Shown piece by piece: positions 1 to 64,000 of a DNA stretch of 64,000 nucleotides (position 1 is its first letter; the number at the start of each line of letters is the position of its first letter). The notes below the pieces were generated by a model, which saw only the letters and a list, made by a program, of their open reading frames with translations, made no database searches and was not told the origin of the DNA. The stretch is from Thiomicrorhabdus immobilis (GTDB taxonomy: Bacteria; Pseudomonadota; Gammaproteobacteria; Thiomicrospirales; Thiomicrospiraceae): contig NZ_AP024202.1 of the NCBI RefSeq assembly GCF_021654855.1, positions 1,674,001 through 1,738,000 on the forward strand. The letters run 5' to 3'. Made by a program: the position numbers and the translations under genes.

Positions 1-1050
1 AACCTCACTCTCAGGAACGGTATAACCTTCTGTATAAAGTTTGAAGTGATGAATCAACGCTTCCATGTTTGATTTAGCATCTTCTCTCGATGGAGGCGCG
101 ACCTTATTATCATCAGACATGACAGCACCCGGATTCGCTTTCAACCAATCAACACACTGTTTAATGATTTTGTTAGATTCACGCATCTCTGCAACACGTA
201 CAAGATAACGGTCATAACAATCACCCGTTACACCAACAGGGATATCAAACTCCATTTTGTCGTAAACTTCATAAGGCTGCTTTTTACGCAAATCCCACTC
301 AATACCTGAACCGCGTAACATAGGGCCAGTAAAGCCTAATTGCAACGCTCTTTCTGGTGAAACAATACCGATATCAACCGTACGCTGTTTCCAGATACGG
401 TTATCGGTCAATAAAGTTTCATATTCATCGATGTAACCAGGAAAACGCTGTGTGAAGGCTTCGATGAAATCCAGTAAAGAACCTTCACGAGTTTCATTCA
501 ACTGGTCTAACTTCTTACCCGAATTCCACTTGGAAGCTTCATATTTAGCCATGGTATCCGGCAGGTCACGGTAAACACCACCTGGACGGTAGTAAGTAGC
601 ATGCATACGAGCACCCGAAACCGCCTCATAACAATCCATCAAGTCTTCACGTTCACGGAATGCATATAGGAACACGGTCATTGCACCAATATCCAAAGCA
701 TGTGCACCCAACCACATCAAATGGTTAAGAACACGAGTGATTTCATCAAACATAACACGGATGTATTGCGCACGCTCAGGCACTTCAACACCCAGCATTT
801 TTTCGATAGCCATAACATAGGCATGTTCATTAGCCATCATGGAAACATAGTCAAGACGATCCATATAACCAATGGACTGGTTATACGGTTTAAATTCCGC
901 TAACTTTTCCGTACCACGATGTAATAAACCAATATGAGGGTCTGAACGAACAATCGTCTCACCATCCAGCTCCAAAACTAGACGAAGCACACCATGCGCT
1001 GATGGATGCTGTGGACCAAAGTTAAGAGTATAGTTACGAATTTCAGGCAT
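1..1050 (-). CDS. nuoD: NADH-quinone oxidoreductase subunit D (partial)
   Basis: 49-kDa-type subunit of respiratory complex I, part of the peripheral arm at the inner membrane that passes electrons to ubiquinone. The frame is open from the ATG at 1050 to the window edge, giving 350 codons of a family that usually has about 415, so the C-terminus lies outside. The protein begins [20 protein letters not shown], and the GPQHPSAHG motif is diagnostic of NuoD. It starts 12 bases after the nuoC stop and is the fourth gene of nuoABCD, all on the minus strand. The start follows an AGGAAT stretch. Identity is certain; only the end is missing. Confidence 0.96.
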
Positions 1051-1062
1051 TTTTATTCCTAA

Positions 1063-1734
1063 TTACACGTTTTTTGGTGATTGCTTACGAATCACTCGAG
1101 GTACATTAACTCTATTTTCAATAGAGACAGGCTCGTAAATAACACGACCTTTATCAGCGTCGTAACGCATTTCCACATTCCCGACTAAAGGGAAATCTTT
1201 ACGTAACGGGTGACCAACAAAACCATAATCGGTAAGAATACGACGCAGATCAGGATGACCTTTAAATAAAATACCAAACAGGTCGAAAGCTTCACGCTCG
1301 AACCAATTAGCCACATTCCAAATATCAATTACGCTATCAACAGTTGGCATTTGTGTTGTTTCAGGAAAAACCTTAACGCGGATTCTTAAATTGTTTTGGA
1401 TCGATAGAAGGTGATAAACAACTGCAAAACGTCTTTCCATTGAATCAACATCAGCATCATCTTCATCGGCGAAATCGAAAACGCCACGACTGAACCCGCT
1501 ATTAACGGCTTTCATGGTTTCCCAGTTCGCTTGACCATAATCCAGGTAATCAATACCGCAAAGATCCATTAGCTGTTCAAAACCTAAATCATCTCGTAAG
1601 CACTTAAAAGCTTTTAACGAATTCTTCGGCGCAACTTCAATCGTTAATTCATTTAATGCTATGTCTGAAGTAACGATTAAATCGCCCAGCACTTTATTAA
1701 CATTGTTTTGTAAATCTAAAACTGACTGTTTCAT
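1063..1734 (-). CDS. nuoC: NADH-quinone oxidoreductase subunit C
   Basis: 30-kDa-type complex I subunit that packs against NuoD and NuoB in the quinone-reducing arm. The family signature lies at residues 144-181, with [22 protein letters not shown] and GHPLRKDFP all readable. At 223 residues it is a stand-alone NuoC, not the NuoCD fusion seen in enterics. It lies 23 bases after nuoB in the nuoABCD operon. There is an acidic loop at about 90-98. No sign of damage. Confidence 0.97.
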
Positions 1735-1757
1735 AGTAACGTCTACTTCTTTTATTC

Positions 1758-2234
1758 TTATCGAGCGATAGTGTTAGTACGTTTGATCTTGTTCTGTAAC
1801 TGGATAATCCCGTATAACAGCGCTTCAGCCGTTGGCGGGCAACCTGGAACATAGACATCTACAGGTACGATACGGTCACAACCACGAACTACAGAATATG
1901 AATAGTGGTAATAGCCACCACCATTGGCACATGAACCCATTGAAATCACCCAACGTGGCTCAGCCATCTGGTCATATACTTTTCTTAAAGCAGGAGCCAT
2001 TTTATTAACCAAAGTTCCGGCTACCACCATGACATCCGATTGACGCGGACTTGGTCTAAAGATAATACCGAAACGGTCCAAGTCATAACGTGAAGCACCC
2101 GCGTGCATCATTTCAACCGCACAACAAGCCAAACCAAATGTCATTGGCCAAAGAGAACCAGTACGAGCCCAGTTAATTAATTTATCAGCAGAAGTGGTGA
2201 CAACCCCTTCCTTTAAAACGCCTTCTACTCCCAT
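1758..2234 (-). CDS. nuoB: NADH-quinone oxidoreductase subunit B
   Basis: PSST-type complex I subunit that holds cluster N2, the last 4Fe-4S centre before quinone. The cluster cysteines are visible: the adjacent pair Cys37-Cys38 in LACCAVEMM, Cys102 in [11 protein letters not shown] and Cys132 in PGCPP. The 158-residue length is normal. Its start overlaps the end of nuoA by 10 bases, which suggests translational coupling within the operon. Confidence 0.98.
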
Positions 2235-2581
2235 TCAAGCGCTCCTTTTTTCCACTCATAGATAAAACCGACAACTAAAAGCGATAAAAACACACCCATA
2301 GCCAATAAACCGAAAGTCCCCACTTCATCTAATACAATCGCCCAAGGGAATAGAAAGGCAATTTCCAAGTCAAAGATGATGAACAAAATAGCAACCAGAT
2401 AAAAACGTACATCGAATTTCATACGTGCATCTTCAAACGCCTCAAAACCACACTCATAAGGAGAGTTTTTCTCAGCATCAGGCTTTTGCGGACCTAACAG
2501 GTAACCGATTAATATTGGGCCAACCCCAAAAAGGGCGCCTAGAACAATAAAGACTAGGACAGGAAGATAATTTTCTAGCAT
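2225..2581 (-). CDS. nuoA: NADH-quinone oxidoreductase subunit A
   Basis: Small membrane subunit of complex I at the junction of the quinone arm and the membrane arm. From the ATG at 2581 the protein has 118 residues and begins [11 protein letters not shown]. Three membrane segments are visible, at roughly 5-27, 60-82 and 88-110. The family loop containing PYECGFE is present. The reading frame is open further upstream, but the ATG at 2581 fits family length and has a GAGG sequence 10 bases ahead of it. First gene of the nuo operon, about 60 bases downstream of tRNA-Leu. Confidence 0.95.
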
Positions 2582-2642
2582 GGGTTTTAGACCTCGTCTA
2601 GCGTTTGATTCACCATTGCATCCATGCAACAGCATTAAAATA

Positions 2643-2727
2643 TGGTGCCGATGGCCGGAGTCGAACCGGCACAGCTTGCGCCACTACCCCCTCAAGATAG
2701 CGTGTCTACCAATTTCACCACATCGGC
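2643..2727 (-). tRNA. tRNA-Leu (anticodon GAG)
   Basis: Read on the minus strand this folds as a class II tRNA: acceptor GCCGAUG pairs with CAUCGGC, followed by discriminator A and an encoded CCA. The anticodon stem CUAUC/GGUAG encloses the loop UUGAGGG, so the anticodon is GAG, which reads CUC and CUU leucine codons. A long variable arm and a GCCGG-UUCGACU T arm are present. It sits between secG and nuoA, where gammaproteobacteria often keep a leucine tRNA after secG. Confidence 0.97.
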
Positions 2728-2737
2728 AATAAACTTA

Positions 2738-3055
2738 TTATTCAGGAACTACTGGCGCAGCAGTATCTTCCTTAGTTTGTACTTGTTCAACAGGCGCTTT
2801 AGTTACACTCTGATAACCCTTCGCTTGCTGACTACCAATATAGGCAAGCACAAGACTGGTAATGAAAAAGACTGTCGCAACAACTGCCGTCATTCTCGAT
2901 AGGAAAGTAGCAGAACCACTGCTACCAAAAACAGATTGCGAAGAACCACCACCAAAGTTGGCACCCGCGTCAGCACCCTTGCCGTGCTGAACCAAAACTA
3001 ACGCAATAAGAATCAATGCGATAATCAAATGTATCGTTAATACAATTCCAAACAT
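2738..3055 (-). CDS. secG: Preprotein translocase subunit SecG
   Basis: Accessory subunit of the SecYEG channel in the inner membrane, assisting protein export. The 105-residue protein has two membrane segments (about 1-22 and 52-74) separated by a Gly/Ser-rich loop containing [19 protein letters not shown], characteristic of SecG. A Thr/Val/Glu-rich tail follows. It lies two bases after tpiA and just before tRNA-Leu, the usual tpiA-secG-tRNA-Leu arrangement. Confidence 0.96.
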
Positions 3056-3057
3056 GT

Positions 3058-3813
3058 TTAGCCCGCCGCTTTACAAATTGCGATGAAATCGTCAGCATTC
3101 AGAGATGCTCCACCGATTAACCCACCGTCGATGTCCGCTTGACCGAATAATTCTTTTGCATTATCAGGTTTAACACTTCCACCATATTGAATAATTACTT
3201 TATCTGCTACTGCAGAGTTCAACGCCGCCAACTTGCCGCGAATGAAAGCATGTACCTCTTGTGCCTGTGCTGGTGAAGCCGTTACTCCTGTTCCGATAGC
3301 CCAAACAGGCTCATAAGCGATCACAATATCTGTAAAAGCTTCGATACCAACCACATCAAGAACAGCATCTAATTGGCCGGCAATTACCGATTCCATCACA
3401 CCAGATTCACGTTCTTGCAAAGTTTCACCAACACATAAGATTGGCGTGACTTTTGCCGACAACGCAACTTTGACTTTTTGTGCAATTTCAGCATCTGTCT
3501 CACCATAGATGGCGCGACGTTCAGAATGACCTAAAATCACATAATCACACGCACAATCTTTAAGCATCTCAACAGAGTTCTCACCCGTATAAGCACCTTG
3601 CACAGGCTCTACTGCCATATTTTGCGCACCTAGAGCAATAACATCATTAGAAAGTGCGCGTTTTGTATAATCTATATAAATTGCGGGTGGACAAACAGCC
3701 ACATCTACGTCACCAAGTTGGTCAGCTTTAGCATTTAGCCCTGTTACCAAGCTCAAAATAGACGCCTTTGAACCATGCATTTTCCAGTTCCCTGCGACAA
3801 ACGGCTTTCTCAT
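3058..3813 (-). CDS. tpiA: Triosephosphate isomerase
   Basis: Interconverts dihydroxyacetone phosphate and glyceraldehyde 3-phosphate in glycolysis, gluconeogenesis and, in an autotroph, the Calvin cycle. The catalytic residues are readable: Lys11 in NWKM, His96 in ILGHSERR and Glu168 in [11 protein letters not shown]. The phosphate-binding YGGSVKPDN loop is near the C-terminus. The length of 251 residues is standard. Located between glmM and secG on the minus strand. Confidence 0.98.
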
Positions 3814-3881
3814 TTACTAATCTCCAACACAAAAGTTTTACAATATTAGCGTTTTCTTTTACGAAAAACAATATTGCATTT

Positions 3882-5219
3882 TTATGAAATTTCTGATTCC
3901 ACAACATTAATTAATTCATTTGCAAGCGTTTCCACTAAAACACCATCAGCCCCTTCAACCATCACACGGATAAGCGGCTCGGTACCAGACGCCCTAACCA
4001 AAACTCGCCCCTGACTTCCAAGGCGTTGTTCTGCCTGGATTATTGCTTCCCTCAACACATCGGAACCCATAATCTTTTTAGCATTATCAACACGCTTGTT
4101 TTTCAAGACCTGCGGATAAAATTCAACCTCACCGGTTAATTCAGCAAGACTTTTTCCTGTTGAAACAATTGCAGACATAATTTGCAAAGAGGCGACAATA
4201 CCATCGCCAGTTGAGGTTTTGTTTAGACATAAAACATGGCCTGATGGCTCAGCGCCGAACTTCCAATCCTGTTCCGTCAATTTTTGCATAACGTAACGGT
4301 CACCGACCTGCGAACGCTCAAAACCAACACCTTTGTCACGCAAAGCATTTTCAACACCGAGATTACTCATTACCGTGCCGACAACACCCTTAACCTCTAA
4401 GCCCGAATGCATGGCTAGAATGTATAAAATCAAATCACCATCGACAACCTTACCGAACTCATCCACCATAATGACCCTATCGCCATCGCCATCAAACGCG
4501 ATACCCAGATTAGCCCGTTGCTTAACAACTTCGGCTTGCAAGGCTTCGACATGGGTTGCGCCACATTCATGATTTATATTGATACCATTCGGATTGACAC
4601 CAATTGAAACCACTTCAGCACCTAACTCTTCAAACACATGCGGGGCAATATGATAGGTCGCACCATTTGAACAATCCAAAACCACCTTATAACCATCTAG
4701 CTTTGCCTGCGCGCTGTAAGTGCTTTTACAAAACTCAATATAACGCCCGGCGGCATCTTCTATCCGTTTTGCCTTACCGAGTTGTTCAGAAGGAACCACT
4801 TCAATATCCTCTTCAAAGGCAGCCTCTACTTCCAACTCGATTGAATCACTGATTTTCTTACCCTGTGATGAAAAGAACTTGATGCCATTATCATGATGCG
4901 GATTATGTGATGCGCTGATTACAATCCCCGCATCGGCATGAAATGTCTGTGTTAAATAGGCGACTGCAGGTGTAGGCATCGGTCCAAGCAACATCACATC
5001 AATACCCGCTGCGATAAAACCAGCTTCCAAAGCCGATTCAAACATATAGCCTGAAATACGTGTATCCTTGCCAATCATCACTTTCGACTCACCACGAGCC
5101 TTCATCACCTTGCCTGTCGCCCACCCTAATTTTAAAATCTGATCAGGGCGAATCATTCCTGAACCGACACGGTTGCGGATACCATCAGTACCAAAATATT
5201 TTTTCTGAGTTTCTTTCAT
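3882..5219 (-). CDS. glmM: Phosphoglucosamine mutase
   Basis: Converts glucosamine 6-phosphate to glucosamine 1-phosphate, a cytoplasmic step toward UDP-GlcNAc for peptidoglycan and lipopolysaccharide. The phosphoserine loop ISASHNP lies at about residues 101-107, the metal loop DGDGDR in the middle, and the RASGTEPLIRVMVEG phosphate-binding motif near the C-terminus. A TTG six bases upstream would also be in frame, but the ATG at 5219 gives 445 residues, the usual family length, with an AGG about 8 bases ahead. It lies between folP and tpiA, as in many gammaproteobacteria. Confidence 0.97.
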   Translation of the reverse strand: MKETQKKYFGTDGIRNRVGSGMIRPDQILKLGWATGKVMKARGESKVMIGKDTRISGYMFESALEAGFIAAGIDVMLLGPMPTPAVAYLTQTFHADAGIVISASHNPHHDNGIKFFSSQGKKISDSIELEVEAAFEEDIEVVPSEQLGKAKRIEDAAGRYIEFCKSTYSAQAKLDGYKVVLDCSNGATYHIAPHVFEELGAEVVSIGVNPNGININHECGATHVEALQAEVVKQRANLGIAFDGDGDRVIMVDEFGKVVDGDLILYILAMHSGLEVKGVVGTVMSNLGVENALRDKGVGFERSQVGDRYVMQKLTEQDWKFGAEPSGHVLCLNKTSTGDGIVASLQIMSAIVSTGKSLAELTGEVEFYPQVLKNKRVDNAKKIMGSDVLREAIIQAEQRLGSQGRVLVRASGTEPLIRVMVEGADGVLVETLANELINVVESEIS

Positions 5220-5283
5220 AAACAACCTATCAAGCCACCTAAAAGCAACTTATTTAAAACAACGAGAGATTCCAAACCATCAA

Positions 5284-6120
5284 CTAGGTAAGACTTGCGA
5301 TAACCGTCAATGCCTCAACCGTTGGTGCGACATCATGCACTCTCACTATCTGTGAACCTTTCATGCCCGCCAGTATTGCGGCGGCAACACTACCATGCAA
5401 ACGACTTTGCAGCGGAACATCACCTAGAATTTCGCCAATCATGCGTTTACGAGAAACACCTACCAAAATCGGATATTCAAGAGAGGTAAATTCTGACAAC
5501 TCTTTAAACAGCCGTTTATTATGCTCTAAAGTCTTACCAAAACCAAATCCAGGATCTAAAATTATCCGACTTTTATCAATACCGGCTTGCTCACAAACAC
5601 TCGCCCGGCTCAACAAAAATGCCTTAACTTCCTCCACGACATCTTCATAAGATGGTGCTTGCTGCATATCACCCGGATTGCCCTTTTTATGCATAAGACA
5701 GACCGCAACCTGGCCTTTAGCGACACAGTCAATAGCTCCGGTGTCTTGCAAGGCATTGACATCATTGACAATCGACACTCCAGCAATTATCGACTCCTGC
5801 ATAACCGGAGTCTTATAGGTATCTACCGAAACTGGAACATCAAACCTTTCGGTAATCCATTCGACTACCGGTATTACACGCTCCAGCTCAACGGAAAGCG
5901 GCACTGCATCAGCACCAGGCCTGGTCGACTCCCCTCCAACATCGATAATATCCACACCTTGTGAAATCATCTGAACGACACGCTCCTCAATAAGCTTTTG
6001 GGATACAAACAGTCCGCCATCAGAAAATGAGTCTGGAGTCACATTCAATATCCCCATCACCAGTGGAGTACCAGGCCTGGTCAAATGAATCCTGTGCAAT
6101 TCTTTTTCTATATCAAACAT
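5284..6120 (-). CDS. folP: Dihydropteroate synthase
   Basis: Joins p-aminobenzoate to the pterin pyrophosphate in folate synthesis. Residues 22-36 contain MGILNVTPDSFSDGG, the pterin-binding signature; the second motif VDVGGESTRPGA and a C-terminal VRVHD are also present. The ATG at 6120 (278 residues) is preceded by GAGGATAGGT; a TTG 12 bases upstream is less likely. The gene holds two exact copies of the ACCAGGCCTGGT palindrome 156 bases apart, both translated as Thr-Arg-Pro-Gly. It precedes glmM and follows the ftsH terminator. Confidence 0.97.
   Translation of the reverse strand: MFDIEKELHRIHLTRPGTPLVMGILNVTPDSFSDGGLFVSQKLIEERVVQMISQGVDIIDVGGESTRPGADAVPLSVELERVIPVVEWITERFDVPVSVDTYKTPVMQESIIAGVSIVNDVNALQDTGAIDCVAKGQVAVCLMHKKGNPGDMQQAPSYEDVVEEVKAFLLSRASVCEQAGIDKSRIILDPGFGFGKTLEHNKRLFKELSEFTSLEYPILVGVSRKRMIGEILGDVPLQSRLHGSVAAAILAGMKGSQIVRVHDVAPTVEALTVIASLT
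5914..5925. repeat. Iterated palindrome, exact copy (in folP)
   Basis: ACCAGGCCTGGT, read in folP as Thr-Arg-Pro-Gly within ESTRPGAD. The codons fall on conserved folP motif 2, so this copy may owe something to protein constraint. Confidence 0.9.
6070..6081. repeat. Iterated palindrome, exact copy (in folP)
   Basis: ACCAGGCCTGGT, again read as Thr-Arg-Pro-Gly in HLTRPGTP near the folP N-terminus. This is the second copy in the same gene. Confidence 0.9.
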
Positions 6121-6174
6121 ACCTATCCTCAAACATTATTGCTACCGGAACCTAGCAAACAATGATTCCTATCC

Positions 6175-6201
6175 AAAAAAAAACCCCGAAATCGGGGTTT
6201 T
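6175..6201 (-). terminator. Rho-independent terminator of ftsH
   Basis: On the minus strand AAAACCCCGA pairs with TCGGGGTTTT around a two-base spacer, followed by a run of nine T. It lies 20 bases past the ftsH stop and ahead of folP, so folP may rely on read-through or its own promoter. Confidence 0.88.
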
Positions 6202-6219
6202 CTTAAAGAAACCAATCAA

Positions 6220-8202
6220 CTAGTGTAGTTTTGGCTCACTATTTTTTGCCTCTTCACTCGAAGCCTCTCCAGACAAATCATCCTTAACCATATCAACTGG
6301 CTTTTCAGATTCATCCTGTGCTTTGACTTCGCTATCTGAACCTGCAGAAGCACTAGAATCATGATCATCAGAACCCTGCCAATCTTTTGGTTCACCAGCT
6401 GGACGGCCTTCCATGATGTTCTTGATCTGTTCTGCATCGATTGTCTCGTACTGCATAAGCGCTTCGGTCATCAACTCCAGCTCTTTAGAGTGCTCAGTCA
6501 GGATATCCGTTGCTCTTTTGTAGTTACGATCAATCAAGTTACGAATTTCATGGTCGATCTCTTTAGAGATTTCACCAGAAACGTTGGCATTACGGGAACT
6601 TCCCATAAAGCCACCTTTATCATCTTCTTCATACATGAGCGGACCAAGATTATCTGAAAGCCCCCACTTGGTGACCATATTTCGTGCGATCATAGTGGCA
6701 CGCTCAATATCGTTACTTGCCCCAGTCGTTACCGCATCTGGACCATAAATCAATTCCTCGGCGATACGGCCACCATATAAACTCGAAAGCTGGCTTTCTA
6801 ACTTACGTTTACTGTAGCTATAACTATCTTCTTCTGGAAGATACATGGTGACACCCAAGGCTCTACCACGCGGCATGATACTAACCTTATAGACAGGGTC
6901 ATGCTCAGGCACCAACCAACCGACAATCGCATGGCCAGCCTCATGGTAAGCCGTCATACGACGCTCTTTTTCACTCATGACCATACTCTTACGCTCAACA
7001 CCCATAAGAATTTTGTCTTTGGCCTTTTCAAAATGTTTTTGGGTCACCAATTTATCATTATTGCGAGCGGCAAACAGAGCGGCCTCGTTAACCAAGTTAG
7101 CCAAGTCTGCACCGGAAAAACCTGGTGTGCCGCGAGCAATATACGATGGTTCTACATCATCAGCTAAAGGCACTTTACGCATATGAACTTTCAGAATCTG
7201 TTCACGTCCACGAATATCCGGTAGACCCACAGTAACCTGTCTATCGAAACGACCTGGACGAAGTAATGCAGGGTCAAGTACGTCAGCACGGTTGGTGGCG
7301 GCAATGACAATAACCCCTTCATTCCCTTCAAAACCATCCATCTCAACCAGCATTTGGTTCAAGGTCTGCTCACGCTCATCGTTTCCGCCACCCATACCTG
7401 AGCCTCGACTACGACCAACCGCGTCAATCTCATCAATAAAGATAATACATGGTGCATGCGCTTTAGCTTGCTCAAACATGTCGCGAACACGCGAGGCACC
7501 AACACCCACAAACATCTCCACAAAATCAGAACCCGAGATGGTGAAGAAAGGTACTTTAGCTTCTCCAGCAATCGCTTTGGCAAGCAATGTCTTACCGGTA
7601 CCAGGAGGTCCCACCATCAAGACACCGCGAGGGATACTTCCCCCCAAATTCTGGTATTTTGTTGGGTCTTTCAAGAAATCAACAATTTCACCTACTTCTT
7701 GTTTCGCTTCATCAGCACCGGCCACATCATCCAAAGTCACCTTGTTTTGATCATCCGTCAGCATCCTTGCTTTGCTTTTACCGAATGACATTGGGCCACC
7801 CTTGCCGCCAACACCGCCACCCATTGAGCGCATGAAGAAAATCCATACACCAATTAAAAGCAACATTGGGAACCAAGAAATGAAAATCTGCATCAAAACA
7901 CTTTGCTGCTCAGGAGGCTGCGCACTGACTTTAACCTGATTATCCAACAAATCACCCATCAAACCAGGATCACCTGGATTGTAGGTCGTGAAAGCATCCC
8001 CATTGGTATATACACCACGAATGGTTTGACCTTCGATAGAGACCTTACTAACCTGTTGTTGATGAACCTGTTCAATAAAATCTGAATAGTCTAAACGGCC
8101 TGATGAATTCTGCCCTTGAGTACTAAAATGATTGAAAACAGACATTAACACCATGGCCACTACTGTCCAAATCAGTACATTTTTTAGCATATCGTTTTTC
8201 AT
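6220..8202 (-). CDS. ftsH: ATP-dependent zinc metalloprotease FtsH
   Basis: Membrane-anchored AAA+ protease that degrades misassembled membrane proteins and regulatory substrates such as LpxC in relatives. Membrane segments are at about 8-24 and 103-124 with a periplasmic domain between. Walker A GPPGTGKT is at 198-205, Walker B IIFIDEID at 253-260, and the zinc motif HEAGH at 420-424. The last 60 residues form a Ser/Asp/Glu-rich tail typical of proteobacterial FtsH. The 660-residue length is normal. It follows rlmE and ends at a strong terminator. Confidence 0.98.
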
Positions 8203-8344
8203 TATTAACCTTACTTTTTCTAAACCATACGTTAATTAAAACGTAATCAATCGATGAAAATCTTATTTCAGCTACTTTATCACACTTTTAAATAAAAAAA
8301 ACTTATAGCACAGCCTTAATTATTAATAACCATTCTTTATATAA

Positions 8345-8965
8345 TTAAGCTTTTTTACCACGAGCCAATAAATAAATTTCTTTGCTTCTCGCTCTAGAAG
8401 CCTGGGGTTTACGTGTAATGACCTTGTCATATTTGGACTTTAAGTTGAGGATTAATTCATTATAGCCCTCACCTTGAAAAACTTTCATCAGCAAATCGCC
8501 ATTCTTCTTCAAGACTTGGTCGGCCAACTCAACACAAAGCTCTACCAAATACATCGCGCGGGGAATATCAACCCCCTTGTTACCACTCATATTTGGCGCC
8601 ATGTCAGACATAACCACATCGACATCTCGACCATCCAGCGCTGACAATAGATTATTGTAAACCTCATCTTCTCTAAAATCGCCTTGAATAAAGGTGACAC
8701 CGGCAAAAGGCTCAACAGGTAAAATATCTAAAGCAAACACTTCACCCTGACTGCCGATTTTATGTGCGGTCCACTGTGACCAACCACCTGGGGCAGCACC
8801 TAAATCCACAACACACATACCATTTTTAAACAGTTTGTCTTTATCATCAATCTCTTGCAGTTTATAAACCGCTCGAGAACGCCAGCCTTCTTGCTTAGCT
8901 TTCAAAACATAAGGGTCGTCAAAATGCTCTTTTAACCAACCTGCGCTCGATTTACTTCTCGCCAT
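8345..8965 (-). CDS. rlmE: 23S rRNA 2'-O-ribose U2552 methyltransferase RlmE
   Basis: Heat-shock methyltransferase (FtsJ/RrmJ) that 2'-O-methylates U2552 in the 50S A-loop. The SAM-binding motif VVDLGAAPGGWSQW lies at about 53-66, and the Lys-Asp-Lys-Glu catalytic set is consistent with YKLQEID, SDMAPN, LMKVFQGEG and SKEIYL. The 206-residue length matches the family. It precedes ftsH, its normal partner, with a 142-base gap, and is divergent from yhbY. Confidence 0.97.
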   Translation of the reverse strand: MARSKSSAGWLKEHFDDPYVLKAKQEGWRSRAVYKLQEIDDKDKLFKNGMCVVDLGAAPGGWSQWTAHKIGSQGEVFALDILPVEPFAGVTFIQGDFREDEVYNNLLSALDGRDVDVVMSDMAPNMSGNKGVDIPRAMYLVELCVELADQVLKKNGDLLMKVFQGEGYNELILNLKSKYDKVITRKPQASRARSKEIYLLARGKKA

Positions 8966-9029
8966 AATGTGTTTTCAACTACAATATATAAAACTAAATT
9001 ATTAATAATGACTTCAATTGGAAAATTCA

Positions 9030-9335
9030 ATGAGCCAACCAGAAAAATTAAACACCAACCAAAAGAAATTCTTACGTGGAATTGCTCACGGTTTAAACCC
9101 AATGATTATTATTGGCGCTAACGGCGTTACAGAAAGCTTAATGGCTGAACTTGAAAGCACCTTAGAACATCATGAAATTCTTAAAATCAAAATGGCTTCT
9201 GCAGACCGTGAAGATAGAAAGAAAATTGTTGATTACATCTTAGAACAAACAGGGGCTTTATTGGTTCAAACCATTGGTAAAGTGTGTGTCATCTATCGCC
9301 AGAGTGAAGAGACCGAACTTCCTCTACCACGATAA
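9030..9335 (+). CDS. yhbY: Ribosome-associated CRM-domain protein YhbY
   Basis: Small RNA-binding protein with a CRM domain that associates with pre-50S ribosomal subunits in enterics. The conserved pattern LRGIAHGLNPMIIIGANGVTES and a GxxxxVQTIGK-like C-terminal part are visible. The ATG at 9030 gives 101 residues with a GGAAA ribosome-binding site. A TTG 12 bases upstream is in frame but lacks a site. Divergent from rlmE, the usual location. Confidence 0.94.
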   Translation: MSQPEKLNTNQKKFLRGIAHGLNPMIIIGANGVTESLMAELESTLEHHEILKIKMASADREDRKKIVDYILEQTGALLVQTIGKVCVIYRQSEETELPLPR

Positions 9336-9346
9336 CCCGCCAACAT

Positions 9347-9380
9347 AAAAAGGGTTAAGAAACGACCTCTTAACCCCTTA
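9347..9380. terminator. Bidirectional terminator between yhbY and metZ
   Basis: GGGTTAAG at 9352-9359 pairs with CTTAACCC at 9369-9376 around a nine-base loop. On the minus strand a five-T run follows, serving metZ; on the plus strand CTTATTA follows, a weaker tail for yhbY. The two genes converge here. Confidence 0.75.
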
Positions 9381-9420
9381 TTACAGCAAACCTGATTTTA
9401 AATCCACACCTAAACCGGCT

Positions 9421-10599
9421 TTAAACCAACTTATCTAAACCTCTTTTCAAGTCCTGCTTGATATCCTCAATAGACTCCAAACCTACCGAAACACGAATTA
9501 AATTATCGGTAATACCCGCTTGAATTCTTGCTTCAGGATCAACACGGCTATGAGTCGTAGTCGCAGGATGGGTAATACTGGTCTTAACATCACCAAGGTT
9601 CGCGGTAATCGACAACATCTGGGTAGCATCAATGACACTCCATGCCTGTTCTCGAGTGCCCTTAACTTTAAAACTCACCAAACCACCGCCAGCAGACTGC
9701 TGTTTACTAGCCAACTCAAACTGAGGATGCGACTCCAATCCTGGATAAAAGACGGTTTCCACCGCCGGATGATCCGTTAACCATACCGCCAACGCTTCGG
9801 CGTTTTCACAGTGTGCTCGCATCCGTACAGGCAGTGTCTCTAATCCTTTTAGGAAAATCCAAGCATTAAATGCACTCATAGTTGGCCCAGCCGTACGCAT
9901 AAAACCACGAACAGGCTCTTCAATTAACGCTTCAGAACCGACAACCGCACCACCAATCCCACGACCTTGTCCATCAATGAACTTGGTTGCAGAATGAATG
10001 ACAATGTCAGCTCCCTGCTCTAATGGTCTTTGTAGAATCGGCGTGCAAAAGCAGTTATCCACAATCAATAAACAGTCATTGGCTTTTGCCAAAGAACTTA
10101 AGGCACTTAAATCCGCTACTTCAGTAAGAGGGTTTGATGGCGTTTCTAAAAAGAACGCTTTGGTATTCTGCTGAATCGCGGACTGCCATTCACGGATATC
10201 CGTTTGTGAAACAAAGGTAACCTCAACACCGAACTTAGCCAGATACTTGGTGAACAGTACTTTTGTCGTACCAAAAATACTTTGTGAAGAAACCACATGG
10301 TCACCCGCTTGGCATAACCCCATAAAGGTCGATAAGATAGCCGACATTCCAGAAGCGGTAGCAACACAAGATTCTCCACCCTCCATTAACGCTAAGCGAT
10401 TTTCAAACGCCCTGACCGTTGGGTTGGTAAAACGGGAGTAAACATTACCCTTTTCTTCTCCACTAAAACGTGCCGCTGCTTGAGCAGCCGATTTATAACG
10501 AAAACTCGATGTAGGGAAAATCGCTTCACTATTCTCTTGTTCCGCTGTCTGCTGGTAACCCGCTCTGACCGCAAGTGTATCTATATCAAACTCATTCAC
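9421..10599 (-). CDS. metZ: O-succinylhomoserine sulfhydrylase
   Basis: PLP enzyme that makes homocysteine directly from activated homoserine and sulfide. The PLP lysine is Lys206 in SATKFIDGQG, and the YSRFTNPT and ETPSNP motifs of the Cys/Met-metabolism family are present. The 392 residues fit MetZ better than cystathionine synthases, and the position after purF is the classical metZ location in gammaproteobacteria. The acyl donor (succinyl or acetyl) cannot be read from sequence alone. It lies 26 bases after purF. Confidence 0.92.
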   Translation of the reverse strand: MNEFDIDTLAVRAGYQQTAEQENSEAIFPTSSFRYKSAAQAAARFSGEEKGNVYSRFTNPTVRAFENRLALMEGGESCVATASGMSAILSTFMGLCQAGDHVVSSQSIFGTTKVLFTKYLAKFGVEVTFVSQTDIREWQSAIQQNTKAFFLETPSNPLTEVADLSALSSLAKANDCLLIVDNCFCTPILQRPLEQGADIVIHSATKFIDGQGRGIGGAVVGSEALIEEPVRGFMRTAGPTMSAFNAWIFLKGLETLPVRMRAHCENAEALAVWLTDHPAVETVFYPGLESHPQFELASKQQSAGGGLVSFKVKGTREQAWSVIDATQMLSITANLGDVKTSITHPATTTHSRVDPEARIQAGITDNLIRVSVGLESIEDIKQDLKRGLDKLV

Positions 10600-10625
10600 T
10601 GAAATTCACCCATTAACTTATCTAG

Positions 10626-12143
10626 TTAACTACCATTATGTAGGCCAACAGTTTCCTGTCCTAAAGCTTTCTTGGTCGATTGCGCATCATCATTTCTACT
10701 GGTGTCCAAAGAAGCTAGATATTCAGGGGTAATATCACCGGTAATATACTCACCACTAAAACAGGAGGTATCAAATTTCGGAATCTGCTCATTACCGACA
10801 CTCACCGCATCGATCAAATCTTCCAAATCTTGATAAATCAACTTATCACAGCCGATAAATTCTGCCACTTCCTCAGTAGTACGGTTGTTGGCAACCAATT
10901 CAGAAGCCGAAGGCATATCAATGCCGTAAACGTAAGGATAACGTACGGCTGGCGCTGCCGAAGCAAAATAAACTTTATTTGCACCAGCTTCACGTGCCAT
11001 TTCGACAATCTGACCTGACGTGGTACCACGTACAATGGAATCATCAACCAACAATACGTTTTTACCTTCAAACTCCAGGTTAATCGGGTTCAACTTTTGG
11101 CGAACCGACTTCTTACGTAACTGCTGACCAGGCATAATGAAGGTACGCCCGATGTAACGGTTTTTCATCAAACCTTCACGGTAAGGAATATTCAACTTTG
11201 AGGCCAGCTCCAGTGCGGAAGTACGGCTTGTATCCGGAATCGGCATGACGACATCGATGTCATGGTCAGGCCATTCACGTAAAATCTTCTCTGCAAGCTT
11301 CTCCCCCATTCGTAGGCGGGACTTGTATACCGAAATATCATCCATCATCGAATCTGGACGCGCGAAATACACATACTCAAAGATACAAGGAGTATATTGC
11401 GGGTTTTCTGCACACTGCTGATAATAAATATCACCTTGTTCGGTAATCACAACCGCTTCGCCCGGTGCCAAATCTTTTTCCAAGGTAAACCCTAGGCCAC
11501 TCAAAGCCACCGATTCAGAAGCGATCATATAATCAGTACCATTTGGCGTTACACGCTTACCGACCACAATCGGACGTAAAGCAAATGGGTCACGAAACCC
11601 CACCACACCGATATTAGAGATAATCCCAACTGCGGCATAACCCCCTCTCACACGTTTATGCACAGCTCGCACCGCATTAAAAACGTCTTCATGATCGATG
11701 AATAGTTTCTTTTGCTGCATTAACTCATGGGCAAATACGTTCAATAACACTTCAGAGTCTGAGTTGGTATTGAGGTGACGTAAATCGGTACGATAAATCT
11801 CTTCCGCAACCTCTTCCGCATTGGTCAAATTACCATTATGACCCATTGCGATTCCGTAAGGAGAGTTTACATAAAACGGCTGTGCTTCCGCACTTGAAGA
11901 CGAACCTGCCGTTGGATAACGAACATGCCCAATCCCCATATTGCCATGTAGATCACGCATATGTCTTGTTCTGAAAACATCCTTTACCATTCCGTTATCT
12001 TTACGCTGAAAAAAACGTCCGTCTTTACAGGTAACGATACCTGCCGCATCTTGCCCACGATGCTGCAAAATAGTCAAGGAATCATAGATTTCCTGATTAA
12101 CATAATTTCCAGAACCCGATACAATCCCAACAATACCGCACAT
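10626..12143 (-). CDS. purF: Amidophosphoribosyltransferase
   Basis: First committed step of purine synthesis: PRPP plus glutamine to phosphoribosylamine. Class II glutamine amidotransferase with the nucleophile Cys2 directly after Met ([10 protein letters not shown]) and no propeptide, as in enterics. The PRPP loop [14 protein letters not shown] is at about 364-378. Length of 505 residues is normal. cvpA, which usually precedes purF in this gene order, is absent: only 105 bases separate it from the SPOR-domain gene. Confidence 0.98.
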
Positions 12144-12248
12144 TTTCGTACACTCTCTTACTTACAAATAGCTATTGAAAACCATAATCAAATGGTCGTT
12201 CCAACAGTGAGTTGGACTTAACAAGTTAAGCACATCCCACCATCGGTC

Positions 12249-12821
12249 TTAAGGAAGTTGCACAACCTCACTTTTGGTATGCAACATTTTATCTAATTTA
12301 AGCTTATCTTTCTCAGCTTTAGCTTTAGAAATATAAGGTCCTGTTCTCACAGAATAAATTTTACTCTTCTCATAGTACTTAATATAAACATCGTACTCTG
12401 AATCCAACTGGCCTAAAAGTTCATTGGCCTCTTTAATATCAGAAAAGGCGATTAAGCGGACAATCCACTGACCTTTGTATTTTTCATTGTCAGAGACTTT
12501 ATCCAGCTGGCTAATTTTGTCATGCAAAGCTTGTTGTGAGTCAACCTGAGTATCGACCGTCTTGGTTTCGATATCTGAGCTTAGCGCCTCTTTTGAAGCA
12601 CTGTTCAAATTCTGTGCTTGACCATTCGTCAACGGCTTGTCATCACCATTAGGTAAACGGTAGGCGTGCTCGACAATGGGTAAGGTACTTTTGACTTCTG
12701 TTTTTTGAAACCCTTCAGGCACAAAATTAACAGGCTTGCTATACCACTGCGGCACGATGATGACTAACAACCCAAGCCAAATCGCGGCACCAATCAAACG
12801 ATTTTTACTTACTGAATCCAT
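12249..12821 (-). CDS. SPOR-domain cell-division protein (DedD-like)
   Basis: Single-pass inner-membrane protein with a periplasmic C-terminal SPOR domain (about 115-190) of the sort that binds denuded glycan at the division septum. One membrane segment lies at about 9-25 (LIGAAIWLGLLVIIVP). The middle is a Gln/Ser/Asp-rich linker. The SPOR part reads KYKGQWIVRLIAFSD then YSVRTGPYISKAKAEKDK. The position between folC and purF matches dedD, although similarity cannot be measured here. It starts 3 bases after the folC stop. Confidence 0.85.
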   Translation of the reverse strand: MDSVSKNRLIGAAIWLGLLVIIVPQWYSKPVNFVPEGFQKTEVKSTLPIVEHAYRLPNGDDKPLTNGQAQNLNSASKEALSSDIETKTVDTQVDSQQALHDKISQLDKVSDNEKYKGQWIVRLIAFSDIKEANELLGQLDSEYDVYIKYYEKSKIYSVRTGPYISKAKAEKDKLKLDKMLHTKSEVVQLP

Positions 12822-12824
12822 GAA

Positions 12825-14126
12825 CTACTTGTCAGCCTCTAATTCTTCTAACGTTTGTGCCACCGTAAAAAACGACCCCCAAACCAAGACATTAGATTTA
12901 TCACAACCTTTTACATACTCCGTGGCTAAGGCGATTGATTCAAACTCGCAAATCTGTTGTTTTTCCACGCCGGCTTGTAAAAGGATCCCTGTCAATTGCT
13001 GTAACCCCGTTGACCTTGGAATATCAAGATCTGCAATAGCCCACTGGCTGACAAAAGGTTTAATCACTCTGACCATGGGTAACATATCTTTATCGTTCAA
13101 TGCGGAGAACAGGGCTATGCTCTTATGAGGTTCAAAGGCTTGCTTTTCAAGGTATTCGGCCAAAACTTGAGCCGATTGGGGATTATGGGCGACATCAATC
13201 AACCAGGCCTGGTGGTTTATTTGCAACGATTGCATACGCCCTGGATGTTTGACCTCTGCTAAACCTTTATTGATATGTTCGATATCAACCGCTAACTGAG
13301 ATCGAATCTTTGACAGTAATGCGACCACACCCGATGCATTTTGCAATTGAAAATCACCATGCAACTGCGGTTTGGTTAAAGTTACAGCTGGCTGATCATC
13401 TTGCGTGAAATTAAATGACCAGGCCTGGTCATTTAATGGATTCTTTTGATAATCAAAATCGATTTTCAAACAAGCTAAATCCACCTGCAACTCCGCCGCG
13501 TAATCGATCAATGTTTGCGGTGGATTCGGATCGGAACAGATACTCAACCTACCCTCTCGCATAATTCCGGCCTTTTCAACCGCGATTAGACTTCTATCAT
13601 CACCAAGCCAATCAATATGATCGACGTCAATCGCTGTAATCAAAGACGCATCCGCATCAACCACATTGACCGCATCCAGGCGCCCACCCAATCCGACTTC
13701 TAAAACCACCACATCCAACTTGGCTTGTTTAAAGATGGTTAGAGCCGCTAAAGTGGAAAACTCGAAATAGGTTAATTTAATTTGTTCACGTTGGCTTTCA
13801 ATCGCGGTAAAAGCATCAACAATCTGCTGGTCACTGACAGGAACACTGTTGACTTGAATACGTTCGTTGAACTTTAAAATATGAGGAGACGTGTAAGTCC
13901 CCACATTGTATCCTGCCGCTTTTAAAATAGATGCCAACATAGCGACACTGGAGCCCTTACCATTGGTTCCGGCAACCGAAATGACAAACGGAGCAGGCCT
14001 GGTAACTTGCATTTTTTCAGCAACTAGGCGAATTCGCTCTAGTCCCAAATCGATTTCTTGGGCATGTAAATGCAGTAACCAGTCTACCCACTGTTCAAGA
14101 GTAGACTGGTTATTAGGAATATTCAT
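12825..14126 (-). CDS. folC: Bifunctional folylpolyglutamate/dihydrofolate synthase
   Basis: Mur-ligase-like ATPase that makes dihydrofolate and adds glutamates to folates. The P-loop AGTNGKGSSVAML is at about 53-65, and GLGGRLDAVN and VDVDHIDWLG follow. The length of 433 residues is normal. It lies between accD and the SPOR gene, the usual place. Unusually, it carries two exact copies and one one-mismatch copy of the ACCAGGCCTGGT palindrome, one inside a 28-base perfect palindrome. They are read as NHQAWL, NDQAWS and VTRPAP, in two reading frames. Confidence 0.97.
   Translation of the reverse strand: MNIPNNQSTLEQWVDWLLHLHAQEIDLGLERIRLVAEKMQVTRPAPFVISVAGTNGKGSSVAMLASILKAAGYNVGTYTSPHILKFNERIQVNSVPVSDQQIVDAFTAIESQREQIKLTYFEFSTLAALTIFKQAKLDVVVLEVGLGGRLDAVNVVDADASLITAIDVDHIDWLGDDRSLIAVEKAGIMREGRLSICSDPNPPQTLIDYAAELQVDLACLKIDFDYQKNPLNDQAWSFNFTQDDQPAVTLTKPQLHGDFQLQNASGVVALLSKIRSQLAVDIEHINKGLAEVKHPGRMQSLQINHQAWLIDVAHNPQSAQVLAEYLEKQAFEPHKSIALFSALNDKDMLPMVRVIKPFVSQWAIADLDIPRSTGLQQLTGILLQAGVEKQQICEFESIALATEYVKGCDKSNVLVWGSFFTVAQTLEELEADK
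13202..13213. repeat. Iterated palindrome, exact copy (in folC)
   Basis: ACCAGGCCTGGT, read in the minus-strand folC frame as His-Gln-Ala-Trp. No palindromic extension beyond the 12-mer. Confidence 0.9.
13410..13437. repeat. 28-base perfect palindrome in folC with iterated core
   Basis: The exact 12-mer ACCAGGCCTGGT at 13418-13429 is extended symmetrically by eight bases on each side, ATTAAATG and CATTTAAT. The whole 28 bases are self-complementary with no mismatch, inside an open coding frame (Asn-Asp-Gln-Ala-Trp). Confidence 0.92.
13992..14003. repeat. Iterated palindrome, one mismatch (in folC)
   Basis: AGCAGGCCTGGT; on the minus strand it reads ACCAGGCCTGCT, coding Thr-Arg-Pro-Ala near the folC N-terminus. 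Third member in this gene. Confidence 0.8.
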
Positions 14127-14167
14127 CTATTTTTAAGCTTTGATTTTATATGTAAAAGTAAAATTGA

Positions 14168-15022
14168 TTAGGCGGGTTTATTCTGTAACATCTTACAAAT
14201 ATCCGCCAACTCATTACGCAAGTCGTGACGATGAATAATACGGTCAATAGCACCATGTTCTAAAAGGAACTCACTGCGTTGAAAACCTTCTGGTAATTTT
14301 TCACGAACCGTTTGTTCAATAACACGAGGCCCGGCGAAACCGATCAACGCCTTAGGTTCGGCCACATTCAAGTCACCCAACATGGCAAAACTAGCGGAAA
14401 CCCCACCCATAGTCGGATCGGTCAACACTGAAATAAAAGGCAGACCTTGCGCTCGTAAACGCCCTAAAGCCGCACTGGTTTTAGCCATCTGCATCAATGA
14501 AAACAACGCTTCTTGCATACGGGCACCCCCACTGGCAGAAAAGCAGATGAACGGTGTCTTGTTTTCAATCGCCTGATTCACGGCACGCACAAATTTCTCA
14601 CCCACAACCGAACCCATTGAGCCACCCATGAATTTGAATTCAAATGCCGCAGCCATAACAGGTAAACCGTTTATCGTGCCTGAACCGGTAATAAAAGAAT
14701 CTTTTTCACCAGTGGCTTTTTGAGCTTGGGTAATACGATCTTTATACTTTTTCAGATCTTTGAACTTAAGCGCATCCACCGGGGAAATATTTGCAGAGGT
14801 TTCAACAAAACTACCTTCATCCAAGAACGTTTCCAAACGCTGACGCCCGCCTAAACGCATGTGATGATCACACTTAGGACAAACTTCTTGATTGCGAGTG
14901 ACTTCTGAACGATAAAGTGTGCTTTCACATTTTGGACACTTAGTCCAAAGCCCTTCAGGCACTGACTTTTTACGCTCCGTTACTTGTTTGATACTCGGTA
15001 AAATTTTTTCAAACCAGTTCAT
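14168..15022 (-). CDS. accD: Acetyl-CoA carboxylase carboxyltransferase subunit beta
   Basis: Beta half of the carboxyltransferase that makes malonyl-CoA for fatty-acid synthesis. The N-terminal zinc ribbon has Cys29, Cys32, Cys48 and Cys51 (CPKC and CPKC pairs). The crotonase-like core follows with [11 protein letters not shown] and [12 protein letters not shown]. At 284 residues it is of family length. It lies 41 bases upstream of folC and is separated from trpA by 108 bases that contain a tandem 15-base repeat. Confidence 0.97.
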
Positions 15023-15096
15023 ATATACTCCTGATGACTATGAGACTGTCATAATCCTATTACTTTTTATTTGTTCTTTGCTAATTCATTACAATG

Positions 15097-15126
15097 CTAC
15101 GCAGTGCGACCCTACGCAGTGCGACC
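15097..15126. repeat. Tandem repeat, 2 x 15 bases
   Basis: CTACGCAGTGCGACC occurs twice head to tail without mismatch, in the gap between trpA and accD, ending four bases before the trpA stop. Each unit contains the near-palindrome CGCAGTGCG, so the RNA could form two small hairpins. Function unknown. Confidence 0.85.
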
Positions 15127-15130
15127 GCGT

Positions 15131-15952
15131 TTAGTTTTCAGCGTCCGCTCTATCAATCGCATGGCGGAATTCGGCCATTTTTTCACCGATGGCTAAATGA
15201 ATATCGTATAGACCTTTGGTTGCATTCGCTTCAATCAAGGTAACCAAGGATGAGCCAACAATGACCGCGTCACCTAACTTGGCCATCTCATAAGCGGTCT
15301 CACCATCTTTTATCCCAAAACCGATTCCAACCGGATGCTTCAACGACTGCTTCAATCGAGCGACTTGGTTAGCCACATCATTCACATCAAGCTCTTTAGA
15401 ACCGGTCACACCTTTTAATGAGACATAGTAAACAAAACCGCTACCTTTTTCATTAACCGCCTGTAATCGACCCTCTGGAGTGGTGGGTGAAACCAAGAAA
15501 ACACGGTCCAAACCTTTTGCTTCCAAAGCTTCTTTGTAACCAAAAGACTCTTCCGGAGGCATATCAACCGTTAATACCGCATCCGCCCCCACTGAACTTG
15601 CGGCATTGGCAAACGCTTCATACCCCATCGCCTCTATCGGATTCAAATATCCCATGATAACAACCGGGGTCTTTTCATCTTTTTCACGGAAGACACGGAT
15701 GAATTCCAGAACATCATCCAAGCTGACATTATGCTCTAAAGCACGCTCAACCGCTTTCTGAATAACCGGTCCATCCGCCATCGGATCAGAAAAAGGCACA
15801 CCCAACTCGATAATATCAGCGCCTTTTTCAACCAGAAGATGCATTAAATCAATCGTGGCATTCGGCTCCGGATCTCCAGCGGTAATATAAGGAATCAGCG
15901 CGGTTTTACCATTGTCTTTTAAATTTGCTAGTGTGTTTTGTATTCTACTCAT
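15131..15952 (-). CDS. trpA: Tryptophan synthase alpha chain
   Basis: Cleaves indole-3-glycerol phosphate to indole, which is channelled to TrpB. The catalytic glutamate lies in ELGVPFSDPMADGP at about 48-61, and the aspartate in VLTVDMPPEE. The phosphate-binding GFGIKDG and VIVGSS loops are present. The 273-residue length is usual. It follows trpB after 59 bases in a trpF-trpB-trpA group; trpE, trpG, trpD and trpC lie elsewhere, as is common in non-enteric gammaproteobacteria. Confidence 0.98.
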   Translation of the reverse strand: MSRIQNTLANLKDNGKTALIPYITAGDPEPNATIDLMHLLVEKGADIIELGVPFSDPMADGPVIQKAVERALEHNVSLDDVLEFIRVFREKDEKTPVVIMGYLNPIEAMGYEAFANAASSVGADAVLTVDMPPEESFGYKEALEAKGLDRVFLVSPTTPEGRLQAVNEKGSGFVYYVSLKGVTGSKELDVNDVANQVARLKQSLKHPVGIGFGIKDGETAYEMAKLGDAVIVGSSLVTLIEANATKGLYDIHLAIGEKMAEFRHAIDRADAEN

Positions 15953-16011
15953 GATTTATCTCTTATTAAAAACAGGCATAACATTCAGCTATATAACTGG
16001 TAATGCTATGT

Positions 16012-17217
16012 TTAAAATTCAAAGCCTTCAATTTGTGCAATGGTATTCATGTCTTTATCGCCACGTCCGGATAAGTTAACGATAATCGTCTGTTCTGGCG
16101 TCATCGTTGGCGCTAATTTAGTTGCATAAGCAATCGCATGACTGGATTCCAGGGCAGGAATAATTCCTTCAAAACGAGTCAAATCCCTAAATCCTTGCAA
16201 CGCCTCTTCATCGTCGATGGCCACATAATTCACTCGCCCTATGTCTTTTAACCAAGCGTGTTCCGGACCCACTCCCGGATAATCCAGGCCGGCTGAAATA
16301 GAGTGAGTACCTAATATCTGGCCATTTTTATCTTGCATCAAATAAGTACGGTTACCATGTAATACACCTGGCGTTCCCTTGCACAGTGGTGCCGCATGTT
16401 CACCTGTCTCCAGGCCATGCCCGGCAGGTTCAACACCATAAATATTCACCGACTCATCCGGCAAGAACTTATGAAACAGACCGATGGCATTCGAGCCACC
16501 GCCTACACAGGCAATCAGAGCATCAGGCAGTTTACCTTCTTTTTCCAAAATCTGTTCACGTGCTTCTTCACCGATAACCGCTTGAAAATCACGCACCATC
16601 GCCGGATATGGATGTGGTCCAGCTACCGTACCGATAATATAGAACGTATCATCAACATTGGTCACCCAGTCACGCATCGCTTCGTTCAACGCATCTTTTA
16701 AAGTACGTGAACCCGACTCTACCGCCACAACCTTCGCACCCAACATCTTCATACGAGCCACGTTTGGTGCCTGGCGAATCACATCGTCAGCCCCCATATA
16801 AACCACACACTCCAAACCAAGACGAGCCGCTACCGTCGCACTGGCCACACCATGCTGACCCGCACCCGTTTCAGCGATAATACGGGTTTTACCCAAACGT
16901 TTCGCCAACAAAGCCTGACCAATGGTATTGTTTACCTTGTGAGCACCGGTATGGTTTAAATCTTCACGCTTTAAGTAGATTTTTGCGCCACCCAACTCCT
17001 TAGACCAGCGTTCTGCATAATAAAGAGGCGTAGGTCGACCTACATAGTCTCGCAAATCATTAGCTATCTCGCTTAAAAACGCAGGATCGTTTTTAACACT
17101 TTCGTATTCCTGGTTTAACTGCTCTAAAGCCGCCATAAGGGTTTCCGGTGCAAAAATGCCACCATAAGGTCCAAAATGGCCGTTTTTATCTGGGAATTTT
17201 GAAAAATCTACTGTCAT
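16012..17217 (-). CDS. trpB: Tryptophan synthase beta chain
   Basis: PLP enzyme that condenses indole with serine to tryptophan. The PLP lysine is Lys94 in HTGAHKVNN, and the phosphate-cradling GGGSNAIG loop and a C-terminal NLSGRGDKD are visible. Length 401 residues. Its ATG overlaps the trpF stop by four bases, indicating translational coupling. Confidence 0.98.
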
Positions 17218-17843
17218 TCAACTGTACTCATTACTTGTTGCATAAATTGCTTAATTTTTTCTGGCGACTTTACACCCTTACTGGCTTCTACACCACCGCT
17301 GACATCTACCGCCCAAGGCTGCGCCGTTTGTATCGCTTGCTTTACATTTTGAGCGGTCAAACCACCCGCCAAAATAATCGGCAAAGTAAACGCTTTAGGT
17401 ATCCATGACCAGTTGAACTGCTCCCCCGTACCGCCTGGGATACCTGGCACATAAGCATCCAGCAACAAACCGGATGAACCTGAAAACTCAAGGCTTAACT
17501 GATTCAAATCAGTGGTTTCCTGCATGCGTACCGCTTTGATATAAGGCTTATTGAACTGCTCACAAAATGCGGCGGATTCATCACCATGAAACTGAAGTAG
17601 ATCGATATTGACCTTAGCCAATACTTCCTCTACATAACTCACATCCGGATTCACAAACAACGCCGTTTTGGTGACGAATGCTGGTAAATGGCCAGCGATT
17701 TGTGCTGCTTGCTCCACCTCTACAAAACGAGGACTGGGAGCATAAAACACCAAACCAATCGCATCTGCTCCTGCATTCACTGCCAATAAAGCATCATCAA
17801 TCGAAGTCAGGCCGCAAATTTTAACACGAGTTCTTGATGTCAT
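17214..17843 (-). CDS. trpF: Phosphoribosylanthranilate isomerase
   Basis: Amadori isomerase of tryptophan synthesis, a TIM barrel. The catalytic cysteine lies in VKICGLT at about 7-13 and the aspartate in [10 protein letters not shown] near the C-terminus; the [10 protein letters not shown] phosphate loop precedes it. It is a separate protein of 209 residues, not fused to TrpC. Preceded by truA after 48 bases, as in Pseudomonas-type gene order. Confidence 0.97.
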
Positions 17844-17891
17844 TCTGTTTCTAATCTTGTATTAATCAAACCGATTTCAGCAAATAGCGAC

Positions 17892-18677
17892 CTATTGCCA
17901 CAACATTTCATTAAGTTGTACTTGAGGAATAGCCAACTCATCAGGATAAATCGCATTGACAAAATACAACCCACTGGCTGGTGCCGTGGCCGCGGCCTGG
18001 GTTCTATCCCGAGCTTTCAGTAAATCAGCCAACCACTCGACCGGTTGCTGTTTTTTACCAACCGAAATCAATGATCCTGTAATGTTTCGCACCATATGGT
18101 GTAAAAAGGCATTCGCTTGAATATCAATAAACACCATATCACCCTTGCGGGAAACATCAATCGACTGGACTTCACGGTTAGCGTGACTGGCCTGACAGGC
18201 CGAAGCTCTGAAAGCGCTGAAATCATTCTCACCAATCAGACTCTGCGCCGCTTGATGCATGAGCTTTTCATCCAAATAATGAGGTTCCCAAGTCACCCGA
18301 TTATGTAGCACAGCCGAATGCACATCACGATTATAAATCACATAGCGATATTGACGGGCTATTGCAGAAAACCGAGCGTGAAATTCATCATCGACCGGTT
18401 TTGCCCAACGCACACGGATATCACCAGGAAGCTGGGTATTCACCCCCTGCACCCAAGCCTTACCAGGCCTGGTCACATCCGTTTCAAAATGCGCAATCTG
18501 CCCAACAGCATGCACTCCGGTATCGGTACGTCCGGCACAATGTAGGTCAATCGGCTGATTGGCAATACTCGAAAGCGCTTTTTCAACCTGAGACTGCACC
18601 GACTCGCAGTGACTTTGTCGCTGCCAACCGCAATAATTTGTGCCTAAATATTCAATACAAAGAGCGATTCTGTTCAC
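17892..18677 (-). CDS. truA: tRNA pseudouridine(38-40) synthase TruA
   Basis: Isomerises uridines 38-40 in the anticodon arm of many tRNAs. The catalytic aspartate is Asp52 in CAGRTDTGVHA. The C-terminal FLHHMVRNITGSL motif is also typical. Length 261 residues. The gene has one exact ACCAGGCCTGGT copy, read as VTRPGK. It follows asd by four bases and precedes trpF. Confidence 0.97.
   Translation of the reverse strand: MNRIALCIEYLGTNYCGWQRQSHCESVQSQVEKALSSIANQPIDLHCAGRTDTGVHAVGQIAHFETDVTRPGKAWVQGVNTQLPGDIRVRWAKPVDDEFHARFSAIARQYRYVIYNRDVHSAVLHNRVTWEPHYLDEKLMHQAAQSLIGENDFSAFRASACQASHANREVQSIDVSRKGDMVFIDIQANAFLHHMVRNITGSLISVGKKQQPVEWLADLLKARDRTQAAATAPASGLYFVNAIYPDELAIPQVQLNEMLWQ
18472..18483. 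repeat. Iterated palindrome, exact copy (in truA)
   Basis: ACCAGGCCTGGT, read as Thr-Arg-Pro-Gly within DVTRPGKAW of TruA. Confidence 0.9.
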
Positions 18678-18681
18678 GAAA

Positions 18682-19704
18682 TCAGATGTAATCTTTGATT
18701 AATACTTCAGCAATCTGCACAGTATTGGTCGCCGCACCCTTACGCACGTTATCCGCAACCACCCATAGGTTTAAACCATTTGGAATCGTAATATCTTCAC
18801 GGATACGTCCAACATAAACCGGATCTGTATCAGCCGCATCCGAAACCGCTGTTGGATAACCACCATCGACATGCTCATCGATTAAAACCACACCATCCGC
18901 TTTTTTAAACAACTCTTTAGCTTGCTCAGCGGTGATTTTTTCCTTGGTTTCGATATGCACCGCTTCACTGTGTCCAAAAAACACAGGAACACGCACCGCA
19001 GTTGGGTTCACCAAAATATTTTCATCGCCCATGATTTTCTTGGTTTCCCACACCATTTTCATCTCTTCTTTGGTGTAACCGTTTTCCATAAAGACATCGA
19101 TTTGCGGAATACAGTTAAAGGCGATTTGCTTAGGATAAACCTTAGCTTCAACCGTTTTCATATTCAATAAGTTAGCGGTTTGTTTAGCCAACTCTTCAAT
19201 GGCCTCTTTACCTGTACCAGAAACCGCTTGATAGGTGGCTACGTTAACACGGGTAATCCCCACTGCATCATAAATAGGCTTAAGCGCGACCAACATCTGG
19301 ATTGTAGAGCAGTTAGGGTTAGCGATGATACCGCGGTTTTTATAACCGGCGATGGCTTGAGGATTCACTTCTGGAACCACTAATGGAATGTCATCGTCAT
19401 AACGAAATTCAGAAGTGTTATCAATAACAATACAGCCCGCTGCTGCAGCTTTTGGTGCATAGATTTTAGAAACACTTGCGCCTGGTGAAAACAGGCCGAT
19501 TTGTGCTTTAGAAAAATCAAAAGTTTCCAAATCAAGAACGGTTACCCAAGCACCATTAAACTCAATCTTTTTACCTGCTGAACGGCTACTCGCTAATGGG
19601 TATAAATTTCCAACCGGAAACTTACGCTCCTCAAGTACTTTTAAAATTGTTTCACCTACTGCACCTGTTGCACCAACAACCGCAACATCATATAACTTTG
19701 TCAT
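18682..19704 (-). CDS. asd: Aspartate-semialdehyde dehydrogenase
   Basis: Reduces aspartyl phosphate to aspartate semialdehyde for lysine, threonine, methionine and diaminopimelate synthesis. An N-terminal GATGAVGETIL NADP-binding motif (11-21) and the catalytic Cys132 in NPNCSTIQM are visible; VPVFFGHSEAVH is a further conserved block. Length 340 residues. In relatives asd is usually followed by fimV; here truA follows directly and a bactofilin gene lies upstream. Confidence 0.97.
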   Translation of the reverse strand: MTKLYDVAVVGATGAVGETILKVLEERKFPVGNLYPLASSRSAGKKIEFNGAWVTVLDLETFDFSKAQIGLFSPGASVSKIYAPKAAAAGCIVIDNTSEFRYDDDIPLVVPEVNPQAIAGYKNRGIIANPNCSTIQMLVALKPIYDAVGITRVNVATYQAVSGTGKEAIEELAKQTANLLNMKTVEAKVYPKQIAFNCIPQIDVFMENGYTKEEMKMVWETKKIMGDENILVNPTAVRVPVFFGHSEAVHIETKEKITAEQAKELFKKADGVVLIDEHVDGGYPTAVSDAADTDPVYVGRIREDITIPNGLNLWVVADNVRKGAATNTVQIAEVLIKDYI

Positions 19705-19803
19705 TTCTTTTCCTTCAAACAGCCAAGAAGCTTCTTAACACTTGGCGCCAACTTAAATTAATATGTTTTCAATACTTGTTTTTAAAACCGGGTTTTACCA
19801 ACT

Positions 19804-20259
19804 TTATTTGGTTTCGACCGTAAGAGATTTTGGTTCGGTTTTTTTATCTTTTTGTAAACTGAGCTGAGCGAAGGTTTCAGGCAAACTGACCACCATTCCA
19901 CCTTCGGTCATCTCATGACTTTGACCGATGAACTTACCACCCGTTTCAACGGTAAGCTCGCCACTGATCAGTTCGCCAATCAACTTACCGCTTTGCAAAA
20001 TATCAATTTTCTCGCAAGCGACCTTACCGTCCAAAACACCGCTTAAGACAATACTGCGAGCCTTGACCAAGCCTGAAACCTGACCAGAAGTACCGATAGA
20101 AACATCAAATTGGCTATCGATAATCCCCTCTACTCGTCCATCAATATGCAGAGAGCCTTTTAGCTCGGTCATTTCCCCGCTGATAAAGCAACCGTCTGCG
20201 ATAATTGTCTTTCCACCTTCTTGACGATTTGGTCGACGCTTAGACTTAAAGATCCCCAT
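19804..20259 (-). CDS. Bactofilin family polymer-forming protein
   Basis: Cytoskeletal beta-helix protein of the bactofilin/CcmA (DUF583) family, which forms membrane-associated filaments that guide local cell-wall synthesis. The 151-residue protein has the typical repeats of GxLHIDGRVEGxI, SGxVKAxSIVLSGxLDG and GKLIGELISGELTVETGG spaced about 17-20 residues, with disordered ends. The ATG at 20259 has an AAGGGG site four bases ahead, although it lies 91 bases inside the upstream M23 gene. The pairing with an M23 endopeptidase is a known functional association. Asd lies downstream. Confidence 0.93.
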   Translation of the reverse strand: MGIFKSKRRPNRQEGGKTIIADGCFISGEMTELKGSLHIDGRVEGIIDSQFDVSIGTSGQVSGLVKARSIVLSGVLDGKVACEKIDILQSGKLIGELISGELTVETGGKFIGQSHEMTEGGMVVSLPETFAQLSLQKDKKTEPKSLTVETK

Positions 20260-21137
20260 GGTACCCCTTTCACTTTTTCAAAAATGTCATCATATTTTTC
20301 AATCGTCCACTTATCAAAAGGTTGTGGATTCAATCGATGATGCAAAAACCAAACTTCATAATGCAAATGAGGCCCGGATGAGCGTCCGGTAGAACCGACC
20401 TCACCGACTTTCTGCCCTTTGTGAACCACCTCACCGACTTTGACTGAACGCTGGCTCAGATGCCCGTAGCGGGTCTGGAATCCATTTGCATGAACCAAGG
20501 TAACCAAATTACCAAAACCACCATCCTTATCAAAAGCGGAGTATTTGACAACCCCATCCGCAGTAGCAACTACGTCATCACCTATCCGGGCACGGTAATC
20601 CAAACCGCCATGCATCTGTCTTTTGCCAGTTATCGGATGCTGTCGATAGCCAAACTTACTGGTGATACCGTTATAATCAGCTAAAGCATGACCACTTGGA
20701 ACCATGTCCAGCATCAAACTTTTGCCTAAGGTATTCAACTGTACCTGCTTGACACGCTCTTCATACGGCAGTTTTTCAGGTTCATCAGCATCAATTCCCA
20801 CCAGGCTTTCTAAACCTTGAAGGGATTGATCCAAAAACACCACTTCCGCATTTTTTTGCTCTAAATCCGCTTCTAAACTCTGTTTTTCGTCTAAGAGCCT
20901 TTCGTAGTCGGAGCGGGTTTTCTTCAGTGTTTTATTAAACGCCGCAACCGATGCCGCGTTTTGGATTTCAAGTTCTTGCGCTTGATTGGCCAACCACCAC
21001 AAGGAAACCGCACCCAACCCCCAAATAAGAAGAAATACCGACACAATCACCCAAGCAAACTTTCTGAAAAAGTGCTTGAACGAATAGTGACGTGAGCCAT
21101 GCACATCACTAATGGTGACGGTAAAATAATTTCTCAT
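20169..21137 (-). CDS. M23 family peptidoglycan endopeptidase (LytM type)
   Basis: Membrane-anchored LytM-type metalloendopeptidase predicted to cut peptide cross-links in the periplasm. A membrane segment is at about 28-49, a coiled coil at 53-112 and the M23 domain at 155-275. Zinc motifs are intact: HGGLD (His176, Asp180) and HLH (His257, His259). The arrangement resembles the bactofilin-linked LmdC/Csd1 peptidases. The C-terminal 30 residues overlap the bactofilin gene in another frame. The gene lies 17 bases after leuB, so it may be co-transcribed with it. Confidence 0.93.
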   Translation of the reverse strand: MRNYFTVTISDVHGSRHYSFKHFFRKFAWVIVSVFLLIWGLGAVSLWWLANQAQELEIQNAASVAAFNKTLKKTRSDYERLLDEKQSLEADLEQKNAEVVFLDQSLQGLESLVGIDADEPEKLPYEERVKQVQLNTLGKSLMLDMVPSGHALADYNGITSKFGYRQHPITGKRQMHGGLDYRARIGDDVVATADGVVKYSAFDKDGGFGNLVTLVHANGFQTRYGHLSQRSVKVGEVVHKGQKVGEVGSTGRSSGPHLHYEVWFLHHRLNPQPFDKWTIEKYDDIFEKVKGVPWGSLSLSVDQIVKKVERQLSQTVALSAGK

Positions 21138-21154
21138 TTAGACAATGCTAGTTG

Positions 21155-22228
21155 TTACAGTGCGGCAACGACCGCATCACCCATTTCGCTACAAGAAACG
21201 CGTGTCATGCCATCTGAGAAGATATCACCGGTACGTAGACCTTGGTCAAGCACTTTACCTACCGCATTTTCAATTTTGACCGCCAAGTCTTCACGACCTA
21301 AAGAGTAACGTAACATCATTGCCGCAGACAAAATCGTCGCTAATGGGTTGGCCAAGTTTTGACCTGCGATATCTGGAGCAGAACCATGGCTAGGCTCGTA
21401 CATACCTTTATTGTTCGCATCTAAAGATGCCGAAGCCAACATACCGATTGAACCGGTTAACATAGATGCTTCATCGGACAGAATATCACCAAACATATTA
21501 CCCGTGACCATCACGTCAAATTGTTTTGGATTTAACACCAATTGCATTGCCGCGTTATCCACATACATATGTTTCACTTCTACTTCTGGGTATTCAACCG
21601 CAACCTGATCGACGATTTCACGCCAAAGTTCAGTTACCTCTAAAACGTTAGCCTTATCAACCGAAGTCAACTTTTTGTTACGTTTCATCGCCGCCTGAAA
21701 AGCGACATGGGCAATACGTTTGATTTCAGACTCAGAATATACATAAGTGTTGTAACCCTGACGCTCACCATTTTCCAAAGTGCGAATCCCGCGAGGCTGA
21801 CCAAAATAGATACCACCGGTTAATTCACGAACAATCAGAATATCCAAACCTGCAACCACTTCTGGCTTTAACGTCGAAGCGTCAGCCAATTGAGGATATA
21901 AAAACGCTGGGCGCAAGTTGGCAAACAACTGCATTTCAGAACGTAAACGCAACAAGCCCTTTTCTGGACGCACAGAGATATCTAAAGACTCCCACTTATA
22001 ACCACCTACAGCGCCTAAAAGCACCGCGTCTGCAGCCTGAGCCTTAGCCATTGTTTCATCCGCTAAAGGCACACCATGAACATCATAAGCCGCACCCCCA
22101 ACCAGGTCTTCGGTCATCTCAATATCCAAACCATCGGTTGCCTTCAATGCTTCTAAAACTTTTACCGCTTCCGCAGTAATTTCAGGGCCAATACCATCAC
22201 CAGGTAAAATCAATACTTGTTGTGTCAT
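21155..22228 (-). CDS. leuB: 3-isopropylmalate dehydrogenase
   Basis: NAD-dependent oxidative decarboxylase of leucine synthesis. The N-terminal [10 protein letters not shown], central [10 protein letters not shown] and C-terminal [18 protein letters not shown] motifs distinguish it from isocitrate dehydrogenase. Length 357 residues. It follows leuD after 87 bases that contain an exact iterated palindrome extended to 20 bases. Confidence 0.98.
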
Positions 22229-22278
22229 TTTTAAATACTCTTAACTTTATAAACTTTAAATTCTTAATCCCGCTACAA

Positions 22279-22298
22279 AGTTACCAGGCCTGGTAACT
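22279..22298. repeat. 20-base palindrome with iterated core, leuD-leuB gap
   Basis: AGTTACCAGGCCTGGTAACT is fully self-complementary; the exact 12-mer core is at 22283-22294. It lies inside the leuCDB transcript, with no T run on the minus strand, so simple termination is unlikely. RNA stability or an attenuating hairpin are possible roles. Confidence 0.9.
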
Positions 22299-22315
22299 CC
22301 GAAAACCAAACTCAA

Positions 22316-22957
22316 CTAGCCTGCAAACAACCAAGGAGCTGTTTTTTTGGTTTTCTCTTCATAGGCTTTAATATCCGCTTCATGCTGAAGTGTCAAACCG
22401 ATATCATCCAGACCATTCAATAAACAGTGACGACGGAAACTATCCACTTCAAACGCGATGCTTTCACCGTTAGGCTTATCGATTTGTTGATTTTCCAAAT
22501 CGATGGTCAACTGATACCCCTCGTTAGCATGCACTTCATTGAAAAGACCGTCGACGACAGTTTCATCCAGCACAATCGGCAAGATACCGTTCTTAAAACA
22601 GTTATTGAAAAAGATATCCGCAAAACTCGGCGCAATCACCACATCAAAACCGTAATCTTTCAATGCCCAAGGTGCGTGTTCACGACTTGAACCGCAACCA
22701 AAGTTTTCACGCGCCAACAAGATTTTAGAACCTTGATAACGAGGTTGGTTCAAAACGAATTCTTTACGTAATGGACGACCGGAATTATCGGAATCTGGCT
22801 CACCCACATCCTCATAACGCCACTCGTCAAACAGGTTAGGGCCAAAGCCGCTACGCTTGATTGACTTCAAAAACTGCTTAGGAATGATTGCATCGGTATC
22901 AACGTTAGCGCGATCCATCGGTGCGACAATCGCTGTCATTTTTAAAAACTTTTCCAT
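22316..22957 (-). CDS. leuD: 3-isopropylmalate dehydratase small subunit
   Basis: Swivelling-domain subunit of the isopropylmalate isomerase LeuCD. The motifs [31 protein letters not shown] and [16 protein letters not shown] are all present. Length 213 residues. Between leuC (36 bases upstream) and leuB. Confidence 0.98.
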
Positions 22958-22993
22958 CTAAATTTCTCCGCGGTTGTTTAACTTAACGCTAAC

Positions 22994-24409
22994 TTAAAGA
23001 TAATCACGAACATCAACAAAGTGACCGGCAATCGCCGCTGCAGCAGCCATTTCAGGGCTGACCAAGTGAGTACGACCACCCGCACCCTGGCGCCCTTCAA
23101 AGTTACGGTTTGAAGTCGATGCACAATGTTTACCGGTCGGCAACTTATCCGCATTCATCGCTAAACACATTGAGCAACCCGGGTTACGCCACTCGAAACC
23201 GGCTTCGATAAAGATTTTATCCAAACCTTCTTTCTCAGCTTGCATCTTGACCAAACCAGAACCTGGAACCGCCAACGCTTGCTCAACCTTGTCTGAGATT
23301 TTTTTACCTTTCAACACCGCGGCGGCAGCACGGAAATCTTCAATACGTGAATTGGTACAAGATCCGATAAACACATAATCCACCGGAATATCCTTAATCG
23401 GCATATCCGCTTTTAAGCCCATATATTGAAGCGCACGCTCAATACCACCCGCCTTAACCGGATCGCTTTCCTTAGATGGATTCGGTACATTACCGTTCAC
23501 ATCCAACACCATCTCCGGAGACGTTCCCCAAGAAACTTGTGGCTCGATTTTTGAACCATCAATTTCAACAACCTTATCAAACACCGCATCTTCATCGGAT
23601 TTAAGATCTTGCCAGGCCTGTTTAGCCGCTTCCCATTGATCCGCTTTAGGTGCAAATGGACGACCTTTAACGTATTCAATCGTCTTTTCATCGACCGCAA
23701 CCAAACCAACACGTGCACCGGCTTCAATCGCCATATTACACACCGTCATACGGCCTTCAACAGACATATCGCGGAAAACCTGACCACCGAACTCAATCGC
23801 ATGCCCGTTTCCGCCAGCGGTACCGATTTGACCGATAATCGCCAAGACCACATCCTTAGGACCCACACCAGGCTGCAACTTGCCATCCACTTTGATCAGC
23901 ATGTTTTTCATTTTTTTCTGAATCAAACACTGAGTCGCTAAAACATGCTCCACTTCAGAAGTACCGATACCGTGAGCAAGCGCACCCAAAGCACCATGTG
24001 TAGCGGTATGCGAATCACCACATACTACCGTCATCCCCGGCAAAGTCGCACCCTCTTCTGGGCCAACAACATGCACGATTCCTTGGCGAACATCCCCCAT
24101 AGCAAATTCGGTAATTCCAAATTCACGGGTATTCATCCCCAAGGTTTCAACCTGGATACGTGAAACCGAATCCTTGATACTCGCCACCCCACCGGTTAAA
24201 TCGGTAGTAGGCACGTTATGATCTGGTGTTGCCAGATTGGTATCAATACGCCAAGGCTTACGGTTTGCCATACGCAGCCCTTCAAACGCCTGTGGTGAAG
24301 TGACTTCGTGCAACAACTGACGGTCGATATAAATTAACGCCGTACCATCTTCTTCTTGACGCACAACATGCGCATCCCACAATTTATCGTATAAAGTCTT
24401 TGCTGACAT
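22994..24409 (-). CDS. leuC: 3-isopropylmalate dehydratase large subunit
   Basis: Aconitase-type subunit holding the 4Fe-4S cluster that isomerises isopropylmalate in leucine synthesis. Cluster cysteines lie in FIGSCTNSR and [24 protein letters not shown] is another family block. Length 471 residues. A CAGGCCTG-core element is present in the codons for KQAWQD. First gene of leuC-leuD-leuB, divergent from queE. Confidence 0.98.
23611..23622. repeat. Iterated palindrome core, diverged (in leuC)
   Basis: GCCAGGCCTGTT keeps the CAGGCCTG core with two mismatches outside. It is read as Gln-Ala-Trp in LeuC, the same frame as two of the folC copies. Confidence 0.6.
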
Positions 24410-24532
24410 CGCTCTTAACCTAACTCACGTAAAATTTAAAAAATAGTCGCAAATTATATCACTTCATCCCTTATCCGACATAGTAAAATAGGATCACAAA
24501 ACAGTAAAAAACCACGCAAAAGGAAGCAAAAG

Positions 24533-25177
24533 ATGAGTTATTCGGTCAAAGAAGTATTCTACTCCCTCCAAGGAGAAGGATTTCATAGTGGACGACCTGC
24601 TATTTTTTGCCGTTTAAGCAAATGCAATTTGTGGACTGGAAGGGAAGTCGACCGCGGTCAAGCCGTATGCCAATTCTGCGATACCGACTTCATTGGCACC
24701 GATGGCCAAAACGGGGGCAAATTCCCTGATGCCGAAGCGCTGTGCCAGCACCTATTACAATTTTGGCCTCAAGACTCTGGCGTAAAACCTTTTGTGGTGT
24801 TGACCGGTGGCGAACCCCTACTGCAAGTGGATGATGCATTGATTAGCGCCCTGCACAAACACCGATTTGAAATCGCCGTTGAAACCAACGGCACTAAATC
24901 AGCCCCTGAGAATATCGACTGGATTTGCATGAGCCCGAAAGCGAATGCACCGATTATCCTGGACAAAGGCCATGAATTGAAACTGGTTTACCCACAACCT
25001 GAACTGCTACCAGAAAGGGTGGCCGATTTGGATTTTGAGTTTTTCTACTTGCAACCCATGGATGATAAAGACCCTAAAATCAGCCAGGAGAACATCAAAC
25101 AAGCGGTAGCATATTGCTTGGCTCATCCCCAATGGAAGCTAAGCCTGCAAACCCATAAATTGCTTGGCATTGATTAA
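24533..25177 (+). CDS. queE: 7-carboxy-7-deazaguanine synthase
   Basis: Radical-SAM enzyme of queuosine synthesis that makes 7-carboxy-7-deazaguanine from carboxytetrahydropterin. The cluster cysteines have the expanded spacing Cys31-x14-Cys46-x2-Cys49 known from Burkholderia-type QueE, in place of Cx3Cx2C. VLTGGEPLLQ is the SAM-binding GGE motif. An AGGAAG site precedes the ATG. The 214 residues are normal. It is divergent from leuC and 96 bases upstream of rlmD. Confidence 0.95.
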   Translation: MSYSVKEVFYSLQGEGFHSGRPAIFCRLSKCNLWTGREVDRGQAVCQFCDTDFIGTDGQNGGKFPDAEALCQHLLQFWPQDSGVKPFVVLTGGEPLLQVDDALISALHKHRFEIAVETNGTKSAPENIDWICMSPKANAPIILDKGHELKLVYPQPELLPERVADLDFEFFYLQPMDDKDPKISQENIKQAVAYCLAHPQWKLSLQTHKLLGID

Positions 25178-25186
25178 AACAAACCG

Positions 25187-25198
25187 ACCAGGCCTGGT
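25187..25198. repeat. Iterated palindrome, exact copy (queE-rlmD gap)
   Basis: ACCAGGCCTGGT ten bases past the queE stop. Flanks do not extend the palindrome, and no T run follows, so it is not a standard terminator. Confidence 0.9.
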
Positions 25199-25273
25199 AA
25201 CTTATCTCAATCTTTGAAGAGATACCAGGAAAAACCACATAAAACCATACAAAACAACAGCTAAGGGCATGAA

Positions 25274-26518
25274 ATGCACGCAAACAACCCAACTTTTGAA
25301 GCCATTGAAATAGAACGATTAACTCATGATGGACGCGGTGTTGCGCGCATTAACGGTAAGACCGTGTTTGTTGCCGACACCGTGCCCGGAGACATCATTA
25401 GTTTAAAAATCACCAAGCAACAAGACAAGTTCGACGAAGCCGATTTGATTCAAATTCAAACCCCGTCAAACGACAGAACCACGCCTTTTTGTGAGCTCTA
25501 TGAACAGTGTGGCGGTTGTCAGCTACAGCACATGAGTATCGATGCGCAACGCCGCTGGAAAGCCGAAAACTTCATCACCCAACTGACCAAGGCCGTTAAT
25601 TCCAAACAGTGCGAAATCACCCCTCCGCTTTGCGGTGCGGACCAAGCGTATCGTCGTCGCGCTCGTTTCGGTCTCGCTATCAGCAAAAAAGACAAAGTTG
25701 CCCGCTTAGGATTCAGGGAGAAACAATCCAACGAGTTGATCGATGTCGCCCAATGCCCTGTTTTGACACCGGCGTTAAACCAAGCCCTGCAAGAACAGCG
25801 TCCACGATTGCTGGAATCAGCCAGTCGCGCCTATAAAGAGATTACCTTGGTCGAGGCTGACAACGGCGTATTCACCACCAACAGCAGCGAAGACACCGTT
25901 ATCAATATGCAACCCCACTATGAAATCGAGGGATTGACACTAAACTTTCCTGCCGACGGCTTTGTGCAAGTGAATAGCCAGCAAAACAAGCAGATGGTCG
26001 CGCAAGCTATCCAATGGCTGGAATTGGACACTGGAAAACATAAAGTATTAGACCTGTTTTGCGGTGTAGGCAACTTTACCCTACCTATCGCGAAACAAGC
26101 CAAAAAGGTGACCGGCATCGAGGGGCTGGCCGAACTCGTTGACAGCGCTACAACCAATGCAAAAAACAACCAACTGAACAACACCGAGTTTTTTAAAGCC
26201 AATTTATTTGAAGCTTGTGAAAAACTACCTTGGTTTAGAGAGCAGAAATATCACCGTGTATTACTCGACCCAGGCAGACAAGGCGCTTTTGAAATCAGCA
26301 AAAAACTACACCTGCTAAAAGCGGAGATCATCGTTTACGTTTCCTGCAATGCATCCACCTTGATTCGCGACGTTCAAGAACTGGAAAAACAAGGTTACCA
26401 ACTAACAAAAGCCGGCCTAATCGATATGTTTCCACACACCACTCACACCGAAGTGATGGTACAGCTTAAAAAATCCAAGAAACCGAAACCGAAAAAAGCC
26501 AATATTTTCCGCTTCTAA
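25274..26518 (+). CDS. rlmD: 23S rRNA (uracil(1939)-C5)-methyltransferase RlmD
   Basis: SAM-dependent methyltransferase that makes m5U1939 in 23S rRNA. An N-terminal TRAM domain (about 1-62) is followed by the 4Fe-4S site Cys73, Cys79, Cys82 and Cys161. The SAM loop VLDLFCGVGNFTLP and the catalytic-cysteine motif YVSCNASTLIRD distinguish it from TrmA. Length 414 residues with a Lys-rich tail. Ends at a clear terminator. Confidence 0.96.
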   Translation: MHANNPTFEAIEIERLTHDGRGVARINGKTVFVADTVPGDIISLKITKQQDKFDEADLIQIQTPSNDRTTPFCELYEQCGGCQLQHMSIDAQRRWKAENFITQLTKAVNSKQCEITPPLCGADQAYRRRARFGLAISKKDKVARLGFREKQSNELIDVAQCPVLTPALNQALQEQRPRLLESASRAYKEITLVEADNGVFTTNSSEDTVINMQPHYEIEGLTLNFPADGFVQVNSQQNKQMVAQAIQWLELDTGKHKVLDLFCGVGNFTLPIAKQAKKVTGIEGLAELVDSATTNAKNNQLNNTEFFKANLFEACEKLPWFREQKYHRVLLDPGRQGAFEISKKLHLLKAEIIVYVSCNASTLIRDVQELEKQGYQLTKAGLIDMFPHTTHTEVMVQLKKSKKPKPKKANIFRF

Positions 26519-26538
26519 CCTTTCTAGAAACTCATACC

Positions 26539-26562
26539 AAGGGCTTATCAAAGCCCTTTTTT
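26539..26562 (+). terminator. Rho-independent terminator of rlmD
   Basis: AAGGGCTT pairs with AAGCCCTT around the loop ATCA, followed by a run of T to 26562. It ends 44 bases past rlmD and separates it from the metal importer. Confidence 0.9.
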
Positions 26563-26657
26563 ATTGCCTAAATCCTTTAAAAAACTTAATTTTCCACTCT
26601 AAAATCAATACGCTAGAATATTTTAGGATTTAATGATATAGTTTTATCTAATAAAAT

Positions 26658-26675
26658 AATTAGTCATGGCTAATT
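26658..26675. promoter_or_regulatory. Dyad upstream of metal importer, candidate metalloregulator operator
   Basis: AATTAGTCATGGCTAATT has six-base arms, AATTAG and CTAATT, around a six-base spacer, 43 bases ahead of the importer start. The TTAG...CTAA arrangement resembles DtxR/MntR-type operators. No T run fitting a terminator of an upstream gene is needed, since rlmD already ends at its own. No regulator gene is visible nearby. Inference only. Confidence 0.4.
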
Positions 26676-26718
26676 TTTTATTTAGCAAAAGATAATTCTC
26701 ATAGGTGACTCATAAGAA

Positions 26719-27630
26719 ATGAATAAAAATGCATTTTCAGCCGTTTTAAAAACGCTCAGTTTCGCACTCTTTATCTTTGGCTGTAGCGCTAACGCACAAG
26801 CCCAACTCAATGTCGTGACCACCACCGCAATGATTGCTGACCTAGCCGAAAACATTGGCGGCAAACACGTTGAAGTGACAGCCTTGATGGGCACCGGGGT
26901 TGACCCTCATTTATATAAAGCCACCCAGGGCGATTTACGCAAGCTCACTAAAGCCGATATCATCTTCTATAACGGATTGCACCTAGAAGGAAAAATGCAG
27001 GATATCTTTGAAAAACTGGCGCGTAAAAAAACCGTGATCGGCGTTGGTGACAAAATTCCCCAAAGCGCTCGTTTACAACACGGCGCACACCCAGACCCGC
27101 ATATTTGGTTTGATTTAACACTTTGGCAGCAAGCTGGACAACAAGTTTTACACACACTGCAACAGCAAGATCCGGCAAACAAAAAAGACTATCAGCATAA
27201 CGCCGATGTCTATCTAAAACAGATGTCCGACTTAGATGACTGGATTAAACAGCAAATTCAAAAAGTACCTGAAGCGCAACGTATTCTCATTACTGCACAT
27301 GATGCCTTTGGATATTTTGGTAAAGCGTACGGCATTAAGGTCATGGGTCTGCAAGGCATCAGTACCGCGGCGGAATTCGGTTTACAAGATATCAAAAAAC
27401 TCAAAGATGTCATTGTGGACAATCACGTTAAAGCGGTATTTGTTGAATCCAGTGTTTCGCCACGCTTTATCGAGTCTCTAGTCGCCGGAGTAAAAGCCGA
27501 AGGTCATCAGGTCGCCATTGGCGGTGAACTCTATTCCGATGCGATGGGACCAAAAGGTACAGCAACCGACCACTATTTTGGCATGGTCAAACACAATGTA
27601 AACACCATTGTCAAAGCGCTGAGCAACTAG
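26719..27630 (+). CDS. Mn/Zn/Fe ABC transporter substrate-binding protein
   Basis: Periplasmic cluster A-I metal-binding protein (TroA/PsaA/ZnuA group). A signal peptide occupies about 1-30, ending near ANAQA. Metal ligands can be placed: His in DPHLYKATQGD, His in PDPHIWFD, Glu in VESSVSPRF and Asp in LYSDAMGP. The His-rich loop typical of ZnuA is missing, which favours a TroA-like manganese or mixed specificity, but the metal cannot be fixed from sequence. First gene of a four-gene importer, 61 bases ahead of the ATPase. Confidence 0.92.
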   Translation: MNKNAFSAVLKTLSFALFIFGCSANAQAQLNVVTTTAMIADLAENIGGKHVEVTALMGTGVDPHLYKATQGDLRKLTKADIIFYNGLHLEGKMQDIFEKLARKKTVIGVGDKIPQSARLQHGAHPDPHIWFDLTLWQQAGQQVLHTLQQQDPANKKDYQHNADVYLKQMSDLDDWIKQQIQKVPEAQRILITAHDAFGYFGKAYGIKVMGLQGISTAAEFGLQDIKKLKDVIVDNHVKAVFVESSVSPRFIESLVAGVKAEGHQVAIGGELYSDAMGPKGTATDHYFGMVKHNVNTIVKALSN

Positions 27631-27691
27631 AGCAAGTTTTCAAGAAAACTTAAATAAGACGACTCAATAAGATTTAATAAGACTTAATTTT

Positions 27692-28489
27692 ATGACAAAA
27701 AACACCCATACCCCCGCTCCGTTATCGGTAGAACACCTAAGCATGCGTTATCAGCATAAACCGGTGTTAACCGATGTGAGTTTCACCATCCCTGAAGGCA
27801 AAAGCATCGCCATTGTTGGACCAAATGGCGCAGGTAAATCCACCTTGTTGAAAGGCATTATGGGCTTGGTACCGGTTATTGAGGGTCAGGTGAATTTCTT
27901 TGGTGAACCCTTGGAGAAAAAACGACTCTCCACGGCTTATGTACCGCAACGTGAAGAGATTGACTGGGATTTTCCAATCAATGTCATGGACGTGGTTTTA
28001 ATGGGTCGTCATGGCCATTTGAAACTGTGGCAACGTCCTTCTGAAATCGATTATCAAATTGCTGAACAAGCGTTAAAAGACCTGCAAATGTGGGACTTTA
28101 AGGACCGCCAAATCAGCCAACTTTCCGGTGGTCAGCAACAACGTGTTTTCTTGGCCCGTGCCTTAGCACAAAAAGCCAACCTCTATCTTATGGATGAACC
28201 TTTTGCCGGAGTCGATGTCGCTACTGAAAAAGCGATCATTGAACTGTTCAAGAGCTTAAAGACACAAGGGAAAACTATTATCTGTGTTCATCACGACCTG
28301 AATACCGTAGGTGAATATTTTGATTGGATTGTTTTCATCAATGCCCGCCTAATCGCCGCTGGTCCTGCTGAAGAAGTCTTAACCAAAGACAACCTCAACA
28401 AAACCTATGGTGGTCGTCTCTCTTTGTTGAATGATCTTACCGAAGAGATGTATCGCACTAAATTGAACAAAGCGCACGATACGGACTGA
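27692..28489 (+). CDS. Mn/Zn/Fe ABC transporter ATP-binding protein
   Basis: Cytoplasmic ATPase of the importer. Walker A GPNGAGKST lies at about 44-52, the ABC signature LSGGQQQR near 147-154, Walker B LYLMDEPFAGVD just after, and the switch histidine in CVHHDLNTV. The 265 residues end with a short acidic tail. The permease starts four bases after its stop. Confidence 0.95.
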   Translation: MTKNTHTPAPLSVEHLSMRYQHKPVLTDVSFTIPEGKSIAIVGPNGAGKSTLLKGIMGLVPVIEGQVNFFGEPLEKKRLSTAYVPQREEIDWDFPINVMDVVLMGRHGHLKLWQRPSEIDYQIAEQALKDLQMWDFKDRQISQLSGGQQQRVFLARALAQKANLYLMDEPFAGVDVATEKAIIELFKSLKTQGKTIICVHHDLNTVGEYFDWIVFINARLIAAGPAEEVLTKDNLNKTYGGRLSLLNDLTEEMYRTKLNKAHDTD

Positions 28490-28493
28490 TTCA

Positions 28494-29861
28494 ATGGAAC
28501 CCTTTACTTTATTACAACCCGAATCGGCGCTATCAGCCTGGGATAATCTGCTGGCGTTTTGGCGTTTTGAAGACATGAACGTATTTTGGGTACTCATCGG
28601 CAGTATCTTACTGGGCATGAGTGCCTCGGTGATCGGTGCATTTGCCTTCTTGCGCAAACGCTCTTTAATCGGTGATGCTCTTGCCCATGCCGCCTTGCCA
28701 GGTGTTATGATGGCATTCCTACTGTTTCAAACCCGTGACCCTTTGGTGATGTTTTTAGGTGCGGTCACCAGTAGCTTTATCGGATTTTTCTTAATCGATT
28801 GGTTACCTAAAAACACCAAAATCAAACCTGATGCCGCTCTAGCCATCACCCTATCCTTCTTCTTCGCCTTAGGTTTGATGCTGCTCTCCTATATCCAAGG
28901 TTTGAATGTAGATAACAAAAGCGGTTTAGACAAAATCCTATTTGGTCAAGCGGCGGCCATGACCCAAAACGACATCCGCCTACTCGGTTATGTTGCCATT
29001 ATCATTTTGGTTACTGTTACGCTATTCTTTCAAAAACTGCGTCTTATCGCCTTTAACCGTAGCTATGCGCAAACACTCGGCATCTCCGTCAAATTTTACG
29101 AGCTGTTATTAGCCTTATTAATTGTAATGTCGGTGGTGGTGGGATTGCAGTTGGTGGGTGTGGTATTAATGGCCGCCGTTTTGTTGACACCGATTGCCGC
29201 CGCACGATTTTGGAGTAACGAACTCAGCCATATGCTGGCTTTATCCGCTCTATTAGGAGCGTTAAGCGCACTGATCAGCACCCAGATTTCTTATCTTGCT
29301 CCCGCCATGCCGACCGGGCCATGGATGGTGGTCAGCCTTTCGCTATTGTTTATTCTATCGCTGCTGTTTGCACCTCAAAAAGGGCTGATTAAACGTTATC
29401 TTGAACACTCTCAATTACGTCAAAAGGTGGCCGAAGAAAATATTTTGCGAACACTGTATAAACTACTTGAACGTAACCAATTGGACCAACAAGATTTCAA
29501 CCAGGCCGACATCCAAGCACTACGTAGCATACCGACCGAAAGCTTGCAGAAAACCCTGAAAATGCTCTGCAAAAAGCATTTAATCGAATCCTCTTCACGT
29601 GGTTTCAGGCTAACCAAAGAGGGATTCGAGCTGGCCAGCCAGTTGACTCGCCGTCATCGTTTATGGGAAAACTACCTCAACCAACATGCTGAATTAACGC
29701 CTGAACAAGTACATAAACAAGCTGAACGTATCGAGCATATCCTAACGGAATCGCAAGAGCAGCAATTACAAGCTGAATTGGAAAATGCCCATTATGACCC
29801 GCACGGTAACTTGATTCCGACCCAACGATCTTCTCAAAACACCAATGCAAGGGAATCCTGA
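28494..29861 (+). CDS. Metal ABC transporter permease with DtxR-like C-terminal domain
   Basis: Integral membrane subunit of the ABC-3 family. About eight membrane segments occupy residues 28-290. Residues 305-455 are extra: a helix-turn-helix-like part (ILRTLYKLLERNQLDQQDF to FRLTKEGFELASQLTRRH) followed by LWENYL...LTPEQVHKQAERIEHIL and a DPHGNLIP end. That order is the pattern of DtxR/MntR regulators: wing, dimer helices and the DPHG region. Such permease-repressor fusions are known in TroC-type transporters, and a metal-sensing gate is a reasonable inference. The stop overlaps the next start by one base. Confidence 0.9.
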   Translation: MEPFTLLQPESALSAWDNLLAFWRFEDMNVFWVLIGSILLGMSASVIGAFAFLRKRSLIGDALAHAALPGVMMAFLLFQTRDPLVMFLGAVTSSFIGFFLIDWLPKNTKIKPDAALAITLSFFFALGLMLLSYIQGLNVDNKSGLDKILFGQAAAMTQNDIRLLGYVAIIILVTVTLFFQKLRLIAFNRSYAQTLGISVKFYELLLALLIVMSVVVGLQLVGVVLMAAVLLTPIAAARFWSNELSHMLALSALLGALSALISTQISYLAPAMPTGPWMVVSLSLLFILSLLFAPQKGLIKRYLEHSQLRQKVAEENILRTLYKLLERNQLDQQDFNQADIQALRSIPTESLQKTLKMLCKKHLIESSSRGFRLTKEGFELASQLTRRHRLWENYLNQHAELTPEQVHKQAERIEHILTESQEQQLQAELENAHYDPHGNLIPTQRSSQNTNARES

Positions 29862-30790
29862 TGTTTGCTGAATTTGGAATCAATGATATTTGGATTTTGG
29901 CGACCGCCAGTTTGGTGGCCGCCTCAACGTCGATGATTGGCGTGTTTTTAATCTTGCGCAAACAAGCCTTGATTGGTGATGCCATCAGCCATTCGGTACT
30001 GCTGGGTATAGTGTTGGCGTTTTTATTGACCGAGAGTCGCTCTCTACCGGTTATGCTGACTGGAGCGGTATTTATCGGCTTATTGACCGCCTGGTTAAGT
30101 GACACCCTCCATCGTGTAGGAAAACTGCAAAGTGATGCCAGCATCGGCATTATTTTCACTTTGTTTTTTGCCTTGGGGGTCATCTTGGTTTCATTATATG
30201 CGGGGCAAATCGACCTGGACCAGGAGTGTGTCCTTTATGGTGAAATTGCTTTTGTACCTTTTGATACCATCTATTTTGGCGGAACCGAAAATGGGGTGGA
30301 AATCGGACCAAGAGCCTTTTGGGGTATTGGCATTGTCTTCCTGATTGTTTTGTTGAGCATTGTAGTCGCCTTCAAACGTTTAGAAACCATCGCCTTCCAT
30401 CCAAGTTTAGCGATTTCATTAGGCATAAACGTGGTGTTTTGGCACTACTTTTTAATGACCTTGGTTTCAATGACAACGGTGGCGTCTTTTGATGCGGTAG
30501 GCGCTATTTTGGTGGTGGCACTGCTGGTCATTCCAGCCAGCAGCGCTTATCTTTTGGCGAAATCACTTAAAACCATGTTATGGATTGCGGTGGCTTATTC
30601 GCAAGCGGCGGTATTGATCGGTTATAGCCTTGCCTATCAGTTAGATAGCTCCATCTCCGCATCCATCGCGGTCAGTGCCGGACTTCTATTGTTTGCCACG
30701 ATTGTGATTTTACAAATCAATAAAAAGCGCAAACAATCTCAAAGCTTAATGTTCAACGTAGAAAACCCGGTTGAATTCAAATCCAAATGA
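29861..30790 (+). CDS. Metal ABC transporter permease
   Basis: Second ABC-3 family permease, 309 residues with about eight or nine membrane segments, pairing with the preceding one (TroC/TroD arrangement). The opening segment, with LIGDAISHSVLLGI, mirrors LIGDALAHAALPGV of its partner. It has no extra C-terminal domain, only a Lys-rich tail. Last gene of the operon; it converges with the HAD gene across an iterated palindrome. Confidence 0.94.
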   Translation: MFAEFGINDIWILATASLVAASTSMIGVFLILRKQALIGDAISHSVLLGIVLAFLLTESRSLPVMLTGAVFIGLLTAWLSDTLHRVGKLQSDASIGIIFTLFFALGVILVSLYAGQIDLDQECVLYGEIAFVPFDTIYFGGTENGVEIGPRAFWGIGIVFLIVLLSIVVAFKRLETIAFHPSLAISLGINVVFWHYFLMTLVSMTTVASFDAVGAILVVALLVIPASSAYLLAKSLKTMLWIAVAYSQAAVLIGYSLAYQLDSSISASIAVSAGLLLFATIVILQINKKRKQSQSLMFNVENPVEFKSK

Positions 30791-30803
30791 AAGCCAAGCA
30801 CTG

Positions 30804-30825
30804 AAACGACCAGGCCTGGTTGTTT
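30804..30825. terminator. Palindromic bidirectional terminator with iterated core
   Basis: AAACGACCAGG pairs with CCTGGTTGTTT with one G-T wobble, followed on the plus strand by a T-rich end. The exact ACCAGGCCTGGT is at 30809-30820. It lies between two converging genes, the importer permease and the HAD phosphatase. Confidence 0.65.
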
Positions 30826-30849
30826 TAGCTGAAAACGTTGGAGAAACGG

Positions 30850-31689
30850 TTAATGCGCTTTATCCAGGATAGTTTTCTGCAGATAATCGGCCACCCCATC
30901 CTCTGCATTGGAGTTAGCTATCGGTAAATATGGAAGCTGGCTCTTCACGGTGTCACTCGCATTCGCCATCACGACACCGTGACCGGCCAGTTGTAGCATT
31001 TCGAGATCATTCATACCATCCCCTAAAGCCATGACTTCTTCGGGTAAGATGCCACTTTGTTGAAGAATCATCTGTAAGGCATGCCCTTTGGATACCCCCA
31101 AATTCATCACCTCCAAATACTCTGGCGAGGTGAAGGTGATATAGAGTTTATCGGCTAAATGCTGATTTAAAACCGCTTCTAGCTCCAATAAACGTTCGTG
31201 TTCGGCGGTAAAGTAGATTTTATCGATATGCGCCAAGTCAATTTGAGAAAAATCTTTAATCTGATATTCAAAACCCGACTCGTGATGGATTGCCAGCAAC
31301 TGTTCATGCGGTTCCTCCACCAACCACAAATCTTGTTGATAGAGATTGCGGTGAATTCCAAAACCTTTTGAAAGATCCAATACCGTTTTGACGGCTTCAG
31401 CAGGCATATGGTCTTCATAAAGCAACTCACCCAATGGATTGTGTACCCTAGCACCATTAGAAGTGATCAAATACAAGTTAACGCCCAACTGCTGGGCGAT
31501 TAGATAAACATCTTCATAGTGACGCCCGGTCGCCAACATGAACTGTACACCTTGCTGTACCAAGGCATTAACGCTATCGATTGTTGGCTGAGTCAGTTTG
31601 TGATCTGGATTCAGCAAAGTGCCATCTAAATCAGAAACCACCAGTTTAATCGGTAAATCGGTAAATTTTGAGTGCGACAAAATCTTCAT
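30850..31689 (-). CDS. HAD-superfamily Cof-type phosphatase
   Basis: Cytoplasmic haloacid-dehalogenase-like hydrolase of the Cof/YidA group, usually acting on sugar phosphates or cofactor phosphates. Motif I DLDGTLLNPDH gives the nucleophile Asp and acid Asp; motif II is in LITSNGA; Lys is in LGVSKGHAL; motif IV GDGMNDLEML is complete. A cap domain lies between. Length 279 residues. The substrate is unknown. Confidence 0.9.
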   Translation of the reverse strand: MKILSHSKFTDLPIKLVVSDLDGTLLNPDHKLTQPTIDSVNALVQQGVQFMLATGRHYEDVYLIAQQLGVNLYLITSNGARVHNPLGELLYEDHMPAEAVKTVLDLSKGFGIHRNLYQQDLWLVEEPHEQLLAIHHESGFEYQIKDFSQIDLAHIDKIYFTAEHERLLELEAVLNQHLADKLYITFTSPEYLEVMNLGVSKGHALQMILQQSGILPEEVMALGDGMNDLEMLQLAGHGVVMANASDTVKSQLPYLPIANSNAEDGVADYLQKTILDKAH

Positions 31690-31699
31690 ATTAAAACTC

Positions 31700-31711
31700 A
31701 GCAGGCCTGGT
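31700..31711. repeat. Iterated palindrome, one mismatch (HAD-Bfd gap)
   Basis: AGCAGGCCTGGT, in the 27-base gap between the Bfd-like gene and the HAD gene. Confidence 0.75.
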
Positions 31712-31716
31712 AAATG

Positions 31717-32013
31717 CTAATTTTCTGAATCGGTCTGATTCAAAGAAGCGATGCATTCAGCGTCTGCATCCGATGCCGAAGACGGTTGGCTTGACGAAGG
31801 GTGTAATAACTCGATAAGACGTTCTACTTGACGGATACAACAACCGCTTCCCTGACACGCATAGGTTTTGTTACTCACCTCTTCCAAGGTTTTGGCGCCC
31901 TGTTTTATGGTGTCAATCACCTCTTGCTTAGTTACGTCGTAACATACACATAAGTTCTTTGATAGATTTTTAGTCAGCTCGCGCGGAAGCGCATCTTGTG
32001 GATTATTTGTCAT
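31717..32013 (-). CDS. Bfd-like [2Fe-2S]-binding protein
   Basis: Small 98-residue protein with a bacterioferritin-associated-ferredoxin-type cluster domain: CVCYDVTKQEV at about 27-37 and CQGSGCCIRQVERL at about 54-67. The Cx1C...CxxxxC pattern fits the four ligands. In the family these proteins accept or release electrons for iron mobilisation or serve as NirB/NasC-like domains. The C-terminal 30 residues are Ser/Asp-rich and probably disordered. No bacterioferritin gene is nearby, so the partner is unknown. Confidence 0.85.
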   Translation of the reverse strand: MTNNPQDALPRELTKNLSKNLCVCYDVTKQEVIDTIKQGAKTLEEVSNKTYACQGSGCCIRQVERLIELLHPSSSQPSSASDADAECIASLNQTDSEN

Positions 32014-32067
32014 AAATATATTTTACTAAGCAATCACCAGCGTACAACAATAAGATACGCTTTTTGA

Positions 32068-33219
32068 TTAAGATTTATCGTCGATGTATTGTACCCATTG
32101 GTTTCGACCACGCTCTTTTGCAACATATAAGGCTTTATCCGCCGCTGAATACAACTCTTCATCTGTCATAATTTCATCTGCATGATGGAAAGCAATACCA
32201 GCCGACATGGTTACCTGACCGGTCTCTGCATTACCTTTATGTTCCATCTGTTTTTTGTGCAGTTTGAGCATGAGATATTCAATCGAGGCAGTACCATCCT
32301 CAACGGAATCGACTGAAGCAATTACCGCGAACTCTTCACCACCAATGCGAAATCCAAATTCATTGGCGCGTCTAAGGGTTTGTTCAATCAACTTACCGAA
32401 CATGGTTAACACCTGATCGCCCTTGGGATGGCCGTAATAATCATTGTATTTTTTAAAGTAATCGATATCGATCACTGCAAGCATGAGCATCTTGCCATCA
32501 CGAATACTGCGCCGTAATTCACGCTGTAGAATATCGTCGAAACTCCGACGATTACCTAATCCCGTTAAATCGTCTGTAGTGATTAAATTACTCAAGCGAG
32601 AAACATTCAGCCGTAGAAAATTAACCAAATAAAACCAAACCAGAACAAACCCCAGTACTTGTAAACCCAATACCCATAAAAAGGTTTGGTACCAGTCACG
32701 ATGGTTGTTTTGCTGTTCTTGCAACTGGTTATGGATATCCTGAAAAGTCAGTATCACTAGATTGGTGTAACGCTGTTTTAACGCTTGATACTCTGGACTT
32801 TTCAGAGTTTGTTGCGCCTGTTGCAGTCGATTATTTCTGACATCGGCAAACGAGCGCTCTTCAATGGAAATTAACTTTTGATTAAGCGGTTCATTTTTCT
32901 CAATCAAATCATGAATACTGCTCGCTTCATGAGAGGCTTGATTCAATGCATGGTCAAGCTGGATAACCAGACTTTGATATCGAGAGTACCATTGCAAGTC
33001 CTTCTCATAAGCATACATACGCGCCGACATAGTCAAGGCTTCATCGAAATATACAATCTTATTCGCCAAACTTTGAACCTTATACATTTTGTCGGTTACT
33101 TTGGCGTAACGCTCCAAATGGTAATAAATGGCAAAAGCCGTGGCGATGGTGATAAACATAGCCAATGTAAGCAACACCAATAATGCGCGTTGGGTACTTT
33201 TACCTTTTTTTATAGACAT
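32068..33219 (-). CDS. Membrane diguanylate cyclase (GGDEF)
   Basis: Predicted c-di-GMP synthase. Membrane segments lie at about 12-33 and 182-205 around a periplasmic helical region that looks like a four-helix sensor. The GGDEF domain occupies about 215-380, with the active site RIGGEEF and DDLTGLGNRRSF at its start. The inhibitory I-site, five residues ahead, reads RANE and not RxxD, so product inhibition may be lost. First or last of a c-di-GMP cluster with the PilZ-like and Cache-GGDEF genes. Confidence 0.92.
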   Translation of the reverse strand: MSIKKGKSTQRALLVLLTLAMFITIATAFAIYYHLERYAKVTDKMYKVQSLANKIVYFDEALTMSARMYAYEKDLQWYSRYQSLVIQLDHALNQASHEASSIHDLIEKNEPLNQKLISIEERSFADVRNNRLQQAQQTLKSPEYQALKQRYTNLVILTFQDIHNQLQEQQNNHRDWYQTFLWVLGLQVLGFVLVWFYLVNFLRLNVSRLSNLITTDDLTGLGNRRSFDDILQRELRRSIRDGKMLMLAVIDIDYFKKYNDYYGHPKGDQVLTMFGKLIEQTLRRANEFGFRIGGEEFAVIASVDSVEDGTASIEYLMLKLHKKQMEHKGNAETGQVTMSAGIAFHHADEIMTDEELYSAADKALYVAKERGRNQWVQYIDDKS

Positions 33220-33393
33220 AGGATTTCTTTAATTTTTAATAGGGTGAGTAAAATAAAATGAGTTCATTTATAACAAATCATAGTGTTGACTGAGCCTTCT
33301 AAGCCGATCAACAACAGGCAAAAAAATCAGTCGAGGTTCCATCTAGACATTGAATCAAATCAGACGAGCAACACTTCGCTACCCATAACGAAG

Positions 33394-34302
33394 TTAAGTT
33401 TTAGCATGAAATTCGAGCTCTTTAGCCATTAAAAACCTTACGATATGCGCACAATCTTCTGGGCTAATTTCATCAAACTGAAAAGCTGTACGCATTTGCT
33501 GTTCGGCGTTGAGTGTATTTGACTGATAGACACAGCTTGCTTCACCAAATACAAAACCATCATCCATCTTGAACAAAGCACAGACTTTCTCTGCATTGGC
33601 ATAACTTTTTGTTGTGTAGACCGCAAAACCACCCGCACCCAGGTTCACTTTTTCAATAGGCCATGCTTCATAGTCGGATAGCTTTCTATAGGCTTTTTTT
33701 AAGTTGGCCAGAAGCTTTTCATAATGATTTAACCGACTAACAAGCAGGGTAATAACCCGAGCCAACCAATTGCCCTTTTGGGCGAGTTCAGTCAACCCTT
33801 TGACATAACTCTCGATTTTAAAGGGTTTCAAGACCGGTTTGTGGTACAAAAAGATTTTGCCATGAATGCCATGTTCAATCACATCGATCAATTCAGCGAT
33901 ATAGTCATCGACCCTGGAAAAGAAGCCTTGAAGTAACGGTAAAATTTTTGATGAGCCCTTGGCCATCGGTGGGGTGATTTTTTGATTCAGTGCTTTTCTG
34001 GCCTGAAACTCTTCTAAAGAATGAATCCCCGAACCTTGCAAGATGAGCTCTAGAAGCCACACCATAAAATCAAGTTTTTGGTTTAGTTCATCAAACAGCT
34101 GTACACCGCCGTTTTGAATGTGCTTACTGTCTTGAAACAAACTGTCAAGTTGTTGCTTTTCATCTTCAATAGCCTGGAATTCTTGGTTTGATAGCAGCTC
34201 TGACCGTTCGGCTTGTAAGCAGCAACCTTGGTCGTTCATCGGTTCCAAGTAATAGGACAGGCTCACGTCAAAACGAAAAAAAGTTCTTTTTTCAGCACCC
34301 AC
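33394..34302 (-). CDS. PilZ-like c-di-GMP receptor candidate, split domain
   Basis: Protein of 302 residues. The N-terminus has EKRTFFRFDVSLSYY, where RTFFR fits the PilZ RxxxR motif. The matching second motif appears only some 200 residues later as KVNLGAGGFAVYT, a degenerate [DN]xSxxG in which Ser is Gly. The stretch between is helical and charged. This recalls atypical tetrameric PilZ proteins with long inserted helices. The GTG start is supported by AAGGAGAGG. It sits between two diguanylate cyclase genes. Function is inferred. Confidence 0.7.
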   Translation of the reverse strand: MGAEKRTFFRFDVSLSYYLEPMNDQGCCLQAERSELLSNQEFQAIEDEKQQLDSLFQDSKHIQNGGVQLFDELNQKLDFMVWLLELILQGSGIHSLEEFQARKALNQKITPPMAKGSSKILPLLQGFFSRVDDYIAELIDVIEHGIHGKIFLYHKPVLKPFKIESYVKGLTELAQKGNWLARVITLLVSRLNHYEKLLANLKKAYRKLSDYEAWPIEKVNLGAGGFAVYTTKSYANAEKVCALFKMDDGFVFGEASCVYQSNTLNAEQQMRTAFQFDEISPEDCAHIVRFLMAKELEFHAKT

Positions 34303-34357
34303 CGGAACCTCTCCTTTTCGACACCACCAATAAAACCCTATAACTTCAGCACTGAGT

Positions 34358-36115
34358 TTAACTTACACTTCTGTGTGAAATCTTCGTATTATTTCGTCCA
34401 GAATCTTTAGCCTCATTCAGCGCAATATCTGCAGCGTGCATTAACTCCGAAAGCTTTTCACCAAACGAATAAGAGGCCACACCTAAACTGATTGTAATAT
34501 TGATGTCCTGCTCAAACCGAGATTCTTCAATCAATACTCTTAATCGTTCAGCATAAGTGTACGCCGCGTCTAGAGAGCTATTTGGCATCATGATAAGGAA
34601 CTCCTCGCCACCCAACCTGCCAAAGGTATCCACACTACGAACCTCTTTAGCAATTAAACCGGCAACAACTTGAAGAATGTTATCACCCACTTCATGTCCA
34701 TACTGCTCGTTTATCTTTTTAAAGAAATCGATATCAAAAACAATTACCGCAAACCCTTGCTTGAAACGATTAGCACGCTCAATCTCATGTTTGAGGCAGT
34801 TCATTACAGAGAAGCGGTTGGCGACAGATGTGAGGCCATCCAGAGTCGCAAAGTTTTCAAGTTCTGTATTCGCCTTTTCGATGATATAAGTTTGTTCGAG
34901 AAGCTTATTTTCGAGTTCGATATTAAGGTCTTTCAACTCATCGTTTGTCTGAATAATTTCCTTTTGATATTGTAAGAAAACACGATAGAAAATAATCGAT
35001 ACAATTGCGGAAATCAGAAAAGAAGCCAACATCCCCAACCAAGTCAAGGCATGGATATGCCTCATTTTTTGATTATGCTGATTGGTTAATCGTTGTTCTT
35101 GAACATTGTAACTACTCACCAAGGAATTGGGGTAGAAACCACTACCAATAATCCAATCACTACCCGGCACATTTTGAACATAGGTTAACTTAGTATCAGG
35201 CTTACCTGTATTCGGGTTGATCCATTTATAAGAGAGAAATTCGTCAGAACCGTCACGACTGGCTTTAACAATAGAACGATAGAGTCCATACAAGTTTTTA
35301 TCCGTCGTTTTCGACATGTTTTTACCGACAATATCCGGTCTTGCATAATTGAGCAGCAAATTACCGTGAGTATCTATCACGAAAAAGTAATCGGTTTCGC
35401 CTTGACTGACTTGATTAATCGTTTCGAGTAAGTGGCTATTGGTGATTTTTTTAGCGGTATCTAAATACTCACCCGAACCCAGATACCAGTCGAAAATTCC
35501 GAATTTTTTAACAAAAGCCAGTTGCTTGAACTGTTTATCTATAGGTTCATTGGGCTTTGTGAAGGTATCCCATAAAAAACCCTGTCCATGGCTTTGGGTG
35601 ATAGCAATCTCTTCACGGATAACCTTTCTGCCGGTCGCATCTTCAAAATCGATGATTGACTGCCCTTCTAAATGGCGAAGATAGTTTGGAGCCAGTTGAA
35701 ACTTACCATCAAAATCAAGAATCCATATAAAACTCTCTCCGCCATTCCAAACCAACGGACGCAATGTCTCGACAATCAACTCCTTCAATTCAGCTTCGGT
35801 CATGGTTTTTGAATAATGATTATAAAGTGCGATGGCGATTCTTTGCGCATCGTCCACTCTACGCTGGATACGTTCATGTAATTTTTGATCGATAATCGAC
35901 TGACGATATGCCACCAAATTAACCATATTATTTACTTTAGAACGAATTCGAGCTTTTTCGTTCTCTAGATAATCTTGGCTGATTTGTGCCACTGAATGTT
36001 CATAAGAAACTTTTTCAGCGCTCACGATAAAGGAAGCAATGATAAATACCACAACCGGTATGAATATCACTGGGCCTAACGCTAAGATTTGAATGAGGTT
36101 CTTTCTATTTTTCAC
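34358..36115 (-). CDS. Cache-domain diguanylate cyclase
   Basis: Predicted sensor cyclase of 585 residues. Membrane segments at about 10-30 and 355-378 enclose a periplasmic double-Cache-like region (ESFIWILDFDGKFQLAPN, DWYLGSGEYLDTAKK, IIGSGFYPNSLV). A short coiled coil leads to the GGDEF domain at about 425-580. The active site is GRLGGEEFLIM, and the I-site RSVD lies exactly five residues ahead, so product inhibition is likely. The ligand is unknown. It is 55 bases upstream of the PilZ-like gene on the same strand. Confidence 0.94.
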   Translation of the reverse strand: MKNRKNLIQILALGPVIFIPVVVFIIASFIVSAEKVSYEHSVAQISQDYLENEKARIRSKVNNMVNLVAYRQSIIDQKLHERIQRRVDDAQRIAIALYNHYSKTMTEAELKELIVETLRPLVWNGGESFIWILDFDGKFQLAPNYLRHLEGQSIIDFEDATGRKVIREEIAITQSHGQGFLWDTFTKPNEPIDKQFKQLAFVKKFGIFDWYLGSGEYLDTAKKITNSHLLETINQVSQGETDYFFVIDTHGNLLLNYARPDIVGKNMSKTTDKNLYGLYRSIVKASRDGSDEFLSYKWINPNTGKPDTKLTYVQNVPGSDWIIGSGFYPNSLVSSYNVQEQRLTNQHNQKMRHIHALTWLGMLASFLISAIVSIIFYRVFLQYQKEIIQTNDELKDLNIELENKLLEQTYIIEKANTELENFATLDGLTSVANRFSVMNCLKHEIERANRFKQGFAVIVFDIDFFKKINEQYGHEVGDNILQVVAGLIAKEVRSVDTFGRLGGEEFLIMMPNSSLDAAYTYAERLRVLIEESRFEQDINITISLGVASYSFGEKLSELMHAADIALNEAKDSGRNNTKISHRSVS

Positions 36116-36266
36116 TCATCAATGTCCACTAATTTCTTATAACAACCATGGCAACAAAACCCACCACAACAGCACTTTGTGTTGCCGACTAATTCATCAA
36201 AACCCAAAACATTCTTATGTTTTGGGGAAATAAATCTAAATATACACCCAAAACAGCTTAAGAGGC

Positions 36267-37853
36267 TTAAGATTTACCACTTGTCGATACATGGTAATGT
36301 GGATCTTCCGAAACATTTACCTCGATTAAGTCTCTAGCATCTTCAAGTAACACCTGACATTCCGGACTCAAGTGTTGCAAGGTCAGTTTCTTGCCTGCCG
36401 CTAAGTATTTTTTGGTTAAATTATTAATCGCTTCAATTCCCGTGTGGTCATAAACACGAGAATGCATGAAATCGATATGTACACAATCCGGGTCATTTTT
36501 AGGGTCGAAACTATCAATAAAATTTTTCGCCGATGCAAAGAATAAAGGCCCTTGCACCTTGTATGTCTTAGTCAATTTACCATTAATTTCCTCGGTCGAT
36601 TCTTGCAAGATAATACGTTGAGCGTGTTCCCATGCAAACACTAAGGCCGAAACGATAATCCCCGCAATAACCGCAATGGCAAGGTCGAACATGACCGTTA
36701 GCACAGTCACTAAAACCATGACAAATGCATCCGCTTTAGTCATGCCGCGCATGATGTTCCAACTTGACCAATTAAAGGTCGCGATGACCACGAAAAACAT
36801 CAAACCGACTAAAGCCCCGATTGGCACCATCTCAATCCACGAAGAGGCGATCAAAACAATCACCAACAGGCCTAAAGCCGCGGTAATTCCCGACCAGCGT
36901 CCAGTCCCCCCTGAGTTGACATTGATCATCGACTGACCAATCAAAGCGCAACCGCCCATAGTACCAAAAGTACCCGCGGTACAGTTGGCTGCACCTAAAG
37001 CGATACACTCTTTATTGGCTTTACCACGCGTTTCGGTAATATCATCGATTAAGGTCATGGTTAATAACGATTCTACAGAGCCTATGATCGTCAAAATCAC
37101 CGCATAAGGTAGAACGATCCACAAGGTTGATAAAGACCAAAAACCTTCTGGCAAGGTGGTAAACCAGCTTAACCCTTGGAAACCGCCGGCCACGCCATCA
37201 CCATAAACCAAAGACTCTAAAGTTCCGGAAACAGAAGCTTTATCACCCACAGTAATGGCATTGATATCAAAGAAAATGACCGCCAAAGAAACCAATACGA
37301 TTGCCGCTAAAGCAGAGGGAACCGCTTTAGTGATTTTAGGCAATAGATAGATAATCGCCAACGTCGCGGCGATAATCATAAGCATGATATTCAGGCTGTC
37401 ACCGCTTAACCAGTTACCGGAAGAATCTTTAAACTGGGTGAATTGCGCCACTAAAATAATCAACGCCAAACCGTTTACAAAACCGAGCATGACCGGGCTT
37501 GGTACCATCCGTATAAAGCGCCCCCACTTCATCACCCCGATAAAGATTTGAAACACCCCCATCATAATAACGGCAAGGAATAAGAAGGATGCGCCATGTT
37601 CCATAACCAAATGCATCATCACTACCGCCAAGGAACCCGCAGCGGCGGTAATCATGCCTGGACGACCACCGAATACCGCGGTAATCATACCCACGATAAT
37701 GGCCGCATAAAGTCCGACCAAAGGATGAACACCAGCAACAAAAGCAAAGGCGACCGCTTCTGGAACTAAAGCTAAAGCAACGGTAATCCCCGATAAGGTA
37801 TCGTTTTTATAGGTTCGCCAATGAAATGGCTGCTCTGGTTTGGTATGGCTCAT
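36267..37853 (-). CDS. SulP-family anion transporter with STAS domain
   Basis: Inner-membrane transporter of the SLC26/SulP family, 528 residues from an ATG with AGGAG six bases ahead; the longer frame upstream has no such site. A transmembrane core (about 20-420) with GGCALIGQSMINVNSGG is followed by a STAS domain (about 430-520). The family carries sulfate, bicarbonate or other anions; bicarbonate uptake of the BicA kind is an attractive guess in a chemoautotroph with a carbonic anhydrase 8 kb away. Specificity cannot be read directly. Confidence 0.92.
   Translation of the reverse strand: MSHTKPEQPFHWRTYKNDTLSGITVALALVPEAVAFAFVAGVHPLVGLYAAIIVGMITAVFGGRPGMITAAAGSLAVVMMHLVMEHGASFLFLAVIMMGVFQIFIGVMKWGRFIRMVPSPVMLGFVNGLALIILVAQFTQFKDSSGNWLSGDSLNIMLMIIAATLAIIYLLPKITKAVPSALAAIVLVSLAVIFFDINAITVGDKASVSGTLESLVYGDGVAGGFQGLSWFTTLPEGFWSLSTLWIVLPYAVILTIIGSVESLLTMTLIDDITETRGKANKECIALGAANCTAGTFGTMGGCALIGQSMINVNSGGTGRWSGITAALGLLVIVLIASSWIEMVPIGALVGLMFFVVIATFNWSSWNIMRGMTKADAFVMVLVTVLTVMFDLAIAVIAGIIVSALVFAWEHAQRIILQESTEEINGKLTKTYKVQGPLFFASAKNFIDSFDPKNDPDCVHIDFMHSRVYDHTGIEAINNLTKKYLAAGKKLTLQHLSPECQVLLEDARDLIEVNVSEDPHYHVSTSGKS
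36868..36875. other. Partial iterated-palindrome match in SulP gene
   Basis: CAGGCCTA keeps only the AGGCCT centre and is probably a chance match. Listed to mark the boundary of the family. Confidence 0.3.
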
Positions 37854-37966
37854 GGAAACTCCTAAACTTGAAATTGTGCAAATTCTAACAAAAACACAGT
37901 ACAATTGTCGGATATTCAACACCTTAGTTTGTTAAACCCTTTCATTTAAATACACTGGAAATCACT

Positions 37967-38104
37967 ATGTGGATCAACCATATTGGCGAAATCGCCATGG
38001 GATTTTTTATTTTATTAATTCTGATTCACTTCGGACTGCACTTTCTTTTTAAATATCAAAAGAAAAAACGTGATCAACAACGTACTGAACAAACCGAACA
38101 ATAA
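37967..38104 (+). CDS. Small membrane protein, 45 residues
   Basis: Not a family I recognise. An ATG with TGGAAAT about ten bases ahead opens 45 codons: a short N-terminus, one membrane segment (MGFFILLILIHFGLHFLF at about 11-28) and a basic-to-polar Gln-rich tail with KYQKKKRDQQR. This topology, with a charged cytoplasmic tail, is typical of small regulatory membrane proteins. It is divergent from the SulP gene (113 bases between starts), so the two may share a control region. Coding status rests on composition and the ribosome-binding site. Confidence 0.65.
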   Translation: MWINHIGEIAMGFFILLILIHFGLHFLFKYQKKKRDQQRTEQTEQ

Positions 38105-38200
38105 CGGCACTATAATCAAGCAGAAAACGGTTTTAAGACAAATAAAGCTGTTGTATTAAATTTGTATTATCCAGCCCATAACGCCATGCTGTAAAAAACA

Positions 38201-38237
38201 AAAAACCCCGAGTAACCAGGCCTGGTTACTCGGGGTT
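38201..38237 (-). terminator. ppnP terminator, 34-base perfect palindrome with iterated core
   Basis: Positions 38204-38237 are completely self-complementary, with AACCCCGAGTA on the outside and the exact ACCAGGCCTGGT at 38215-38226 in the centre. On the minus strand a T-rich stretch follows. It serves the ppnP gene; the small plus-strand gene also ends nearby. Confidence 0.88.
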
Positions 38238-38301
38238 AATTTGTATTTAGCTCAATGAGAAATCGATCCTCACGACCAAAAACAGATTCTCAACTAAAAA
38301 A

Positions 38302-38619
38302 TTAAGCTGGAATATATGAACAGCAGTAATCCGCAATGGCGTGTACCTTAATACCAAACTTTGAGTTGGCAGGAACATCAAAACTGCTTCCGTTCGGAAT
38401 TGCTTTCCACTCGGTTTCACCAGGTAACAATACTTCGACATCACCTGATTGCATTTCCATATTTTCAGCCATATCGGTACCGAACTCATACTCACCCGGC
38501 ATCATAATACCCAATGTTTTTTTGCTTCCATCAGGGAAGATAACGGTACGGCTAGTCACCTTGCCATCAAAATAAACTGACGCTTCTTTTAAGACTGTTA
38601 CGTTTTCAAATTTAGACAT
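38302..38619 (-). CDS. ppnP: Pyrimidine/purine nucleoside phosphorylase
   Basis: Small cupin-fold phosphorylase (YaiE/PpnP, formerly DUF1255) that splits nucleosides with phosphate. The 105-residue protein contains [31 protein letters not shown] and [13 protein letters not shown], the conserved blocks of the family. A good AGGAA site precedes the ATG. Single gene, ended by a strong palindromic terminator. Confidence 0.93.
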
Positions 38620-38841
38620 GATTGTTCCTTAATTAAATCGTGGTTACGAAACCTTTACTGGAGTCAGATTCGAGAAAAATTAGCTTAAACTCTCACCGTT
38701 TGAAGCAAAACACACCGTTAACAACAAACGAATGGCATGATTTTTAACCCCAAACAGTGAAACTTCAAGCGATTTTAGCCGTTTATGCTTTCGTATAAAG
38801 CTCTCTTTAGAAATTTCGTGGTATTTTACACTCGGTTGATG

Positions 38842-39237
38842 CTATTTACGAACGTGATTTTCACCTATGAATTCAATTTGATAGCCATCAGGATCTTCCG
38901 CAAAAGCGATAATCGTGGTTCCGGCATTCATTGGCCCCGCTTCACGGATAATTTTACCGCCCCCAGCTTTCACCATTTCAGCCGCTTTATAGACATCCGC
39001 CACCTCAATGGCAATATGTCCATAGGCATTACCTAAGTCATAACTCTCCACCCCCCAGTTATAGGTAAGTTCTAAAACGGTGTTCTCGTCTTCATTGCCA
39101 TAACCTAAAAAGGCTAAGGTAAACTCACCTTGTGGATACTCTTTTTGGCGCAACAACTTCATGCCTAGCACTTCAGTATAAAAAGCGATTGATTTTTCTA
39201 AGTTACCCACTCGTAACATGGTGTGCAGTAAACGCAT
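38842..39237 (-). CDS. gloA: Lactoylglutathione lyase (glyoxalase I)
   Basis: Metal-dependent isomerase that turns the methylglyoxal-glutathione hemithioacetal into S-lactoylglutathione. It begins [30 protein letters not shown]; metal ligands are His5, Glu57-region (VLELTYN), His74-region (YGHIAIEV) and the Glu in YQIEFI. The 131 residues match bacterial single-domain GlxI. The next gap contains an inverted-repeat pair. Confidence 0.96.
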
Positions 39238-39290
39238 AATGACTCCAATTAATTATTTTTTTCGTTTTTGATTTAGCATTATTCAAATTT

Positions 39291-39429
39291 AACCACGAAG
39301 CCACAAAGACACGAAGCTAAAAAATAAAAAAGATTTGTGCAATGACAGACCGATAAGAACATCCAAGATTACAAAACACCGTTCATAGTCGGTTTATATC
39401 ACCTTTATGTCTTTGTGACTTCGAGGTTC
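39291..39429. repeat. Inverted-repeat pair, 26-base arms
   Basis: The arm at 39291-39316 (starting AACCACGAAGCCACAAAGAC) matches the reverse complement of 39404-39429 at 22 of 26 positions, with 87 bases between. The CCACGAAG-like sequence resembles a repeat seen between genes in many environmental bacteria. It fills the gap between gloA and the MFS gene and could be a small non-autonomous element or a long stem-loop. Confidence 0.75.
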
Positions 39430-39453
39430 ATCATTACAATCAAGACGTTTAGT

Positions 39454-40608
39454 TTACAACGGCTCTTTTATCCATTTCAATGCGATAAAAAAAGCCACCA
39501 AAACCATAATCGCACTTAAACCGTATGCGAGCGACGCTCCGCCCGCTGTCCAACTGTAACCGGCCAACAGCATGCCTAAAGCGCCGCCCAAACCATGACT
39601 GGATGCCGCAAAAATCGCTTGGCCCTTACCGTGGTTTTTGCCTTTGAAATAGCTATCAATCAAATAGATGGCTGACGCATGAAATAAACCAAAACTGGCG
39701 GCATGTAAGAGCTGTGCAAATAACATCCAAAACACTGAATCCGCCAAAGAACCGATCAACAACCAGCGCAAAACGGTCAGAACAATGCTCAATAAAATTA
39801 AAAAACGTACCGTGTAGTTTCTGAACAATTGACTCATCCAAAAAAACACGCCGATTTCAGCCAATACACCCAGTGCCCATAATAGAGAAATGGTGGTTTT
39901 GTCATAACCTAATGCGGATAACTGAATGGTGTAAAAAGCATAGTAAACGCCGTGTGAAAGCTGAACCAGAAAACTCACTATCAATAAACTCGCCACTTCT
40001 GGCCGTTTTAAAATCGTTATAAAATCGTGACCGATACCTTCTTCGTGGATACGTTTACCATCTTTAACCAGAAAACTGCTGCCCCAGACCACCAATAAAA
40101 TAAACAGTAGATCCACTGGTAGCCAAGCCACGGAAAAAAGCTCTATCTGCCAACCAATCGCCACCACTGCGACAATAAAGCCAATTGAGCCCCACAAACG
40201 AATTTGGCCATAACGGTGTTTATCGTCCCCCAGGCACTTGAAAGTATAAGATTCGAATTGCGGTAGTGATGAATGCCAGAAAAAGCTGAAAATCAGCAGA
40301 GTTAAAAACACCGCCCAATAGCTTTCAAAAAACAGCAAGCCCATAGCGGCGAGTGCCGCCATAGCGGTAGCCAAACGTACCCAAAAAATGGAACGCCCGC
40401 TTTTATCTGCCAACCACCCCCAAATATTCGGCGCAATCACTTTGGTAAACATCATAATGCCAAGTAACTGGCCGATTTCTATCGCCGAAAAACTCAACGA
40501 CTGTAGATACAACCCCATATACGGGATGGTGGTGCCTAATACCGCAAAATACAGAAAATAATGCAGTGAAAGTCGTTTATAAGCGGTTTGATAGGAACAG
40601 TCTTTCAT
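39454..40608 (-). CDS. MFS transporter, phenylpropionate-permease-like
   Basis: Major facilitator with about twelve membrane segments, 384 residues from the ATG at 40608. The pattern with LSLHYFLYFAVLGTTIPYMGLYL, then LGIMMFTKVIAPNIWGWLADKSG and YGQIRLWGSIGFIV, is that of the HcaT/PPP subgroup (MFS_1-like). Start choice is uncertain: no strong site precedes this ATG, and a TTG 30 bases upstream is in frame. Substrate unknown. Between aroC and gloA. Confidence 0.82.
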   Translation of the reverse strand: MKDCSYQTAYKRLSLHYFLYFAVLGTTIPYMGLYLQSLSFSAIEIGQLLGIMMFTKVIAPNIWGWLADKSGRSIFWVRLATAMAALAAMGLLFFESYWAVFLTLLIFSFFWHSSLPQFESYTFKCLGDDKHRYGQIRLWGSIGFIVAVVAIGWQIELFSVAWLPVDLLFILLVVWGSSFLVKDGKRIHEEGIGHDFITILKRPEVASLLIVSFLVQLSHGVYYAFYTIQLSALGYDKTTISLLWALGVLAEIGVFFWMSQLFRNYTVRFLILLSIVLTVLRWLLIGSLADSVFWMLFAQLLHAASFGLFHASAIYLIDSYFKGKNHGKGQAIFAASSHGLGGALGMLLAGYSWTAGGASLAYGLSAIMVLVAFFIALKWIKEPL

Positions 40609-40675
40609 AAATGCGTTAACGATGACCTTATTGACCAAGATTTTAAAAAAGGGAAATTTCTGCCAATATAAAACA

Positions 40676-40687
40676 ACCAGGCCTGGA
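40676..40687. repeat. Iterated palindrome, one mismatch (upstream of MFS gene)
   Basis: ACCAGGCCTGGA, between the aroC terminator and the MFS start. Confidence 0.75.
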
Positions 40688-40708
40688 TGATTTCACTATT
40701 TGAATACA

Positions 40709-40745
40709 AACAAAAACGGAGCATGCAGTTCATCCACATACTCCG
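40709..40745 (-). terminator. Rho-independent terminator of aroC
   Basis: On the minus strand CGGAGTATG pairs with CATGCTCCG (one G-T) around an eleven-base loop, followed by TTTTTGTTTGT. It starts 33 bases past the aroC stop. Confidence 0.8.
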
Positions 40746-40777
40746 CTTTGAGTAAAACACATTTTCAGCTTCTAGCG

Positions 40778-41878
40778 TTACTCTCCGGCGTGAGCCAAAT
40801 CCATAATAGGCGGAACCACATCGCCATTTTGCGCTCGGTTACGCATGAAGTGGTCTAATAAAACAATCGCTATTTGCGCTTCGGCAATCGGTGTGGCACG
40901 AATCCCGACACATGGATCATGACGACCTTTAGTCACCATTTCCACCGCTTCGCCATTGGCATTGATGCTTTTACCTGGTGTCATAATGCTTGAGGTCGGT
41001 TTCAAAGCGATGTGTGCCACAATATCCTGGCCGGTTGAGATACCGCCTAAAATCCCACCTGCATGATTCGATAAGAACCCTTCAGGAGCCATTTCATCAC
41101 GGTGTTCGGTACCTAACTGACCGGCAACCGCAAAACCATCACCGATTTCAACCCCTTTTACCGCATTGATGCTCATTAACGCATGCGCTAAATCGGCATC
41201 CAAACGGTCAAAAATCGGCTCACCCAAACCAACCGGTACATTCTTGGCGACAATGGAGATTTTTGCGCCGACCGAATCCTTCTGTTTCAAGAGATTGTCC
41301 ATATACTGGCGAATCTCTTCACTCTTCTCCGGATTGGGACAAAAGTATTCATTACTGTTGTCAAACGGCCAGGTGACGTTTTCTACTTTAATCGGCCCTA
41401 GTTGTGAGAGATAGCCTTTGACTTCAACCCCTAAACGCTCTTTCAGATACTTTTTGGCTATTGCTCCGGCAGCGACACGCATTGCGGTTTCACGAGCTGA
41501 AGAACGCCCGCCACCGCGGTAATCACGAAAACCATACTTCTGGGTATAAGTGTAATCGGCATGAGCAGGACGGAAGGTTTCCGCTACCTTAGAATAATCT
41601 TTAGAACGTTGGTCTTTATTATGGATAATCATGCCGATTGGAGTACCGGTGGTTTTGCCTTCAAAGACACCGGACAAGATTTGCACCTCATCATCTTCAC
41701 GACGTGCGGTAGCGTGTTTAGATGTGCCAGGTTTTCTGCGGTCAAGCTCAGCTTGAATATCGGCTTCGCAGAGTTCCATACCAGGAGGACATCCGTCAAC
41801 GATACAACCCAACGCTAAACCGTGACTCTCGCCAAAGGTGGTGACTCTAAAATTTTGACCTAAAGTATTACCAGACAT
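40778..41878 (-). CDS. aroC: Chorismate synthase
   Basis: FMN-dependent last step of the shikimate pathway, feeding the trpFBA products elsewhere in the window. The signature GESHG(L)[12 protein letters not shown] is at about 16-31, and [19 protein letters not shown] and [14 protein letters not shown] are present. Length 366 residues. Divergent from the thioesterase gene. Confidence 0.98.
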
Positions 41879-41938
41879 AAACCCGTTCTCAATATTCGTT
41901 ATAATCGGGGTATTCTATCGAAAAATCAGTTAAAAGTA

Positions 41939-42367
41939 ATGAATTCATTGAACTGGAACACAACACAAAGCCCATTTATTTACAAACATGTGGTCACCCA
42001 AGAGGAGTTGGATTTCTTGGGACATGTAAATAACAAAAGTTATTTAGCGTGGATGGAGCAAGTGGCTTGGGCGCATGCTCAAGCCGTTGGCATCACTCAA
42101 CAGCAACAGCGTGATTTGAACCGGATTATGGCAGTGTATGAAAACTGCATGCAGTACAAAGCCAGCTGTTATTTGGGGGATCGCTTACTGATTGCCACTT
42201 GGATTGGCGAACAAACCGGGTGTTGTTTGAGAAAACGCGGTTTTCAGATTATTCGTGAACAAGACCAAAAAACGGTCTTTACCGCTACCGCCACCTATGT
42301 CTGTATTGATTTAAAAACCCACCAACCTAAAAAGATTCCTAAAGAATTTATCGACCCTTATCATTGA
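41939..42367 (+). CDS. Hotdog-fold acyl-CoA thioesterase
   Basis: Protein of 142 residues of the 4-hydroxybenzoyl-CoA thioesterase group. The motif LDFLGHVNNKSYLAWMEQ at about 25-42 holds the catalytic aspartate/asparagine region. TATATYVCIDLKT is the closing strand. Members hydrolyse short- to medium-chain acyl-CoA; the substrate here is unknown. Divergent from aroC, 60 bases between starts. Confidence 0.88.
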   Translation: MNSLNWNTTQSPFIYKHVVTQEELDFLGHVNNKSYLAWMEQVAWAHAQAVGITQQQQRDLNRIMAVYENCMQYKASCYLGDRLLIATWIGEQTGCCLRKRGFQIIREQDQKTVFTATATYVCIDLKTHQPKKIPKEFIDPYH

Positions 42368-42399
42368 GGTTCATCCCGCTAACTCATTGATAACCTCAG

Positions 42400-42714
42400 T
42401 CAAAACACCAGGTCACCAAATCCCCAAATAAAAGTACCCAATACCACGGTAAAATGCGCTACCCAAACCTTTTTTTTATGCCATTTTGAGGGTGACAAAT
42501 CGGGAATATCGGTATCGCTATCCACTTTGGCCAGGCCTGCATATAATCGATTTAACTCTGCATGTAACAAAATATATTCGGTCATCAACGATAACAGCAC
42601 CACCAAACTACCAAAACGGGCAAACCAATGGGGCTCAAAAGCTAAGCCTAAAATAAAACCGATTAACGCCACCACCCATGCTGACACAAGCAATAAACTA
42701 CTTTTCTTTTGCAC
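42400..42714 (-). CDS. Hypothetical membrane protein
   Basis: I do not recognise the family. The 104-residue protein has three membrane segments, at about 5-26, 34-53 and 82-103, and a basic cytoplasmic loop with SPSKWHKKK. The GTG start has an AAGGAAAAA site. A diverged CAGGCCTG core at 42530-42541 falls in its codons for AGLAK. It converges with the thioesterase gene. Confidence 0.75.
   Translation of the reverse strand: MQKKSSLLLVSAWVVALIGFILGLAFEPHWFARFGSLVVLLSLMTEYILLHAELNRLYAGLAKVDSDTDIPDLSPSKWHKKKVWVAHFTVVLGTFIWGFGDLVF
42530..42541. repeat. Iterated palindrome core, diverged
   Basis: GCCAGGCCTGCA keeps the CAGGCCTG core; coded as Gly-Leu-Ala in the small membrane protein. Confidence 0.5.
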
Positions 42715-42965
42715 GATTTTTCCTTAATGTTTTTTATTATCCTAGATAATTGTTATCCATCTGCCAAGATATGAATTCACAACAATCCGTCCTTAATGCT
42801 TTAAACAGACTTCAACAAACTCTTTTCACAATGCTTCAATAGTTGCATAAAACATTGAAATTTGAAGGGTGCTAAAGTTTAGGCAACACTTCAGAAAGAT
42901 AAATGTTCAAAAACATCATTGGCCAATAACAATTACAAAATTAGCGAAGTGTATTGGAGAGTACC

Positions 42966-43490
42966 ATGAAACGACTTATCAGCGTATTTGCTAGCTTAAC
43001 GACACTAACTTTAGGCATAACCTTAACCGGTTGTGTTACCCATTCCCCGGTGAGAACCGTCCATGTAGTCAAGCATCAACCGGTTAATTACTATCATACC
43101 GGTTATAAACCCCACTCTACTTACTCAGCCTATCCCTCTTTCAGTACTCATGGTAGCTATAAGAGCATTAATGTTTATACCCGCTACGATTCTCATAACC
43201 CTAAAAAAGATTATCCTACCGAACACTACAAACATAAAATCAACAAGCCTAAAAATCCATATCAACCTGTGCAGTATGAACAAAAACGGGGCAAAACGGA
43301 AAAAGTCATTAGGATTGTTAAAAAAAACCCACCTATTGTTGCGAATAACACCAACCCTAGCAAGCCTATAAAAGTAGGTGAACGAGATTCTAAAAACCAT
43401 CATTCTCGCTACCACGACAACAAACAAAAAGGTGATAAGAGTGACAACAGAAGAGAGAAAGACAATAATCGCGAGCGCAATTACCGTTAA
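42966..43490 (+). CDS. Basic lipoprotein of unknown function
   Basis: Predicted lipoprotein: a signal peptide of 22 residues ends in LTG followed by Cys23. The mature 152 residues are low-complexity and rich in His, Tyr, Lys, Asn, Arg and Pro (HTGYKPHSTYSAYPSFST, then a lysine/proline middle, then DNKQKGDKSDNRREKDNN). The tail is strongly basic and probably disordered, possibly binding an anionic surface. The ATG at 42966 has GGAGAG ahead. No neighbour suggests a role. Confidence 0.8.
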   Translation: MKRLISVFASLTTLTLGITLTGCVTHSPVRTVHVVKHQPVNYYHTGYKPHSTYSAYPSFSTHGSYKSINVYTRYDSHNPKKDYPTEHYKHKINKPKNPYQPVQYEQKRGKTEKVIRIVKKNPPIVANNTNPSKPIKVGERDSKNHHSRYHDNKQKGDKSDNRREKDNNRERNYR

Positions 43491-43522
43491 TGTTCAATCT
43501 TGGGCAGATTGATAAAAAGTGA

Positions 43523-43557
43523 ATCCAAGCAACGTTGACCGCTCAGGTTGCTTGGAT
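43523..43557 (+). repeat. Stem-loop without T run
   Basis: ATCCAAGCAAC pairs perfectly with GTTGCTTGGAT around a 13-base loop, 33 bases past the lipoprotein gene. No T run follows, and a terminator comes 20 bases later. Confidence 0.65.
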
Positions 43558-43575
43558 TTGGTATCGTTACGATTT

Positions 43576-43610
43576 AACCCTACAAGATGATGGCTGTAGG
43601 GTTCTTTCTT
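43576..43610 (+). terminator. Terminator of lipoprotein gene
   Basis: AACCCTACA pairs with TGTAGGGTT around a ten-base loop, followed by CTTTCTT. Plus-strand orientation. Confidence 0.75.
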
Positions 43611-43642
43611 AAACGTATTTTATTAAGCTTATTTTACTAAAA

Positions 43643-44221
43643 TCACTTTTTGACCCCTTCAATATTCAATTCTAATAAAACCGTAGCCGATGCCGGCCCC
43701 AAATCTTTGGAAATATTGTAGTCCGCAAGTTTGATTTCGGTGTTACCGTTAAAACCGGAACGATAACCACCCCAAGGATCTTTACCCTCACCCACTTTAT
43801 GAGCTTGGATTACAATCGGTTTGGTAACACCATTTAAAGTGAAGTTCCCTTTAATTTCAATCGTCTTATCCGAACCACTAAATGCCGTACTCACAAAGCT
43901 CGATTCAGGATACTTATTCACATTCAAAAAATCGGCGGAACGTAGATGTTTATCACGTTCAGCATGGTTGGTATTCACACTATCGGTTTTGATTTTCACC
44001 TGAATTTTACTGTTCGCTATATTTTCATTGTCATATTGATAATCACCCGAAAAATGATTAAAACGCCCGACAATCCAACTATAGCCCAAATGCTGAATCT
44101 TAAAATTAATTGAAGCATGCATGCCTTGAGTATCGATTGCATAATCGACAGGGGCAGAAACCGCCACAGTCGGTGCGCCGATCAGGCTCGTTGCTAGAAA
44201 CAATACTTTTAATTTCGTCAT
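43643..44221 (-). CDS. YceI family periplasmic protein
   Basis: Lipocalin-like periplasmic protein that, in the family, binds polyisoprenoid lipids. From the ATG at 44221 (AGGAG site) it has 192 residues with a signal peptide ending near VAVSA. Repeated beta-strand blocks follow: YAIDTQGMHASINFKIQHLGYSWIVGRFNHF and GNFTLNGVTKPIVIQ are typical. It follows the cytochrome b561 gene by 92 bases; this pair is commonly found together. Confidence 0.92.
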   Translation of the reverse strand: MTKLKVLFLATSLIGAPTVAVSAPVDYAIDTQGMHASINFKIQHLGYSWIVGRFNHFSGDYQYDNENIANSKIQVKIKTDSVNTNHAERDKHLRSADFLNVNKYPESSFVSTAFSGSDKTIEIKGNFTLNGVTKPIVIQAHKVGEGKDPWGGYRSGFNGNTEIKLADYNISKDLGPASATVLLELNIEGVKK

Positions 44222-44313
44222 GATATTTCTCCTAAATTGCTTGTTTAATATTGATGATTTTTGTGACTTATATTGCTGTTGATTCAATAGGTAATAAACG
44301 TCTTACTTAATGG

Positions 44314-44892
44314 TTAGTTAGTTTCATTTTTAATAGGCTTTAACATGCGCCTTAGAGTGTCATCGCCATCATATAAGTGGTGTTTTAAGGCCGCTACAAG
44401 GTGTAAACCGACCAGACCGATTAAGCTGAATGCCAGAATTTCATGAACATCTCCGGCTATATCTGCCTGGTAATCAAAAGGTTCAAACAACACCGGTATT
44501 TCAAACCAGTTAAATACCGATATAGGCTGGGATTCTGCTGTGGAGATCAAATAACCGCTAACGCCTAACAGCACAACCAATAAGTACATGGTCAAATGGG
44601 CCGTATGCGCAATCAACCCCATAGCAACACTACCTTGAATTTGTGGACGAGGCTGGCTGGTATTCCAAAGTAAACGAACGAGCATAGTCAACACCACGAT
44701 GACACCGACAGACTTATGAACAAAAGGGGCTTGATGGTACCAGGTTGAATAGTAATCAAGGCCAACCATCCACAACCCTAAAACAAACAAAGCGATAATT
44801 GAGATTGCCATTGACCAATGCAACACAATAGAAACCCATCCATATGAATGGCTGCTATTGCCCATTTGAATGGATGTTGTATTAGATTCCAT
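44314..44892 (-). CDS. Cytochrome b561
   Basis: Four-helix di-haem b membrane protein, 192 residues. Haem ligand histidines are expected in VLHWSMA, FVHKSVG, HTAHL and LVGLHLVAALKHH. The ATG at 44892 has GGAG with a seven-base spacer; the ATG six bases upstream abuts that site. The family passes electrons from quinol or other donors in the membrane. Paired with yceI. Confidence 0.9.
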   Translation of the reverse strand: MESNTTSIQMGNSSHSYGWVSIVLHWSMAISIIALFVLGLWMVGLDYYSTWYHQAPFVHKSVGVIVVLTMLVRLLWNTSQPRPQIQGSVAMGLIAHTAHLTMYLLVVLLGVSGYLISTAESQPISVFNWFEIPVLFEPFDYQADIAGDVHEILAFSLIGLVGLHLVAALKHHLYDGDDTLRRMLKPIKNETN

Positions 44893-45266
44893 CGTCATCT
44901 CCCTATAACAATCGTATTTAACAATCTTCTATAACAATCGATTTACTGCTGAACTTCAGCAAGTGTGTGTTTCGTCTTAAGTTAGAAGTTATCTTAGCGA
45001 CAGCAATTGTTCCAATAAAGAGGCAAAACAATAAAACACTGTTAACAAAAACAGAACAAATACGATTACAGTTTATTTACAAAAAGTTTGATGGGAGTGA
45101 GGAATGGCTAATCGGCAACCGTTAGAAAAGGGGTAATACAATCGCCTTAGAAAACAAACAGGCCTGGTAGAAATCAATTCGACCAGGCCTGTTAACTTAT
45201 TTCTAATTGGGTTTTTATTAGAGCTTAAATTTTAATAAAGCTTAATAGAACTTAGTTAATGGAAAC
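44893..45266. other. Long intergenic region between cytochrome b561 and carbonic anhydrase
   Basis: No convincing gene. It holds a direct repeat of TATAACAATCG at 44904-44914 and 44930-44940, just upstream of the b561 start, and the paired palindromes at 45157-45193. The remainder is AT-rich and probably contains the b561 promoter on the minus strand. Confidence 0.6.
45157..45193 (-). terminator. Stem from two iterated palindromes, carbonic anhydrase terminator
   Basis: AACAGGCCTGGT at 45157-45168 and ACCAGGCCTGTT at 45182-45193 are perfect reverse complements of each other, 13 bases apart. On the minus strand the stem is followed by TGTTTTCT, so it may end the carbonic anhydrase transcript. 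Each arm is also nearly self-complementary, so alternative folds are possible. Confidence 0.65.
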
Positions 45267-46226
45267 TTAATAAAACTCGTACATAGGAGGTTCTTGAATC
45301 TGTTCCGACCAAGATTTTAAAACGGCTCTTGAATTGATTTCTTGAGTTGGACGAGCGTTCTCCCCCATGACTTCATTCATTTTTTCAATCTGTTCAGCAG
45401 AAGCTTCAATAGGATGTTTAAACACCATCCAATACACCCCTTCCGAACAGGGTGGTGTGGTTAAAGAACCACTATATTTATAAAACTCGGTATTACCCGG
45501 CACAAACATCACTGGGTTTAAACTCAGATTTCGGTGAATCTCTTGTTTGCCGATCTCTTTTGGCAGATGGGTCAACAGAGTTTCAATTTGCGGGTTTTCT
45601 TCTCCTTCTTGGAAAAGGACTCCCATCACCGCAAGATTACCATCCCCATCTTTATGCACCAAGTGAACTTCCATCGGGTAATTAAAGCCCTCTTTTTTAT
45701 GTTCACTTGGAGTGTGGAAATGGAATTGCAGCAACTCATAACGGTGCCCCCCTACCTTGATGTAACTGCCTAACGGGTAATTCACCTGTAGAGTATGCCC
45801 ATTATTCAGCATCTTTAAAGGCACATCACGGTAATGGATATCCAACTGTGGCAACCCAGTCGTACCCACACCACCTTTATCGCGCAAATCAATGGGGGAC
45901 TGGTTTTTACCGATTTTACAACTGATGTTCTCCGGTGCCAAATCCCCCCAATGGCGAGGGCCGCCTTCACCACTGTAACCCCAATGCACAGCATGCTTTT
46001 CATTGACAGCATGAGTTTTATCCGCCTCAGGGCTTGGTTGCGGAGCCGCATGAGTATCATGAGAATTTGCGGAAGCGGGAGCTTGCGCCTCGGCCTTGGC
46101 CTTAAGTTCGGCACCTAAATCCACCAACACTTCATCGGATTTAGAAGGTTTAGGGGTTTGCGCGATTGCCTGGGTGGCGCTTAGGCTCAAAGCTATCAGC
46201 AATGTTTTTAAAGCTAGCTGTCTCAT
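45267..46226 (-). CDS. Periplasmic alpha-carbonic anhydrase
   Basis: Zinc enzyme interconverting CO2 and bicarbonate. A signal peptide (about 1-22, ending AIA) marks export. A linker of about 60 residues, rich in His, Pro and Ala, precedes the catalytic domain that starts at HWGYSGEGGPRHWG. Zinc ligands His169 and His171 (FHFH) and His188 (EVHLVH) are present, and TTPPCSEGV with Cys103 provides the usual disulfide. The ATG at 46226 has GGAG six bases ahead; the frame 12 bases upstream lacks a site. It fits an autotroph's carbon supply. Confidence 0.95.
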   Translation of the reverse strand: MRQLALKTLLIALSLSATQAIAQTPKPSKSDEVLVDLGAELKAKAEAQAPASANSHDTHAAPQPSPEADKTHAVNEKHAVHWGYSGEGGPRHWGDLAPENISCKIGKNQSPIDLRDKGGVGTTGLPQLDIHYRDVPLKMLNNGHTLQVNYPLGSYIKVGGHRYELLQFHFHTPSEHKKEGFNYPMEVHLVHKDGDGNLAVMGVLFQEGEENPQIETLLTHLPKEIGKQEIHRNLSLNPVMFVPGNTEFYKYSGSLTTPPCSEGVYWMVFKHPIEASAEQIEKMNEVMGENARPTQEINSRAVLKSWSEQIQEPPMYEFY

Positions 46227-46321
46227 CGAGGGCTCCATAGGGTAAACATAAAGGTAATATAATCGGTAAATTCAGTAGATGAATTTGTTAGTCAACATTA
46301 AAAAACACTAGCAATAACTTT

Positions 46322-46333
46322 GCCAGGCCTGCT
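46322..46333. repeat. Iterated palindrome core, diverged (prmB-cah gap)
   Basis: GCCAGGCCTGCT; two mismatches to the 12-mer. Downstream of prmB and upstream of the carbonic anhydrase gene. Confidence 0.6.
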
Positions 46334-46373
46334 GACTAAAAAACAGAATGAGCTCAAGAACCGCTAAAAAGGA

Positions 46374-47312
46374 TTATTCCGCGGGCAAAAGCTGGGCATC
46401 CAAAATATCTTGAAACAGTTCAAGCTCCGATTTTTGAATCGCAAAAACCCCTTCACCGCCATTTTCAAACTCAAACCAATACAGAGGCAACTCAGGATAG
46501 GTTTGCTCGACAAAGTACTGAGAAACCCCTACTTCCACAATCAAAACCCCATCCTCTTTCAGGTACTTAGGCGCTTCGGCTAGAATTTTACGAACCAAAT
46601 CCAAACCATCATGCCCAGCGGCCAAACCTAAACTCGGCTCTTGTTTGAACTCTTCGGGCAAGGCGTTCATTTCGATTTCGTCCACATAGGGTGGGTTAGA
46701 AACAATCAGATCATACTTTTTGCCTTCTAAGCTAGAGTACAAATCCGACTCTATCGCATGCGCAAATTCGTTTAGACCATACTGATCAATATTCTGCTGT
46801 GCAACCGCTAAGGCTTCTGGCGAAATATCGACCAAATCCACTTCTGCGTTGGGAAAAGCCTTAAGAGACGCAATCCCAATACAACCACTCCCGGTACATA
46901 AATCGAGCACATTGGTCACCGACTCGGCTTCCACCCAAGGGGCATAATTTTGTTCAATCAATTCCGCAATCGGCGAACGCGGTACCAAAGTGTGTTCATT
47001 TACAATGAAACGCAAGCCAGCGAACCAAGCCTCCCCCGTCAAGTAAGCGGCGGGTTTACGAGTTTCGATTCTTCTTTGAAAAAGTTCACTCACCCTTTGC
47101 TTTTCGGGCTGGGTCAATTTAGCTTGCCAGTATAATTCTGGCACTTCTGCTGGCAGGTGTAGTGCAAAAAACACCAGTACTTTAGCTTCATCAAAGGCAT
47201 TATCGGTGCCATGCCCAAAAAACAGCTCCGCCTGTTTGAAGAGGCTCCCTCCCCAACGAATAAAATCGGTAACGTTTTCTAAACCTTCATACTGGTAATT
47301 GATATTTGTCAT
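46374..47312 (-). CDS. prmB: 50S ribosomal protein L3 N5-glutamine methyltransferase
   Basis: Methylates a glutamine of ribosomal protein L3. The HemK-like SAM fold has VLDLCTGSGCIGI and the catalytic NPPYVDEIEM. The distinctive LTGEAWFAGLRFIVNEHTLVPRSP block favours PrmB over PrmC. Length 312 residues. Upstream lies mogA, 21 bases away. Confidence 0.93.
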   Translation of the reverse strand: MTNINYQYEGLENVTDFIRWGGSLFKQAELFFGHGTDNAFDEAKVLVFFALHLPAEVPELYWQAKLTQPEKQRVSELFQRRIETRKPAAYLTGEAWFAGLRFIVNEHTLVPRSPIAELIEQNYAPWVEAESVTNVLDLCTGSGCIGIASLKAFPNAEVDLVDISPEALAVAQQNIDQYGLNEFAHAIESDLYSSLEGKKYDLIVSNPPYVDEIEMNALPEEFKQEPSLGLAAGHDGLDLVRKILAEAPKYLKEDGVLIVEVGVSQYFVEQTYPELPLYWFEFENGGEGVFAIQKSELELFQDILDAQLLPAE

Positions 47313-47333
47313 TTTGACAGGCCTTTTTAAAAT

Positions 47334-47888
47334 TTATGCAGTTGGCTTTTTAGCGTGTTTTGGTCTGAAACCTTTGATGAAGCTATCGTCCGTTTCAAGG
47401 TAAGGACCTTCAATCAAGTCAATACAATATGGCACGGCGGGAAATACCGCTTCTAGGCATTCACCAATTGCCGAAGGTTTACCTGGCAAATTAATGATCA
47501 AACAAGAACCACGAGTACCGGCAATTTGTCGTGACAAGATGGCGGTCGGTACATACTTCAATGAAACCGCACGCATCTGCTCGGCAAAGCCATCTAAGAT
47601 TTTATCGCACACGTTTTCTGTCGCTTCCGGAGTCACATCACGTTTGGCTGGCCCGGTTCCTCCAGTAGTTAAAATCAACCCACATCCTTGGTTATCCACC
47701 ATATCAATCAAGGTGGCTTCAATCAGACTTTGCTCGTCTTCGATCACCTTGGCAACCGCCGTCCATTCATTGGTCAACGCCTTGCCAATCCACTCCTGCA
47801 TGGCCGGACCACCCAAGTCTTCATACTCTCCCCGGCTCGCTCTATCGGAGACGGTTACAAAACCGATTTTAATTTCACTATTTTGCAT
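47334..47888 (-). CDS. mogA: Molybdopterin adenylyltransferase
   Basis: Adenylates molybdopterin before molybdenum insertion. The 184-residue protein has the MogA blocks IGFVTVSDRASRGEYED, LILTTGGTGPAKRDVTPEA and INLPGKPSAIGECLEAVFPAVPYCIDLI. It is upstream of prmB on the minus strand and divergent from lon. Confidence 0.95.
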   Translation of the reverse strand: MQNSEIKIGFVTVSDRASRGEYEDLGGPAMQEWIGKALTNEWTAVAKVIEDEQSLIEATLIDMVDNQGCGLILTTGGTGPAKRDVTPEATENVCDKILDGFAEQMRAVSLKYVPTAILSRQIAGTRGSCLIINLPGKPSAIGECLEAVFPAVPYCIDLIEGPYLETDDSFIKGFRPKHAKKPTA

Positions 47889-47968
47889 GTTTTACTCTTG
47901 AATCTCTCTATTTGTGTCCGCATATAATACCGTATTCTTCCCACTTTTAGACAGATGCCAATAAAAAT

Positions 47969-50698
47969 ATGACTGATAAAACCAATAACAACGAACTACC
48001 AGAAATTGATCAAGCGCATGACAAAACCGATGCCCAGCTAGCCGAACAAGAGTTAACCGAAAATTTACAGGTTGCCGACTACGCGAATGCGGAGGACTTT
48101 ATCCTTGCCAGTGATGACGATTCTGAGGATGAATTGGATGAGACAGATGCCGAGGATGGTTCTGCAGCAGTGGATACGGATCAAATCAAAATCGAAGTCA
48201 ATGAAGCCTTAGCCAAAAAGTTAATCCAAACCGCTAATGCTGTGCTTGAAGGCGAACACATTGTGCATAATCCAGGCAGCATTTTTGGACAACTTGCTAA
48301 ACCGGAATTAACCATTCCCAAAGAGATTTTTTTACTGCCCGTTAAAGAGCGTCCTTTCTTTCCAGGTCAGCAGCTTCCGGTACTGCTCAACAAAGAGAAC
48401 TGGGGTGAAACCTACGAAGCCATCAAAGCCAATAAGTGCAAATATATTGGGATTATTTTTGTAAATACGGATAACCATGACAAAGCGTTGCCAAGTGACT
48501 TCAGTCGCATGGGGACACTGGTTAAGATCCATGACCCTAAGGTCAAAGAAGACTATATCCAACTGATTGCCGAAGGTGTCAAACGTTTTGATATCGAAAA
48601 CTGGATTTCTGGAAAAGCGCCGTACCGCGCCCAAGTCAATTACCCTAAAGACATTATTGATGGCTCTGAACAAGAGTTTAAAGCCTACGGCTTGGCCATT
48701 ATGAATGCCTTTAGAGAACTGTTGCCTCTCAATCCGCTATACAGTGAAGAGCTCAAGTATTTCTTAAACCGTTATAGTGCCAGCGAACCTTCGCAACTAG
48801 CCGATTTTGCCGCCAGCTTGACCACGGCTGAAAACGACAAACTGCAAGAGGTTTTAGAAACCCTAAGCCTTTCTGAACGCATGGAAAAGGTGCTTACCCT
48901 CTTTAAACAAGAGATAGAGGTCACCAAATTACAATTCAATATCCGCGAACGTGTTGAAGAAAATCTTTCTGAACACCAACGTGACTTCTTTTTACGCCAA
49001 CAACTCAATGAAATCCAAAAAGAGTTGGGCATGATAAAAGATGACCAAACGTTGGATACCGACCGTTTTAGAGAGCGCATTGAGAAATTAACGCTATCGG
49101 AAGAGGCCACCAAAAAGGCTGAAGAAGAGCTAAACAAATTAAACATGCTGGATCCACAATCGCCGGAATACAATGTGGCGCGCAACTGGTTAGACTGGCT
49201 GACCCAATTACCTTGGGGTAAACATAGTGAAGACTTGCTTGACCTAAAACGCGCTAAAAAAGTACTCGATAAAGGTCATGACGGTTTAGAAGACGTCAAA
49301 GACCGTATCTTGGAGTTTTTGGCGGTGGGTGCGCTTAAGGGTGAAGTATCGGGTTCGATTATCTGTTTAGTAGGGCCACCAGGGGTGGGTAAAACATCGA
49401 TTGGTCGTTCGATTGCCGAATCCCTAGGAAGAAAGTTCTATCGTTTTTCAGTAGGCGGTATGCGTGATGAGGCCGAGATTAAAGGTCATAGACGAACCTA
49501 TATCGGCGCCATGCCTGGTAAGTTTGTACAGGCATTGAAAGATTGTGAAACCGCTAACCCGGTCATTATGCTTGATGAAATCGATAAAATAGGTGCTTCC
49601 TTCCAGGGTGACCCCGCGTCAGCTCTTTTAGAGGTTTTAGACCCCGAGCAGAACCATGAGTTCATGGACCACTTTATGGATATCCGTTTTGACTTATCCA
49701 AAGCGTTGTTCGTGTGTACGGCCAATACCTTAGATACGATTCCTGGCCCTCTACTCGACCGAATGGAAGTGATCCGTCTGTCAGGTTATATCACTGAAGA
49801 AAAACTCCAAATTGCAAAACATCACCTCTGGCCAACCCTACTTGAAGAAGCGGGGCTAAGCAAAGAGCAAGTGCAAATCACGCCGGCGGCGATTCGCCAT
49901 GTAATCGAAGGTTATGCGCGTGAATCGGGTGTGCGTAACTTGAAAAAGCAACTGGCTAAACTGGTTCGTAAGCTGGCGTTGAAGTTTGTGACAACGGATT
50001 TGAAAAGCACCAAAATCCATGTCAACGAACTTGAAGAGATGCTGGGTCAACCGCGTTTCACCCCTGAAAAAATCAACCAACAGGTGGGAACCGTTACCGG
50101 TTTAGCCTGGACATCGATGGGTGGTGCAACCTTAACCATCGAAGCGAGCCGTGTGCATACGTTAAATCGGGGATTCAAGCTTTCCGGACAACTGGGTGAT
50201 GTCATGCAGGAATCCGCTGGAATCGCTTACAGCTTTATTTCATCGAACTTAGATAAATATAAAGCGGACCCTGAATTTTTTGACAAGGCGTTTGTGCATC
50301 TACATGTGCCAGATGGAGCAACCCCTAAAGATGGCCCAAGTGCCGGGGTTACCATGGCAACCGCCCTACTCTCTTTAGCAAGAGATGAAGCGATAAAAAC
50401 GCCTTTGGCCATGACTGGGGAATTAAGCTTAACAGGCCTGGTGTTACCCGTGGGCGGAATCCGTGAAAAGGTGATCGCCGCAAAACGCATCGGCATTAAA
50501 GAACTGATTCTTCCAGAAGATAACCGTAAAGACTATCAGGAGTTGCCCGGCTATCTTCAAGAGGGTATGACCGTACACTTTGCTAAACATTTTGATGAGG
50601 TGGCGCGTTTAACTTTCAATGTCAGAAGCAAGTCGTTAGCTTTAAAAACCTACCTGGCACAAAAAGCCGCTGAAGAAGAGATCAGTACTCAACACTGA
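47969..50698 (+). CDS. lon: ATP-dependent Lon protease with acidic N-terminal extension
   Basis: Cytosolic AAA+ Ser-Lys protease that removes damaged and regulatory proteins. Residues 1-115 are an acidic, low-complexity extension not present in standard Lon of about 780-810 residues. The substrate-binding N domain starts near 118 (EIFLLPVKERPFFPGQQ), Walker A GPPGVGKTS follows in the AAA domain, and the catalytic dyad is Ser791 in DGPSAG and Lys834 in IREKVIAA. The extension may bind adaptors or substrates; family members of this length, such as the Pseudomonas AsrA group, may be closer than enteric Lon. A strong palindromic terminator follows. Confidence 0.94.
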   Translation: MTDKTNNNELPEIDQAHDKTDAQLAEQELTENLQVADYANAEDFILASDDDSEDELDETDAEDGSAAVDTDQIKIEVNEALAKKLIQTANAVLEGEHIVHNPGSIFGQLAKPELTIPKEIFLLPVKERPFFPGQQLPVLLNKENWGETYEAIKANKCKYIGIIFVNTDNHDKALPSDFSRMGTLVKIHDPKVKEDYIQLIAEGVKRFDIENWISGKAPYRAQVNYPKDIIDGSEQEFKAYGLAIMNAFRELLPLNPLYSEELKYFLNRYSASEPSQLADFAASLTTAENDKLQEVLETLSLSERMEKVLTLFKQEIEVTKLQFNIRERVEENLSEHQRDFFLRQQLNEIQKELGMIKDDQTLDTDRFRERIEKLTLSEEATKKAEEELNKLNMLDPQSPEYNVARNWLDWLTQLPWGKHSEDLLDLKRAKKVLDKGHDGLEDVKDRILEFLAVGALKGEVSGSIICLVGPPGVGKTSIGRSIAESLGRKFYRFSVGGMRDEAEIKGHRRTYIGAMPGKFVQALKDCETANPVIMLDEIDKIGASFQGDPASALLEVLDPEQNHEFMDHFMDIRFDLSKALFVCTANTLDTIPGPLLDRMEVIRLSGYITEEKLQIAKHHLWPTLLEEAGLSKEQVQITPAAIRHVIEGYARESGVRNLKKQLAKLVRKLALKFVTTDLKSTKIHVNELEEMLGQPRFTPEKINQQVGTVTGLAWTSMGGATLTIEASRVHTLNRGFKLSGQLGDVMQESAGIAYSFISSNLDKYKADPEFFDKAFVHLHVPDGATPKDGPSAGVTMATALLSLARDEAIKTPLAMTGELSLTGLVLPVGGIREKVIAAKRIGIKELILPEDNRKDYQELPGYLQEGMTVHFAKHFDEVARLTFNVRSKSLALKTYLAQKAAEEEISTQH
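50431..50442. repeat. Iterated palindrome, one mismatch (in lon)
   Basis: AACAGGCCTGGT, read as Thr-Gly-Leu-Val in Lon, a third reading frame relative to the palindrome. Confidence 0.75.
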
Positions 50699-50730
50699 TT
50701 GCTTGGCACAATCAATTGGATTAACCTAAC

Positions 50731-50768
50731 AAAAAGCCAACTTACCAGGCCTGGTAAGTTGGCTTTTT
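50731..50768. terminator. lon terminator, 38-base perfect palindrome with iterated core
   Basis: All 38 bases are self-complementary: AAAAAGCCAACTT, then the exact ACCAGGCCTGGT at 50744-50755, then the mirror arm ending TTTTT. Runs of A and T on both sides let it act in both directions, between converging lon and the HDOD gene. Confidence 0.92.
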
Positions 50769-50802
50769 GTTTGAGTTCAACCGTCTTTTTAGATAAAGGG
50801 CA

Positions 50803-51636
50803 TTAATCCTTAAAGGTATAAGACATCAAAGCGGTACGTATCTCCTTGACGACTCCTTCTTCCAGCATCAACTCTTGCATGCCGTCATGTTCATAAGCTC
50901 GCATTTCACCACCTCGGTAGGCTCCTAAAGAGATTTCAGAAACGATTCCGCAAGCGACTTTAATCATTGCGACCATCGCGCGGACATTTTCATTTTGAAT
51001 ACGTTCACACTTTTCATTATGGTGTAGCATAATGGCGTTAAGCATCTCTGTAGACAAATGCCATTTTTTCCCGATCAATACGCCAATAATGGCATGATTC
51101 GAACCATAAACCGCTTCTTCTTTTTTGAGTGCAGAAATAGGCAAGGACATGGAACTTCTGAATAACGTATCGTATTGAGCCTCATCCTTAGAAGCCAACA
51201 TCATCGCACCTATATTATGAAACAGGCCGAGCATATAGGCCTCATCACGGCTTACCCCTGCGACCCATTCGGAGATATCCGCCATACAAAAAGCCACATC
51301 GACACTGTAGTCCATAATGTCTTTTAATAACCCTTTGCCGCCAAATAAATTTTGCACGGCTGCCGCAACGACTAAGTTATAAATATTATCTAAACCCAAA
51401 ACATTAACAGCATCCCGTATGGATTTAACAGGTTCCCTTAGTTTAACGACCGGCGAGTTTACAATTCGTAAGACCTCACCGGATAGGGTTGCATTTTTTT
51501 CAATAATCTCTGCGACAGTAACGATACTGGCAAACTTACTGGTAATCTCTTTTTCTAAGAGCAAAATCTCATCAGGTAACTCAGGGATTTTTTGGCCATG
51601 AATAGCTTGCATGGCATTACGAAATTTTTGTTGCAT
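50803..51636 (-). CDS. HDOD-domain protein
   Basis: Cytoplasmic 277-residue protein built largely of one HDOD domain, a degenerate HD-type module. IPELPDEILLLEKEI, ATLSGEVLRIVNSP, VKSIRDAVNVLGLDNIYNLV and LGLFHNIGAMMLA are characteristic. Members act in signalling and are often near chemotaxis or c-di-GMP genes; here a chemoreceptor gene lies divergently 248 bases away. The precise role is unknown. Confidence 0.88.
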   Translation of the reverse strand: MQQKFRNAMQAIHGQKIPELPDEILLLEKEITSKFASIVTVAEIIEKNATLSGEVLRIVNSPVVKLREPVKSIRDAVNVLGLDNIYNLVVAAAVQNLFGGKGLLKDIMDYSVDVAFCMADISEWVAGVSRDEAYMLGLFHNIGAMMLASKDEAQYDTLFRSSMSLPISALKKEEAVYGSNHAIIGVLIGKKWHLSTEMLNAIMLHHNEKCERIQNENVRAMVAMIKVACGIVSEISLGAYRGGEMRAYEHDGMQELMLEEGVVKEIRTALMSYTFKD

Positions 51637-51884
51637 AAGGTTGAATTTCTTCCATGAATTTTCAATAAAAACTGTCAGAGCTAAATAGCCGACACTGTAA
51701 ATATCATAAAAATGTCACATTCAGCTCGAGTTTTACAATATATCTAAGCAAACTATCTGAGTATTCTACCGTTATCGATAGTTTGTTGAACAGAATCTTT
51801 TTCAAACTTCATTTAGCTGTAATAACGACTACGTAAAATCCATTCCAAAAATATCAATCCATAATATACACAACGGAAGACGGA

Positions 51885-54434
51885 ATGCTTTTTTTAAACA
51901 AACTTTCAGTAAAGCAAAGACTATGGTTTAACCTGTTAATTATAATCATGTTCTTGATGTTGATTGTTAACACCTCAAGAAACGCCTTGCTCTCAATCAA
52001 TGCGAGCAGTTCTGATTTAAAAAGCATTCAATCTGGCCAGTCCGCTAAGATTTCGGAATTTCAAAGCCTGTTTTCCAATACGCTTGTAAGCATGAATAAC
52101 TATGCCATTACTTTGGACAAAAAGCACGGCGAAGAATTTAATGCTCAAATTGAATTGCTTAAGAAGCTCAACCTCTCCTTGAACGATACCGAACAAGCGG
52201 CAAAACCCACTGAAGAAATTACCACTCAACCGCTAGACGATAAAAAAGCCAACCATATCATCAACCCCGCTAACGATAATCCTGAAACATCTACCACAGA
52301 GGTGAATGATGATGTGGCTGAAATCGCTGAGATTCTCAGAAAGATCAAAAAATCAGCCAACTCCCTGGTCTTTCTTAAACGCCAAATCCAAGAGACTATC
52401 GTGTACGGCATAGAGCCAAGCGCCAACACGATCCAAAAGGTCATTCAAACCATTAAAGAGAGTGATGGTGTTGATGAAGAAGCCTTGACTCTTGCTGCTG
52501 AAATTGAAAAACAGTTACAAAAATCACAATTCAGCATCTCTAAAATGACTTCAACCAATGATTTAACCTATAAAACGATATTTGATGAAAAAGGCCTGGG
52601 CGATGGCGCCAAACAGACTTTTGAATCTTTGGCGTCATTGTTGGAAGGAGACCTTGAAAACCAGAGTCTTTTTGAAGAACTCAGCGAAGCACGAGATGGC
52701 TACCAGGAATCTTTTAATGACCTTGCTGACTACCTTAAAACCACCGCACAAAACAATGTGACTATCAGCGAGCTCTCATATAACGCCAATCAACTAGTTC
52801 AAAACAAATTACATGAAACCCAAACCAGAACCGTAAATTTAATTGAAGAGCTTGACCAGTTAAGTGCTGCGGTGATTGAAGAAGTGGTTTATAAGAGTTT
52901 AATTGCGCTATTGGTCATGGTATTGATCAATCTATTCTTGGTCACGTCCATTACACGACCTTTGAACAATATGCGCAAACAGATTATCAATATTGCGCAA
53001 ACCGGTAACTATAAAGAGTGGCAATCCCCTTTAGGTAACAATGAATTTAATGACATCGGCGATAGTGTCCAGAGTTTATTGGATTCGGTGGTGTCGGTTA
53101 CCAGCGAAATCAATCAAGTGAGCCAAGCACTCGTTCAAGGCAATTTATCGGTCAGTGTCAAAGGCCAATACCAAGGCGAACTCGCCATATTGAAAGACAA
53201 CTTCAACAACAGCATGTTGCAAGTTAAGGAAACATTGCATGAAATCGACCAGGCAAGCCAGGCACTTGCCCAAGGTAAGTTAGAGACCAACATTGAACTC
53301 AACAAGTTCAATGGCGACTACTATCAAGTGATGAACAACCTTCAAACGGCGATTGATATTCAAAAGGCATCTATTTCGTCGATTGTGAATGTCATGGAAA
53401 ACATGAGTTTGGGCGACTTTAGTCACCGCATTGAAACCGAGTTACCCGGTGAATACAATCGTTTGAAGGAGTACTTAAACAACTCATCAGATAAACTTGA
53501 AGCGGTGATTGAAACGGCGAATACCATCTTGGATAACTATCAACAAGGAAACTTCTCATTTCAAACTCCGATTCAATTTGATGGTCGTTTGGACGAGCTA
53601 AAAGAAAATATGGATTTGGTCGCGAACAATATGAGCCAGATGCTGTTCTTAGTTAAGCAAGCAACCCATGATGCCTTGGGAGGCGTCCAAGAGATTAGTG
53701 CAGGAAACCAAGATTTGAATGAACGTGTCCAAATCCAAGCCGCTGCTCTGCAGAGCGCGATTCAAAAAATGGAAATCATGACCAGTACGGTTACCGAATC
53801 GTTACTCCAAGCGAAAGATGTCAGCGCATTAAGTGAAGCCGTTAAAAAGGAAATTCAGCAAGGAAACCAAGTGGTTACACACATGGACCAAGCCATGAAT
53901 GAAATTTCTGAGGCGAGTAAAGAGATTGCCAATATCACCAAAGTCATCGATGGAATCGCCTTCCAAACCAATCTACTGGCGCTTAACGCGGCTGTCGAGG
54001 CGGCACGAGCTGGTGAGGCCGGAAGAGGTTTTGCGGTGGTTGCAGGTGAAGTGAGAAATCTGGCTGGTCGTTCTGCCGATGCCGCAAAACAGATCAGAGA
54101 GGTTTCAGAAAGTAGCTTAAGCAAAATCGAAGTGGGTCTGGAATTAAGTCAACAAACCACCGCCACCTTCACTCATAACCAAAAAGCGGTCGAAGAGGTT
54201 TCAGAAAGAATTGCCGACATGCACCAAAAATTGGAACAGCAAGTCACGGGGATTCAAGATATCAGTCGAGATTTCAATGCGGTAGACGACACCACTCAAC
54301 AAAATGCCGCATTGGTTGAGGAAATCTCATCCACCTCAATCAATATCATTCGACAAATGCAAAAGTTAGAAAATTCGGTCGATAGTTTTAAGGTCTTGCC
54401 AGTCACACCGACAGCCTTGAAAATCGTCGCTTAG
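51885..54434 (+). CDS. Methyl-accepting chemotaxis protein
   Basis: Membrane chemoreceptor of 849 residues. Transmembrane segments at about 13-30 and 336-356 enclose a long periplasmic domain that is mostly helical and unlike the Tar type. A HAMP domain (357-410) is followed by further HAMP-like repeats to about 590, including two similar [14 protein letters not shown] / [14 protein letters not shown] units, and a coiled-coil signalling domain with the hairpin tip [21 protein letters not shown]. No CheR-binding pentapeptide is visible at the C-terminus. No che genes are nearby; the ligand is unknown. Confidence 0.92.
52589..52600. other. Partial iterated-palindrome match in chemoreceptor gene
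   Basis: AAAGGCCTGGGC keeps AGGCCTGG, coded as Lys-Gly-Leu-Gly. Possibly chance. Confidence 0.3.
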
Positions 54435-54444
54435 AGTCGCTTTA

Positions 54445-55110
54445 TTACTTTGCCAATAACTGTTCAAATAGCGGCGCTACCCGTTGCAAAATAGCCGGTT
54501 GCGCGTCTGCATTGGGGTGCAAGCCATCCCACTGCATTAAATCTGGGTCCAGAGCCACCGTTTCTATAAAAAACGGATCGAACCATATCGGGTTTTTATC
54601 CGCCAAATCCTGATACATCTTCGTAAACATCAACTCATAAGCGGGGCCATAATTGGTGGGTAATTTGACACCCAACAACACAACCTTACAGGCCTGGTTA
54701 TATTGCAAACAAGCATCTATCATCTGTTGAATGTTCTGTTGGCTGACTGTTAAATCCTGTCCTCTCAATGCGTCATTTGCGCCAAGCTCGATGACCAAAA
54801 CAGCGGGCTGATACTTCTCTAACAAAGGCACTAGACGTTGCTTTCCGCCAGAAGTCGTCTCTCCACTAATACTTGCATTATGCACCGAAAATTGCGGGAA
54901 TTTTTGCTGTAAGAGCGCAACCCACCCTTGATTCACATCCAACCCGTAAGCCGCACTTAAACTGTCCCCCATAACCAACAAGCTAATAGGAGCTGAATCC
55001 CCGGCAATATTCAGCTTTTCTTCATAGATTGTTGCTTGCGGTTGAGCAAAGCTTAGACTAGGATTGAGGATAACCAAAAACAACATGAGCCTTGCTAAAC
55101 CATGAGCCAA
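54445..55110 (-). CDS. tesA: Periplasmic GDSL lysophospholipase/thioesterase TesA
   Basis: SGNH-fold hydrolase, probably periplasmic. The blocks GDSLSAAYG, GETTSGG, GANDALRG and DGLHPNADAQ contain the Ser, Gly, Asn and Asp-His residues. A signal peptide ends near LSFAQ. The start is uncertain: the frame opens at 55170; a TTG at 55110 gives a good signal peptide with an AGGG site; an ATG at 55086 is also possible. It is divergent from ybbA, as in enterics. The gene has a diverged iterated palindrome in codons for NQACK. Confidence 0.88.
   Translation of the reverse strand: MAHGLARLMLFLVILNPSLSFAQPQATIYEEKLNIAGDSAPISLLVMGDSLSAAYGLDVNQGWVALLQQKFPQFSVHNASISGETTSGGKQRLVPLLEKYQPAVLVIELGANDALRGQDLTVSQQNIQQMIDACLQYNQACKVVLLGVKLPTNYGPAYELMFTKMYQDLADKNPIWFDPFFIETVALDPDLMQWDGLHPNADAQPAILQRVAPLFEQLLAK
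54687..54698. repeat. Iterated palindrome core, diverged (in tesA)
   Basis: TACAGGCCTGGT; two mismatches. On the minus strand it reads as Gln-Ala-Cys in TesA. Confidence 0.55.
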
Positions 55111-55818
55111 ACCAACAGCCCTAAGTCCGACCCTGCAAACATTATTGAATTGCATGATGTGCATTATCAAATTCCTTCAGACGATAAGGTGCTTGATATC
55201 ATAAAAGCCTGTGACTTAAGAGTCCAGTCGAATGAGGTTATCGCCATTGTTGGACGCTCCGGTTCAGGCAAATCTACCCTACTCTCTTTAATGGCGGGAT
55301 TAGAAAGCGCGACTTCCGGACAAGTGAATTTACTCGGTCAAAATTTAAACCGATGTTCCGAGGATCAACGTGCCTCTATCAGGGCACAACAGGTCGGTTT
55401 TATCTTCCAGAACTTTCAACTGATGCCAAGCATGACGGCGCTGGAAAATGTCTTGATGCCTCTGGAGTTGTTTCAAATCGAACATGCCGAAAGCAAGGCT
55501 TTAAAAGCCCTTGAACAAGTTGGTTTGAGCCATCGTGCCAATCACCGTCCGGCGGAATTATCCGGTGGGGAACAACAACGGGTAGCCATTGCCCGAGCCT
55601 TTGTCACCGAACCCAAAATCCTTTTTGCCGATGAACCTACGGGCAACTTGGATGAAGAAACCGCCGAACAGATTCAATCCCTGCTCTTGGAGTTAAACCA
55701 AACGCGCAACACCACGTTGATTTTAGTGACCCACGACACGGATTTTGCGAATCGCTGTCAAAAAAAATACCTACTTCTCAACGGGCATTTAATTGAACAA
55801 ATGGATGGCAATGGATGA
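55102..55818 (+). CDS. ybbA: ABC transporter ATP-binding protein YbbA
   Basis: ATPase of the LolD/MacB-like group, 238 residues. Walker [10 protein letters not shown], signature LSGGEQQR and Walker [10 protein letters not shown] are complete. Its start lies beside or slightly inside the divergent tesA gene. It overlaps the ybbP start by four bases (ATGA). The tesA/ybbA/ybbP layout is known from enterics, where the pair is thought to act in the envelope; the substrate is unknown. Confidence 0.92.
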
Positions 55819-58322
55819 TTAAGACGTATGCCCAAGAAACTTTAACCGCCAGTAAATGGTTTTACCGCAGCCTAAAAAAAGGTGACTGGTTATGGTTGAT
55901 TATTGCCGTCATTATCGCCAGTGCCACTGTGACGGTGGTCAAACAACTGGGGGAAACTATCCAGCAAAGCATGCTACGTAAAGCGGCGGACTCGATGGGT
56001 GCCGATTTTGTGATTCAAAGTTCTCGTCCAATTGATACACAATGGCAACAAAAAGCGAAACAGCTTGGCCTGAAAACCTCGCAAGAAATCTCAATTGTGA
56101 CCATGGCTTTAACGGCAAACCCAAAGTCGTCCGAACAACAATTTCAACTGGTGCAACTTCAAGGTATCTCCAGCTCTCAGCCCTTGAGAGGAAGCTATAA
56201 CCCTAATCAACTCCTCCCCTTTTCTGATCTTGGTTCTGACACCATTTGGGTAGAGCCTAAACTGGTTTCACTTATGAAACTCACAGCAGACAGTCAACTC
56301 ACATTAGGCAATAAGAAATTCAAATTAGCGGGCAGCATTGAAAGCCCGCAACTGATCAATCCGATGGCTAATTTTGCGCCCAAAATATGGATTGATATAC
56401 ACCAGCTCAAATCCCTAAAGCTAATTGGACCTGGCAGCCGAGTCAGTTACCAACTCAGCGTTGCAGGTAAAAGCCAGCTAATCAAAGCGTTTTCTCAGCT
56501 AGTGGAAAAAAACAAACTGGGCCATTGGCAATTCATTTCAGCACAAGCCCCTTCTGAGGATTTAGGGAACTCCTTAGACACCGCTTGGTTATTTTTAGAC
56601 CTATCGGCTTTATCTGCGGTATTGGTGGCAGGCATGTCTATTTTGATTGCCAGCCGATTCTACTTAACACGCTGGCAGAACAGTATGGCATTGATGAGAG
56701 CGTTTGGTGCCGGAAACGCCAAAATGACCCGTTTATTCGCTTTACAGCTTACTTGGATTGCCCTCTTCAGTAGTTTAATCGGAGTGGCTCTAGGCTATTT
56801 AATCACCTTATTCATCACCCCCTATCTGAGCGATTACTTTACACCTTTAATCATTGCCAGCCCATTCTCTGCAATGCTAATCGGATTTTTCAGCGGTCTA
56901 TTGGTACTATGGACATTCGCCTGGCAAGCATTTCAAACAGCACTTAAAACCTCGCCCCTCCAGATACTCAAATCGGTTCCTAGGCAGACTAGTTACCTCC
57001 ACTGGTTTGTCAGTTTCAGCCTCTTACTCGTGTTGATCAGCTTAATGCTCGAGATTGATTCACTTCTATGGATTTTGCTCGGAATTGTCATCATTAGCTT
57101 AACGCTGTTTCTGGCATCGGTTTTATTACTCAAGATGCTGTTTTTATTGCAAAACCATAGCCGAGGTTGGTTCAAAATCGCTTTATCCAATCTCACAAAA
57201 GAGCCAGGCCTGGTAAAAATACAAATGGTTTCGGTGGGCATGGTGTTGTTTGTATTGATTTTAATGACCTTTGTCCGCCAGGATTTACTACAAAATTGGC
57301 AGGCCACTTTGCCTGGAAACACGCCAAATACCTTTGTCATGAATATCCAGCCCGACCAGAAACCTGCTGTTGATAAGATACTCGGCAACATCGACAACAT
57401 AACCAATGTTCCTGTCGTTAGAGGTCGTTTAATCAAAATCAATAATCAAGCGATTACCATAGAACAACAAACCGAAGAAAAAGCACGTCGCCTATTGCAG
57501 CGGGAAGCCAATATTGCCGTAATCTCAGAAATTCCGCAACACAACCAAATAACAGAAGCGTCGTCAGCACCTTTACGTTTTCCCAAAGTCTCAGTTGAAC
57601 AAGGCATAGCAGAACTGTTCAATATCAAGTTGGGGGATATCTTGGATTTCAATATCGCCGGACAGGCCTTACGTTATCAGGTCAGCAGTATACGCAAAGT
57701 GAGCTGGCAAAGTTTTCAACTGAATTTCTTTTTCATCATTGAACCTGTTACATCAATAAATCTACCGATTTCCTATTTAAGCAACTTTTATCTTAAAGAG
57801 GCACAATCCAATGCAGATTCAAACAGTGCCGCGAACCTGAGTAGACAACTCAGCTTGCAGACACCTGGGGTATTACTGATAGATGTCAAAAAGATATTGC
57901 TGCAGATTCAAGAGATCATGGCCCAAGCCAGCTGGGCCGTTTCGGCTCTTTATCTGTTCACCTTATTAGCGAGTATAGGAGTATTGTTTACCGCCACCTT
58001 AGCAAGTCAACAGTCTAGGATTCAAAGCTGGCTGTTACTCAGGACCTTGGGTGCCCAAAATAAAGAAATCATCAAAATCGGCCTAACCGAATTTCTTTTT
58101 TTAGGTGGCTTAGCGGGCATACTGGCGGCAAGCTTTGCACAAATCGCCAGCTTATTGATAAGCCATTACCTACTAAAAACCGATCCGAGCCTCACCCCCT
58201 CCTTATGGTTGATGAGCATATTGATCGGTAGCAGTTTGTTCTTACTGATTGGTTTGATAACGCAATGGTCTTACCTGCAAAAAAGCCCGCAGCAACTTAA
58301 GCTCTACTTAAATTCTATTTAA
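55815..58322 (+). CDS. ybbP: FtsX-like ABC permease YbbP
   Basis: Large envelope permease of 835 residues. Membrane segments occur near 28-46, 258-280, 300-330, 345-370, 395-450, 470-490 and in a C-terminal four-helix FtsX block (710-825). Periplasmic regions lie between. This is the 10-TM YbbP/MacB-like arrangement. Partner of YbbA. One iterated palindrome copy with a single mismatch falls in its codons for PGLVK. Confidence 0.9.
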   Translation: MIKTYAQETLTASKWFYRSLKKGDWLWLIIAVIIASATVTVVKQLGETIQQSMLRKAADSMGADFVIQSSRPIDTQWQQKAKQLGLKTSQEISIVTMALTANPKSSEQQFQLVQLQGISSSQPLRGSYNPNQLLPFSDLGSDTIWVEPKLVSLMKLTADSQLTLGNKKFKLAGSIESPQLINPMANFAPKIWIDIHQLKSLKLIGPGSRVSYQLSVAGKSQLIKAFSQLVEKNKLGHWQFISAQAPSEDLGNSLDTAWLFLDLSALSAVLVAGMSILIASRFYLTRWQNSMALMRAFGAGNAKMTRLFALQLTWIALFSSLIGVALGYLITLFITPYLSDYFTPLIIASPFSAMLIGFFSGLLVLWTFAWQAFQTALKTSPLQILKSVPRQTSYLHWFVSFSLLLVLISLMLEIDSLLWILLGIVIISLTLFLASVLLLKMLFLLQNHSRGWFKIALSNLTKEPGLVKIQMVSVGMVLFVLILMTFVRQDLLQNWQATLPGNTPNTFVMNIQPDQKPAVDKILGNIDNITNVPVVRGRLIKINNQAITIEQQTEEKARRLLQREANIAVISEIPQHNQITEASSAPLRFPKVSVEQGIAELFNIKLGDILDFNIAGQALRYQVSSIRKVSWQSFQLNFFFIIEPVTSINLPISYLSNFYLKEAQSNADSNSAANLSRQLSLQTPGVLLIDVKKILLQIQEIMAQASWAVSALYLFTLLASIGVLFTATLASQQSRIQSWLLLRTLGAQNKEIIKIGLTEFLFLGGLAGILAASFAQIASLLISHYLLKTDPSLTPSLWLMSILIGSSLFLLIGLITQWSYLQKSPQQLKLYLNSI
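57203..57214. repeat. Iterated palindrome, one mismatch (in ybbP)
   Basis: GCCAGGCCTGGT, read as Pro-Gly-Leu-Val in YbbP, the same frame as in lon. Confidence 0.75.
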
Positions 58323-58512
58323 GTAATAGCTACTGGTTATACCTGTCAGTTTTTTGAATTTAGTAGCAAAACCCAATCATCGTATGAACCAATCATGCTT
58401 TAAACCACCTATAGACTTATCGCTATCCTTATGTTTAATCATAAGAAAACTTGATAAACACACCGAATAGTAATAATATATAACCAACTTCAACAATAAA
58501 TGGAGTTTAGTT

Positions 58513-58659
58513 ATGGAAAACACTAAATTAGAAAAACGTCTACATAAGACATGGAAACAGTTACTTCAGGCCAACATTCAACATAATGAGGCGCTGGCTT
58601 CATCGTTAATGAAAGAGATGATTGCGCTTGAGATCGAGCAGAAAAAACGTCGTCATTAG
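58513..58659 (+). CDS. Small hypothetical protein, 48 residues
   Basis: I do not recognise the family. An ATG with GGAG eight bases ahead opens 48 codons, giving a charged, probably helical protein: ENTKLEKRLHKTWKQLLQ, then SSLMKEMIALEIEQKKRRH. There is no membrane segment. It lies 190 bases past ybbP and converges with tRNA-Pro. Codon use looks ordinary. Likely real but untested. Confidence 0.6.
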   Translation: MENTKLEKRLHKTWKQLLQANIQHNEALASSLMKEMIALEIEQKKRRH

Positions 58660-58724
58660 CCGTCATCGCTATGCAGAAATCGCGAATTTGATTTTTAATG
58701 ATGGTATGACTGAAAAGTAAAGAG

Positions 58725-58801
58725 TGGTCGGAATGACAGGATTTGAACCTGCGACCACTTGTCCCCCAGACAAGTGCGCTACCAAGCTGCGCTACATTCC
58801 G
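58725..58801 (-). tRNA. tRNA-Pro (anticodon GGG)
   Basis: On the minus strand CGGAAUG pairs with CAUUCCG, with discriminator A and encoded CCA. The anticodon stem CUUGU/ACAAG encloses CUGGGGG, so the anticodon is GGG, reading CCC and CCU. The T arm is GCAGG-UUCAAAU-CCUGU. 77 bases. It follows the merR gene on the same strand. Confidence 0.97.
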
Positions 58802-58885
58802 ATATATAGTTTTACATTTGAAAAACCACAACACTATCAGGCAAGCATTCTAACGAATATGCCTAGATAAAATTCTGGTTTGTTA

Positions 58886-58917
58886 TTTGAAACTCACCAG
58901 GCCTGGTGAGTTTTAAA
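58886..58917 (-). terminator. merR terminator, 24-base perfect palindrome with iterated core
   Basis: Positions 58890-58913 are fully self-complementary around the exact ACCAGGCCTGGT at 58896-58907; with one wobble the stem extends to 32 bases. The T-rich tail is weak. It lies between the merR gene end and tRNA-Pro. Confidence 0.7.
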
Positions 58918-58966
58918 CTTGAACTCAATTTGAGGCCGAAATTATACATCAAACTTCAACGTTATT

Positions 58967-59362
58967 TTAATAACGCTTGTTAATATAATTCCTAAACTCA
59001 ATGAGTTCATTTTTCATCTGCTGGAGTTCTTCAACAGCGGATTTTTGCTCGACATTCAGAGCCACATCAGATAGATCCACTTCTCGTTTAGAGAGTCGAG
59101 CTTTTGCACCAGGAATGGTAAACCCCTGATCATGCAATAGGCTCTTAATCTCCAATACCAAAACCACATCATTCTTCTGATAATAGCGACGTCCACGACG
59201 TTTGCTAGGCTCAAGTTGCGGGAATACTTGCTCCCAATAACGTAGAACGTGGGATTTTAGCTGACAAATATCAGCCACCTCACCGATGGTGAAGTATTTT
59301 TTATCGGGCAACTCTATTTCAAGTTGCTCGGCAAATTGACTCTGATTCTTAGGCTTGGCCAT
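58967..59362 (-). CDS. MerR family transcriptional regulator
   Basis: Cytoplasmic DNA-binding protein of 131 residues. The helix-turn-helix is [35 protein letters not shown] at about 21-55, followed by [31 protein letters not shown] short coiled coil ends the protein. No metal or thiol cysteines are visible. This gene commonly follows ihfA in gammaproteobacteria; its target is unknown. It overlaps ihfA by 14 bases. Confidence 0.93.
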
Positions 59363-59642
59363 GGTTGTCTATTTGAGCACGCAATTTTTGTCCAGGCTTA
59401 AATGTTACCACTCTTCTCGCAGAAATGGGAACATCTTCACCGGTTCTTGGGTTACGTCCAGGACGAGGGGCTTTATCACGCAGTTCGAAGTTACCAAAAC
59501 CAGATAACTTGATTTGCTCACCAGAGACCAATACATCACTGATTTCATCGTAGAACTGTTCAACCAACTCTTTAGATTCTCGTTTGTTAAAACCAAAAGT
59601 ATCGGCTAGGTCTTGTGCAATGTCTGCTTTAGTCAACGTCAT
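59349..59642 (-). CDS. ihfA: Integration host factor subunit alpha
   Basis: HU-family DNA-bending protein subunit, pairing with IhfB. The 97 residues begin [34 protein letters not shown] and have the [29 protein letters not shown]-binding arm. It follows pheT by 55 bases in the pheST-ihfA order. Confidence 0.97.
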
Positions 59643-59697
59643 ATGATTTTCCTATTACGTTTAGCTTGTTTTAATTATTATTGTTGTTGAGGTTCGA

Positions 59698-62085
59698 TTA
59701 ACGTAGTACTGCATTAACGGCTTTAGCAGCTGTTAAAATTTCAGCGACTAGGTTTTCAACCTCTTCATCTTGTAAAGTTCGGTCTTGATGCTGAATTCGC
59801 AAAGTAATCGCTATACTCTTTTGCGTTTCATCAATACCTTGACCACGATAGATATCAAAAATATCTACCGACTGTAAAATGTCCGATTCAACTGAAGTCA
59901 CTGCATCGATTAACTCTTGAACACGCTGGTTCGCGTCCATAACAAAAGCCAAATCACGCTGAACTTCAGGGAACTTGGAGATAGCCGATGCCTTTGGCAC
60001 ATCCATGGTCAACAGAGCATCTTGGCGGATCTGGAACATAAAGACCGTACCACTGACACCCATGGTTTTCACCAACTGCGGATGCAGTTGTCCCATGACA
60101 CCAATCTCAGTACCATCTAAGGTAATCGAGGCTGATTGCCCAGGGTGTAGTGCCGGATTGCTGCATGTTTCAAAACGTACTTTATCCAATTTATGACTCA
60201 TACTTAGCAATGTTTCAACATCGCCTTTTAAATCATAAAAGTCTGCGTTGCGTGAATCCATATCCCAACCAGCAACTTTGGCAGGCCCAACAATCGCACC
60301 ACCAAACATCGGAACTTGGGTTGCGCCGGTTGGTTCCGATTCATTCTTATAGAACACCAAGCCTGTTTCAAATAATCGTACACGGGCTTGCTGGCGGTTC
60401 TGATTGTAAGCCATACTCTGTAACAGCCCTGTAAACAGAGTGGTACGCATCGCTTTCATATCATCCGAGATTGGGTTTTTCAACAGGATATAAGGCAAAT
60501 CAGGAGCAATCGCCTTTTGCTTGTCTTCAGCCACAAAGCTATAAGTGACCACTTCGTTATAACCACGCTGCACCAAACCGGTTTTTAAAGCTTTCAATGA
60601 CTGCTCTGACTCTGGGAGTTCATTCAATGTCATTGGCGCCATTACAGGAGTTTCTGGTAAGTTGTTATAACCGTAAACCCGCCCTATCTCTTCAATCAGG
60701 TCCATTTCAATCGCCATATCAAAACGGAAACTTGGTGCGGTTACCGTCCAACCAGCATCACTATCTTGAATCGCAAAGCCTAGGTCGGTAAAAATCTGCT
60801 GAACTTGTTCGTCAGCAACCGCTACCCCCAAACGATTGGCAATGGTTTCACGGCGTAATTCAATCACCGCTGGTTTAGGTAAATATATTTCTGAAACAAT
60901 CGATTCAAACGAACTAACTTCACCACCGGCAATTTCAGTAAACAGTTGTAATGCACGGTTTAACGCACGCTCTGGCAACATTGGATCAACACCACGCTCA
61001 AAGCGCATTGATGAATCGGTATGTAAACCATATTGACGCGCCTTACCGGTAATCGCCAAACGTGAAAAATGCGCACATTCAAAGAAGATTTTAGTCGTGC
61101 TGTCAGTCACAGAAGTAGACAAACCACCCATAATACCGGCCAGCGCAATTGCCCCGCTATCATCAGCGATAACAAGCGTATCATCTGCAAGGGTGATTTC
61201 CTTTTCATCCAAGGTAACTAGCTTTTCCCCTGCTTTGGCCATTCGAACTTGAATATCGCCTTGTAAAGCATCCAAGTCAAAAGCGTGCATTGGCTGGCCT
61301 AACTCCATCAATACATAGTTGGTGATATCCACGACTAGGCTTAATGAACGCAGACCAGAACGCTGTAACTTTTGCACCATCCACGCAGGCGTTTTGGCAT
61401 TGGCATCAAAACCGGTTACTACACAACCTACATATTTAGGACATGCCTGCGATTCTGTCACCACCACATTTTGTGTACATGCCGTTGAGCCAGCCATATC
61501 CTGATCGACAAAAGGCTGAGTAAACGGTGCGCCACTGATTGCGTGAACATCACGTGCTAGACCCAACACACTGAAACAATCGGCACGGTTAGGTGTTAAA
61601 TCCACATCAATACTCGAATCGTTCAAATCCAGGTATTCACGAATATCCATACCTATCGGCGCATCACTAGGTAAAACATGCAACCCATCAACACCATCAT
61701 CAGGCAAACCGATTTCCGTTGCACCACACAGCATTCCATTGGATGGTACACCGCGTAGTTTCGCGGCTTTGATTTTGAAATCCCCTGGTAAAACTGCGCC
61801 CACTTTCGCGCAACAGGCTTTCATACCGGCAACCACATTCTTGGCACCACAGACAATCTGTACAGGTTCCGCTTCACCGACATCCACTTGGGTGACATTC
61901 AATTTGTCTGCATCGGGATGCTTTTCAACTGAAAGCACATGCCCCACTACAACATTGGTAAAGGCTCCTGCAACCGGTTCAGCGCCATCCACTTCCAGGC
62001 CGGCTAAACTTAATGCTTCAGATAATTCATTGGTGTCCCATTGTGGATTTGTCCACTCTCTTAGCCAATTTTCACTAAATTTCAT
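59698..62085 (-). CDS. pheT: Phenylalanine-tRNA ligase beta subunit
   Basis: Large subunit of phenylalanyl-tRNA synthetase. It has a tRNA-binding EMAP-like domain near 40-150 ([24 protein letters not shown]), the B3/B4 editing domain, and a C-terminal anticodon-binding fold. Length of 795 residues is standard. It lies 23 bases after pheS, and that gap contains an exact iterated palindrome. Confidence 0.98.
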
Positions 62086-62097
62086 ATTTCTATTCTC

Positions 62098-62108
62098 ACC
62101 AGGCCTGG

Positions 62109-62109
<1 letters not shown>
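62098..62109. repeat. Iterated palindrome, exact copy (pheS-pheT junction)
   Basis: ACCAGGCCTGGT fills the short gap between pheS and pheT; its last base is part of the pheS stop codon. It would form a hairpin in the pheST message between stop and start. Confidence 0.9.
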
Positions 62110-63107
<998 letters not shown>

Positions 63108-63156
63108 TTAATAAATGTCCCAAAACGGTTTAATAGATAGGAAACATTTCACTGAG

Positions 63157-63174
63157 ATATTGGCAAGCCAATAT
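63157..63174. repeat. 18-base palindrome in the pheS leader
   Basis: ATATTGGCAAGCCAATAT is fully self-complementary and lies about 50 bases upstream of pheS. It has no T run, so it is not a terminator. No clear phenylalanine-rich leader peptide was found nearby. Confidence 0.5.
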
Positions 63175-63264
63175 ACAAATTGAATTCATGAATCAATTCA
63201 ATCAATAAAATCTTTCATAGCTATTATGTGAATAAATAAGGTATTGCGTATGGCTTAATTGAAT

Positions 63265-63294
63265 GAAAAAAATAGGGGACCAAAGTCCCCTATT
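63265..63294 (-). terminator. Rho-independent terminator after rplT
   Basis: AATAGGGGAC pairs with GTCCCCTATT around a four-base loop, with T residues on the minus strand after it. It lies 29 bases past rplT and before pheS. It may be full termination or an attenuator for pheST. Confidence 0.82.
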
Positions 63295-63322
63295 TAACTA
63301 CTGGCCTAAACCAGTACGCAAA

Positions 63323-63679
63323 TTAAGCTAATGCTGCTTTTGCTTTTTCAGCGATAGCAGTAAATGCTGCCGCATCATGAACTGCGATATCAGCCAATAC
63401 TTTACGGTCAACTGCAATACCTGCAACATTTAGACCGTTAATGAAACGGCTATATGTCATGTTGTTCATACGAGCTGCTGCGTTGATACGAGCAATCCAT
63501 AAACGACGGAACTGACGCTTTTTAGTGCGACGGTCGCGGTATGCATACTGACCAGCTTTGATTACTGCTTGCTTAGCAACGCGAAATACTTTGCTACGCG
63601 CTCCGTAATAACCTTTAGCTGCTTTTAATACTTTGTTGTGTCTACGGCGTGCGATGACACCTCTTTTAACTCTTGCCAT
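63323..63679 (-). CDS. rplT: 50S ribosomal protein L20
   Basis: Binds 23S rRNA early in 50S assembly; in E. coli it also represses its own operon. It begins [30 protein letters not shown], diagnostic of L20. 118 residues. It follows rpmI by 15 bases in the rpmI-rplT order. Confidence 0.99.
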
Positions 63680-63694
63680 TTCTCAAATCTCCAA

Positions 63695-63892
63695 TTAAGC
63701 GAACGGTAGCATGCGGCGAACCATCGCTACATCGTGATCGTGAATCATACTTCCAGAACGAAGTTGACGCTTACGCTTAGTCGACTTCTTAGTCAGAATA
63801 TGACGAAGGTGAGATTGTTTACATTTGAAACGACCTGAGCCAGTTTTTGAGAAGCGCTTTTTAGCACTACTGTTTGTTTTCATCTTTGGCAT
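63695..63892 (-). CDS. rpmI: 50S ribosomal protein L35
   Basis: Small basic ribosomal protein of 65 residues, beginning [20 protein letters not shown]. The open frame continues upstream, but the ATG at 63892 matches the family start and length. infC would be expected just upstream, beyond the window edge. Confidence 0.98.
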
Positions 63893-64000
63893 TGAATGAA
63901 ACTCCGCATTTAAGTGATACTCAATAAATTGAGCCACTTCAGTTTTATATTAAACCTAATCAAATTAACAATTAGATTCATTCTTGGAACAACGAACAGC

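Follow-up and report, generated by a model that had tools for sequence, protein, structure and literature searches.

How does a perfect 28-bp palindrome come to lie within a protein-coding gene, and does its symmetry serve a purpose there? The palindrome, ATTAAATGACCAGGCCTGGTCATTTAAT, occupies positions 13410..13437 of the window, a 64-kb (64,000-nucleotide) stretch of the genome of the sulfur-oxidizing bacterium Thiomicrorhabdus immobilis, and falls within a minus-strand open reading frame (ORF) at 12825..14126 that we take to be folC, encoding folylpolyglutamate/dihydrofolate synthase, as it was named in the original prediction. Re-reading the interval bore out the description of a 12-mer extended on each side by eight symmetric bases, and the segment is indeed coding in the FolC frame, where it specifies the minus-strand peptide NDQAWSFN. 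Among named genomes, the nearest relatives of this FolC come mostly from Thiomicrorhabdus. The 12-bp core, ACCAGGCCTGGT, is located at 13418..13429. The gene carries a second exact core (NHQAWLIDVAHN) at 13202..13213 and a third, near-exact copy at 13992..14003 that has one mismatch and an intact octamer, CAGGCCTG.

The folC palindrome belongs to a large class. The window has 12 exact copies of the core versus none in 100 shuffles, and the 2.54-Mb genome has 446 (about 1 per 5.7 kb) versus none for the reversed control word. Exact copies outnumber those with one mismatch in this genome (446 versus 251), and the octamer occurs at 0.32 per kb over 464 kb of it. A literature search on three nested words did not meet the 12-mer in any of the best 40 of 848 matching papers, among which a paper with the 12-mer would have ranked first. 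Besides those in folC, exact cores lie in ORFs at 5914..5925 and 6070..6081, which share a reading frame and are both exact in the orthologues from genomes G009 and G015, and at 18462..18473, which is exact in the orthologue from G015. Outside called ORFs, exact cores are found at 22283..22294, 25187..25198, 30809..30820 and 62098..62109, and others are embedded in longer symmetric sequences that are likewise outside called ORFs: a long, terminator-like inverted repeat at 38192..38249 with the core (38215-38226) near its center, a perfect and terminator-like 44-bp palindrome at 50728..50771 with a central core (50744-50755) and T-runs in its arms, and a near-perfect 32-bp palindrome at 58886..58917 around the core at 58896-58907. 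An inverted pair of one-mismatch copies, 25 bp apart, occurs at 45157-45193, and a close pair of exact copies occurs at genome positions 357887/357912.

The repeated motif is longer than the 12-mer and thereby supplies part of the flank symmetry of the folC copy. Among 81 sampled copies from the T. immobilis genome, the flanks favor Y at -2 and A at -4/-5, mirrored by R at +2 and T at +4/+5, which gives the symmetric motif AAnYn-ACCAGGCCTGGT-nRnTT. In general layout, the octamer is central and usually within the 12-mer, R follows at +2, and the bases from about +4 to +6, counted outward from the 12-mer, are T-rich. The R at +2 is common to G018, G030 and G036, and AT-richness at +4/+5 recurs with variable strength, the T-rich stretch being shifted to +3/+4 in G078 and G033; the flank consensus, when anchored on the octamer, is also present in G009, G015, G005, G025 and G061. 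The shared consensus explains the symmetry of the folC copy at ±2, ±4 and ±5. We read the remaining five flank pairs as coincidence, and the extra symmetry of this copy is mostly coincidence on that reading. Judged by coding control frequencies, symmetry at all eight flank pairs has a chance of about 9e-5 per coding site, or about 0.02 sites expected over the whole genome, whose coding copies number roughly 209 if the 446 are split in the proportion seen in the sample from this genome (38 of 81 sites inside called ORFs), and the folC site alone has at least 8 symmetric pairs among 137 coding copies sampled from seven genomes. The folC copy is an outlier within the palindrome class and not a separate class.

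The proposal that a longer palindromic unit had been inserted into folC, or had reached it by gene conversion, was rejected on the basis of the orthologues, whose alignment shows no insert of 12-28 bp. FolC sequences, including those from motif-less genomes, can be aligned through the W-S/L-F stretch; the differences among them are codon substitutions and small length changes upstream of that stretch. Most motif-less genomes have different residues ahead of the W and no insert. Of 60 aligned FolC sequences, 15 have the core at the focal W codon; they come from 15 of the 27 genomes with at least 80 copies (genera g1, g3 and g6), while the 33 other genomes have no exact core anywhere in folC. 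None of nine g5 genomes has the core at this codon. The octamer is found there in 19 of the 60 sequences, and occurs without the full core in G005, G006, G017 and G025. At the second folC site, 8 of 60 sequences have an exact core at the aligned codon, four of them from g5, and 13 of 60 have the octamer, which six g5 genomes carry. The octamer of the third site recurs at the matching position in seven congeners. These patterns are consistent with a folC site that arose through codon changes and is an old copy of the genome-wide site, in which case its perfect 28-bp symmetry would combine the shared motif with outer bases that happen to match.

Compensating changes that keep the flank symmetry, which had been put forward as something to check, did not emerge from the 15 orthologous copies. 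Pair ±1 is symmetric in 9 of them (7.4 by permutation, P 0.23) and pair ±2 in 8 (6.9 by permutation, P 0.39); the pair adjoining the core is thus broken in 6 of 15. The lengths of perfect flank extension are 8, 6, 6, 5, 5, 5, 4, 1, 1 and six times 0. When symmetry is summed over all eight positions, a weak excess appears (80 versus 69.4, P 0.009 by permutation), and this P value can be inflated because the 15 sequences are related by descent. It might be argued from this excess that the palindrome, that of folC included, is selected as an RNA or cruciform structure, as a hairpin or terminator element would be. Of 200 shuffles of the folC RNA segment, 199 do fold less well than the real sequence (z -3.2), but good folding is a built-in property of any perfect palindrome, and the broken pairs next to the core speak against a conserved stem.

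A broader view of the role of structure comes from 306 copies sampled in 1.46 Mb from seven genomes, with 137 in called ORFs and 169 outside them; the ORFs are those of at least 90 aa from a longest-ORF caller, not a trained gene finder, and the flank and symmetry counts cover sites at least 40 bp from the ends of the stretches. In the coding copies, symmetry beside the core is at the level of shuffled pairings (0.33 versus 0.31 at ±1, 0.43 versus 0.43 at ±2 and 0.27 versus 0.29 at ±3), and it exceeds that level most at position 7 (0.35 versus 0.28, z 2.3). Nine ORF copies have runs of at least 4 symmetric pairs versus 2.9 expected with self-pairs removed, and three have runs of at least 6 versus 0.3 expected. 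Misassigned ORFs may account for some of these long-armed copies, which would then lie at gene ends. Despite the excess of such runs, arm symmetry as a rule for coding copies was rejected since it is absent beside the core. Outside ORFs, 45 of 169 copies have at least 4 symmetric pairs (7.5 expected) and 27 of 169 have at least 6 (1.1 expected). Hence the original prediction was right that the palindrome is not due to the protein alone, that it is one of a genome-wide class and that the flanks of other copies are symmetric, whereas insertion into folC, and conversion or selection for a cruciform as a general rule for genes, are unsupported. Selection on structure is a quite improbable explanation for the class as a whole: long arms and T-runs do occur outside ORFs, yet 112 of the 169 copies there do not reach a stem score of 4. 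A caution that follows is that perfect symmetry within one gene need not signal a local hairpin or an insertion.

Copies outside ORFs are concentrated where genes end. There are 60 in 30.9 kb between convergent genes (1.94/kb), 12 in 32.9 kb between divergent genes (0.37/kb) and 85 in 97.3 kb between tandem genes, with 12 of the 169 lacking a called neighbor on one side. A stem followed by a T-run is found in 27 of 169 copies outside ORFs and in 2 of 137 within them, counts that stand without a shuffle control. The enrichment at gene ends together with the copies that have a stem and a T-run suggests a role at gene ends for part of the class. Gene ends may tolerate the sites, and some sites may have been reused as the tips of terminator hairpins.

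REP/BIME palindromes, which are moved by RAYT transposases, are palindromic and frequent outside genes, and the bias of the motif towards DNA outside ORFs and towards convergent gene ends resembles theirs. The class described here differs from REP/BIME elements in that nearly half of its sampled copies (137 of 306) are in called ORFs, and in that no intact RAYT was found in the T. immobilis genome, where the sole Y1_Tnp match (1469369-1469548) is partial and contains an internal stop. Y1_Tnp matches are also absent from the motif-rich genomes G035, G036, G062 and G082, and 18 of 30 genomes have RAYT matches, motif-bearing and motif-less alike. Given also that the folC copy arose without an insert, spread of the motif as a RAYT-driven mobile element is very improbable.

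Comparison among relatives indicates that the class is old and has been lost and altered in places. Exact counts range from 0 to 718 across 62 genomes of the order, all from one family; 41 of the 62 have a match and 27, in 4 of 7 genera, have at least 80. In other families, each of 21 genomes has 0 or 1 copy. A FolC tree, midpoint-rooted solely for display, places the low-copy genera g2 and g28 as the first branches, followed by high-copy lineages within which further low-copy clades are nested, a topology that we read as suggesting one early gain and several losses. At orthologous coding places outside folC, motif-bearing genomes keep the exact core in 18 of 48 cases versus 1.2% of 1,183 control 12-mers, a set from which reciprocal exact pairs, unaligned pairs and unclassed genomes were also removed; the raw count, with folC and reciprocal pairs included and 25 of 251 unaligned pairs dropped, is 46 of 91. 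Motif-less genomes have the exact core at 0 of 34 such places, and dialect or low-copy genomes keep the core at 0 of 26 and the octamer at 1 of 26. The coding sites of the latter genomes thus lie mostly elsewhere, which implies that positions turn over and that few single positions can be essential.

Some genomes with few exact copies have a variant of the motif. Exact copies number 25 in G005 and 16 in G025, but allowing one mismatch raises the counts to 259 and 209, versus 4 and 2 for controls; in both, octamers occur at 0.40-0.43 per kb and keep the R and the T-rich arms seen elsewhere, but the bases adjoining the octamer are different. In G061, CCAGGCCTGG is kept and the T-tracts are longer (21 octamers in the sample). 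The octamer is nearly absent from the motif-less genomes G003, G019, G024 and G063 (0-1 per 60-100 kb sample), and k-mer scans of 60-100 kb samples from these genomes and from G064 did not find a replacement palindrome of comparable frequency. The palindrome TCCATTAATGGA does occur four times in 80 kb of G024 (L098 15016; L101 3790, 10987 and 11472), three of them within 20 kb. The top k-mer words in G019 and G063 come from tandem arrays, one of 11 bp (L103 9891-10056) and one of 318 bp (L148 183-8464), and one checked top word of G064 also lies mostly at 318-bp steps.

What kind of process would maintain such a motif? The relation between the two halves of the palindrome is informative in this regard. 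In the T. immobilis genome, the tail NRNTT follows CCTGGT at a frequency of 0.52 when the partner half is intact and 0.33 when it has one mismatch, versus 0.03-0.11 when it has at least two. Lone half-sites, defined as CCTGGT with the tail and a partner half with at least three mismatches, number 12 in T. immobilis (G000), 1 in G018 and 7 in G030; they are not clearly enriched, as 19, 82 and 9 of 89 anagram hexamers, respectively, reach these counts. The test is not clean in every genome, given that just 19 and 9 hexamers reach the counts in G000 and G030. The arms accompany whole palindromes and not isolated half-sites. Since they are tied to an intact partner half, a lone half seems insufficient for recognition, which suggests that the motif is read by a symmetric protein.

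We propose that the motif is a chromosome-wide recognition site, HIP1-like in form, for a putative dimeric DNA-binding factor, an explanation derived from sequence comparison that we consider about equally likely to be right or wrong. A homodimeric factor would read the motif by touching its GC-rich center and AT-rich arms, and the sites would be kept by selection or drive for a chromosome-wide job, most likely in the architecture of the nucleoid or chromosome; the sites would then disappear from lineages that had lost the factor. Points against a binding factor are that the single-copy chromosomal ParB offers no candidate protein, that the coding sites of dialect and low-copy genomes mostly lie elsewhere, that a drive, such as biased DNA uptake, could shift hundreds of sites to a new dialect more easily than selection acting site by site, and that the half-site test is not clean in every genome. 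With respect to the first, a search of the T. immobilis genome did not find a second ParB, and each of 30 genomes, motif-bearing or motif-less, has one main ParB match. An extra match was above the cut-off only in the motif-rich G018, and one was below it in the motif-less G024.

ParB/Noc and MatP-type sites are palindromic protein-binding sites of similar length that are spread over the chromosome. The motif differs from them in having far more copies and in the lack, within the sample, of any bias towards the origin or the terminus. Its copies are evenly spread over 23 sampled segments of 20 kb (index of dispersion 0.51) and occur on either side of the GC-skew switch. Among the sites listed, the coefficient of variation (CV) of spacing is 0.92 in T. 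immobilis (P 0.25), or 0.78 without the largest gap (P 0.004), and 0.94 in G018 (P 0.37), or 0.85 without the largest gap (P 0.11). In G036 it is 1.73, falling to 0.64 without an 83-kb gap, so that the over-dispersion of this genome is due to that gap, a motif-free stretch at C1:209050-292353 in a genome of 400 copies. The longest motif-free gap among the first 100 T. immobilis sites listed, 410571-445493, contains rpoB, rpoC, fusA, tufA, rplC, rplB, secY and rpoA, a content that led us to reject a foreign island as its cause. Protein constraint or heavy transcription may exclude copies from this stretch of rpoBC and ribosomal protein genes.

The main rival to a binding factor is a DNA-uptake signal like the DUS of Neisseriaceae or the USS of Pasteurellaceae, in which case competent cells would prefer site-bearing DNA, and uptake bias would raise the number of copies, make dialects and allow the use of sites in terminators. 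Published DUS and USS, as described in passages of PMC12616744, number in the hundreds to thousands, are used in terminators, have dialects and, for USS, carry AT-rich arms. The motif shares with them its copy number in the hundreds, with exact copies in excess of one-off copies in T. immobilis, its dialects on a conserved inner core with AT-rich arms as in USS, and its copies with a stem and T-run. The T. immobilis genome has a ComEC match that covers nearly the full length of the protein. ComEC, the only competence gene compared, was matched in 39 of 40 genomes with or without the motif, and was rejected as a correlate of the motif because it is equally present in the motif-less G003, G019, G023 and G024. 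The motif is also symmetric and shows no clear enrichment of lone half-sites, in contrast to the USS words in those passages of PMC12616744, which are non-palindromic. On balance, we regard an uptake signal as rather unlikely.

A second family of known elements that the motif resembles is the highly iterated palindromes (HIPs) of cyanobacteria, which, in the sections of Elhai 2015 (PMC4390886) on which we draw, have a density close to 1 per kb. HIP1 is described in the same sections as a short, very-high-copy palindrome with palindromic extensions, alternates in particular lineages and losses. The strong genome-wide over-representation of a palindrome, the palindromic extensions, the lineage alternates and the losses all hold here. 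The motif differs from HIP1 in its 12-bp core with AT-rich arms, its density of about 1 per 5.7 kb and its bias outside ORFs and towards gene ends. Elhai proposed, in that portion of PMC4390886, that DNA methylation together with mismatch repair creates or maintains HIP1. Such an origin is improbable for the motif. The complete T. immobilis genome has no match at E 0.001 to the methyltransferase families PF00145, PF01555 and PF02086 (C5, N4/N6 and D12), and these families are also unmatched in G021 (488 copies) and G027 (333 copies). In addition, it is not obvious that a methylation ratchet would produce the R and the T-rich arms.

If the putative dimeric factor exists, the motif could be an independently evolved, family-wide palindromic recognition code with dialects, and might either serve as a self-DNA uptake signal, which would be the first palindromic one, or mark the roughly 450 chromosomal sites of a sequence-specific nucleoid protein that several lineages no longer have; we hold this extension of the binding-factor reading to be possible, though somewhat doubtful. 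How highly iterated palindromes are kept up in bacterial genomes is an unsettled question, and the family offers a natural experiment for addressing it, as relatives have 300-700 copies, a dialect or none, and one complete high-copy genome is available in which the three methyltransferase families were not found. Six stretches from a viral collection carry the motif with A/T arms, one of them with two copies in 11 kb, and these are possibly phages or prophages of the family that contains Thiomicrorhabdus.
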